From Lentisphaeria bacterium (GTDB lineage Bacteria; Verrucomicrobiota; Lentisphaeria; Victivallales; Victivallaceae), in contig JAFVZN010000091.1 of NCBI GenBank assembly GCA_017508135.1, forward strand, positions 1-40,572: 40,572 bases of DNA. The letters run 5' to 3'. A model generated the notes under the pieces. That model did no database searches and was not told where the DNA came from. It saw only the letters and a program-made list of their open reading frames with translations. This document shows positions 1 through 40,572 of this stretch, piece after piece. A program made the translations under genes and the position numbers. The first letter of the stretch is position 1, and each line of letters opens with the position of its first letter.

Positions 1-243
1 TCCCATATATCTGCCGCATTTACACCACAAGGTTCGGTCAGTATCGGACTTCGCTTTGTTTGGCAAGCTCATCCACCTTGCATATGCCTTATATGCGGTT
101 TCTGTTCATCAGACCGGGATTTTGCTATTGCCTTCTTTCAGATTCCACCTCACAATGGACACCCTTGGCTTTCGCTAACAGTTCCTACTGACAAGGTCTG
201 TATCGGACTTTCACCGGCGAGTCAATGCGCGTGCCGCGCATAC
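1..243 (-). mobile_element. Group II intron, 5' portion (runs off the left edge)
   Basis: Read on the minus strand from 243, the sequence opens with GTATGCGCG, a GCA loop and CGCGCAT, and continues into segments I recognise from domain I of bacterial group II introns. These include GGTGAAAGTCC near 220, AAGGGTGTCC near 155 and GTGGAATCTGAA near 140. The presumed 5' end (GTATG, close to the GTGYG consensus) lies right behind the T-run of a rho-independent terminator, which is where group IIC introns usually insert. Only about 243 nt are in the window, so the intron-encoded reverse transcriptase and the 3' end are not visible. The group II identity rests on motif memory. The IIC subclass is inferred from the location. 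The exact 5' splice site could shift by a few bases. Confidence 0.72.
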
Positions 244-244
244 C

Positions 245-275
245 AAAAAAAAGCCTCCCCGGTTTGGGGAGGCTT
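245..275 (-). terminator. Rho-independent terminator of the giant repeat-protein gene
   Basis: On the minus strand AAGCCTCCCC (266-275 region) and GGGGAGGCTT form a perfect 10-bp stem around an AAACC loop, followed by eight T residues (complement of A245-252). It lies about 60 bp behind the stop codon of the repeat-protein gene and directly in front of the group II intron. Confidence 0.9.
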
Positions 276-335
276 TGAGTAGACACTCGCGGGAGGAAGA
301 GTTTTTCAACTCTTCCATCCCTGAGGGAATCCAAC

Positions 336-3300
336 TTACGCCTTGGCAACAGCCACGGTGTACTTGAATTCGACGTTATCTTCGGTGAAGGTGGCGTTGT
401 AGTTGACACCTTCGAACGCGAACGCATAGGTTCCGGTTTCGAAGATCTCGCCAACACCAGTTCCGAGGACGTTGAGAGCAACTGCGGCATCGATGACCAC
501 ATTGCTTCCGGCGAGACCGGCGAGGGCCTCATCGGTGAAGCTGGTGAGATCGAGATCGGCAGTACCGGCAGCGATGTTGACGATGGAACCGGCAGCGATT
601 TCGTCACCGAATTCGATGGCTTCAACACCGGCGATTTCCGCGATGGTGGCATTGCCGACGACGACCAGAGCATCAGCAAGTCCGGTACCGGTCAGGGTGC
701 CGACGTTGGCGGTGACGTAGAGGTCACCGTCGAAGTTGACCGCACCGGTCAGCTTACCGCCGGTGATCGCACCAGCCTGACCGAAGGTGACAGTACCGAC
801 GGTGCTGTCAGCCGCGATGACGAGGCTGTCAACTTTGTCAACACCGGCAGCACCGAAGTTGACATCGCCGATGGTGGCACCGGTCAGGGTCAGGGTATCG
901 GCGTTGGCAGTACCAGTGAACGCGGTGGCGTTGTTAACGGTACCGGTGATCGCCATGTTGGTGAAATCTCCGGAGTAGACCTCGGCCTTCTTGCCAGCCG
1001 CGACAACGATCGCATCGACATCAGCGATGGATCCGATTTCGGTATCCGCATTGACGTTGATGGCGTCAACGTTGTTGATATTGGTGATGGAAACATTGCC
1101 GGCGATATTCAACGTGGCAACATCGCTCACAGCGGAGACCTCAAGCGCGCTGACCTTGTTGAGTTCAAGATCAGTACCGGCAGCGGTACCTTCCAGAGTG
1201 ACGGTGGAGACGTTCTTGTCGCCGATGTCATTGCCTTCGCCATCGAGGATGTCTTCGACAGTACCGGTGATGCTGGCAACACTGTTGGTAACAACCGCGC
1301 CGAGGACGGCGGTGTTGGCAGTACCTTCAGCGGTAGCAACATTCTTGATGGTGAGTTCAGCACCAGCCTTGATATCATCGATCTTGGCAGCACCGGAGAC
1401 CGCGATTTTGTCAACCGCAGGATCAACAGTATCATCGACGCTGTAGGTGACAACACGGTTCAAGGTGACAATACCGGTGACCGCTTCGTTGAAGTCGGCG
1501 GTGGCATTGCTGATGGAGACGTTACCATTGACGGCACCGTCGAAGGTCACGTCCGCGATATCAGCGATGGCAACTTCAGCATTGACTTTTCCGGCGACGG
1601 TGATTTCGTCGTCGACTTTGAATCCAAGCTGTGCAGTTTCGTCGATACCGGTGAAGGTGACCTTGGTACCTTCCATATCGGCAACGATTTCGTTACCGGT
1701 GAAAGAGGCGGCAACAGTCAGAGTATCGAACTTGACCAGCTCAGCGGTGACGTTGGCGTTGTTGACCATCGCGAGGATGTCAGCACCGGCGCCGAAGTCG
1801 ATGACAGCGGTGATGCCGAGATCGACGTTGGTGGTGTTCGGATCGAGAACCCAGTCAGTGCCATTGTAGCTGTAAGCGACATCGAAACCATCAAGCTTGA
1901 GGGCGTTGAGGGTAAGATCCGCAGCGTTGACCATGACGAGGTCATCACCGCCCTTGAGAGCGACGGTACCATCGATGGCGATATCGCTTTCAACGGTGAA
2001 GATGTTGTTGGCATCGCTGCCGGCAACAGTGACCGCCTCAGGCTTGACAGAGACTTCGACCTTGATGTTGGTGGGAACAAGGTCAACCTTGTCGTCGCCG
2101 GTGACCTTATCCAGACCGAAGGTGAAGGTGTAATCAACACCGTTCAGGGTAGCGGTCCATTTACCGGCCTGACCGACATAATCGGCAGCGTTGTAGTTTT
2201 CTTCATTGAAGATAGCTTCGAACTGAGCGTTGACATCAGCAACGACAGTAGCGAGAGCGGTGTTGCGGTCGACAGTAATCGTCGTACCCGCGTAATTAGC
2301 ATCGACCACCAAGTTATTGTTGAAGTTGATACCGAAGGTCGCCAAAGTGGCATCAGCATCAAGGACATTGAGCAGCATATCTGCACCAGCGGCTTCGCTA
2401 TTGCCGAAGTCAACAGTGGTGATAGCACTGTCACCAATCAAACCGAGAACGTCGGATCCTTCACCGAAGCTGACGGTACCATTGATAACGCTGTCGTTGA
2501 TGATCATGCTGTTGACGTTCCATTTCTGCTCGATATGAGCACCCCAGGCGAGCTGTCCGCCGATGTTGGTCCAACCTTCATCAATAGTCAGGGCATCGAC
2601 CATGTAATCGTCAGCGGTGAAATCAGCAGTGATGTTGGCTCCAGCGATGATGTTGATCTGATCGAAGGTGACACCGGCGTTGGTGTTGATACCGCCGAAA
2701 GCGGCCAACTCAGTAGCATCGATAGTACCACTGACATTACCATTGATAACAAGTCCGTCACCTTTGGCAACGATCTTACCGGCAGTGATGTCAGCGGAGA
2801 TGGTGTTGAGACCGGTAGCAGAAACAGCGAGTTCATCGCCGCCGTTGATGGCACCGACCTGATCCCAGATGGTGTTACCGGTGAGTTCATCGATGCGGGA
2901 AGCGTTGACCGCGAGATCGCCATTGTCCATGGTGAGATCAGCCGCGCTCAGATCGAGACCGTTGTCGGAGTAGATATCAGCATCGCCGTTGACAGCCATG
3001 TTGCCGCCGACCTTGACATCGCCGTAAACGTCGATATCGCCAACGGTGAGGGTCTTACCGACAGTGACGTTGCTGTACAAAGTTCCGGCACCATTGATTT
3101 CGAGAGAAGCATCAGCGGTAACACCGGCAGCCTTGACATCGGTGGTGATGGTCAGGGTATCGGTATCGTCTTCGATCAGTTCTTCAACGCCGTCATCAGC
3201 ACCGCCGAAAGCGATGTTACCCATTTCAACAATAGCAGTACCGAGGGTGAGCTTGTTGATGGTCAGGGTTTCTTCCGCACCGGTCATGGTGATGTCGCTC

Positions 3301-6300
3301 TTGAATTCAGCGTAATCTTCGAAGATGCCTTCTTCAACTTCGCGGGTGTCTTCGTAGAAGTTGATGGTGAGGTTGTCTTCAAAGCTCAGAGCGTTGACAG
3401 TAGCAGAACCGTTGATGGTCAGGCTGTTGGCAGCATCATTGTATTTGAGAGCGCCGTTAACGACCAGATCTTTGCCAAGTTCAACATCGTTGGAAGCATC
3501 GGCATCCATGGTGATGTCGCCGTTGACCTTGACATTGGCACCGACATAGAGGTCAGCATCATCAAACTTGTCATCGACATCTTCATTACCGACAGTCAGA
3601 GCGCCGACAGTGATGTCGCCATCGAGGCTGAGGTCTTCGAAGGAAACCGCAGTGGCAACGATCTTGGCGCCTTCAGCGGTGGCATCCCAGTTAGTGTCGC
3701 CAGCGAGAGTGGCAGCACCGGTGGTGAAAGAAGCGTTGACACCAACGTTGATATCGCCTTCGTCAGAAACCAAACTTCCGGCAGTCATGGCACCATCTTT
3801 ACCAACGGTGATGTTACCGGTGGTCAAGTTACCGGTGATGTCGAGTTTGGCACCGGCAGTACCTTCGTTGTTGTTGGCACCGAGGGTAACACCATCGGCG
3901 CGGACATCAGCTTCGAACTTGGCAACAGCACCATCCAGAGCGCGTTCGCCCTTGGCGGAGACTGCAGCAGCAGTTTCGATCGCAATGTCGCCGGTAAATT
4001 CAGCAGCCTGCTTGGCAGTGAAGTTACCGCCAGCCTGAACAGTCATGGTACCGGCAGCGATTTCGCCGTCGATGCTGGTGACAGCATCCCAACCGGAAGC
4101 AACGATATCAGTGGCAACGACGTCGCCCTTGATATTGGCGTTGATAGCGGCTTTGGCATCGTCTTCCCAGGTGACGTAATCATCTTCAGCACCGCCTTCG
4201 CCGAGGGTCAGGGTGTTGGCGACAGTGAAGTCAGCTTCAGCATTGCCGAGGAGCTGGAGATTGTCATTACCAAAGACACCTTTTTCGATGAAGGCATAAC
4301 CTTCACCTTCGACAGTCATAACGCTGTCATAATCGAAGGTCAAAGTACCATAGGGTTCTTTGTTGAACTTTTCGTCGTTGAGACGTTCGATACGGGTGGT
4401 ATCGGAGAGGGTCAGGTTGCCTTCAGCCAGGACGTCAGCTTCGAAGGTACCGTCGATCGCCATGTCAGCCTGAGTAGTGATTCCGTTTGCAGGATCGCCG
4501 GACCAGGCATCACCGCCGTTTTCGTAATCGTAAACGCGGACGTTACCGGCGAATTTGTCAACATCGAGGTCGAGGGCACCGATAACATTCAGGACCTTTT
4601 CGCCGAGGGCGAGTTCAGTACCGGAAATGGTGACATCGCCAACGAGTTTGTTGACATCAAGCTTGACACCGTCTTCAACGTTGATGGCGTTACCATTGGC
4701 GGTGATGGAGTCGGCCTTGACGCTGGCATCTTCAGCGATGGTCAGATCGCTGTTGAGAGCGACATCACCGGCAACTTCGTTGTTTCCGGCGAAGATGACG
4801 TCGGTGGCATCAACGTTGGCAGCCTTCAAGTTGGTGAAGGTGACAGTATTGGCAACAACATCACCGGCAACGATATCAGCGGCAACGTCGGTGTTGGCGA
4901 TATCGGCATCGCCGACGATTTCAGCACCTTCGATAGCAACGCCATCGGCAGCAAGAGCACCGGTGACCTTGACAGCGGCGAAGGAACCATTGGTGGCAGT
5001 GACATCAGCAGTGATAGCAGTACCGGCAACTTCGACATCGGTCAGAGTGACGGTTTCAGCTTCAACAGCACCACCGGCGATTTCGCTGTTGTTAACAGTC
5101 ATATCGGTAGCTTTGACAACATAGTCGTCAGCGATGGTGATGTCGGAATCGTTGATGGCAACGCTGTTGGCTTCGACGAGGTTGATCTTCTGATCAGCAC
5201 CGAAAGCGAAGTCAACACCGGTCAGGGCGACGTCACCGTAGACATTCAGAGTGGCATCGCCGTAGATGTTGCCCCAGCTGATGATTTCGATGTCGCGGAC
5301 ATTCATGTCAGCGGCGAGAGTGATGTTGGATTCGACCAGCTTGAGGTCAACAATGCCGTTTTCGGTACCGATGTCATCGACGAATTCGTTTCCGGCAATG
5401 GCGTTGGCGAAGGAGACGTTGGCATCCTGGAACGCGAGGCTCGCGGTGCCGCGACCGATATCAAGCACACCGTCAAAGGCAACATCGCCGCGGAAGGTGA
5501 TGTCAAGGTTGTTGACAGCGGTTTCGTTGGTCAGAGCGATAACGCTGGCAGCGTCGATAGCAGCATCTTCGATGGTGATGGAAGCATCAATGTCATCAAA
5601 AACGATTGCGCTGGCAGTGATAGCACCGGACAACTCGACGTCAATGCCGTAGGCTTCGATGGTGACAACGGAGTTGTCGATAGCACCGAACGCAGCTTCG
5701 GAACCGGCTTCGAGCAGAGCTTCGCTGTTGACGAGGTTGGCGATGGTGAGTTCATCACCGTTGAAGACGAGAGTGGAGTCTTCGAACTTGCCGAGGACAA
5801 CGAGATCGTTGGCAGTGGCAAGGTGACCGGAGAAGTCGCCGATGTAATCGGTTCCGTCAGCACTCAGGACAGCGTTGTAACCGAACTTGACTTCTTCGAT
5901 TTCAAGACCGGCGAAATCCCAACCGTTGACGGTGGCGGAAACCGCATCTTTGAGTTCGAGAGTGGCGTTCTTGTACTTCAGGTCGAGGGAAGCAACATCA
6001 CTGACAACACCGTCAGCGGCGATGATGACGTTGCTGGCACCGCGACGGGATCCGGTGAAGGTTCCGGCGAAAGCGGCATCGTCGATGACGAGGGTGCTTT
6101 CAGAAGCACTGCGGAGGTCGATTTCGCCGGTGTAGGCATCAGCGATGACGACTTCAGCTTTACCGCCGGCGAGGGTGATGTCGCCAATACCGGCAGCGTT
6201 GTTGACAACGACAGTGTTGTCGCCCTTGGTGAGAACCAGATCCTGAATTTCATCGGCAGCGACGGTCTGATCGGCATCGGTGATGAATTTGTCGATGGTG

Positions 6301-8174
6301 AAATCGGCCTGCCACGGAGTGACGGTTTCGATCCACTGACCGGCAACGGCATCGTAGACAGCCTGAGTGACGCTGACGATTTTCTTTTTGGCGTTGACGG
6401 AATCAACGGTGGTGCTGCCATCGTCATAGAGGAAGACGACTTTCTTCAGTTCATTGACATAGCCAGCATAGTTGTTGATTTCGGTAGCGGACAGGACACC
6501 GTTGATGACGATGGTGTTGGCACTGTCAGCACTGGTGGTGATGTTACGGGCATCGAGAGCACCGTTGACCACGACGAGGTTTTCACCGGCACCGGAGAGA
6601 TCCAGCTTGGAGAGACGGCCGTTGATGGTCAGAGTGTCGTTGCCGGCACCGAGAGAAAGTTTACCGGTGAAATAGGTGTTGTCGTCGATGGTAACAACGT
6701 CATCACCAGCCATGGTCTTGAAGTTGTAGGCGATTTCACGGGCATAGTTGTTGTTGATGGCATCATAACTCCAGCCGAAGGAGACAACGTCGTCCGCGCT
6801 GGACAGCACGTTGGCAACACCCTGACGGTTGATGTAACCATCGACGGAGAGTTCCAGAGTCGCGCCGGTGTAGGTGAAGATCAGCTTGCCGGTTTCGACT
6901 TCATTACCTTTTTTGTCGGTAACGGTTGCGAAGGAGAGTTCATACTGATAATCAGCGATGAGACCGCCTTCGTCTTTCTTGATGTTGATCTGGTTGACAT
7001 CGAAGGAAGCGGAGGTGAACTTCTTGGCAACGCCCTGGATCAAAGCACGGCTGAAGGAACCGCCGGCGGTGATAAGATCACTGTCGATGGAAACGGTCAG
7101 CTTGTTCAGCTTGTAATCGCTCTTGAGGGTAAGGATGGCAGCCTGATTGCTGTTGTCGATCTCAGAAAGTTCGATGATGTATTCGGCGTTGACCATGGAC
7201 TTGTCCTGACCTTTGGAGAAGGTGACAGCACTGTTGTCCTTGATGGTAACGGTGTCCATGCCCTTGACGGTAGCGGCGAAATCGCCCTGATACGCATCGA
7301 GAACGAGGTCCTTGGAACCGAAAACAACACCTTTGCCGCTGGGAGTACCGACGATCTTGCCGATCTTACCGGCACTGCCGACCGCACCATTGGTGGTGAC
7401 GGTGATGGTGACATCGCCGAGGACGTTGGCGTTCTTACCGCCGGCGTAGATGGTACCGATGCTCATGGCAGAAGCGGTCGCCGCGGAGTTCATGTCGATG
7501 TTGATAGCAACGTCGCCGACAACTTTGGCACCGTCGACACCACCGCCGTAAACGTTGGTGATTTTGCCGCCGGAGATGTTGATGGTGGCGTTTTCAGTGA
7601 TGCTGGTAGCACCGGCACCGCCAGCGTAAACGTTGGTGACGGTTCCGCCGATGACATCGATGCTGGCATCTTTGGTGATGGCCTGAACTTCGACTTTGTA
7701 CTTCTTGGAAGTAGCAGTGTCGGTCATGACCGCGCCGGCGAAAGCATCGGTGACTTTGGCATCATAGATAACGACATCGGAATCAGCGATGACGACAGTT
7801 TCGGGCTCGACGCTGGTCGGAGCATACTTCTTGTCTTCAGCGGTGAATTCGACTTTGGCACCGGCGACCAACTTGGCGGTGACGCCGTCTTCGAGGACGA
7901 CTTTGGCACCGGCGATTTCGCCAGCTTTGTCGCTCAGCTCGATACCGGCGACGCTCTTGGCGGTACCTTTACCGGCATAACCTTTGACAGTGATGTCATC
8001 GGTGCCGTTGCCGTACACGCCGATCTTGCTCACAGAACCGTCGATGATAACGGTATCAACACCGTCTTCAACGATTCCATTGGTGGTGTCTTTTCCGACA
8101 ACCTGAATTTTGGAAGCAGCGATCTCTTCCGCGTTCTGAAGGCCATCAAAAAGATCTTTGATGTTTTTACTCAT
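336..8174 (-). CDS. Giant beta-strand-repeat protein (secreted adhesin or surface-layer candidate)
   Basis: This encodes about 2,612 residues. I place the start at the ATG at 8174 (MSKNIKDLF), because a GGAG motif sits about 6 nt upstream. An ATG 15 nt further upstream lies before that site. The protein is acidic, I see no cysteine, and it is built of short alternating V/I/L/A/N/G/D strands such as GDVTI, GNVSI and LxVxGAL. The N-terminal quarter has the YAGG/YGGG turns typical of right-handed beta-helix adhesins. Scattered GAGND, GGDD and GAGAD turns resemble RTX calcium-binding repeats but are not in long arrays. There is no N-terminal signal peptide, so type I secretion through a C-terminal signal is plausible. 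The composition resembles surface-layer proteins. Strong codon bias suggests high expression. It ends at a strong terminator and is probably co-transcribed with the small gene upstream. The exact function is unknown. Confidence 0.85.
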   Translation of the reverse strand: MSKNIKDLFDGLQNAEEIAASKIQVVGKDTTNGIVEDGVDTVIIDGSVSKIGVYGNGTDDITVKGYAGKGTAKSVAGIELSDKAGEIAGAKVVLEDGVTAKLVAGAKVEFTAEDKKYAPTSVEPETVVIADSDVVIYDAKVTDAFAGAVMTDTATSKKYKVEVQAITKDASIDVIGGTVTNVYAGGAGATSITENATINISGGKITNVYGGGVDGAKVVGDVAINIDMNSAATASAMSIGTIYAGGKNANVLGDVTITVTTNGAVGSAGKIGKIVGTPSGKGVVFGSKDLVLDAYQGDFAATVKGMDTVTIKDNSAVTFSKGQDKSMVNAEYIIELSEIDNSNQAAILTLKSDYKLNKLTVSIDSDLITAGGSFSRALIQGVAKKFTSASFDVNQINIKKDEGGLIADYQYELSFATVTDKKGNEVETGKLIFTYTGATLELSVDGYINRQGVANVLSSADDVVSFGWSYDAINNNYAREIAYNFKTMAGDDVVTIDDNTYFTGKLSLGAGNDTLTINGRLSKLDLSGAGENLVVVNGALDARNITTSADSANTIVINGVLSATEINNYAGYVNELKKVVFLYDDGSTTVDSVNAKKKIVSVTQAVYDAVAGQWIETVTPWQADFTIDKFITDADQTVAADEIQDLVLTKGDNTVVVNNAAGIGDITLAGGKAEVVIADAYTGEIDLRSASESTLVIDDAAFAGTFTGSRRGASNVIIAADGVVSDVASLDLKYKNATLELKDAVSATVNGWDFAGLEIEEVKFGYNAVLSADGTDYIGDFSGHLATANDLVVLGKFEDSTLVFNGDELTIANLVNSEALLEAGSEAAFGAIDNSVVTIEAYGIDVELSGAITASAIVFDDIDASITIEDAAIDAASVIALTNETAVNNLDITFRGDVAFDGVLDIGRGTASLAFQDANVSFANAIAGNEFVDDIGTENGIVDLKLVESNITLAADMNVRDIEIISWGNIYGDATLNVYGDVALTGVDFAFGADQKINLVEANSVAINDSDITIADDYVVKATDMTVNNSEIAGGAVEAETVTLTDVEVAGTAITADVTATNGSFAAVKVTGALAADGVAIEGAEIVGDADIANTDVAADIVAGDVVANTVTFTNLKAANVDATDVIFAGNNEVAGDVALNSDLTIAEDASVKADSITANGNAINVEDGVKLDVNKLVGDVTISGTELALGEKVLNVIGALDLDVDKFAGNVRVYDYENGGDAWSGDPANGITTQADMAIDGTFEADVLAEGNLTLSDTTRIERLNDEKFNKEPYGTLTFDYDSVMTVEGEGYAFIEKGVFGNDNLQLLGNAEADFTVANTLTLGEGGAEDDYVTWEDDAKAAINANIKGDVVATDIVASGWDAVTSIDGEIAAGTMTVQAGGNFTAKQAAEFTGDIAIETAAAVSAKGERALDGAVAKFEADVRADGVTLGANNNEGTAGAKLDITGNLTTGNITVGKDGAMTAGSLVSDEGDINVGVNASFTTGAATLAGDTNWDATAEGAKIVATAVSFEDLSLDGDITVGALTVGNEDVDDKFDDADLYVGANVKVNGDITMDADASNDVELGKDLVVNGALKYNDAANSLTINGSATVNALSFEDNLTINFYEDTREVEEGIFEDYAEFKSDITMTGAEETLTINKLTLGTAIVEMGNIAFGGADDGVEELIEDDTDTLTITTDVKAAGVTADASLEINGAGTLYSNVTVGKTLTVGDIDVYGDVKVGGNMAVNGDADIYSDNGLDLSAADLTMDNGDLAVNASRIDELTGNTIWDQVGAINGGDELAVSATGLNTISADITAGKIVAKGDGLVINGNVSGTIDATELAAFGGINTNAGVTFDQINIIAGANITADFTADDYMVDALTIDEGWTNIGGQLAWGAHIEQKWNVNSMIINDSVINGTVSFGEGSDVLGLIGDSAITTVDFGNSEAAGADMLLNVLDADATLATFGINFNNNLVVDANYAGTTITVDRNTALATVVADVNAQFEAIFNEENYNAADYVGQAGKWTATLNGVDYTFTFGLDKVTGDDKVDLVPTNIKVEVSVKPEAVTVAGSDANNIFTVESDIAIDGTVALKGGDDLVMVNAADLTLNALKLDGFDVAYSYNGTDWVLDPNTTNVDLGITAVIDFGAGADILAMVNNANVTAELVKFDTLTVAASFTGNEIVADMEGTKVTFTGIDETAQLGFKVDDEITVAGKVNAEVAIADIADVTFDGAVNGNVSISNATADFNEAVTGIVTLNRVVTYSVDDTVDPAVDKIAVSGAAKIDDIKAGAELTIKNVATAEGTANTAVLGAVVTNSVASITGTVEDILDGEGNDIGDKNVSTVTLEGTAAGTDLELNKVSALEVSAVSDVATLNIAGNVSITNINNVDAINVNADTEIGSIADVDAIVVAAGKKAEVYSGDFTNMAITGTVNNATAFTGTANADTLTLTGATIGDVNFGAAGVDKVDSLVIAADSTVGTVTFGQAGAITGGKLTGAVNFDGDLYVTANVGTLTGTGLADALVVVGNATIAEIAGVEAIEFGDEIAAGSIVNIAAGTADLDLTSFTDEALAGLAGSNVVIDAAVALNVLGTGVGEIFETGTYAFAFEGVNYNATFTEDNVEFKYTVAVAKA

Positions 8175-8224
8175 TTTATTCTCCTTCATGTTTAGGGTTA
8201 ATGAGTGTTACAATTGTTTAGTGT

Positions 8225-8716
8225 TCAATTTCTAAATTTTTGCGTCAGTACACAGATGACTTTGCCGAAACTCTGCATCTGGCGGAGAAGCTCCGCGCGG
8301 CGCACCGCGCAAATCACCTCCACGGCGAGAAGTGCTTCACAGCAGCTCACCGTAATGCAGAATGACGAAAAATCTTTTCCGGCACACAACTTGAAACAAC
8401 CACATTCTGCCAGATCTGAAACAACTCCGATGACCGGGGTTTCGTCCAGCTCTGCAGAACCATCAAAAGAAAATTCATCCGTTTCAACTCCGGTAAACTC
8501 CGCCGATACACATGCCGATGAGGCGACATCAGCATTTTCATTATATATATAGGCGGATTCCACAGCGGGAACGGAAGCGGAATTGTCATCAGAAGAGATG
8601 AAAGAAGCAGCGGAGAGAACCTCCTGCTCAGAAACACAAAAAGCCCTTGCCGAAACACCCGTTTCGGGCGTCAGCAAAGACAAATATCCGGTGCTTTTGC
8701 CGGTTGTGATAAGCAT
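8225..8716 (-). CDS. Unknown Cys-containing small protein upstream of the repeat protein
   Basis: About 163 residues beginning MLITTGKSTGYLSLL. The start at 8716 has AGAGG about 10 nt upstream. An alternative ATG at 8746 (MMSKQRGES) has only a weak GGGG upstream. The reading frame has normal third-position variation and looks genuinely coding. The first two thirds are acidic and Ser/Ala/Glu-rich. The last 60 residues carry several cysteines (ECGC, LC, FC, SCC, IC) and a basic end (AVRRAELLRQMQSF). There is no signal peptide and no clear membrane helix, and I recognise no family. The stop lies about 50 bp before the repeat-protein start with no terminator between, so both genes probably belong to one transcript from the promoter near 8955. 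It could be an accessory or regulatory partner of the giant protein. Confidence 0.6.
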   Translation of the reverse strand: MLITTGKSTGYLSLLTPETGVSARAFCVSEQEVLSAASFISSDDNSASVPAVESAYIYNENADVASSACVSAEFTGVETDEFSFDGSAELDETPVIGVVSDLAECGCFKLCAGKDFSSFCITVSCCEALLAVEVICAVRRAELLRQMQSFGKVICVLTQKFRN

Positions 8717-8746
8717 AATAGATTCGCCTCTCTGTTTACTCATCAT

Positions 8747-8934
8747 ACCCCACTACCGACCGGCTTTGCGCATTTACCGGTCAGCGATGGACAACTCTTT
8801 TATTTTCTTGTGTGGACCTCAGTCAAAACTTTTTCCTCCGCAGTTTCACGGCTGTTGCAATCAACCGCTTACCCGGAAAAAACAGTCCTGAAACGGACTT
8901 CCCCCTGCCCGGGGTACAATCCTCCTACTGTCCG
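8747..8934 (-). promoter_or_regulatory. Long 5' leader with hairpins
   Basis: Between the predicted transcription start (about 8934) and the first start codon lie roughly 190-220 nt without a gene. The minus strand shows CCCC-GGGCA-GGGG, then AGTCC-GTTTCA-GGACT followed by G and six T, which is a weak attenuator-like structure. I cannot match it to a known riboswitch class. Confidence 0.35.
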
Positions 8935-8940
8935 ACGAAT

Positions 8941-8969
8941 ACTATACTACCAAAAAAAAAGAAAATCAA
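8941..8969 (-). promoter_or_regulatory. Sigma70-like promoter of the repeat-protein unit
   Basis: On the minus strand TTGATT (complement of 8964-8969) and TATAGT (complement of 8941-8946) are separated by exactly 17 bp. The sequence upstream is very A/T-rich, like an UP element. It is the only strong promoter-like pair seen ahead of the small unknown gene and the giant repeat protein. Confidence 0.65.
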
Positions 8970-9089
8970 GCGAAAAAAGAAAAATTTTCTCATTTTTTTG
9001 CATATTACTGCATTTTTTATGAAAAAATTCACAAACTTGCTTTTTCTTAAAGTTATAAGGCAAACCTTAATATCTTCCGCCGGTAGTGC

Positions 9090-9133
9090 AAAAAAACGGC
9101 AGGTCGCGCGAACTTCCGTCCGCCGACCTGCCG
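9090..9133 (-). terminator. Terminator of the sugar-catabolism operon
   Basis: CGGCAGGTCG (9097-9106) pairs with CGACCTGCCG (9124-9133), a perfect 10-bp stem. On the minus strand it is followed by a run of T (complement of A9090-9096). It lies about 20 bp behind the stop codon of the isomerase-like gene. Confidence 0.88.
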
Positions 9134-9152
9134 CTGTTATCAACTGCCTCCG

Positions 9153-10523
9153 TCAGCAGATCACCGGAATACCGACGATCTGCGCGAAGTTTTCGATCAG
9201 CTCCATATTGTCGCCGTAAGTGACGATGTAGTGCTGGCTCATCACGTTCTGAATGAAACATTCCGAACAGCCGCATTCAAAGAAAACTTCCAGACTGGGC
9301 AGCTGCGGTGCCGGAGGTGCCCAACCGGCCTCTTCCCACGTTTCCGGTGTCCGGGCTTCGCCGCGCACCGCGTGCAATACCAGTTCGCCGTCGACCTGCG
9401 CCAGCCGCACGATGGTGACCGCTCCGGTCCTGACCTTGGAAACGTTGAGCAACCCCTCTCCAAAGGAACCGAACGCATTGGGCATGACCGTAATGCCGCC
9501 GTCAGTCACAGATGCCGGAACATAGTCCGGAACTCCCATGAACGCACTCTTTTCCGTAAATTCATAAAATTCCATGTACGCAGGGCTCACGCCGGTCAGA
9601 TATTTCATAATAAGCTCGGTCACGGCACCGTAGGAGTCGTTCTCCGGCACGGTGGGGATGTCCATTTCGTCATGGAGCAGTGTCAACGCTCCGGCAGGCG
9701 CGAATTTGAGCAGCTTCTTCACACCGTCAACGTCACAGAAGGAAAACGCATCGTAATTGCGCTCTTTGATCTTCTTCTGGAACGCCAGCGACAACCGGAC
9801 GGAGTTTTCCACGGTACCGGGCTGGGGTTCACGGACGAACTTCCAGTTCTTGCGGATCTTTTCAGCTCCGGCGGCGATCTCCTCATCGGTGATGCCGTTG
9901 GCAAGCTCCTGGATCTCCAGCAGGTCAAAGTGTTCGATCTCAGCACCGATGACGTTCTTGAGCAGATTGCCGTCATACAGCGTTCCGAACAGACGCATAT
10001 CGCGGTATCCGCTCATTCCAATGAACGCCGAACGCATACGCGCGGCGGCACTGGCAGCCCGCAGATAGTTCGCCGCTTCATCATAACGCGGTTCAGCATC
10101 TTTCTTGTTGACCAGATACTTGAAGTTGAAACCCATCTCCTGCATGGGCGCGCGCAGCGCAGTGGTTCCCGCCTGATCGGCAGTGGTCACAAAGTGACCG
10201 TTTTCACGCCATCCGCTCAAGCCCCAGAGCAGCATCGGTTTGTGTTTAAACGGTTCGATGACCTTTATCACCGCCCAGGTGGGTATCCATCCGGCGATAC
10301 AGACGACCAGCGCATCAAAGTCACCTTTCTTGAGTTCCGCGACCGCACGCGCCGCCTGTTCACCGGCGGGGTCGTCGCTCACGGGCGCAGTTTCAAAGAG
10401 TTCGATACCGCGCTTTCTCAGCTCATCGGCTGCCGCCTTGCAGCGGTTATCAATAAATTCCCGGGGGGTGTTGACTTCGCCGAAACCGACGAATCCGGCA
10501 CGGATCTTGAGCGCATCACTCAT
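9153..10523 (-). CDS. L-fucose/L-arabinose isomerase-like protein
   Basis: A protein of about 456 residues, MSDALKIRAGFVGFGEV. The ATG at 10523 is preceded by GGAGGA at good distance. The upstream in-frame ATG (10538) overlaps that Shine-Dalgarno site and is unlikely. The N-terminal part has the Rossmann-like layers of the FucI/AraA fold (DALVVCIAGWIPTWAV, KPMLLWGLSGW). The C-terminal part carries QHYIVTYGD, which matches the position of the metal-binding His followed by GD in fucose isomerases. Members of this family interconvert aldoses and ketoses, although many distant homologues are uncharacterised. The start overlaps the end of the FGGY kinase gene by 8 bases, so the two are translationally coupled. 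It is the last gene of the six-gene operon. Substrate not determinable from sequence. Confidence 0.82.
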   Translation of the reverse strand: MSDALKIRAGFVGFGEVNTPREFIDNRCKAAADELRKRGIELFETAPVSDDPAGEQAARAVAELKKGDFDALVVCIAGWIPTWAVIKVIEPFKHKPMLLWGLSGWRENGHFVTTADQAGTTALRAPMQEMGFNFKYLVNKKDAEPRYDEAANYLRAASAAARMRSAFIGMSGYRDMRLFGTLYDGNLLKNVIGAEIEHFDLLEIQELANGITDEEIAAGAEKIRKNWKFVREPQPGTVENSVRLSLAFQKKIKERNYDAFSFCDVDGVKKLLKFAPAGALTLLHDEMDIPTVPENDSYGAVTELIMKYLTGVSPAYMEFYEFTEKSAFMGVPDYVPASVTDGGITVMPNAFGSFGEGLLNVSKVRTGAVTIVRLAQVDGELVLHAVRGEARTPETWEEAGWAPPAPQLPSLEVFFECGCSECFIQNVMSQHYIVTYGDNMELIENFAQIVGIPVIC

Positions 10524-12000
10524 TGTTTTTTCCTCCAAATGTTGGCATCAATAATTTATTCAGCATACGATATTGTTCAAAAGGCTGTACATAGGCTCCG
10601 ACCGCTTCGCCGGGTTCGACCCGGAACGCGACCTTCACCATGGCACCGACCGCCGCCGCCGCATCCGGAAAGTCCCCGCACGCGACCGCTCCCAGTATGG
10701 CGGCTCCAAGACTGGTGGCTTCAGCACATTCGGTGACGGTGACCGGCAAATTCAGCACGTCAGCTTTGATCTGCAGCCAGAGTTTGCTCTTCGACGCTCC
10801 GCCCAGCGAACGGATCTCCGTGATCTTTGCGCCCATGGAACGCAACGCTTCGACATTGTCTTTCAGCAAATACGCCACGGATTCCATTATCGCCCGCGCC
10901 CAGTGGCCGCGCTTGTGCGCGAGGGTGATCCCCCATGCCACGCCCCGGGCATCAGGATTGCAGTCCGGCGAAATCGCTCCGGCACAGTGGGGAAGCAGGA
11001 TCAATCCTTCACTGCCGGGAGCAACTGCCGCCGCCTCCGCATCAAAGGCTTTGAAATCCATCCCGGATGTGAACCCGTCACGGAAATGCTTCAACAGCAT
11101 CCCCGCCGTCGGTGCCCACGGCAGCAGCACAAATGAACCCGGCGCAAAACCGAGATAGGTACTCAAACGTTTTTCTTCATCATAAACCAGACGGTCGAAC
11201 GCGGCACAAAGTGCCAGCGTACAACCGGTGGTCTCCGAAATCATACCGTTTCCGGCACATCCGCTGCCCAGATTGCCGCACACATGGTCGATGGGAGCCG
11301 CCGCAACCAGCGTTCCCGGAGCAACGACAGAATCGTTGGCAACAACTTCACCGATAACACCGCCGGCACACTTCAGCTCCGGCAGCTGCGCTTCGGTGAT
11401 GCCGATGGCATCGAGCATGGCACGGTCATATTTATCTGTGCGGATATCGTAATAGAGCGCGGAAGGCATCAATCCGGAACAGGTGGCATATCTGCCGGTC
11501 AACCGGAACGCGATGAAATCTTCCACCATCAGATATTTTGCCGTCCGGGCAAAAAGTTCCGGTTCATGCTTTTTGAACCACAAAATTTTGGGCGCGGGCC
11601 AGCAGGGCAGCATCTCCGTCTGCCCGGAGAGGCGGAAGAGCTCCTCCGTGCCGAAACGTTCATCCAGTTCGCGCGCTTCATCGGCGGCACGGTTGTCCAG
11701 CCACACGATGGCTTTTCGCAGCACCTTGCCGGAACTGTCGACCATGATAAGCGTTTCCGCCTGCCCGGTGATGGCGATGGAAACGATTTTTTCCGGCGCG
11801 ACAGCGGCATTTTTCACGGCTTCGGCGATGGCAGACTTGGCAGATTCCCAATAAATCTCGGCATCAAGTTCAACAATATCCGGAGCCGGTGTCTCCAGAG
11901 TGTACTCTGTCAACCCGGCTCCTGCCATATTTCCGGAAGCATCGAACACCGCCGCCTTTACGCCGGTGGTACCCATATCCAATCCGAGATAGAAATTCAT
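10516..12000 (-). CDS. FGGY-family carbohydrate kinase (xylulokinase-like)
   Basis: 494 residues, the usual FGGY length. It opens with LGLDMGTTGVKAAVFD, the ATPase-fold phosphate-1 motif. AITGQAET and AIVWLDNRA follow, both typical of xylulokinase relatives. The second domain holds ISETTGCTLALC and the late signature region with SLGGASKSKLWLQIKADVL. The reaction expected is ATP-dependent phosphorylation of a ketose or polyol in the cytoplasm. GCAGGAGA sits just ahead of the ATG. It lies 12 bp behind the ceramidase-like gene and overlaps the isomerase-like gene. The isomerase-plus-kinase pair is the classic aldose to ketose to ketose-phosphate arrangement. The sugar identity is not clear, so I do not assign xylB. 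Confidence 0.88.
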   Translation of the reverse strand: MNFYLGLDMGTTGVKAAVFDASGNMAGAGLTEYTLETPAPDIVELDAEIYWESAKSAIAEAVKNAAVAPEKIVSIAITGQAETLIMVDSSGKVLRKAIVWLDNRAADEARELDERFGTEELFRLSGQTEMLPCWPAPKILWFKKHEPELFARTAKYLMVEDFIAFRLTGRYATCSGLMPSALYYDIRTDKYDRAMLDAIGITEAQLPELKCAGGVIGEVVANDSVVAPGTLVAAAPIDHVCGNLGSGCAGNGMISETTGCTLALCAAFDRLVYDEEKRLSTYLGFAPGSFVLLPWAPTAGMLLKHFRDGFTSGMDFKAFDAEAAAVAPGSEGLILLPHCAGAISPDCNPDARGVAWGITLAHKRGHWARAIMESVAYLLKDNVEALRSMGAKITEIRSLGGASKSKLWLQIKADVLNLPVTVTECAEATSLGAAILGAVACGDFPDAAAAVGAMVKVAFRVEPGEAVGAYVQPFEQYRMLNKLLMPTFGGKNNE

Positions 12001-12012
12001 GTGGTCTCCTGC

Positions 12013-13488
12013 TCAAAAGAGCTTGTTGATCGCATCGACCGTAATGTCGCAAAGTTTGTAACCGCCGTCGCTGCCGACCTGACCGTTGATGATAAGTCCG
12101 CCGTAACCGCCGAATTTTTCCGCATCGGGGCTGGGGAGGTAACCGGCATGATAGTTGCCGTTGCCGGAAAGCTGGATCAAAAAGGTCTGGAACGCTTTGG
12201 AACGCGCTTTGATATTCTGTCCGTAATAAAGGTAGAGTTCAAAGGGATTGTTGGCAATGGCGATATTTCCGAGACGGATAACGTTCATGTTGAAGATGTA
12301 GTTTGGATTGGCATCCTGATCTTCATAACGGCGGATGACCGCCTGCGCGTTCTTGATAAGGACAAAGTGGTGAAGTTTGCTGTCGTAAGGTCCGGGGCCG
12401 TCGATCTTCTCGTTGGCGTGGGTTTCGGCGCAAAATTCTTCAAATGCCTTGTCTTCGGGCATGATCGCGGTCAGACGGGCAAGTTCCGCCTGCGCTTCTT
12501 TGTACGCAACATAGGAGGCACGGCGGCGCGGAATGACCACTTCCACGACCTCGCTCTTGAGAACGGGCGTGTAATCGATCTCTCCGGGCACAGCCGACTT
12601 CACCGCCGTCAACAGCCGGTTGGCAAGAACGGGAACACCGTCCGCATGCCAGAAGTCCGGTTCCGTGGTGTAGTGGCGCACCAGATCGCGGGGCGACTGG
12701 CAGCCGGCGGGGGAGATCTGGTAGATGGTGTGGAAATCTTCACCGTACTCAGCTTTCAACAGTTCGCGGGTGGCTCCGGCAAAGTCGGAAGAGACAACGT
12801 AGGTGGATTCCATATTCTGCGACGGACAGGCAACGTTGAGGAACATACCGGTCTTTTTGCCGTTGGCATCGTAAGTGAAGAGCATTTCAACACCGGTATC
12901 TTCTCCGGCTTCCATACTGATGAAATCCTGCCGGGTGGTGTCGCCGTACATCTCCGCCGTTCCGTCAGCGAAGACCGCGCGGCGGCAGTGGCCGATACGG
13001 GCGTTGCCGAAACCGGTGGCGATACCGCCGGCGGCGCGCTTCTGCCACGCATTGACGATGTTCTGCGCAATGACCGGGATAGCGAAAGCCGCATACTCAT
13101 CCGGAGTGAGCATCTGGTCGCGCAGAGCATCCCACGCGCTGGCGGCAACTCCGGTTCCGGGAGCAGGTGAAACCCGGAACGCCAGACTCGGCGCACTGTG
13201 GGTGTGGATGGCGTTGACAAAAACCTTCGACGTATCAATGGTTGAATCCATTGCCGCGATGGTCTCGCGCAGGCGGTCGACAAACTGCCGCGGAGTTCCG
13301 GCAACGTCAACGGATGCGGTGATGAAGGCATCGTTTCCGGAGCTTATCGCGCAGGCGACCGTCTTGAGCCGGGAGTGGATACCCGTGGCAAGGCGGGTGT
13401 AATACTGTCCGTACAACGGGATTTTCTTACCGTTTTCTTCCGGAGTGATATCAGCCTCACTCCAACCGATCATAACTTTTTCATTCAT
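12013..13488 (-). CDS. Neutral/alkaline ceramidase-like hydrolase (PF04734-like N-terminal domain)
   Basis: 491 residues starting MNEKVMIGWSEADITPE, the standard opening of neutral ceramidase-like proteins (G-x-A/S-x-x-D-I-T-P). Further landmarks are ISSGNDAFITASVDVAG and VNAIHTHSAP, where the two His residues are expected zinc ligands. QISPAGCQSPRDLV corresponds to the region around the second metal-ligand set. The protein is shorter than true neutral ceramidases and has no signal peptide, so it is probably cytoplasmic. In PVC and Bacteroidota genomes such proteins often sit with sugar-catabolism genes. Hydrolysis of an amide bond of an acylamino sugar or polyol is my inference. GAGGTG lies ahead of the ATG. 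The gene is between the oxidoreductase and kinase genes in the operon. Confidence 0.75.
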   Translation of the reverse strand: MNEKVMIGWSEADITPEENGKKIPLYGQYYTRLATGIHSRLKTVACAISSGNDAFITASVDVAGTPRQFVDRLRETIAAMDSTIDTSKVFVNAIHTHSAPSLAFRVSPAPGTGVAASAWDALRDQMLTPDEYAAFAIPVIAQNIVNAWQKRAAGGIATGFGNARIGHCRRAVFADGTAEMYGDTTRQDFISMEAGEDTGVEMLFTYDANGKKTGMFLNVACPSQNMESTYVVSSDFAGATRELLKAEYGEDFHTIYQISPAGCQSPRDLVRHYTTEPDFWHADGVPVLANRLLTAVKSAVPGEIDYTPVLKSEVVEVVIPRRRASYVAYKEAQAELARLTAIMPEDKAFEEFCAETHANEKIDGPGPYDSKLHHFVLIKNAQAVIRRYEDQDANPNYIFNMNVIRLGNIAIANNPFELYLYYGQNIKARSKAFQTFLIQLSGNGNYHAGYLPSPDAEKFGGYGGLIINGQVGSDGGYKLCDITVDAINKLF

Positions 13489-13510
13489 GATATCACCTCA
13501 CATTAACGAT

Positions 13511-14653
13511 TCAAAGTTTTTCAAGAGTACCATCTTTCCAGCTCTTCAACGCGGCGGTGAAGAGTTTGTGGCTCAGTGCCGCTTCCTCCGGGGTCACGCA
13601 GGAGACAAATTTGCCTTTGGGCTTGCCTTCGGTGATCTCAGTGACAAACGACGCCCACATCTGCAGAATACTGTCCGTAAAACCGAATTCAAAGATGCCG
13701 CCGGTAATGGTCTTGAACGCCGTTTCATAACCCATGTCGATCTGCTGCAATGCCTGATCGCCGCCTTTGTATTCCAGAAGTTCCAGACGGCGGGGGTTCT
13801 TGCTCGTCCACCTGGCGCAGCCGTGCATACCTTTGACTTCAAAGTACCAGGTATCCGTTTCGCCCGGGGCGATGCGCTGGGTCTTGATGGTCAGCGGGAA
13901 GGTATTTCCGGTTCTGGGATCATCCGCTTCGCAGAGCAGTGTTGCGTTATCCCAGGTGCGGCAGGGAACCATCTCTCCATCTTTGCCCGGACGCTCTTTC
14001 ACCAGCTTGGACAAAATCGCCCGCACGTTCTTCGGAATGAATCCGGCGCGGAACGGGAAGTGGCACGCATGCATACCCAGATCCCCCATACAGCCGTATT
14101 CGCCGTTGAATTCGATCATGCGCTTCCAGTTGATCGGCTTCATGGGATTCAAGTCGGAGGAGTGGAGGAAGCCGGAGTTGACTTCGATCAACGGTCCGAA
14201 AAAGTCCGTTTCCAAAAGCTGACCGATGCGCTGCATGGGCGGATAGAAGGGAAACTCCGAACTGCAGCGGACGGTGACTTCCGGATGCGCCTTGATACAC
14301 GCCATGATGGCATCGTTGGCTTTTTTGTCGATACCGAAAGGCTTTTCTCCGAGGAGGTGTTTTCCGGCTTTGATGATATCGCAATAGATTTGTTCGTGCA
14401 GATTGTGCGGCACGGCACAGTAGACAGCTTCCACTTCCGGGTTGGCAAGGAGCTGAACGTAATCGTCCGTCACCTGTTTGATGGTGGGGAAGTTGTCCTG
14501 ATACCAGGGATAAAGTGCCGGATTTTTGTCGCAGACTGCGACCAGTTCCGGTTTGGCACTGATTTCAGTAAGGTGGCACCAGCGCGCACAGGCGGAGGCA
14601 AATTCCCGCCCCATAAGACCGGCACCGATAATTCCGAATTTCACAGTTTTCAT
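13511..14653 (-). CDS. Gfo/Idh/MocA-family oxidoreductase
   Basis: About 380 residues. The start is the ATG at 14653 (MKTVKFGIIGAGLMG), with AAGGTG upstream. A longer frame to 14722 exists but would run back into the MBL gene and has no ribosome site. FGIIGAGLMG is the NAD(P)-binding Rossmann motif. EAVYCAVPHNLHEQ and the catalytic-type GEKPFGIDKKAND, where the Lys of EKP is conserved, follow. A late region, YGCMGDLGMHACHFP, contains the GDxGxHxxH-type His that acts in substrate binding or proton transfer. Members oxidise or reduce hydroxyl groups of sugars, inositols or amino-polyols. It sits third in the operon, 31 bp behind the MBL gene. Confidence 0.9.
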   Translation of the reverse strand: MKTVKFGIIGAGLMGREFASACARWCHLTEISAKPELVAVCDKNPALYPWYQDNFPTIKQVTDDYVQLLANPEVEAVYCAVPHNLHEQIYCDIIKAGKHLLGEKPFGIDKKANDAIMACIKAHPEVTVRCSSEFPFYPPMQRIGQLLETDFFGPLIEVNSGFLHSSDLNPMKPINWKRMIEFNGEYGCMGDLGMHACHFPFRAGFIPKNVRAILSKLVKERPGKDGEMVPCRTWDNATLLCEADDPRTGNTFPLTIKTQRIAPGETDTWYFEVKGMHGCARWTSKNPRRLELLEYKGGDQALQQIDMGYETAFKTITGGIFEFGFTDSILQMWASFVTEITEGKPKGKFVSCVTPEEAALSHKLFTAALKSWKDGTLEKL

Positions 14654-14684
14654 AAGTTGCACCTTTTTTATATATGGTATATTT

Positions 14685-15446
14685 TCACGGTAAATCGGTC
14701 CATTGCAGAACCGGTATTTCAAAACTTGTCAAGCCGGGTATGGCATCCGCCAGCCGCGCCAGGTCGTTCCGCAGATAAAACTGATCCAGCGGAAGTTTAA
14801 ATTCATCGTGGTGGGTGGGAATAAGATGACGGAATCTGATATTCCGCATAAGCATCTCCGGAAAACCATCCTTCCACCGGCTGATACCGCAGAAGAGATG
14901 ATCGCACTCCGTTCCGCATATCACATCTTCAAGCATATTGGCGGTACCGAGGTTCAATATCTTCTGTCCGTCGACTTCGATCAGAAAGGCAAAGGTTTCG
15001 CCGCACTTCCAGCCGGAAGCACTTTGCAATTCATCCATTGGAGGAACGTCACTGTATCCCTCAGCTTCACCGGTCAGCCCCATGTGCCGGGATTCCAACG
15101 CCGTAACGGTCACGTTGCCGGGGAGGTGGAGCGTTTCACCGTAAGAGAGTTCATAAAGCTGATTTTCCGGCACACCGTATGCCCGCATTATCATACACGC
15201 CGTGCGTGAAGCGTAAAGCACAGCACCGCATTTTTTCAGGATATGCGGCATATCCGGCAGATGATCCCAGTGGGCATGGGTCATCAGAATAAAATCCGGC
15301 GTTGAGGTGATGTACTTATCCACCTCCGTCGGGATGTACAATTTCTCCCGGTCACGACTGACATACGGATCGATCATAAATGATCCGCCGCTGTGCCGGA
15401 ACTCCAGAGCATTTGTACCGTACCATTTGACAGAAACAGAGTTCAT
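14685..15446 (-). CDS. MBL-fold metal-dependent hydrolase (UlaG-like)
   Basis: About 253 residues from the ATG at 15446 (MNSVSVKWYGTNALEF), preceded by GAAGAAG. An in-frame ATG at 15512 overlaps the aminotransferase stop as TGATG and would add 22 residues, but it has no clear Shine-Dalgarno. Family members normally begin close to the KWYGTNALEF strand. THAHWDHLPD is the HxHxDH zinc motif. SRHMGLTG and PTHHDEF supply the later His ligands. The usual Gly-Asp bridging motif appears instead as LGTANM, so the Asp seems to be missing. The closest functional analogues are UlaG-type lactonases and related phosphodiesterases. The role in this operon is unknown, with lactone or ester hydrolysis of an oxidised sugar a reasonable guess. 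Confidence 0.82.
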   Translation of the reverse strand: MNSVSVKWYGTNALEFRHSGGSFMIDPYVSRDREKLYIPTEVDKYITSTPDFILMTHAHWDHLPDMPHILKKCGAVLYASRTACMIMRAYGVPENQLYELSYGETLHLPGNVTVTALESRHMGLTGEAEGYSDVPPMDELQSASGWKCGETFAFLIEVDGQKILNLGTANMLEDVICGTECDHLFCGISRWKDGFPEMLMRNIRFRHLIPTHHDEFKLPLDQFYLRNDLARLADAIPGLTSFEIPVLQWTDLP

Positions 15447-15511
15447 TTTCTTCTTCAGAGCAAAAGGTTTGTCTTCCGGGGAGAAGATCTCCCCGGAAGT
15501 ACGGTTTACCA

Positions 15512-16879
15512 TCAGCCGAGCAGTTCTTTTTCCGTTTCGGCAATGGCTTCTTCGATGATGTCCATACCTTTGAGGGCGACCTCGTTGGGCATGATGATCG
15601 GCGGGCTCATGCGCAGGATGTGACCGGCAGGGACCCAGGCAAGACCTTTGGCGAACGCCTTCTGGTAAACCATCTTACCGGCTTCGTCAAAGGGAGTTTT
15701 GAGAGCTTTGTCTTTGACCAGTTCGATACCGAGCAGGCAGCCTTTGCAGCGGGTGTCGCCGACGATTTTGTATTTGGTGGTCCAGTCAGCCATGCGTTTC
15801 TTGAAGAGATCTTCAAGTTCCTGAGTGTGTTCGAGCAGACCTTCTTCTTCGATGACCTCGAAGCAGGCAAGAGCCGCCGCGCAAGCCATCGGGTTGCCGC
15901 CGTAACTGGTGGAGGCGGAAATCTTGTCGACCGCATCGGCATAGGGGGTACGAACCGCCATGCAGGTGACAGGGAAACCGTTACCGAAACCTTTTCCGAG
16001 CGTGACCACGTCAGGAGTGACACCCCAGTGTTCGCAGCAGAGGATCTTACCGGTACGGCCCATGCTGGTCAGAACTTCGTCAGCAAAGAGCAGAATGCCG
16101 CGTTCATCGAGGAACTTGCGGAGTTTCGGGAAGAAATCATCCGGCGGCATGATGGAGCCGCCCCAGCCCTGAATGGGTTCAAGGACGAACGCCGCGACCT
16201 GACCGGTGGTGGATTCTTTGATGAAGGTGTCGTAAAATTCCAGATATCTTTCGGTATCAAGCGTACCGTCTTCACGGGTCCACCACGGACGGTAGGTGTC
16301 CGGACGCGGAACCATGTAAAATCCGGAGGGACGCGTGGGACCGCTGAACTTGGTCATACGGGCGCAGCCGATGGAGTGTCCGCTTTTGCCGTGGAAGTCC
16401 ATAAAGCAGCTGATGAACTCATGTTTGCCGGTGGCGGCGCGGCAGGTACGCAAACCGGCTTCAACCGCGGCGGTACCGCAGTCATAAAGCTGGAAGCACT
16501 TCAAATCATCGGGCAGAGTTGCCGCCATTTTTTCCAGAAGTTTGACTTTGATCTCGGTGGTGAAATCGTGGCAGTTCATCAACTTTTTGGCATAGTAGGC
16601 AACCTGTTCGGAAATGCGCGGATGGCAGTGTCCGAGAGTGGTGACATAAATACCGCTGGAGAAGTCGATGTACTGGTTGCCGTCGACGTCCTCAAGCATA
16701 CAGCCCTGACCGCGTTCAAACGCGACCGGAAACAGTTTCACCTGACCGGAAAGACCGCGATAATATTTGGCGGCACGGCTGTGAAGCGCGTTGCTCCCGG
16801 GGCCGGGGATGGTGCTGCTGACGATCTTGGGGACCGCATTGAGATCGAGCTGGTAAGGAGCCGGATTGTATTTACCCAT
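15512..16879 (-). CDS. Class III PLP-dependent aminotransferase
   Basis: 455 residues, normal for the class. GQGCMLEDVDGNQYIDFSSG is the N-terminal family signature. CGTAAVEAGLRTCRAATG binds the cofactor phosphate. LLFADEVLTSMGRTG contains the Asp that pairs with the PLP ring nitrogen. TLGKGFGNGFP holds the Schiff-base Lys (about residue 295). It would transfer an amino group between an omega-amine or amino-polyol and a keto acid in the cytoplasm. AAGGA lies upstream of the ATG. It is the first gene of the operon, divergent from the DeoR-type regulator with 264 bp between the starts. In this setting it may remove the amino group of the operon's substrate. Confidence 0.9.
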   Translation of the reverse strand: MGKYNPAPYQLDLNAVPKIVSSTIPGPGSNALHSRAAKYYRGLSGQVKLFPVAFERGQGCMLEDVDGNQYIDFSSGIYVTTLGHCHPRISEQVAYYAKKLMNCHDFTTEIKVKLLEKMAATLPDDLKCFQLYDCGTAAVEAGLRTCRAATGKHEFISCFMDFHGKSGHSIGCARMTKFSGPTRPSGFYMVPRPDTYRPWWTREDGTLDTERYLEFYDTFIKESTTGQVAAFVLEPIQGWGGSIMPPDDFFPKLRKFLDERGILLFADEVLTSMGRTGKILCCEHWGVTPDVVTLGKGFGNGFPVTCMAVRTPYADAVDKISASTSYGGNPMACAAALACFEVIEEEGLLEHTQELEDLFKKRMADWTTKYKIVGDTRCKGCLLGIELVKDKALKTPFDEAGKMVYQKAFAKGLAWVPAGHILRMSPPIIMPNEVALKGMDIIEEAIAETEKELLG

Positions 16880-16930
16880 TTTTCATTCCTTTCGATGTTT
16901 AGACAATATCTTACGGGTTACCACAATATT

Positions 16931-16958
16931 AAAATAGCCCGGTTTTTATTTTTCGCAA
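16931..16958 (-). promoter_or_regulatory. Candidate promoter of the aminotransferase operon
   Basis: The minus strand has TTGCGA (complement of 16953-16958) and TATTTT (complement of 16931-16936) separated by 16 bp, about 50 bp ahead of the aminotransferase ATG. The match is moderate. The upstream operator-like palindrome (16999-17013) lies about 40 bp behind the -35 element. Confidence 0.4.
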
Positions 16959-16998
16959 GCGGGAAAGCGCATTTTGGTGCATTTTATCCGAAAGAAAA

Positions 16999-17013
16999 TG
17001 TTATTTTTTAACA
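16999..17013. promoter_or_regulatory. Operator-like palindrome, copy 1
   Basis: TGTTA-TTTTT-TAACA. The full inverted repeat extends to AATGTTA (16997-17003) and TAACATT (17009-17015). It has the same half-sites and 5-bp spacing as copy 2 at 17118-17132, in the same divergent intergenic region as a DeoR-type gene. It is therefore a likely binding site for that regulator. Confidence 0.65.
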
Positions 17014-17117
17014 TTGCCTTCCGGCGGTACTATTGCTTTCAGGGGGATATGATCCTTATTTTTTCAGCATAAATTCAAGAAAACAGAAAATTTTGCCTTG
17101 CGTTTTTCCTCAAACGA

Positions 17118-17132
17118 TGTTAATTTATAACA
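17118..17132. promoter_or_regulatory. Operator-like palindrome, copy 2, overlapping the regulator leader
   Basis: TGTTA-ATTTA-TAACA, ending one base before the AGGAGG of the regulator gene. Its half-sites and spacing equal copy 1. The centre-to-centre distance is 119 bp. Occupancy here could block expression of the regulator itself (autoregulation), and looping with copy 1 is possible. Confidence 0.65.
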
Positions 17133-17143
17133 CAGGAGGTATC

Positions 17144-17902
17144 ATGCATCAGCGTCAACGGAAAATCTTGGATATGCTTCAGCGCGGAAAAGTGCTTATC
17201 CGCGAAGCCGCCGCCGAACTCGGTGTCACGGAAATGACTTTGCGCCGCGACCTCAAACTTCTGGAGGAACGCAAACTGATATTGTGCGTGAAAGGCGGAG
17301 CCATCCCCTACCCGGCGAAGTATGAACCCGAAAGTGCCGCCGCCGAACTTACCGACTGCAAATTCGCCATCGCCAACGCGCTGTTTCAAAGGATAATGCC
17401 GGCGGAATCCATTTTTATCAGTGCCGGAACGACCAGCCTTGCTTTCGCAAAAATCGTTGCCCGTTACAACCGTCTGCCGCTTACCGTGATAACCAATTCG
17501 CTCCCGGCGGCATCCACCCTCTTCCGCTCCTGCTGCAAAGTGATACTTCTCGGCGGCGAACTGCGGAGCAGCTCCCTCGATCTGGTCGGCCCCATCGCCG
17601 AAAAAAATCTGGAGGAGTATCACGTCGACTGGCTTATTTCCGGCTGTGATGCCGCGTTGAGCGATTACGGTTTTTACACTTCAGACATCAGCGTTTCCAA
17701 TCTGGAAAAAAAATCTCTGGGCATCGCCTCCAACGCCGCCATCATCACCGACAGCAGTAAATTCGGCCGCCGCGCCCTGACCCGTTTCGCCACCTTGAGC
17801 GACATCGATCTGCTGGTGACCGATGAGGGTATTTCTCCGGAAGATGCCCGGAATCTTACCGCCTCCGGTCTGGAAGTGATAACAATACCTTCCGGTAGCT
17901 GA
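17144..17902 (+). CDS. DeoR/GlpR-family transcriptional regulator
   Basis: 252 residues, the usual DeoR-family length. The ATG at 17144 (MHQRQRKILDML) is preceded by AGGAGG five bases away. A longer frame from 17033 would run through both operator-like sequences and is not needed. Residues 1-60 form the winged helix-turn-helix (VLIREAAAELGVTEMTLRRDLKLLEE, written here for orientation as residues about 19-44), followed by the wing ILCVKGGAIP. The C-terminal sugar-phosphate sensor domain shows FISAGTTS, TVITNSLPAA, VILLGGELR and the late IITDSSKFGRRA. It is divergent from the six-gene operon and probably represses it until a phosphorylated intermediate binds, which is standard for the family. 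The effector is unknown. Confidence 0.92.
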   Translation: MHQRQRKILDMLQRGKVLIREAAAELGVTEMTLRRDLKLLEERKLILCVKGGAIPYPAKYEPESAAAELTDCKFAIANALFQRIMPAESIFISAGTTSLAFAKIVARYNRLPLTVITNSLPAASTLFRSCCKVILLGGELRSSSLDLVGPIAEKNLEEYHVDWLISGCDAALSDYGFYTSDISVSNLEKKSLGIASNAAIITDSSKFGRRALTRFATLSDIDLLVTDEGISPEDARNLTASGLEVITIPSGS

Positions 17903-17940
17903 ACCGTCAGCTCAGGAACGCAGTCGGGGAGAACCGGATT

Positions 17941-17960
17941 CAGATTCTGCATCTGTTTTT
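17941..17960 (+). terminator. Weak terminator behind the DeoR-type gene
   Basis: CAGAT (17941-17945) and ATCTG (17951-17955) form a 5-bp stem followed by TTTTT. The stem is short, so termination may be partial. Confidence 0.4.
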
Positions 17961-17972
17961 ACTTTTCCGCAT

Positions 17973-18001
17973 TTGTAAAATTTTGTCAGATGTGGTATTT
18001 T
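17973..18001 (+). promoter_or_regulatory. Promoter of rmuC
   Basis: TTGTAA (17973-17978) and TATTTT (17996-18001) with a 17-bp spacer, about 37 bp ahead of the rmuC ATG. Confidence 0.6.
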
Positions 18002-18038
18002 AAGGCGGATACAATTTCAAACACGGAGTGATACACTT

Positions 18039-19418
18039 ATGCAATGGTCGATCGTCTTTTTTGCTCTGCTCGCAGGTGCGGGAATTGGCAGCTGGATATT
18101 GCACCTGATTTCTGCCAAACGTCAGCGGGATGCCGCAGCTGAACTGGAAACTTTGCGGTTGAAAAATGTTGAAATGCAGACGGCATTGAACGCAATACAA
18201 CAGCAGCACAACGCCGAAAAACAACTGCTCACCAACTCCTTTGAACGGGAAAAACAGCTCATCGAAGAGAGCCATTGTCAGAAGTTGAAGATGCTCCAAC
18301 AGCACTCCGAACGCAGTTTCGCAGAACTCGAAAAGACCCATCAGGCGCGCCTCGCCCAGCTCAGAGAGGAGTGCAACGCCCTCTCCAATAAGATCCTCGA
18401 AGAGAAATCCGGCAAACTTCAAGCCGCCAACAAAGAACAGCTCGAACTTCTGCTTTCCCCGCTCCGGGAGAAGATGGGAGAATTCAAGACCGCTGTCGAA
18501 GAGTCCAAAAATAAAGGTATCGAACTTGCCGCATCACTTACCACCCAGCTCGGAAAGATGATGGAGGAAACCTGCCGCATCGGCACCGAAGCCCGCTCCC
18601 TTGCCAACGCACTCAAAAGTGAACAGAAAACTCAGGGCAACTGGGGCGAACTTATTCTGGAAGATATCCTCAACCGCTCCGGGCTGATTTCCGGTCTCCA
18701 TTATGAACGGCAGGAGACCATCCGCGACACCGACGGTAACGCTATCACCGGCGATACCGAGAAGAAAATGCGCCCGGACGTCATCATCCATTACCCGGAC
18801 GGCAAGGATGTCATCATCGACAGCAAAGTGAGTTTGTCCGCATACGTCGATTATATGAATTCCGACGATACCACCGTCCGGCAGGATGCCCTTGACCGCC
18901 ACCTCCGCAGTGTCCGCACTCACGTCAACGAACTTGCCAGAAAAGATTATTCAGCTTATAACAGTAAATCCGGGCGCGATACCGTCGATTTCGTTATCAT
19001 GTTCATCCCCAACGAAGGTCCCTACCAGCTGGCAATGATCTCCGACCCGAATTTGTGGGGAGAGGCGTTCAAAAACAAGGTCATGATCGTCAGCCCGGTA
19101 AACCTTATGGCTCTGCTCAAAATAATCCATATCTCGTGGACACGCGAAGAACAATCCCGCAACCAGCAGGATATCCTCGATACCGCAGCCGTTCTGCTTG
19201 ACCGCCTCTACGCATTCTATGAAGACTTCGACCAGATAGGTTCCGAACTGGAAAAACTTCACGCGACCTACGAAAAAGCATTGCACCGGCTCAAACAGGG
19301 AGAACGCAACCACAGTATCGTCAATACCGGAGAAAAATTGAAACGTCTCGGCGTCCGGATGAATAAACAGCGGAAATCCCCCAAACGTCTTGAACTCGAC
19401 GATATTGAGAAGGAGTAA
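18039..19418 (+). CDS. rmuC: DNA recombination protein RmuC
   Basis: 459 residues. An N-terminal membrane segment (WSIVFFALLAGAGIGSWIL) is followed by a long coiled coil rich in E, K, Q and L to about residue 140. The nuclease-like RmuC domain follows: TQGNWGELILEDILNRSGL, RPDVIIHYPDGKDVIIDSKVS, then VDFVIMFIPNEGPY and WGEAFKNKVMIVSPVNLM. These are the family landmarks. RmuC limits inversions and rearrangements at short inverted repeats in E. coli and is thought to be a membrane-tethered nuclease. GGAG is 11 nt ahead of the ATG. It is transcribed alone, convergent with the thioesterase unit, and ends ten bases before a large hairpin. Confidence 0.93.
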   Translation: MQWSIVFFALLAGAGIGSWILHLISAKRQRDAAAELETLRLKNVEMQTALNAIQQQHNAEKQLLTNSFEREKQLIEESHCQKLKMLQQHSERSFAELEKTHQARLAQLREECNALSNKILEEKSGKLQAANKEQLELLLSPLREKMGEFKTAVEESKNKGIELAASLTTQLGKMMEETCRIGTEARSLANALKSEQKTQGNWGELILEDILNRSGLISGLHYERQETIRDTDGNAITGDTEKKMRPDVIIHYPDGKDVIIDSKVSLSAYVDYMNSDDTTVRQDALDRHLRSVRTHVNELARKDYSAYNSKSGRDTVDFVIMFIPNEGPYQLAMISDPNLWGEAFKNKVMIVSPVNLMALLKIIHISWTREEQSRNQQDILDTAAVLLDRLYAFYEDFDQIGSELEKLHATYEKALHRLKQGERNHSIVNTGEKLKRLGVRMNKQRKSPKRLELDDIEKE

Positions 19419-19427
19419 ATGGGCAGC

Positions 19428-19477
19428 GGGGAGGGGGAAAACTTTTTTTCACGGGAAAAAAAGTTTTCCCCCTCCCC
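19428..19477. terminator. Perfect 22-bp-arm hairpin between convergent genes (bidirectional terminator)
   Basis: The left arm 19428-19449 (GGGGAGGGGGAAAAC then seven T) and right arm 19456-19477 are perfect reverse complements around a CACGGG loop. It reads as stem plus T-run in both directions and starts ten bases behind the rmuC stop. The length and perfection are unusual for a terminator, and similar G-block/T-run palindromes occur as dispersed repeats in some genomes. Confidence 0.75.
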
Positions 19478-19523
19478 GAACCCCACCCCTTTTCAAAAAA
19501 AGCGGGGTATGGCACTCCCGTTG

Positions 19524-19550
19524 GTTGCTTCTGCCCTCGACCGAAGCAAC
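19524..19550. repeat. Second hairpin in the rmuC/thioesterase intergenic region
   Basis: GTTGCTTC (19524-19531) and GAAGCAAC (19543-19550) are a perfect 8-bp inverted repeat around an 11-nt loop. There is no T-run directly after it on the minus strand, so it may stabilise the 3' end or belong to the same repeat block as the larger hairpin. Confidence 0.45.
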
Positions 19551-19591
19551 GTCCGATGGAAAGGCTCCAGGAAACAAGCGAGATCAACGCT

Positions 19592-20353
19592 TTAAATCAG
19601 CCGGTAACTTCCCAATGCCTGGAAAGCATTCTTCCCACTGAGCTGCTGGATGCCCGAAACGTAGAAGGTGTGAGCGTTTTCATCCACCGTTCCGGAACAG
19701 TCAAGCGTGTCGCCGCATTCAGTGGAACCGTTGAAGTTGATCTGGATCTCCTTTATCCGCACCAGTTTGCCGGTCACGCAACCGAGATAGTCTTCGGTGA
19801 ACATGGCATAAAAGGCGTTGTTCAAGTGACGGTTGAAGTCGATTTGCGTGCAGGAGATGCGTTGGGAAAGCACCATGCCGGGCTCCATATCCGGAGTTGG
19901 TATCTTTCCCATGGAATCGCCCTGAAAATATATTTCGCCGTCGTAATCCCATTCCGGGAGACCGGTCATATATTTGGCAGGAGAGACCGGGCGGTAGTTT
20001 TCCGGGTTCAAAGTGAGCCACGCGCTCCCGGCGACACCGAGTTTTTTGCCGCTGGCGACAGAAAAAAGTTCAAACTGCCGGTAGGCGAACAGGCGGTCAA
20101 AGCCGCTGGGATAGGTTTTTATCCGCAGGGTGTCGCCGTACTCCGGAAACTCATCCATCCGGACGCGGATGCGCGACAGCACCCAGCTCAGACTGCTCTC
20201 TTTCAACTGCCGCAAGCCGACACCCAGAATATCGGCGTGACGGCCGGCGGCATCCTGCAAATAATCAAACAGTTTCCAGCTGCGTATTCCGGCATCGACG
20301 GAAATGTCGTTCAACTGTATGGGATATTCAACGATATAAGGAGGATTTTTCAT
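19592..20353 (-). CDS. Acyl-ACP thioesterase (FatA/FatB-like, double hotdog)
   Basis: 253 residues, typical of bacterial acyl-ACP thioesterases. The first hotdog repeat begins IVEYPIQLNDISVDAGIRSWKLFDYLQDAAGRHA. This is the domain start, in which Asp and the SW..L...Q pattern are conserved. SWVLSRIRVRMDEFPEYGDTL follows. The second repeat contains QIDFNRHLNNAFYAMF, where Asp, Asn and His correspond to the catalytic set of the family. It releases fatty acids from acyl carrier protein in the cytoplasm. The ATG lies two bases behind the PHP gene's stop with no clear Shine-Dalgarno, so translation is probably coupled. It is the last gene of the unit ending at the 19428-19477 hairpin. Confidence 0.88.
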   Translation of the reverse strand: MKNPPYIVEYPIQLNDISVDAGIRSWKLFDYLQDAAGRHADILGVGLRQLKESSLSWVLSRIRVRMDEFPEYGDTLRIKTYPSGFDRLFAYRQFELFSVASGKKLGVAGSAWLTLNPENYRPVSPAKYMTGLPEWDYDGEIYFQGDSMGKIPTPDMEPGMVLSQRISCTQIDFNRHLNNAFYAMFTEDYLGCVTGKLVRIKEIQINFNGSTECGDTLDCSGTVDENAHTFYVSGIQQLSGKNAFQALGSYRLI

Positions 20354-20355
20354 AT

Positions 20356-21225
20356 TTACACGCCGTGATATATCGTCACCCGTTCCAGTATCTCGTCCAG
20401 CCAGAAATCCGGAGCGCAGTGCCCGGCAAACTCTTCCGCGACCGGAGAGTGCAGATCACTTCCGCCGGAGGAGAGCAAGCCGTGTTCTTCGCAGTACGCG
20501 CGGTAAACCGGGGTCATCTCCACGGGAACATTGGGGTGGGCGCACTCGATACCGTCCAGCTGGAACATTTCCCGCAGAGCATCCATGCGCTTGCGGTCGT
20601 TCTGCAGAAAATAGTTGAACGGATGCGCGATGATAATGATACCGCCGGCAGCTTTCACCGCCGGGATAACGATCTCATAGGAGGGATACGGCGGCATATT
20701 GACAAACTGGCGGCGTATCGCACGGTAACCTTCGATATCCTGACAGAAACCGGCATCGATGCAATGCTGAACCAGAGTGCCGTAGCGGACATGGGAGTTG
20801 CCCTGTTTGGCGACTGCCGCCGCCGGACGGTAGGATTTCAACAGCTCCAACCGGGCGGCATCGTCAAAGGGATACCCCAGACGGCAGAAGTTTTTTGATG
20901 CTTCAGTACCGCTGGATATCTGCCAGTTGCGGTAGATGTCAAAGAGTTTTTCCAATTCGCCACCGGGGCGGCGGGGAAGATTCAGACACACCAGGTCGAT
21001 GGGGCCGAATTCGCAGTTGACACTGATTTCGGAACCGGAAAGGTATCCGACTTCCGGGTACTTTTCCGCACACTCAAGAACCTCATCGTAACCGTCCATC
21101 AAGTGATGGTCGGTGATCGCGATGGCGCGGATTTTCTTCTCCTGCGCCAGTTTGAAATAATCTTCGACACCGGCAAAAGCATCATAGCTCCAGTTGGTGT
21201 GTAAATGCAGATCGAAAGATGCCAT
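20356..21225 (-). CDS. PHP-domain metal-dependent phosphoesterase
   Basis: 289 residues. It opens FDLHLHTNWSYDAF (PHP motif I). AIAITDHH is motif II, LSGSEISV motif III, IIIAHPFNYF a later metal His, and SSGGSDLHSP the final Asp/His motif, so the full ligand set seems intact. Related proteins hydrolyse phosphodiesters or small phosphate monoesters such as 3',5'-nucleoside bisphosphates (YciV/TrpH type). There is no signal peptide, so it is cytoplasmic. GAGGAGA precedes the ATG. It sits 21 bp behind the fused phosphatase gene, which gives three different phosphoesterase folds in a row. The substrate is unknown. Confidence 0.88.
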   Translation of the reverse strand: MASFDLHLHTNWSYDAFAGVEDYFKLAQEKKIRAIAITDHHLMDGYDEVLECAEKYPEVGYLSGSEISVNCEFGPIDLVCLNLPRRPGGELEKLFDIYRNWQISSGTEASKNFCRLGYPFDDAARLELLKSYRPAAAVAKQGNSHVRYGTLVQHCIDAGFCQDIEGYRAIRRQFVNMPPYPSYEIVIPAVKAAGGIIIIAHPFNYFLQNDRKRMDALREMFQLDGIECAHPNVPVEMTPVYRAYCEEHGLLSSGGSDLHSPVAEEFAGHCAPDFWLDEILERVTIYHGV

Positions 21226-21246
21226 GAAACCAGTCTCCTCAGAAAA

Positions 21247-23748
21247 TCACTTTTTCTTATTCTTGCGGGAACCCTTCCACACCGGAAAGAGCATATTGTC
21301 GCTGCCGCCCCACTGGAAACTCTGGTTCCAGATGGGAACCGAGTGCGCGGTACGGAAATAGATCAAAGCACTTTCCGACACGCGCCGCCGGGTATATTCT
21401 TCGGCGAAGTTGTCGGCAATCGGCTCAAAGGTGAAGCGGACACCGGTGGAGTAAACTTCCACTGCCAGCGCGCCCGCCGGATATTCCGTCATCTGCGGCA
21501 TATTGAACTGCAGCGCATTGCCGAACTTTATCGCGGAGGCGACATTCTTATGTCCGACCAGAATGACGGCTTTGCAGCGGGAAATCTTCTCCAGCAGCGG
21601 CTTGGCAGCGGCGGCGGCATCGGCGATGGATGCTTTTCCCCGCATTTCAACGATAACGCTGGATTTATCTCTGACGTTGATATATTTGTCGGGGAAGAGC
21701 TGGAAGTGGGAGAAGATGATAACCGGAAGCTTTTCATCGATTTTATTGATGACAGCAATGTTTTCCGGGGTACACAGTATGCCGCCGATACCGGTATTGA
21801 CCCAGGCGATCTGGATACCTTTATGGACGAAGATCCCGGCGGGGGCGTTGAAGTTTTTCTTCCAGAACTCCCGGTTGGCATCGTTGATGCGGTCATGGTT
21901 GCCGTGGGTGAACAAAGTTTTCATTTCCGCAGTTTTCAACACCTTGACTGCCAGCGCGAGTTCGCCGGGCAGAGCTTTGTCCGTCAAATCGCCGGGGAAG
22001 AGGAGGAAATCCATCTTCTGCTGATTGAAACGCTTGACCATTTCAGTGGCGAGATAACCGCTGCGGCTGTGCATACGCGGCGGGATATCGGGCAAAGTGG
22101 TCAAATGGATGTCGGAAAGCACACCGAGCTTGAAAAGCGGCTTGCCGGGAAAGAGTTTCTGAGTGCGGAACTTGCGCTGATAAGTGCCGCAGCTGACGGT
22201 GTATTCAGTATCCGGCTTGAGGTTGTCAAAGGTGACTTTGCCGAAGAAATCGCTGACGGTTTTGACCACTTTGCCGTTGAGTTTGAATTCGCGTTTGGCG
22301 GCGGTGTTGAAACCGTAGTGCAAGGTGGCGGAATCGGTGGTGACCCGGTAGAGGTCAATAAAGTCGATGATGTTCTTACGCACGGGGAACGGCGGGAGCG
22401 CACCCTCTTTTTCCAACAGACCGGGAAGACCGGCGGCGGCGGCGATGCGGTGGGGGATGTCACTGTTCTCCTGCGGAGCTTTGAAGTGTTCAGCACCTGC
22501 ACCGCGGACATAGGTACGCACTTTGGCGGGCGTATGGGAAAAACTGGTGTAGCTAAAACCGTTTCTGCTGTCGCGGATGCGCATGGCTTCGATGACCAGC
22601 GGATTGTAACGGCCGTAACCCATACTGCGCGCAAGTTTGTCGCCTTTAGTCTTTTTACCGGAGATAAAGAGCCGGCACGCCTGTTCCAGACGTTTGGTTT
22701 CATCGGCAGTCAAATTGGAAAGACCGACCTCTTTGCAGACGGTTTTGATAAGTTTGGCGGAAGCCGCTTTGGCTTTTTTCATCTTTTCGATCCTGGCGGC
22801 GATCTCAGTATTGGCGAGCTTCTGACCGTTGAGGAAATCCGGTTTCGCAAGAGCGAGGTCTTTGACCATCAAACCGCCGGTTTCGTGGTCGGCGGTGACG
22901 ACGATAAGAGTTTCGTCCGGATGCTTTTCGGCAAACTGCAGTGCAGTGCCGATGACCGCATCAAATTCCGCCATCTCCTGCATGGAGAAAACGGCATCGT
23001 TGCGATGGTTGCAATGGTCGATGGCACCGCCTTCGACCATAAGAAAGAAGCTGTTTCCGTCAGCGGAAAGGAGTTCTGCCGCCTTGGCGGTAACATCCGC
23101 CAGCCGGGGGCGTTTGGCTTGGACCGCAGAAGCGTGGGTATCGGAGATGACCGCGTTCCGGTCAGCAGATTTCAGGGTGTTCAACTTTTTACCGTCGACA
23201 ATGGTGTAACCGTTGCGGCGCAGAAGTTTGTTCAAATCTTTCCGGTGGAAATCCTGCGGGGAAAGCACCATGCTGATACCGAAAAAGTTGTAGTGGGAAG
23301 CAAACATATCCGCCAGCACACCGGCACGGTCCTTGCGGGTCAGGCGGTTGGCAAAATGAGCCCCGGGAGTGGCATCGTTGATACCGACACTGGAGATGAT
23401 ACCGATCTTCCAATTGCGTTTCTGGAGCAGACGGGCGAGGCTGCTGCGGGGATTGCCGTCTTTATCGACACCGATCGCACTGTTGTAAGTTTTGATACCG
23501 CAGGCGAGCGCAGTTCCGCTGGCGGCGGAGTCGGTGGTAGTGCCTTTGACGTTATTGGTACCGGTGGGGATGAAATCACCCAGCTTTGAAAAATTGGAGT
23601 TGGGAAAGAGCTTGGTATAAAGCTGGACAGTTCCTTCGCCCATACCGTCTCCGATCAGGAGAAAGACATACTTTGCCGGTTTTCCGGCGGTCAGGGTCAC
23701 GACGCAGAAAAAGAGTATCAGCGTCATTAACATACGGAATTTTTTCAT
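21247..23748 (-). CDS. Exported alkaline phosphatase fused to a calcineurin-like metallophosphoesterase
   Basis: 833 residues with a signal peptide (MKKFRMLMTLILFFCVVTLTAG, about residues 1-22, n- and h-region plain). Residues 27 to about 430 are a PhoA-type alkaline phosphatase. D34 lies in IGDGMG. S74 in TDSAASGTA is the nucleophile. VEGGAIDHCNHRND supplies the Mg Glu and zinc Asp/His, VTADHETGG the second zinc pair, and FSHTPAKV the last His. A linker with fibronectin-like strands (about 460-540) leads to a metallophosphoesterase: SDIHL near 546, PGDLTD near 583, THGNHDR near 614, FSHFQ near 678, VGHKN near 728. Both active sites look complete. It should work outside the inner membrane on phosphate mono- and diesters. 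GGAGG precedes the ATG. Its closest relative here is the neighbouring paralogue. Confidence 0.9.
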   Translation of the reverse strand: MKKFRMLMTLILFFCVVTLTAGKPAKYVFLLIGDGMGEGTVQLYTKLFPNSNFSKLGDFIPTGTNNVKGTTTDSAASGTALACGIKTYNSAIGVDKDGNPRSSLARLLQKRNWKIGIISSVGINDATPGAHFANRLTRKDRAGVLADMFASHYNFFGISMVLSPQDFHRKDLNKLLRRNGYTIVDGKKLNTLKSADRNAVISDTHASAVQAKRPRLADVTAKAAELLSADGNSFFLMVEGGAIDHCNHRNDAVFSMQEMAEFDAVIGTALQFAEKHPDETLIVVTADHETGGLMVKDLALAKPDFLNGQKLANTEIAARIEKMKKAKAASAKLIKTVCKEVGLSNLTADETKRLEQACRLFISGKKTKGDKLARSMGYGRYNPLVIEAMRIRDSRNGFSYTSFSHTPAKVRTYVRGAGAEHFKAPQENSDIPHRIAAAAGLPGLLEKEGALPPFPVRKNIIDFIDLYRVTTDSATLHYGFNTAAKREFKLNGKVVKTVSDFFGKVTFDNLKPDTEYTVSCGTYQRKFRTQKLFPGKPLFKLGVLSDIHLTTLPDIPPRMHSRSGYLATEMVKRFNQQKMDFLLFPGDLTDKALPGELALAVKVLKTAEMKTLFTHGNHDRINDANREFWKKNFNAPAGIFVHKGIQIAWVNTGIGGILCTPENIAVINKIDEKLPVIIFSHFQLFPDKYINVRDKSSVIVEMRGKASIADAAAAAKPLLEKISRCKAVILVGHKNVASAIKFGNALQFNMPQMTEYPAGALAVEVYSTGVRFTFEPIADNFAEEYTRRRVSESALIYFRTAHSVPIWNQSFQWGGSDNMLFPVWKGSRKNKKK

Positions 23749-23852
23749 ACAGCCTCCATTTTTATTTTCAAATGTTTATAGTTGATAAAACTGGCAGATA
23801 ATATACCGCCGAAAGGAGAAAAATACAAACTCTTCTCCTGAAAAAATCAGTA

Positions 23853-25169
23853 TCAGCGGGTCATCAGATCAGGAAATCCGGCTGCAGCGGCGATACAACC
23901 GGGGATGTCGCTGTTTTTCTTCAACGACCGGAAGTGTTCTTCACCGGAACCGTAAACTACCGTAACGATATGCTTTGCGGTATACCCGAAAGTGGAATAC
24001 TTCAACCCGTTGCGTTCATCCCGCAGCCGCATGGCTTCGATAACCAGCGGATTGTATGTACCGTAACGTTTCAATCTCCGGTGCGCCCGGAACAGACGGC
24101 ACGCGATCTGCAACCGGCGGTGTTCGGTATCAGAAACATTTTTCACATGCACCATTTTCAATGCGGAAGCGATCAAACGTTCATCGGTGTGCTTATGCTG
24201 ATTGAGCGATACCAGACGGTCAGACATCTCCAGATAAGTATATTTCTGCTTCAAATGAAAGCCGGTCGCGCGCTTGCCGGTAATACTGAGTTCCCCGGAT
24301 TCGTGGTCGGAAGTTATAACGATCAGCGTCTCCTCCGGATGGCGGGAAGCGAACTTCAATGCCGCGTCGATCACCGATTCAAAATTCTGCATTTCGCGCA
24401 AGGCGGATGCCGCATCGTTGCGATGGTTGAAATAATCTATACTTCCGGCAGATACCACCAGCAAAAATCCTTTTCCGTCAGCAGAAAGCAATCCGGCGGC
24501 TCCGGCAGTGATATCCCCCAGTGCCGGAGTTCCCGGCTGCCGCTTCGTCGCCCGGGAAAGTGAAAGCAGAACGTTGCGTTCCCCCGGATTCATCGTCCGC
24601 AATTTCTTGCCCGGTACGATACGGTAACCGGCACTTATCAAACTTTCCGTCACCTTTTCAGCGGGCAAACTGTTACCTTCACTCAGCCTGCCTGCGGCAA
24701 AAAAGTCAAAACCGGAACGGCAAAGGGCAGAAATCACCTTTTCCGGTTCATGACAACGCGAGGCAATGGCAAAAAACGGCGCGATCGTGGCATCGGTGAT
24801 GACCGAATCAGTGATAATGCCGATCTTGAAATCCTGCTCTTTCAGCCGGTATGCCAAACTTTTCAGCGGACGGCCGTTGACATCCTGAGCCATACGGCAG
24901 AGTTTGGTCTGCACCCCGCAGGAGATCGCAGTACCGCACGCCGCCGCAGAACCGCCGATACCGGTGGCATCAATCACCTCAGTCTTATATCTGTTTTTGA
25001 ACATTTTAAAGAGCGATGACGGATTTTCCCGCAAATGCAGATCGATCATCCGGCATCCGGTACCGTCTGCGATCAGCAGAAAAATGTACTTTGCCGGCTT
25101 ACCGCCGCACAACGGCAGCATCCACGCCGCCGCCGTGACGACCAGTGCCGCACGGAATACTTTCAACAT
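23853..25169 (-). CDS. Degenerate alkaline phosphatase paralogue (possible pseudoenzyme)
   Basis: 438 residues with an N-terminal export signal (MLKVFRAALVVTAAAWML, with a Cys at 21 that gives an imperfect lipobox, PLC). It is clearly related to the first domain of the next gene (shared GKPAKYIFLLI, FNHRND, YNPLVIEAMR). Key active-site positions differ, however. The DS of the nucleophile motif is GS (G73-S74). The Mg-binding Glu is Ser (VSAGSID instead of VEGGAID). The last zinc His is Tyr (FGYTAKHI instead of FSHTPAKV). ADGTG and TSDHESGE keep their Asp and His. So one zinc ligand and the Mg ligand are gone while the frame is intact. It may bind rather than cleave, or use another chemistry. 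It overlaps the pnuC end by 7 bases. Confidence 0.85.
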   Translation of the reverse strand: MLKVFRAALVVTAAAWMLPLCGGKPAKYIFLLIADGTGCRMIDLHLRENPSSLFKMFKNRYKTEVIDATGIGGSAAACGTAISCGVQTKLCRMAQDVNGRPLKSLAYRLKEQDFKIGIITDSVITDATIAPFFAIASRCHEPEKVISALCRSGFDFFAAGRLSEGNSLPAEKVTESLISAGYRIVPGKKLRTMNPGERNVLLSLSRATKRQPGTPALGDITAGAAGLLSADGKGFLLVVSAGSIDYFNHRNDAASALREMQNFESVIDAALKFASRHPEETLIVITSDHESGELSITGKRATGFHLKQKYTYLEMSDRLVSLNQHKHTDERLIASALKMVHVKNVSDTEHRRLQIACRLFRAHRRLKRYGTYNPLVIEAMRLRDERNGLKYSTFGYTAKHIVTVVYGSGEEHFRSLKKNSDIPGCIAAAAGFPDLMTR

Positions 25170-25873
25170 TCCTCATTCCCCACATTGGAATTATTATTCA
25201 ACGATCTGTACCATTGCACAAAGAATATGATCCCGCTGGCAAGCATTATCACCCACCACAACATCGTGGCTGTCGCTTCGCCGCCGGTGGAAATATATAC
25301 CTTTATCCACATTATCACCGACGCCAGATTGACCAGCGTCCAGCATACCCATTGTTCGATACACCGCTTCAGTGTCAGCACCATCGCCGTCACCGATACC
25401 ACGGTGGTAAAAGAGTCCAGATACGGCTGGCTGTCATTCATGCGCTTAAGGATGTATCCGTAAATCATTACCGCCGCCAGATTCAGACATACAGTAACCC
25501 ATAACGCCCGGCGCGACAGACGCTCCTTGATAACACAGTACTGAGCATCCCGCCGGAATATCCACATCCCGAAACCGATAAACATCATCGGCAGATAGAT
25601 GCCCCAGTTGAGCATCCTGTCGCCGTACAACTGCTGCGTACCTGCAATATAACCGTAAGCGATGGTGTTGAAGATACCGAAGATGTAACAGCTCACCTTG
25701 CCCTTGCCCGCCAACATGGTGTAAAGGGTCCCGGTAACAGCAGAAGCTGTTCCGAGCGCATTGTCACCGCCCTGATATCCGGCGGCGATGGTGATGCCGA
25801 CGGCGGAAAACAAATATACTGCCTCCCACGTTTTCCATCCGGTCAACTCCTGTTTCAAAAATTTCTCTATCAT
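25163..25873 (-). CDS. pnuC: Nicotinamide riboside transporter PnuC family
   Basis: 236 residues with about seven hydrophobic segments. The start, LTGWKTWEAVYLFSAVGITI, and the middle YLPMMFIGFGMWIFRR are family-typical. The late segment EQWVCWTLVNLASVIMWI contains the W, W and N positions that line the riboside site in PnuC structures. These proteins move nicotinamide riboside, or a related vitamin riboside, across the inner membrane by facilitated diffusion, with trapping by a cytoplasmic kinase. Shine-Dalgarno GGAG is 8 nt before the ATG. The gene overlaps the glycosyltransferase by 4 bases and the phosphatase paralogue by 7, so expression is coupled. I see no thiamine or riboflavin riboswitch in front, so a nicotinamide role is more likely. 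No NadR or kinase gene is in the window. Confidence 0.85.
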   Translation of the reverse strand: MIEKFLKQELTGWKTWEAVYLFSAVGITIAAGYQGGDNALGTASAVTGTLYTMLAGKGKVSCYIFGIFNTIAYGYIAGTQQLYGDRMLNWGIYLPMMFIGFGMWIFRRDAQYCVIKERLSRRALWVTVCLNLAAVMIYGYILKRMNDSQPYLDSFTTVVSVTAMVLTLKRCIEQWVCWTLVNLASVIMWIKVYISTGGEATATMLWWVIMLASGIIFFVQWYRSLNNNSNVGNEEC

Positions 25874-26916
25874 ATTTCCAACTCCAATCTCTGCCGGATA
25901 AAATCAAGCATAACATCAGCATTGCGTTCAAAAGAGTACTTCTCCGCCTCGCCGGCGATAGCGGAACTCATCGCCCTGCGCCTTTCCGCTGCCGCAAGGG
26001 TTTTGTATGCCGCCAGCCATGTTTCCATATCTCCGGCGCAAAATCCGGTTTCCCCCTCCCGGATGACCTGTAAATTTTCTCCGACAGCAGAAGCTATCGC
26101 CGGTATCCCCGCCCGGAGGTACTGGATAAGTTTGAATGCGGACTTGCCCCGGGTGAAAGGGGTGTCTGTAAGCGGCATGATGCCGATATCACAGCTTTTC
26201 AATGCCGCAAATTCCCCCTCTGCGCTCCAGTCGATATTGCGCGTCGGCACGCCGGGGACCGGCGGCAGATCAGCTTTGGCAATGGCAAGCAGTTCAAACG
26301 GATGCTCGCGGTACATCGCCTGAAGGATGGGCGCGTGTTCCAGAAGGAACTGATAAGTGACCGGCGTACCGATCCAGCCGATACGCAAAAGGTCACCTTT
26401 TTCAAAGGAGTCATGTGCCGCTTCCGGCGGCGGAACGGTGGCAAGTTTCAATATGTTGCCATTGTAAGCAGAAAAGCGGTTGAAGAGTTCGCTGTTGGCA
26501 ACGATTATCCCGGAGGCGTGTTCCAACAGCTGCGGATATTTCCGGTTCAAGATCGGCAGCTTGCAATAACGCAGATCGACCGCATCGTCGAAGTTCAATA
26601 CATACTTGCGCTTCTTGAGAAAGTTGCGTTCAAAACAATACGGTAAAAAGGGCAGTAACTCATACTCGACAAGTGCCGGACGTGCATCTTTCACCGCCGC
26701 CAGCTCCCGCAACCGGCGGTGAAGTGCCGCCAAAAATTCCGCTTTCGACTTGCCGTTGCCGGAGTAAAGCTGTTTCAAGTAGCTGTCAGGGAAAAAATTG
26801 TGGATGTCGACCTCCAGACCCGCCGCCTGCAATGCCGGTACAAACTGATAAAAACGCAAGCGACTGGATGCACCAAGTTCACCGTAACGGCACCATATCG
26901 AAAGTTTTTTCATCAT
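25870..26916 (-). CDS. Glycosyltransferase, GT4-like
   Basis: 348 residues. The N-terminal domain begins SIWCRYGELGASSRLRFYQ, in which the Gly-Ala-Ser-Ser-Arg pattern matches acceptor-side loops of GT-B enzymes. KYVLNFDDAVDLRY follows. The C-terminal nucleotide-sugar domain has LRIGWIGTPVTYQ, CDIGIMPLTDTPFTRGKSAFKLIQYLRAGIPAIAS and the conserved E..G pair region. Donor and acceptor are unknown. The start (ATGATG) overlaps the xseA stop by 4 bases, so either Met could initiate. It lies between a DNA-repair gene and a transporter. I infer no functional link to either. Confidence 0.82.
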   Translation of the reverse strand: MMKKLSIWCRYGELGASSRLRFYQFVPALQAAGLEVDIHNFFPDSYLKQLYSGNGKSKAEFLAALHRRLRELAAVKDARPALVEYELLPFLPYCFERNFLKKRKYVLNFDDAVDLRYCKLPILNRKYPQLLEHASGIIVANSELFNRFSAYNGNILKLATVPPPEAAHDSFEKGDLLRIGWIGTPVTYQFLLEHAPILQAMYREHPFELLAIAKADLPPVPGVPTRNIDWSAEGEFAALKSCDIGIMPLTDTPFTRGKSAFKLIQYLRAGIPAIASAVGENLQVIREGETGFCAGDMETWLAAYKTLAAAERRRAMSSAIAGEAEKYSFERNADVMLDFIRQRLELEI

Positions 26917-28115
26917 TCCGCCGTCTCCACTGTCTCCACCGGGAGCTTGCCGTCAGCGAACTGCAGTTCCAGCCGGGTTCCCGGCGCGACCTTCGCGGTC
27001 GTTACCACAGTGCCGCTGTCGGGAGAAAATACCATGGCATAACCCCGCTCCAACTGGCGCGCCGGATTGAGGGTGTTGAGTGCCGCCCACGCCTTTTCCA
27101 GACGGTGTTCCTGACGGGTATGGTGATTTTGCGCGCAGTGGAGCAGCCGCAGTTCCATTTCGTCCAGATATTGCCGCTTGACATCCAGTGCGCGGCGCGG
27201 TTCGTGGAATACCGGATTTCCGGCAAGACGTTCCAGACGGTTGCGGTAATTGCTTATACGCAGCTGCAAAATGGCAGAAAGATCTTTTCCGGCACGTTCC
27301 AGCCGGGAAAAAAACTCTTCCCGTCTTCCAATGACCAGCTCCGCCGCCGCCGATGGTGTCGGCACCCGCAGATCTGCCGCAAAGTCGCATATCGTAAAGT
27401 CGATCTCATGCCCGACCGCACTGATGACCGGTATCGAACTCCCGGCAACAGCACGGGCAACGATCTCTTCGTTGAACGGCCACAAATCTTCCATACTGCC
27501 GCCGCCGCGGGTGACAACGATGACATCCACACTGCGTGTCCGGTTGAAAAATGCCACTCCCGCCGCCACCTGCGCCGCCGCCTGCGGTCCCTGCACCAGT
27601 GCCGGATAGATCTGCACATTGACATCCGGAAACCGCCGGTTGATTATCTGCAGGAAGTCCCGCACCGCAGCTCCGGTTGGACTGGTGACGACACCGATCT
27701 TCCGGGGCAGAAGCGGGATCGCCTTCTTCCGTTCCGGAGAAAACAACCCTTCGGCATCAAGTTTGCGCTTGAGTTCGTCAAAACGCTGCTGCAATGCGCC
27801 GATACCGGCGAGCCGGATCTTTTTTATGTTGAACTGATATTCGCCGCGTACTTCGTAAACGGAAAGATTTCCCCAGACCTCCACCAGTGAACCGTTACCG
27901 ATACCCAGACGGCGGCATTCGGCGGCACCGCCGAAATAACACGCCCGGATCTGGGATTTGTCATCTTTGAGCTGGAAATACGCATGTCCGGAGCGGTGCA
28001 GAATAAGTGAACCCGCCTCGCCGCCCATCCAAAATGGCATAAAGGCACCTTCTATCGTTTCCCGCAACGCACGGTTGACCGCGCTTACGCTCCACACCGG
28101 TTCACTCTGCTGCAT
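26913..28115 (-). CDS. xseA: Exodeoxyribonuclease VII large subunit
   Basis: 400 residues, slightly shorter than the E. coli protein (456). The OB-fold domain is at the N-terminus (WMGGEAGSLILHRSGHAYFQLKD), followed by LPRKIGVVTSPTGAAVRDFLQII, the start of the catalytic domain. VTRGGGSMEDLWPFNEE is the core motif with the catalytic Asp, then PVISAVGHEIDFTICDFAADLR and TPSAAAEL. Together with XseB it degrades single-stranded DNA. A short Leu/Arg-rich coiled segment precedes the C-terminal strand domain (LERGYAMVFS). GGAGA lies just ahead of the ATG, immediately behind the terminator of the upstream M24 gene. No xseB is present in the window. Confidence 0.95.
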   Translation of the reverse strand: MQQSEPVWSVSAVNRALRETIEGAFMPFWMGGEAGSLILHRSGHAYFQLKDDKSQIRACYFGGAAECRRLGIGNGSLVEVWGNLSVYEVRGEYQFNIKKIRLAGIGALQQRFDELKRKLDAEGLFSPERKKAIPLLPRKIGVVTSPTGAAVRDFLQIINRRFPDVNVQIYPALVQGPQAAAQVAAGVAFFNRTRSVDVIVVTRGGGSMEDLWPFNEEIVARAVAGSSIPVISAVGHEIDFTICDFAADLRVPTPSAAAELVIGRREEFFSRLERAGKDLSAILQLRISNYRNRLERLAGNPVFHEPRRALDVKRQYLDEMELRLLHCAQNHHTRQEHRLEKAWAALNTLNPARQLERGYAMVFSPDSGTVVTTAKVAPGTRLELQFADGKLPVETVETAE

Positions 28116-28124
28116 GATCTCTCC

Positions 28125-28166
28125 GTAAAAACGGAGGGAACGGAAGATATTTCCTGTTCCCTCCGG
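28125..28166 (-). terminator. Terminator of the M24 peptidase-like gene
   Basis: CGGAGGGAAC (28132-28141) pairs with GTTCCCTCCG (28156-28165), a 10-bp stem. On the minus strand five T follow (complement of A127-131). It ends about ten bases before the xseA start codon, so xseA translation begins right behind it. How the xseA unit gets its own transcript is not clear. Read-through is possible. Confidence 0.85.
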
Positions 28167-28191
28167 TATTGTTCCTCTCTACAACGCCGAC

Positions 28192-29361
28192 TCAGTCGAG
28201 TTTGCAGCAGTTGAGGCTCATGAACTTCTTGGAAAGCAGTTCGCAGCCGTCAGCGGTGATGATACAGCCGCGTTCCCAGCGCAGACCGTAACCGTTTCCG
28301 GTGAAGAAGGTGTCGATCTGGTAGGTCATGTTTTCCTGAAGTTTGTAGTTGCTGGTGGTTTCGATCCAGGGGCTTTCAGTTTCCATGATGCCCAGACCGT
28401 GGACCGGACCGTAAAGCATATAGTCGCCCCAGCCCTGATCGATACCCCACTGGGTGTAATCTTTGGCAATGCTGGCGGCATCGGCACCGGCTTTCATGAG
28501 TTCAAAGGTGTACTTGTGCGCGCGGAGACCGAATTCGACCAACGCCATCTGCTCTTTGGGGAGCTTGCCGAAGTAGACCGGCAAACCGATGGAGCTGCTG
28601 TAACCGCCGACACGGGCACCGATGTTGAGCTGGATGATCTCGTTCTTTTTCAGCTTGGCGGAAGTCGGACGGCTGATACCGTTGCTGGTACGGTCGCCGC
28701 CGAAGCAATAGAGGCTGTGACCTTCGTATTCACCGCCGTTGGCGTAGATCTCACGCTGGGCGATACCGATAGCCTGGAATTCGGTCATGCCCGGTTTGAT
28801 TTCATTGAGCATGGCAGCGACCGCTTTTTCCGCGACCTTGAAGGCTTTGCGGTGGCAGTTGAGTTCGTTTTCGCTCTTGATCCAGCGCAGGGGGCGGAAC
28901 ACTTCGTCAGCGACGACGACCTTGACACCGGGAAGCTGGGCGGCGACCGCATCAAGGGTCGGCTTGGTCATAACGGCAGTACCGACGAGACCGAGAGTTT
29001 TGAGCGGACGGTTGCCCATCGCCATCTTGGCGACCTGGTCATAGGTGGCAAGCTGGATGCCGGGATAATCCGGTTCGGCAGATTCACGGTAGTTGAGCAT
29101 CAGAGCCACGTTGGGCAGCACACTGCGGCCGCGGGCATACTTTTCGCTTTCGGGACCGATAAGCAGAACCGCATCACCTTCGGCGGGAACGAAAACACCG
29201 GCCTGCTCAAAGGTGGGCCAGTATTCGCTCAGATAGCGGACGTTGGCGAAGTCGGATTCAGTACCGTGAACCAGACAGGCATCGAGACCGGCGGCTTTGA
29301 TGCGCGCCTGAAATTTGGCAATACGTTCAAAATATTCAGATTTGGGGATGCAGACAGCCAT
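28192..29361 (-). CDS. M24-family (creatinase/Xaa-Pro peptidase-like) protein with altered metal ligands
   Basis: 389 residues. The N-terminal creatinase domain (LDACLVHGTESDFANVRYLSEYWP) is followed by a pita-bread M24 domain from about residue 165. The five metal positions can be aligned by eye. IIQLNIGARVGGY has Asn where the first Asp is expected. YSSSIG has Ser for the second Asp. PVHGLGIMETE keeps the His. MTYQIDTFF has Asp for Glu. LRWERGCII keeps the last Glu. Three of five differ, as in creatinase, which works without metal. So this may be a creatinase-like C-N hydrolase rather than an aminopeptidase. AAAGGAG precedes the ATG. It ends at a strong terminator and follows the deacetylase gene after 218 bp. 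Confidence 0.85.
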   Translation of the reverse strand: MAVCIPKSEYFERIAKFQARIKAAGLDACLVHGTESDFANVRYLSEYWPTFEQAGVFVPAEGDAVLLIGPESEKYARGRSVLPNVALMLNYRESAEPDYPGIQLATYDQVAKMAMGNRPLKTLGLVGTAVMTKPTLDAVAAQLPGVKVVVADEVFRPLRWIKSENELNCHRKAFKVAEKAVAAMLNEIKPGMTEFQAIGIAQREIYANGGEYEGHSLYCFGGDRTSNGISRPTSAKLKKNEIIQLNIGARVGGYSSSIGLPVYFGKLPKEQMALVEFGLRAHKYTFELMKAGADAASIAKDYTQWGIDQGWGDYMLYGPVHGLGIMETESPWIETTSNYKLQENMTYQIDTFFTGNGYGLRWERGCIITADGCELLSKKFMSLNCCKLD

Positions 29362-29430
29362 TTTTTATTTCTCCTTTGTTAAAATTCTGTGTGTTCTGCG
29401 TTGAAAAATCATCCGGAAAACCATGCCCGG

Positions 29431-29458
29431 CAACTATATTCCAGCCGGAATATAATTG
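29431..29458. repeat. 12-bp inverted repeat between the deacetylase and M24 genes
   Basis: CAACTATATTCC (29431-29442) faces GGAATATAATTG (29447-29458) across AGCC, with eight perfect inner pairs. A further CCCGGCA/TGCCGGG repeat lies at 29490-29509. Neither has a T-run. They could be operator sites or mRNA-stabilising hairpins. The 218-bp gap (29362-29579) shows no gene. Confidence 0.4.
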
Positions 29459-29579
29459 AACGAAAGCATATACTTGCGGCTGTACAGCACCCGGCAATCC
29501 AATGCCGGGAACTTGCCGAAAGCCATTTGCAATGCCGCGAAGTTTTCCTGAGAACTTTTCATCTTGGATCAGAAATCTT

Positions 29580-30461
29580 TCAATCGGCACTGACCTCGCA
29601 CGCCTGCTTGAATTCACTTCCGGCAGCCTTGAGCATACCGATCAGGCGGTCAAACTGTTCCGTCGAATATTCGCCGCAGTTTTTGATGATGAAGGGATCG
29701 GGCAGCACCGCACCCTCGCCGGAATAGATCAAACCTTCCGGCATTTTGGCAAACTCCCACGGATGAGCATAGAAGCAGAGGAACGGTTCCACGCCGCGAC
29801 CTTCGCAATATTTGCAGTAACCGTCGATGTGTTTCATCACCGCTTCGGCATTTTCAGTACGCCACAGCGGCCACTGGTCCATGTCACGACCGTACTTGTC
29901 TTTTGAATCCATGGACAAGTCGGCGAAGTTCGGGATCTCGATCAGCTTGAGGTCGCCCTTTTTCGTCCAGTCATCTTTGCTGGGGTGGTAGGGACGGAGC
30001 TGTTCTTTGTAAAAGTACATGGGGTAAGTGGCATCGGCTTTGTAGCCCAGACGTTCCAGAGCATTGACCACGGCGGTGGAACCGAAGAGGCGCGGACAGC
30101 GGAAACTGGTCGGCTGAACACCTGCGACTTCAGCAACTCTCTGCGTGGCAAGTTCGATGCGGTGTTCGACCTCTTCCGGCAGGATGGGGATCATACCGGG
30201 AATTTCAAACAACGGTTCGCCGATGGTCTCATGGAAGAGGGTATGGCAGCCGATCTCATGTCCGGCATCGCGGACGAGTTTCACGATATCGGGATTTTTG
30301 ATCGCGCTGTCAGCGGTAAAAAAGAATGTTCCGGAGATCTGATGTTTATCCAGCAGACGGAGGATCTCCCGGGTCCCGGGGCCGAAACCGTCATAAAAGC
30401 TGGTCCAACTTCCGATATCTGTCTCCATATCAAATCCGAGAACAGTGGTGATTTTAGCCAT
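29580..30461 (-). CDS. Polysaccharide deacetylase family protein (CE4)
   Basis: 293 residues without a signal peptide. Residues 8-15 read LGFDMETD, the NodB-homology motif with the catalytic and metal Asp. AGHEIGCHTLFHET gives the H-x-x-x-H zinc pair. SFRCPRLFG is the motif 3 equivalent (usually RxPxG), and late FYAHPWEF is the His motif. The form is closer to the cytoplasmic PuuE/HpPgdA subgroup, which acts on small amides or peptidoglycan-type substrates, than to secreted chitin deacetylases. It has its own promoter at 30527-30555. The ATG is 10 nt behind AAAGG. It may be co-transcribed with the M24 gene. Substrate unknown. Confidence 0.88.
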   Translation of the reverse strand: MAKITTVLGFDMETDIGSWTSFYDGFGPGTREILRLLDKHQISGTFFFTADSAIKNPDIVKLVRDAGHEIGCHTLFHETIGEPLFEIPGMIPILPEEVEHRIELATQRVAEVAGVQPTSFRCPRLFGSTAVVNALERLGYKADATYPMYFYKEQLRPYHPSKDDWTKKGDLKLIEIPNFADLSMDSKDKYGRDMDQWPLWRTENAEAVMKHIDGYCKYCEGRGVEPFLCFYAHPWEFAKMPEGLIYSGEGAVLPDPFIIKNCGEYSTEQFDRLIGMLKAAGSEFKQACEVSAD

Positions 30462-30526
30462 AATCTATCAAGCCTTTCATAATTTATTCTTCATCCGGAA
30501 AACTCCGACAATACTTTACTGATTGA

Positions 30527-30555
30527 AAAATAGCACATCCACAGGAAAAATGCAA
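30527..30555 (-). promoter_or_regulatory. Promoter of the deacetylase gene
   Basis: Minus strand TTGCAT (complement of 30550-30555) and TATTTT (complement of 30527-30532) with a 17-bp spacer, about 65 bp ahead of the ATG at 30461. Confidence 0.6.
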
Positions 30556-30673
30556 GCTGTATCCGGCAAAAAAGCAGATTTTTGCCGTCGAAGATCAAAG
30601 ATTGTGGGAAAAATCTGAAAAATTATCATATTTTTTACAAAAGAGGCTTTTATTTTGCAAAATCCGGGTTATA

Positions 30674-30704
30674 TTTACATCAGCAGCATTTTTTGCTTTA
30701 ATAT
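30674..30704 (+). promoter_or_regulatory. Candidate promoter of the structured RNA
   Basis: TTTACA (30674-30679) and TAATAT (30699-30704), spacer 19 bp, or 18 bp if TTACAT at 30675 is used as -35. The segment is A/T-rich and starts just upstream of the predicted 5' end of the RNA near 30710. Confidence 0.45.
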
Positions 30705-30708
30705 ATAT

Positions 30709-30915
30709 GAGTTTTGAAATGGTGTCGCCGCGAGACGTGTGGTGAAGTTTTTCTGCCGCCGTCCCCGGAGATGCCGGAAGATTTGGCGTGAAGATCAGAT
30801 CCGTATCGGATGCGGATCATAGAGTTTTTGCAAAGATAAACGGTTTCCGGAAACGGAGAAAAAACGGGATGATACCCGGATTTTCAGCCCGGAAAAAGAG
30901 ATACCGTTCCGGTTG
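30709..30915 (+). ncRNA. ssrS: Probable 6S RNA upstream of 5-formyltetrahydrofolate cyclo-ligase
   Basis: This stretch of about 200 nt holds no credible reading frame but folds on itself. AATGGTGTC (30718-30726) pairs with GATACCGTT (30900-30908) in nine consecutive pairs, two of them G-U. TTTTTCTG (30748-30755) pairs with CGGAAAAA (30890-30897). Local hairpins include ATCCG-TAT-CGGAT near 30800 and CCGG-AGATG-CCGG near 30768. The length, end-to-end pairing and promoter fit 6S RNA, the RNA-polymerase-binding regulator. The location also fits, because 6S genes often precede the 5-FCL gene and rny in many bacteria. I cannot run a covariance model, so the name is an inference. It could alternatively be a structured 5' leader of the cyclo-ligase gene. 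Confidence 0.55.
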
Positions 30916-30972
30916 ATGTGAAGATCAAACTCTCTGATCTCCTCCCGCCGATATTCCAATTCAAAGCAGAAG

Positions 30973-31620
30973 ATGCCGCTGCCGGAAGCAGGAAAATTGA
31001 AATATCCCGGCTTTCAGCAGTGGTATCGGGAGAAGTTACGGTTGGATATCACCGGAGAAAAACAGGTTTTACGCCGGAAATTTTCGGCGTTGCGCAAGTC
31101 GCTTTCCAGTGAAACACGACAGCAATACAATGCGGCGATCTGCGCCGCGATTGCCAGTTTGGAGTGTTTCCGGCAGGCGGAGTTTATTGCGGCCTATATT
31201 CCTTTTGGCGGTGAAGTCGATCTTTCTCCTCTCTTTTGCGGCAAACAGGTGTTATTGCCCCGGTTCGTTCCCGAACGCGGAGTCTATGAACTTGTTTGCG
31301 TAGATGATTTCAAGCGGAATCTGCTGCCGGGCAAATACGGTATCCCCGAACCCCGACCGGAACTTCCGGCGGTTCCCGGAGATATCGCAGCTTCCCGGGC
31401 GTTGTTTCTGACACCGGCGGTCAGTTGTGACCGTACCGGAACCAGGCTTGGACGCGGCGGCGGTTATTATGACCGGATGCTTGCCGGAGTGAAGATCCCT
31501 CCGGTTGCCGTCATATATTCATGCCAGCTGTCAGATACTCCGCTCCCCGGCACAGCACACGACATCAAAATGAAATTGGTCGTGACTGAACGGGAAGTTA
31601 TACATTGTAGTGAAGATTAA
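30973..31620 (+). CDS. 5-formyltetrahydrofolate cyclo-ligase
   Basis: Up to 215 residues. KQVLRRKFSALRKSLSSE is the N-terminal Arg/Lys pattern of the family. FIAAYIPFGGEVDLSPLF and LLPRFVPERGVYEL carry the folate-binding strands. FLTPAVSCDRTGTRLGRGGGYYDRML is the ATP/folate signature with the G-R-G-G-G-Y-Y-D motif. It converts 5-formyl-THF to 5,10-methenyl-THF with ATP. The ATG at 30973 has a weak ribosome site. A TTG at 31042 preceded by GGGAGAAG would give 192 residues, close to the usual length, and is a serious alternative. It lies between the 6S-like RNA and rny, 22 bp before rny. Confidence 0.93.
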   Translation: MPLPEAGKLKYPGFQQWYREKLRLDITGEKQVLRRKFSALRKSLSSETRQQYNAAICAAIASLECFRQAEFIAAYIPFGGEVDLSPLFCGKQVLLPRFVPERGVYELVCVDDFKRNLLPGKYGIPEPRPELPAVPGDIAASRALFLTPAVSCDRTGTRLGRGGGYYDRMLAGVKIPPVAVIYSCQLSDTPLPGTAHDIKMKLVVTEREVIHCSED

Positions 31621-31642
31621 TTGAGAAAAAGGAGAAACAGAA

Positions 31643-33187
31643 ATGGTACCGACAATAGTCATTGGTGCAGTCGCTCTTCTGGCGGGAGCGATCATCGGCT
31701 TTGTTATCCAGCGCATCCAGCGCAACGCCGCTGAACACAGTGCAGCCAAAATCCGCAGCAACGCGGAAAAAGAAGCAGAACACATCCTCCGGGAAGCCCG
31801 GGTCTCTGCCAAAGAGAAGATCAATAAACTCCGCGAAGAGTGCGAAGCTGAACTCAAAGAACGCCGCAAGGAGCAGAACTCCATCGAACGCCGGCTCGCC
31901 CAGCGTGAAGAGAATATCGACCGCCGTACCGATACCCTCGAAGCCAAAATCAAGGGTATCGAAAAACAGGAATCAGATATAGCTGCCCTGCGCGAACGGT
32001 TGAATTCACGCGAACAGGAGCTGAACAAAAACATTTCCAGACAGATCGACGAACTCGAACGCATCGCCGGGATGTCCCGGGACGAAGCGCGGGGAGTCCT
32101 GCTGGAAAAACTTCAGAACGAAGTCAAAAATGAGTCCGGTCTGCTGGTTCGCAGCATCCTCGAAGAAGCCCGGGAACGCAGTGAAAAAGAGGCACGCCGC
32201 ATCCTGACTTATGCCATGCAGCGGTACGCGTCCGATTGCACATACGAGCGTACAACTGCCACCATTCCGCTGCCCAGCGACGAAATGAAAGGGCGGATCA
32301 TCGGTCGTGAAGGACGGAACATCCGGGCGATCGAAAGTGCCACCGGAGTCAATCTGCTGATCGACGATACCCCGGAAGCGGTGGTCATCAGCTGTTTTGA
32401 TCCGGTTCGCAAAGAGGTGGCGCGCCGCCTGATGGAACGGTTGATCGGAGACGGACGGATCCATCCGACCCGGGTGGAAGATCTGGTCAAAAAGATTTCC
32501 AAGGAGCTGGAAGATGAACTGTTTCAGGTCGGTGAAGCAGCTGTTCTGGAAACCGGTATCCCCGGAGTCAGCCCGCAGGTGATGAAGCTGCTCGGACGGC
32601 TGAAATACCGTTACAGCTTCTCGCAGAACGTGTTGCAGCACTCGCTGGAGACGGCATATTTCATGGGAGTTATCGCCGCCGAACTCGGATTGGATGAGAA
32701 GAAAGCCAAACGTATCGGACTGTTCCACGACCTCGGGAAAGCGATCGACCATGAGGTCGAAGGTCCGCACGCCCAGATCGGTGCCGATGTGCTGCGCAAA
32801 TATAACGAACCCAAAGATGTGGTCCATGCCGTGGCAGCGCACCATGCGGAGATCGAACCGGAAAGTTTGTACGACATTTTGATCAACACCTGCGACACGC
32901 TGAGTGCCTCCCGTCCCGGAGCGAGAAGCGAAACGACGGAACTCTATCTCAAGCGTCTGGAACAGCTGGAAGCGATCGCCAATGAGTTCAACGGAGTAGA
33001 ATCCTGCTTTGCGCTGCAGGCTGGACGGGAGATCCGGGTCATCGTTACGCCGGAGAAGATCGGCGAAGGAGATGCGCAGATGCTGGCGAAAGAGATCTGT
33101 TCCAGAATTGAAAAAGAGATGACCTACCCCGGTCAGATCAAAGTGACCATCATCCGGGAAACCCGTTCGGTGGAATACGCCAAATAA
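31643..33187 (+). CDS. rny: Ribonuclease Y
   Basis: 514 residues, the normal length. An N-terminal membrane anchor (TIVIGAVALLAGAIIGFVI) is followed by a long charged coiled coil to about residue 190. A KH domain with the GRIIGREGRNIR loop comes next, near residue 217. The HD domain contains HSLETAYFMG and GLFHDLGKAIDHE (the HD pair), and later AHHAE. The C-terminal RNase Y domain ends IIRETRSVEYAK. It is a membrane-bound endoribonuclease that starts mRNA decay. AAGGAG precedes the ATG. It is followed by a terminator at 33250-33284. Confidence 0.97.
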   Translation: MVPTIVIGAVALLAGAIIGFVIQRIQRNAAEHSAAKIRSNAEKEAEHILREARVSAKEKINKLREECEAELKERRKEQNSIERRLAQREENIDRRTDTLEAKIKGIEKQESDIAALRERLNSREQELNKNISRQIDELERIAGMSRDEARGVLLEKLQNEVKNESGLLVRSILEEARERSEKEARRILTYAMQRYASDCTYERTTATIPLPSDEMKGRIIGREGRNIRAIESATGVNLLIDDTPEAVVISCFDPVRKEVARRLMERLIGDGRIHPTRVEDLVKKISKELEDELFQVGEAAVLETGIPGVSPQVMKLLGRLKYRYSFSQNVLQHSLETAYFMGVIAAELGLDEKKAKRIGLFHDLGKAIDHEVEGPHAQIGADVLRKYNEPKDVVHAVAAHHAEIEPESLYDILINTCDTLSASRPGARSETTELYLKRLEQLEAIANEFNGVESCFALQAGREIRVIVTPEKIGEGDAQMLAKEICSRIEKEMTYPGQIKVTIIRETRSVEYAK

Positions 33188-33249
33188 AGCTTCCCGCAAA
33201 ACAAGCAGAAAGTTGCCCTTTATTTGGACAATCTCAGGCTGTTGATAAA

Positions 33250-33284
33250 GTCCCGGAATTATTTGATACAGTTCCGGGATTTTT
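33250..33284 (+). terminator. Terminator of rny
   Basis: TCCCGGAA (33251-33258) pairs with TTCCGGGA (33272-33279), followed by five T. Confidence 0.85.
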
Positions 33285-33321
33285 CATAACCGGGGATTAT
33301 ATTAAGCTGATTTCAAAAGTT

Positions 33322-33340
33322 TTTCATAAATATTATGAAA
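33322..33340. repeat. Perfect 19-bp A/T-rich palindrome
   Basis: TTTCATAA-ATA-TTATGAAA. It lies in the 33285-33455 gap between rny and the helicase gene, where I see no gene. It could be an operator or a weak 3' end structure for the convergent helicase gene. Confidence 0.5.
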
Positions 33341-33455
33341 GATGCCCTGGGGCTCTCATAAAATCTGTGTGACAAAAACCGGACAAGACGGAGCATCAGA
33401 ACGTTTCAGATATATGGTCCAGGTCGGGGGGAGGCGGAAACCGGAACAGACACAT

Positions 33456-36400
33456 TCAGATCCTGCCGCTTTTCTGTAATGCGGAAAAACCGTATTCCAG
33501 AAATTTTCGCGCCCTGGCTGTTACCGCGGATAATCCGAAAAGTTTGACCGTTTCCCGGAACAGTATCTCTTTTTCACAGGAGTTGAAATCAATCAAAACT
33601 TCATACATCGCATTTGCCAACTCTTCCGGCGGGATTTCATCGATTGTCCGTTTGGTTTCATCGCTGTTTCCGACCCGGTAAACACTGTATCCGGCAGCAG
33701 TTTGTTCTGCTGACCAGAACACCCTGTCTTCGCCATGCTGTGTTGTTTCCAAATTTTTCGGCAGGCACTCATCCAGAACTCGTTGAATATTACCACCGGT
33801 TCGACTGAAGCCCCACGCTCTTGCAATACGCCGTTTAAGCAGATTTTCATATATTGGAGCTTCCCGGGTAATAACTTCAGCAATTTGCTGCTGAATGATT
33901 CCCCGCCCGGAATATTCGTAAAAATCCTCCTGATCCAAATAGCGCAAATTTTTCCAGATATGGTATTCTTGGCGTTTTTCGGAAACTGCCGGGGGGATCT
34001 CAGAAGCATTTTGTTCCGGCTCCGTTCCTGTTTCCGGTATCTTTTCCTGCTCTTCCTCCCCGGCGGCAGAGGTAATGCCGGGAAGTTCCGACGGAGACTC
34101 TTTTGCTTTTTCAATGGCATCCAACAGCGCATTTTCTGCCTGTTCCCGGTCAAATGTCCAATCAACGCTCCATGCCCGGTAAGTGTGCCACCCCAGCCCT
34201 TTCAACACCTGATGCCGCAGATTATCACGGTCCCGCGTGGTCTTTTGTGCGGCGTATGCGGCATTATCACACTCTATCCCCAACAAAAATTCTTCCGGTC
34301 TTTCCGGATGGCGGAGTGCCAGGTCTATGCGGAATCCGGAACTACCGACATTGCGTTCCACAACATAACCTTTCCGGGTAAGAAAATCAGCAATTTCATT
34401 CTGCAGACCATCGCGGCTGTTTTCACAATTCACGCCGGAATAAATATTGACTTTCTTTTCCGCATAATCAAGGAAATACTTCAAGTGCGCCGCTCCCACC
34501 GCATTAGTCCGGGACAACTCGATCTGATTGGCATGGATACTGGAAAATACGACCACCTGCTCCTTGGCACGGGTGATTGCCACATTGAGCCGCCGCTCAC
34601 CGCCCTGACGGTTCAACGGACCGAAGTTCATTGAAAATTTTCCGTTGACGTCAGGAGCATATCCGATGGAGAAAAGGATGACATCCCGTTCATCCCCCTG
34701 AACATTTTCAAGATTCTTGACAAACAGCGGTTCTTCCTGAGCATCACTGAAATACGATTCCAATGCCGGATGTTTTGAACGTTCTTTTTCTACGAGGTCT
34801 TCAATCAGATCTTTCTGAGCCTGACTGAATGTTACCACGCCGACAGACCGGTAGTTGCCATTGGCAGCTTCCAGTCGGTCAAATATATATTTCACCAGTG
34901 CTTCGGCTTCTTTCCGGTTGGTTCTGGTCGCTTTCCGGTCATAAATACCATCCGGGACAAATTCAAACCGGATGCCCAGTTTTTCAGTATTCCGAGCTGC
35001 CGGGAACGTATATAACCGGTCTTCGTAATAGTGATGATTGCTGAATGCGATCAATGATTCATGGCGGCTGCGGTAATGCCAATTCAAATAAGTTGAATGG
35101 ACTCCGGCAGCGATACATTCATCAAGAATACTTTCCAGATCTTCTGTATCCTCCGGAACACCGTCATCACCTTCATTTTCGCCTTTCTGGAAAAAGTTGG
35201 TCGGCGGCATCTGTTTCGGATCTCCCACAACGATCAACTGCTTACCGCGGGCGATAACTCCGATGGCATCCCATACCGGTATTTGCGATGCTTCGTCAAA
35301 AACGATCAAATCAAATGCGGCACTGTCTGCGGGCAGATATTGAGCCACTGATAATGGACTCATCAGAAAGCACGGTTTCAAAACGGGAGCCAGCGTGGGG
35401 ATTTGTTCAAGCAAGGTACGCACCGGTTTCCGGCGGGCACGTTTTTCACATTCCCGCTTGAGAATACCCAGCTCCGTTCCTTCGGGGCATGGACCGGAAC
35501 GGCGGCGCGGTAAATTTGCTGCCAGTTTGGCAAAGATCAATTTCCTGGTCAAGTCCATATATTTCGCATCCAATTCACCGAATTTTTTTATCCGGTCATT
35601 TTGAACCGAACCGCTGAACTGACAAAGCAAAGGTGAACGGCTTAAAATCTGATTCAGCATGTTTTGGAAAAATACTGTATCATAAAATTGGGCAAATTCT
35701 TTTGAAATATCTCCATTTTCAAACATTGAGACCAATGCTGCCAATCCACAGGCATTGACTTCTTCACGCAAATTACGGTAACGCAGCATATTTCGTAAAT
35801 GCGGCATATGGGCAATGATCTTTTGAGTTTTTTCCTGCAAGACGTCGATATCAGTGACAGCAGTTGATGCACTTGCGTACCCGGCAAACTTTTGCAATTT
35901 GATTTGAAAATCGTTCCATGCCTCAAGCATATTATTGATCGTTTCCCGCAGTATGGAATCCCGTTGGCACTTCCGGGAAACCTCGGGCATCAAATCCTGC
36001 AGTTTGAGCAGGACAGCTTGTTTGGCTTTATCATCAAAGCGGCAAATTGCCTGCACCTGATCGAGAATCACTTTGCACTGCCCGATTTTACGGCTTAATC
36101 CATCCCAATCGGTACTTTCCCCCTCCCATTGTTTTCCCAGTAAGGCACTTGCTTGATCTTTGCCGTCTTCGTACGATTTAAGGCAATCAACATATTGCCG
36201 GGCATCCGGAATAAGTGCTTTCAGTTCCGGGATGGAGAGTTTTACTCCGCCGCTTTTTTTCAAGCCGGAGAGTTCCTTGAGCAAGGCACTGTTTTTGAAG
36301 AATTTTACTAAAAAGAAAGCTGCTTCGTTCCGGGCGATCCGTTCTTCTATGCCGGAAAAATCCCAATCTGTAAAAGTTTCCAGACGGTAATTTTTCAGCT

Positions 36401-39278
36401 TCTCTTTCAAAAACGCAAGATTTCCGGCATTTTCGGCGTATGAAACAATGAATTTTACTTTTTCCGGGAACTCTTCACTGAAGAAAGCTCCCGGTATATC
36501 TTCACTGTTTTTTACCGCTTCCAGAAGTACTGCGGTCTGATAAATCCCGGAGATATCTTTGAGATCTTGCAAGGCAAAGTTTTCTGCTGCAGTCAGCAGA
36601 CTGCATTTTAATTTGTCAACAGCCGATACGATATCCTTCGCGGCAGATGATAAATTATTTTCAATGACCGGACTCCACGACAAATTATCCAGCAGCTCCA
36701 ATGCCGGCAGACTTTCAGCAGAAATATGTTGCCCGGCTTCGGTCAGATCAATGAATTTCTGCCGTGAATTGAGATGATTCTCACGGGATTGAGTAAGAAA
36801 ATCCACACCGGGTGTGATATCAACACTCTTGAAACGCTTTTGGCAACTGAGCAGACGGGTGAAACAATCATAAGCAGAAAAACCATTGGGGTACTGGCGG
36901 TGCAGTTCATTGACATAAGCATCAAGTTCTTTCCGCAATGAAATCAATGTGGAAACTGTATTTTCCCATTCGGCAGGAACTCCGGTATCAGCCGTCTGCA
37001 AAGCTTCATTGAATTGTGCCAGAACTTCCGATTTTCCGGATTTATTGGAATGCAATTCCAGACAGAACGGTTTCAAGCCGATTTGCGACAATCTTTTATG
37101 CACCACATCCAATGCCGCTTTTTTCTCTGAAACAAACAATACCCGTTTGCCCAATGCCAGATTGTGCGCGATAATATTGGTGATCGTCTGTGATTTTCCC
37201 GTTCCCGGCGGGCCGTGCAGAACAAAGCTCTTCCCCATTTCCGAATAAAGAACCGCTGCCAGCTGTGACGAGTCGGCACTGACCGGGCAGTAGAGACGGG
37301 ACAAATCCAAGTGTTCGCTGATTTTTTCAGGCGGAAACACTTCAATATTATCATCAAAAAGCCCGCCACCGGAAATAAGGTGCGCGATCAAAGGAGTTTG
37401 TTTCAACACATCGATACGGGCGGTCATATCATTCCACATGACGAATTTACCAAAAGAAAAATGTCCGATACGGGCCTCTTCGCGGACTTCCCAGCCTTTC
37501 ATATCTTTGATGGCCTGCCTGAAAATTTGCATCACCAACGCCACATCCACACCGGAATCGTCTGTCGGCAGAGGTGATACACCGGGAACAGTCAAATGGT
37601 ATTGGCTGCGGAGCAGTTCCAATAATGTTTCATTGATGATCGTTTCGCCATCTATGCGGGAAAGTTTGATACCTTCAGTTATGGATCTGCGCTGCAAACG
37701 GACCGGCAGCAAAAGAATGGGAGCAAGATATGATTTTTCATCGCGTTCAGAAACTTTCCACTCCACAAAACCGATTGCCAGATACAAGGTGTTGACACCA
37801 CCTTCTTCCAAATCAGTTCTGCCCTGACGGTAAAGTGCCGTCAAACGACGAACCATCTCATTCGGCGGCAACATTGTCCACAGCCGCTGCTGACCGAGTT
37901 CACGCTCAAGTAAAAGCTTTATCTCCGGTTTTACATCGCTGTTCCGCAACATGGTCAAATCATGCAGATCTTTTTCACCAAGCAGATTGGCAAGGGGATT
38001 AAGAGTCAGAGATTCGTTATCAGCGATTTTATCTTCCAATACAGTGATGTCCGGACAGGCGACCGGAATAACCAATTTGGTATCCCGTACATTCAGGAGC
38101 CGGTTACGCAGAGATAAGTCAAGTAATTTATTTGTCCAGCGTACAATTCTCGCCGGCTGAGTACTTTCATTACTTAACTGCGATAAATCGATTTCTTCTT
38201 CCAGCCGACGCGCTTTTTCCGCTTCCTGCGCAGCAACTTTGCGGTCGACAGGAGCAAATTCAACACCATTCACACTGCGCTTTAATGGTAACGGGCGGAT
38301 CCCGCTGTAACGGGCGCGGATCACATCGATGGCACATTCAAATTCGCCATCGATATTCAAATGCTCCATCCGGGCCGAAGCTTCTGCTTTTGCGAAAGAG
38401 GAATCCCCCGTGACCATCGTAGTTTCGATAACCAGAAACTCATCCAAATCAGCCAGTTTGCGGATCGATTGCAGGTCGTCCATCGGAATATCCGGGAAAT
38501 ACCGGTCAACCAGATGACAGCCGACATAAGCATGACCTTTTTGCAGCATGATGACCGGATGTAATCCGCAAGATTCCATGACCGATGCAAAAAGGATCGC
38601 CGTATCCAGACAAGTTCCCAGCTTATACTGATAAATCGCATCTGCGAAGCGGATCCGTTGACCGGGAGTGCCGAATGAGGAAGCCGGATTGGAATAGTTG
38701 ATCCCCCAGTTGTGAACAGCACGGTAAATTGCTGAACAAATTTCATAAACCCGTTTTTTATCATCCTGATATCCTTGAACAGATGCACTGCCGGTGGCAC
38801 GTTCCAATTCGAGAGATACGGCACTTTGCAAGTGAGCGACAACATCCAAATTCGGAGTGACGAAGGATGCCAGCAGTTCCGGCATGATTTGCATACCGAG
38901 CCACTGATCCGGGGCAAAGGCTTCACACTCGAAGTCTTTCTGAAAAAGTATCCGGTTGCCATCGGAGATTTCCAGTTTTAATTTACCCTTCATGCTTTCA
39001 GAAAGGGCAGAAAGCAGATCGTAATTAAGCTCTATATCCGGTTTGTTGATGCAGAGTTCTTCGCCGGCTTTGACCTTGTTTACCGGGATATATTTTTCGA
39101 TAATAAACTCCGGAGAAGCAGAAAATCGGCATTGCAGATCATCGATATCGCTGCCGGTATTGTTGATAAGTTTCAATTCATAAATTACCGGCAAAGCATT
39201 TTGTTGTAACGCCAGATTAAAAAGCGGCACAAAAGAAAGCTCTGCTGAAAAGATATTTTCCACTGCATCAATAACCAT
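33456..39278 (-). CDS. Large SF1 helicase-nuclease, DUF4011/DUF3320 type (probable antiphage defence)
   Basis: About 1,940 residues. The start is the ATG at 39278 (MVIDAVENIF), with GGAGGA 7 nt upstream. The longer frame would begin upstream of the predicted transcription start (about 39299). Order of parts: a transglutaminase-like segment near 215-260 (GTCLDTA Cys, GHAYVGCH His); the DUF4011 region with WTNKLLDLSLRNRLLN near 385; Walker A GPPGTGKS at about 689-696; DEAS near 1328; GDPKQMPP; the late helicase motifs VQGDERDVI and NVAITRAKEQVVV; an endonuclease-like domain near 1640-1700 (GFRIDLAL, LGIECDNAAY); and a DUF3320 end. A helicase joined to a Vsr/PD-(D/E)XK-like nuclease fits DNA restriction of phage. 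To my knowledge a DUF4011-helicase-Vsr protein (Hhe) has been reported as defensive. By eye it is more A/T-rich than its neighbours. It is a single-gene unit beside a tRNA used as an attachment site. Confidence 0.88.
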   Translation of the reverse strand: MVIDAVENIFSAELSFVPLFNLALQQNALPVIYELKLINNTGSDIDDLQCRFSASPEFIIEKYIPVNKVKAGEELCINKPDIELNYDLLSALSESMKGKLKLEISDGNRILFQKDFECEAFAPDQWLGMQIMPELLASFVTPNLDVVAHLQSAVSLELERATGSASVQGYQDDKKRVYEICSAIYRAVHNWGINYSNPASSFGTPGQRIRFADAIYQYKLGTCLDTAILFASVMESCGLHPVIMLQKGHAYVGCHLVDRYFPDIPMDDLQSIRKLADLDEFLVIETTMVTGDSSFAKAEASARMEHLNIDGEFECAIDVIRARYSGIRPLPLKRSVNGVEFAPVDRKVAAQEAEKARRLEEEIDLSQLSNESTQPARIVRWTNKLLDLSLRNRLLNVRDTKLVIPVACPDITVLEDKIADNESLTLNPLANLLGEKDLHDLTMLRNSDVKPEIKLLLERELGQQRLWTMLPPNEMVRRLTALYRQGRTDLEEGGVNTLYLAIGFVEWKVSERDEKSYLAPILLLPVRLQRRSITEGIKLSRIDGETIINETLLELLRSQYHLTVPGVSPLPTDDSGVDVALVMQIFRQAIKDMKGWEVREEARIGHFSFGKFVMWNDMTARIDVLKQTPLIAHLISGGGLFDDNIEVFPPEKISEHLDLSRLYCPVSADSSQLAAVLYSEMGKSFVLHGPPGTGKSQTITNIIAHNLALGKRVLFVSEKKAALDVVHKRLSQIGLKPFCLELHSNKSGKSEVLAQFNEALQTADTGVPAEWENTVSTLISLRKELDAYVNELHRQYPNGFSAYDCFTRLLSCQKRFKSVDITPGVDFLTQSRENHLNSRQKFIDLTEAGQHISAESLPALELLDNLSWSPVIENNLSSAAKDIVSAVDKLKCSLLTAAENFALQDLKDISGIYQTAVLLEAVKNSEDIPGAFFSEEFPEKVKFIVSYAENAGNLAFLKEKLKNYRLETFTDWDFSGIEERIARNEAAFFLVKFFKNSALLKELSGLKKSGGVKLSIPELKALIPDARQYVDCLKSYEDGKDQASALLGKQWEGESTDWDGLSRKIGQCKVILDQVQAICRFDDKAKQAVLLKLQDLMPEVSRKCQRDSILRETINNMLEAWNDFQIKLQKFAGYASASTAVTDIDVLQEKTQKIIAHMPHLRNMLRYRNLREEVNACGLAALVSMFENGDISKEFAQFYDTVFFQNMLNQILSRSPLLCQFSGSVQNDRIKKFGELDAKYMDLTRKLIFAKLAANLPRRRSGPCPEGTELGILKRECEKRARRKPVRTLLEQIPTLAPVLKPCFLMSPLSVAQYLPADSAAFDLIVFDEASQIPVWDAIGVIARGKQLIVVGDPKQMPPTNFFQKGENEGDDGVPEDTEDLESILDECIAAGVHSTYLNWHYRSRHESLIAFSNHHYYEDRLYTFPAARNTEKLGIRFEFVPDGIYDRKATRTNRKEAEALVKYIFDRLEAANGNYRSVGVVTFSQAQKDLIEDLVEKERSKHPALESYFSDAQEEPLFVKNLENVQGDERDVILFSIGYAPDVNGKFSMNFGPLNRQGGERRLNVAITRAKEQVVVFSSIHANQIELSRTNAVGAAHLKYFLDYAEKKVNIYSGVNCENSRDGLQNEIADFLTRKGYVVERNVGSSGFRIDLALRHPERPEEFLLGIECDNAAYAAQKTTRDRDNLRHQVLKGLGWHTYRAWSVDWTFDREQAENALLDAIEKAKESPSELPGITSAAGEEEQEKIPETGTEPEQNASEIPPAVSEKRQEYHIWKNLRYLDQEDFYEYSGRGIIQQQIAEVITREAPIYENLLKRRIARAWGFSRTGGNIQRVLDECLPKNLETTQHGEDRVFWSAEQTAAGYSVYRVGNSDETKRTIDEIPPEELANAMYEVLIDFNSCEKEILFRETVKLFGLSAVTARARKFLEYGFSALQKSGRI

Positions 39279-39305
39279 AAAGTTCCTCCGGATGTAACAT
39301 ATCAT

Positions 39306-39334
39306 ATTATACCATCTCAAAAGAATATTTGCAA
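39306..39334 (-). promoter_or_regulatory. Strong promoter of the helicase-nuclease gene
   Basis: Minus strand TTGCAA (39329-39334) and a perfect TATAAT (complement of 39306-39311) with a 17-bp spacer. The transcription start expected near 39299 lies about 20 nt ahead of the chosen ATG, giving a very short leader. No repressor gene is adjacent. Confidence 0.75.
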
Positions 39335-39449
39335 ATCAAAAATCAAGATAAAGAGAATATTTGCAGTATGGCAATATGCAAATTTGGAAAGTTTTACGAT
39401 CCGGAAATAGAATAAGATATGAAAAATCGGGATATTTTCAGAAAATGAC

Positions 39450-39478
39450 TTGACAAAAGTAGTCACAGGGGATATATT
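39450..39478 (+). promoter_or_regulatory. Promoter of tRNA-Glu
   Basis: A perfect TTGACA (39450-39455) and TATATT (39473-39478) with a 17-bp spacer, 13 bp before the tRNA 5' end. Confidence 0.8.
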
Positions 39479-39491
39479 CTGTATATGTCGT

Positions 39492-39567
39492 GTCTCCATC
39501 GTCTAGAGGCCTAGGACACCGGGTTCTCATCCCGGCAACATGGGTTCGAATCCCATTGGAGATGCCA
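39492..39567 (+). tRNA. tRNA-Glu (CTC anticodon), CCA encoded
   Basis: The acceptor stem GTCTCCA pairs with TGGAGAT (one G-U). The D-arm region GTCTAGAGGCCTAGGAC is typical of tRNA-Glu. The anticodon arm is CCGGG-TTCTCAT-CCCGG, giving CTC. The T arm is ATGGG-TTCGAAT-CCCAT. Discriminator G and CCA are encoded, followed by a T-run. The last 22 bases plus eight downstream bases are repeated exactly at 39914-39943. Confidence 0.95.
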
Positions 39568-39575
39568 TTTTTTTG
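39546..39575 (+). repeat. Attachment-site-like direct repeat, copy 1 (3' end of tRNA-Glu)
   Basis: The 30-bp sequence beginning TCGAATCCCATTGGAGATGC and ending CCA-T7-G covers part of the T arm, the 3' acceptor strand, CCA and the T-run. It recurs without mismatch at 39914-39943. Such tRNA 3'-end duplications mark the ends of elements integrated by tyrosine recombinases. Confidence 0.85.
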
Positions 39576-39592
39576 ACTTTTTTACAATAATC

Positions 39593-39701
39593 GTGAGTAA
39601 TCCCTGCAAAAAGCAACTCCTGACTGCAGCAAATGAATTTGCCCGTCAGGATTTTTCTTTTTGCCGTTATTTTTTGCCGCGCAAAAAATGGGATTACTCA
39701 C
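39593..39701. repeat. Small element bounded by perfect 12-bp inverted repeats
   Basis: GTGAGTAATCCC (39593-39604) and GGGATTACTCAC (39690-39701) are perfect inverted repeats. Nested inside are GCAAAAAG/CTTTTTGC (39606-39613 and about 39656-39663) and TCCTGAC/GTCAGGA (39618-39624 and 39645-39651), the latter followed by TTTTT like a terminator. The whole 109 bp can fold into one long hairpin. It may be a MITE-like element or a structured RNA at the edge of the former insertion. No coding frame is visible. Confidence 0.5.
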
Positions 39702-39913
39702 TTTTCTGAGGGTTGCCTATTCTCCAAAAAATCTCCCTGCGGCGGCGTGAGAGCCGCCTCGCCGCTCGGGCTTTGCCCTCGGCGGTAAAGTCGATTTTCC
39801 GGAGGCCTCGCTCTGCGGCATTCCGTCGGCATCCGCCTTACTCATGCCTCGAGTATGGTAGTGTTGATTATATTATTTTTGCTCCGGCTCTTCGTCGGGC
39901 TGCGCCCTCCTTG
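39702..39913. other. Non-coding remainder of the segment between the attachment-like repeats
   Basis: No credible gene. G/C-rich repeated hairpins are present (CCGCTCGGGC-TTT-GCCCTCGGCGG near 39764, and CGTCGGGCTGCGCCC near 39893), the second next to the downstream repeat. It looks like the eroded end of an integrated element with the integrase lost. Confidence 0.45.
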
Positions 39914-39943
39914 TCGAATCCCATTGGAGATGCCATTTTTTTG
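39914..39943 (+). repeat. Attachment-site-like direct repeat, copy 2
   Basis: An exact 30-bp copy of 39546-39575, 368 bp downstream. The tRNA upstream half is not present here, so this is an att remnant and not a second tRNA gene. Confidence 0.85.
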
Positions 39944-40142
39944 CTTAAATTTCTGGATTTTCCCCGTTTCTTCCCCGTTTTTATAAAGGACAGGGTAGTT
40001 TAAACAGTGGTGAGCAGCTGATTTCAGCGGGGAGCAGTCGGAGCGTAGTTTACGCAAAAGCGCGACAAATCTGTGTGAGAACAGTATAAAACCAACAATC
40101 AAAAGTGTGCGGTCTCGTGCGCGCGAGCGTGAGAAATAAAGA
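39944..40142. other. Intergenic stretch with short hairpins, no gene seen
   Basis: Short inverted repeats GCTGA-TT-TCAGC (near 40017), GCGTA-GTT-TACGC (near 40043) and CTCG-TGCGCG-CGAG (near 40114) precede the terminator at 40143. A small untranslated RNA on the plus strand is possible. A TATAAA near 39982 is the only promoter-like hint, without a clear -35. Confidence 0.3.
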
Positions 40143-40178
40143 GCTCCGAGGTACAATATGTACTCCGGGGCATTTTTT
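40143..40178 (+). terminator. Terminator-like hairpin
   Basis: GCTCCGAGGTAC (40143-40154) faces GTACTCCGGGGC (40160-40171) around AATAT, with an imperfect middle. It is followed by A and six T on the plus strand. It also lies just behind the stop codon of the minus-strand fragment ending at 40181, so it may serve both strands. Confidence 0.65.
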
Positions 40179-40180
40179 AT

Positions 40181-40468
40181 TTAACGGTCTTTAATCCTTC
40201 CGGGAGGTTTCCCAGAAGCGGTATTTCCGGACGGTAAAGCCGTGGCGCGCCGGAGAAAGACGGCTCCCATGTTGCGAGTTCAGTTTCCTGATTGCGCATG
40301 ATAAGCTGACCGGCGATGATATTTTGGACGGTTTCCTGCGGATGAACCGCAATAAGGACACTGGTGTTTCGTGCGTTTCAGGCGGATTTCTACACTTCCG
40401 TTGGAATATTTTACTTTTTTCTGTTGAAATCCACGGACTTTTTGTGTATAGTAAAGATTGACCGGCAT
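40181..40468 (-). pseudogene. Chimeric remnant: transposase-like N-terminus joined out of frame to a C-terminal fragment
   Basis: From 40468 the minus strand encodes MPVNLYYTQKVRGFQQKKVK and continues to KRTKHQCPYCGSS, which resembles the zinc-ribbon N-terminus of ISL3-type transposases. The frame stops at 40280. From about 40360 another frame is open and looks coding: SVLIAVHPQETVQNIIAGQL, then TWEPSFSGAPRLYRPEIPLL, ending LPEGLKTVK and TAA at 40181, directly before a terminator. So the start of one gene and the end of another seem to meet here, or a frameshift has split one gene. The family assignment of the N-terminal part is tentative. I do not recognise the C-terminal part. Confidence 0.4.
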
Positions 40469-40572
40469 TGCTTACCCCCTACTGTGTTTTGAGCGATTAA
40501 ACAATAGGTGCAATTCCGGTCTTTTTCAATTCCGTATTTCTGTTTTTCAGATTTTTCTGCAGATTTCTGTCA

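Follow-up and report, generated by a model that had tools for sequence, protein, structure and literature searches.

Between rny and a tRNA-Glu gene, a contig of a Lentisphaeria bacterium carries one very long gene in which a helicase is fused to a nuclease, and this locus raises the question of what such a protein does and how it came to lie there. The whole stretch of DNA that was analysed, 40,572 nucleotides, is called the window below. The gene occupies positions 33456..39278 on the minus strand and encodes an intact protein of 1940 amino acids, its best start being the ATG at 39278 and its stop codon ending at 33456, with no stop or frameshift inside; the end at 39334 given by an earlier sequence-only reading of this DNA includes the promoter. 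A ribosome-binding site, GGAGG (39285..39289, minus strand), is recognizable in the sequence and is kept in two relatives.

Pfam searches bore out the domain order and the single-gene, defence-type helicase-nuclease proposed in that reading (DUF4011, AAA_11, AAA_12, REase and DUF3320, together with all SF1 motifs). The protein, whose parts all lie on the minus strand, is predicted to begin with an Ig-like beta-sandwich (residues 10-121, 38916..39251; model pLDDT ~93), whose matches among Ig-like sandwiches (VIA-align Z 9-10) include transglutaminase beta domains, followed by a transglutaminase-like (TGL) domain (residues ~127-330, 38289..38900). DUF4011 (residues 384-556, 37611..38129; Pfam E 3.6e-41) precedes the first part of an SF1 helicase (37071..37274), identified by AAA_11 at residues 669-736 and by its motifs, with the Walker A GPPGTGKS at 689-696. 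The two helicase halves are separated by a variable insertion (residues ~771-1250, 35529..36968), which is poorly conserved in the alignment and gave no Pfam match. The second part (34524..35375; AAA_12 at 1383-1579) is UPF1-like by phmmer, UPF1, SMUBP-2 and Sen1 being the nearest solved structures, and contains DEAS 1328, GDPKQMPP 1352, HYRSRHE 1401, NVQGDERD 1525 and NVAITRAK 1565. SF1 motifs I, II, III, IV, V and VI are all present, as expected for a UPF1-like helicase. Next comes a MTES_1575 (Vsr-like) restriction nuclease (residues 1627-1722, 34113..34400; Pfam 6e-28), which scores 97 bits on the REase_MTES_1575 profile against a cut-off of 38 and contains the acidic active-site residues D1652, E1669 and D1671, the last two in an E1669-C-D1671 motif. 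DUF3320, found by Pfam at residues 1785-1832 (33783..33926), is a winged helix (PMC3710099).

The protein scored 1946 bits on NCBIfam NF058533, "anti-phage protein ProA", whose curated equivalog cut-off is 1500, and residues 21-1917 aligned with model positions 1-1902, TGL part included. It also matched PADLOC PDC-S37, which is a candidate system only, over its length (1273 bits, profile positions 9-1536 of 1550). Klebsiella, Rhizobium, Pseudomonas aeruginosa and Comamonas plasmid homologues likewise lie above the ProA cut-off. Judged by sequence, the gene almost certainly belongs to the ProA family; both architecture and family are already known, and the gene adds a new member. It differs from the plasmid members of NF058533 examined, with which it shares only 28-36% identity over the TGL part, and from NF058533 and PDC-S37 in its Lentisphaerae host and in the occurrence of TGL-less alleles within the same class. 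The DUF4011 anti-phage protein Hhe (NF042953) was rejected as an identity, the score of 809 bits falling far under its cut-off of 2000; Hhe shares a homologous helicase-nuclease core with the ProA-family protein.

Giant proteins of the MTES_1575 type, combining HEPN, transglutaminase, SF1, Vsr and wHTH domains, were described in 2013, when modification-independent recognition of invading DNA was proposed for them, with TGL-dependent protein cleavage as a further line of defence (Anantharaman 2013, PMC3710099). The protein studied here has in common with them a TGL-like peptidase, an SF1 helicase, a Vsr REase and a wHTH (DUF3320) in one chain with no methylase, but the 2013 giants also carry a HEPN RNase (PMC3710099) whereas here the N-terminus is a beta-sandwich, and Pfam gave no HEPN match in the 1940 residues. 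The sequence-only reading had stated that the TGL part has little described role. This has to be qualified since protein cleavage was proposed in 2013 (PMC3710099), although an incomplete search of the literature returned no experiment on it; the same search returned no mechanistic paper for ProA. From the name alone, one may guess that ProA is protein A of the DefenseFinder "Prometheus" system, which appears in published lists with no mention of its domains. According to their abstracts, Hna, an ssDNA exonuclease stimulated by phage SSB (PMC13381803), and Hachiman, in which a helicase sensor and a nuclease effector respond to damaged DNA (PMC12278908), offer precedents for how such a protein could work, the common idea being that the helicase or ATP state gates the nuclease (PMC13381803, PMC12278908). 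They differ in being other proteins or two-gene systems, their abstracts mention no TGL module, and the likeness is to be taken as analogy, not membership.

The N-terminal module had been read as an uncharacterized TGL-like part with a Cys and a His, and a fold match together with the conserved Cys223 and His249 agrees with this. By Pfam sequence search the domain is sub-threshold (Transglut_core E 0.02), and 5/17 homologues gave a Pfam TGL match, the best at 3e-4. An AlphaFold model of residues 1-336 built on a deeper alignment reached a pLDDT of 89; that of residues 1-650 reached 51.5. Modelled residues 127-328 matched yeast PNGase with Z 9.7 (158 residues, rmsd 3.9), and the modelled TGL matched Streptococcus pyogenes TglA and mouse PNGase with Z 9.2 and 8.9, values around 9 being suggestive and the matching Cys and His adding support. 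Foldseek searches on PDB and viral libraries gave matches dominated by the beta-sandwich. Gln207, Cys223, Asp225, His249 and Glu285 (within 38289..38900, minus strand) are invariant in 19/19 TGL-bearing members of the class, and the invariance of Cys223, His249 and Glu285 extends to homologues on plasmids and in prophages with identities as low as 28%. On the model, fold and Cys-His-acid arrangement are those of the transglutaminase-like (papain-like) superfamily, with Glu as the acid. In the alignment, the stretch linking TGL to DUF4011 varies, and nothing in it hints at a conserved site of self-cleavage. Model and conserved residues together make it fairly likely that the TGL is catalytically active, and it is probably a peptidase-like sensor or a second effector.

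The explanation that we favour, and consider likely as a whole, is that this ProA-family enzyme destroys invading DNA as a single chain with no partner methylase. An anti-phage role in this host is very likely, and a mechanism in which the helicase feeds the nuclease, with DNA cleavage and its trigger as supposed below, is reasonably likely. The UPF1-like SF1 helicase, formed by DUF4011 and the split RecA domains, would engage phage DNA, probably at ends, on single strands or at replication intermediates, assisted by the winged helices at the C-terminus (DUF3320). Translocation powered by ATP would bring a strand to the MTES_1575 nuclease of Vsr type for cutting, and DNA targeting would be modification-independent. 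The Ig-like and PNGase/transglutaminase-like module, most likely an active cysteine peptidase or amidase, would be an optional second line that cleaves a presumed phage or host protein substrate or gates the nuclease.

Natural alleles bear on how far the TGL is needed. In genus g48, the genes of genomes G147 and G149 have lost ~330 residues in frame at FLP/PEE while keeping the native first ~25 residues, and the same junction is full length in G152, G143 and G141. A short similarity between the deletion ends, CTCCCG/CTCGGCCCG, suggests a loss by deletion between short repeats. Over the remaining part G147 and G149 are not sisters (AU p 1.6e-10), and the first third gives them another placement, which points either to two separate losses or to spread of one loss by recombination. 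Pairwise dN/dS was 0.10-0.18 for TGL-less alleles versus 0.11-0.20 for their TGL-bearing relatives, showing that the rest of the TGL-less protein is still under purifying selection, though the sequences would also allow a TGL loss late on the branch. The TGL-less alleles are nested among TGL-bearing ones in the ProA tree. Precise in-frame loss and undiminished constraint on the rest mark the TGL as a separable module, and where it is absent the function must rest on the remaining protein. Four further TGL-less genes (L139, L140, L141 and G099) group in a clade of their own, with Leu in place of the nuclease Glu1669 (IECDG to ILCDG), and given this clade the activity of the nuclease may vary across the family. 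Stand-alone TGL matches of the class (L142-L145) were rejected as split versions, as they look exported, have hydrophobic N-termini and adjoin no DUF4011 gene.

What is new here is the invariance of the TGL triad, the PNGase/TglA-like modelled fold and the TGL-less alleles. With the gene itself, a named defence family extends to one more host lineage; the near-isogenic natural alleles with and without TGL in one genus (G152/G143 versus G147/G149), with helicase and nuclease conserved, make the protease step conjectured in 2013 directly testable, and with it the wider question of whether a bacterial defence protein combines DNA and protein cleavage. A speculative reading, to which we give limited credence, is that the TGL is a swappable active peptidase that widens or controls helicase-nuclease immunity and is lost in frame as a liability, giving two working ProA forms that differ in effector range; under it an activated TGL could, again only tentatively, have a phage inhibitor or some host protein as its cleavage target. 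Alternatively, killing or sensing might be the task of the TGL itself, which would cut a protein of the phage or of the host once the phage is recognized, by way of abortive infection, with helicase and nuclease serving mainly for recognition. This would fit the invariance of Gln207, Cys223, His249 and Glu285 down to 28% identity, the equal constraint on TGL and helicase in the G000-G017 pair (dN/dS 0.076 and 0.077) and the protein cleavage already proposed (PMC3710099), but there are persisting TGL-less alleles whose helicase and nuclease are conserved, the TGL being dispensable for whatever maintains selection on them, and we consider it unlikely.

The distribution of the gene bears on the preferred reading, destruction of invading DNA by a ProA-family enzyme. 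Copies above the cut-off were found in 4/34 genomes of the genus and 30/198 genomes of the class, the closest loci being in MAGs of Lentisphaerae, Lentisphaeria and Victivallales, several from rumen or gut. Beside rny (31643..33187, plus strand; TIGR03319, 670 bits), a flanking core gene outside the system, none of the 29 same-genus relatives examined has the gene, and 23/29 have an alanine racemase there. Vertical conservation at the locus, named beforehand as the observation that would speak against a defence gene, is therefore absent. In the nearest relative, G031, which has the alanine racemase at rny, the stop codon of rny marks the end of synteny with the window; the present genome's best match to an alanine racemase, only 46% identical to that of this relative, is located elsewhere, the assembly being 73% complete and the proof of an empty site at rny incomplete. 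The copy in G017, 89% identical, lies at another locus, shares only the gene and ~70 bp upstream, and adjoins a Ccr-like serine recombinase. The ProA and rny trees conflict: G001 is closer than G027 in the rny tree and not in the ProA tree, which also splits family f4.

Plasmids, some of them conjugative, also carry homologues above the cut-off, with AbiJ, TIR, toxin-antitoxin and IS genes close by. Viral contigs gave no match to the full-length profile and seven to the N-terminal alignment; prophage homologues of the N-terminal module sit within full-length ORFs, after a lambda-type J tail gene, amid lambdoid lysis/replication genes or next to an integrase. The Klebsiella homologue has no near match in complete Escherichia coli genomes. 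The A/T-rich, foreign composition proposed earlier was also recovered, GC3 being 0.47 versus 0.54-0.70 for 13 other CDSs of the window. As far as sequence can tell, the gene moves horizontally and is distributed like an accessory defence gene, and patchiness, plasmid and prophage carriage, tree conflict, low GC3 and the absence from rny in all 29 relatives together favour a defence role. The first four of these also argue against a UPF1/SMUBP2-related housekeeping RNA or DNA repair helicase passed on vertically and moved by rearrangement, which is very unlikely even with UPF1, SMUBP-2 and Sen1 as nearest structures and sbcD and sbcC adjoining the gene in G027.

In that genome sbcD and then sbcC follow ProA (L100 1-3264), and in Rhizobium an SbcD-like gene and an AAA/SMC-like gene follow it (L185 13901-17652); the ProA-sbcD neighbourhood possibly reflects a functional link, or is a coincidence.

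The gene does lie, as first read, between rny and a tRNA, here tRNA-Glu(CTC) (39492..39567, plus strand), a flanking gene unlinked to its mobility, and the 28-bp tRNA 3' end is exactly duplicated, with copies at 39546 and 39914. The idea of a tRNA integration site could not be upheld. The second copy is found past the downstream end of the tRNA, whereas the gene ends on the upstream side at 39278 and so is not between the duplicated ends; the ~340 bp bracketed by the copies are ORF-less and contain a hairpin and a dispersed repeat of ~150 bp (39719-39865) with ~50 matches in the genome, often tandem and at contig ends. The 3'-end duplications are also found in several relatives, most without the gene, in up to four tandem copies. 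Since the gene is outside the copies and gene-less relatives have the same duplications, these are an independent feature of the genus and not a scar of the gene's arrival. That the gene is the cargo of an island integrated at tRNA-Glu is highly improbable, and refuted in its simple form: an exact 28-bp duplication and an AT-rich gene adjoining the tRNA are outweighed by a gene lying 5' of the tRNA, a ~340-bp insert that holds no gene, duplications, some tandem, in gene-less relatives, and no integrase recognized among the window proteins scanned. The classic defence location that had been supposed finds no support either: the window proteins that were scanned include no other clear defence gene, and the class homologues whose neighbourhoods were checked have none beside them, a point that also weighs against the preferred reading.

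Across the genus, the 28-bp tRNA-Glu 3' ends recur one to three times downstream, mostly at a spacing of 140-370 bp (39546-39944 in the window; L112 982-1585; L115, L113, L078 and L077). The repeat units share the hairpin GTGAGTAATCCC...GGGATTACTCAC without an ORF and resemble small elements that are tandem or targeted to tRNAs.

The gene has its own promoter (39306..39337, minus strand), TTGCAA-17 bp-TATAAT with TG, which had been called near-perfect and private. The -10 is indeed perfect, but the -35 matches at just 4/6, for a consensus score of 10/12. A perfect palindrome, ATTTGCAAAT (39327-39336), lies over the -35. The palindrome and the -10 are retained in two relatives, G017 and G027, whose gene copies are at other loci, and the genome has the combined pattern just once, which supports the term private; the palindrome is a possible operator.

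Elsewhere in the window, positions 336-8195 hold two very long antisense-overlapping ORFs, of 2617 aa on the minus and 1886 aa on the plus strand, neither with a Pfam match, and positions 21250-23748 encode an 833-aa protein in which an alkaline phosphatase domain is followed by a calcineurin-like phosphoesterase domain.
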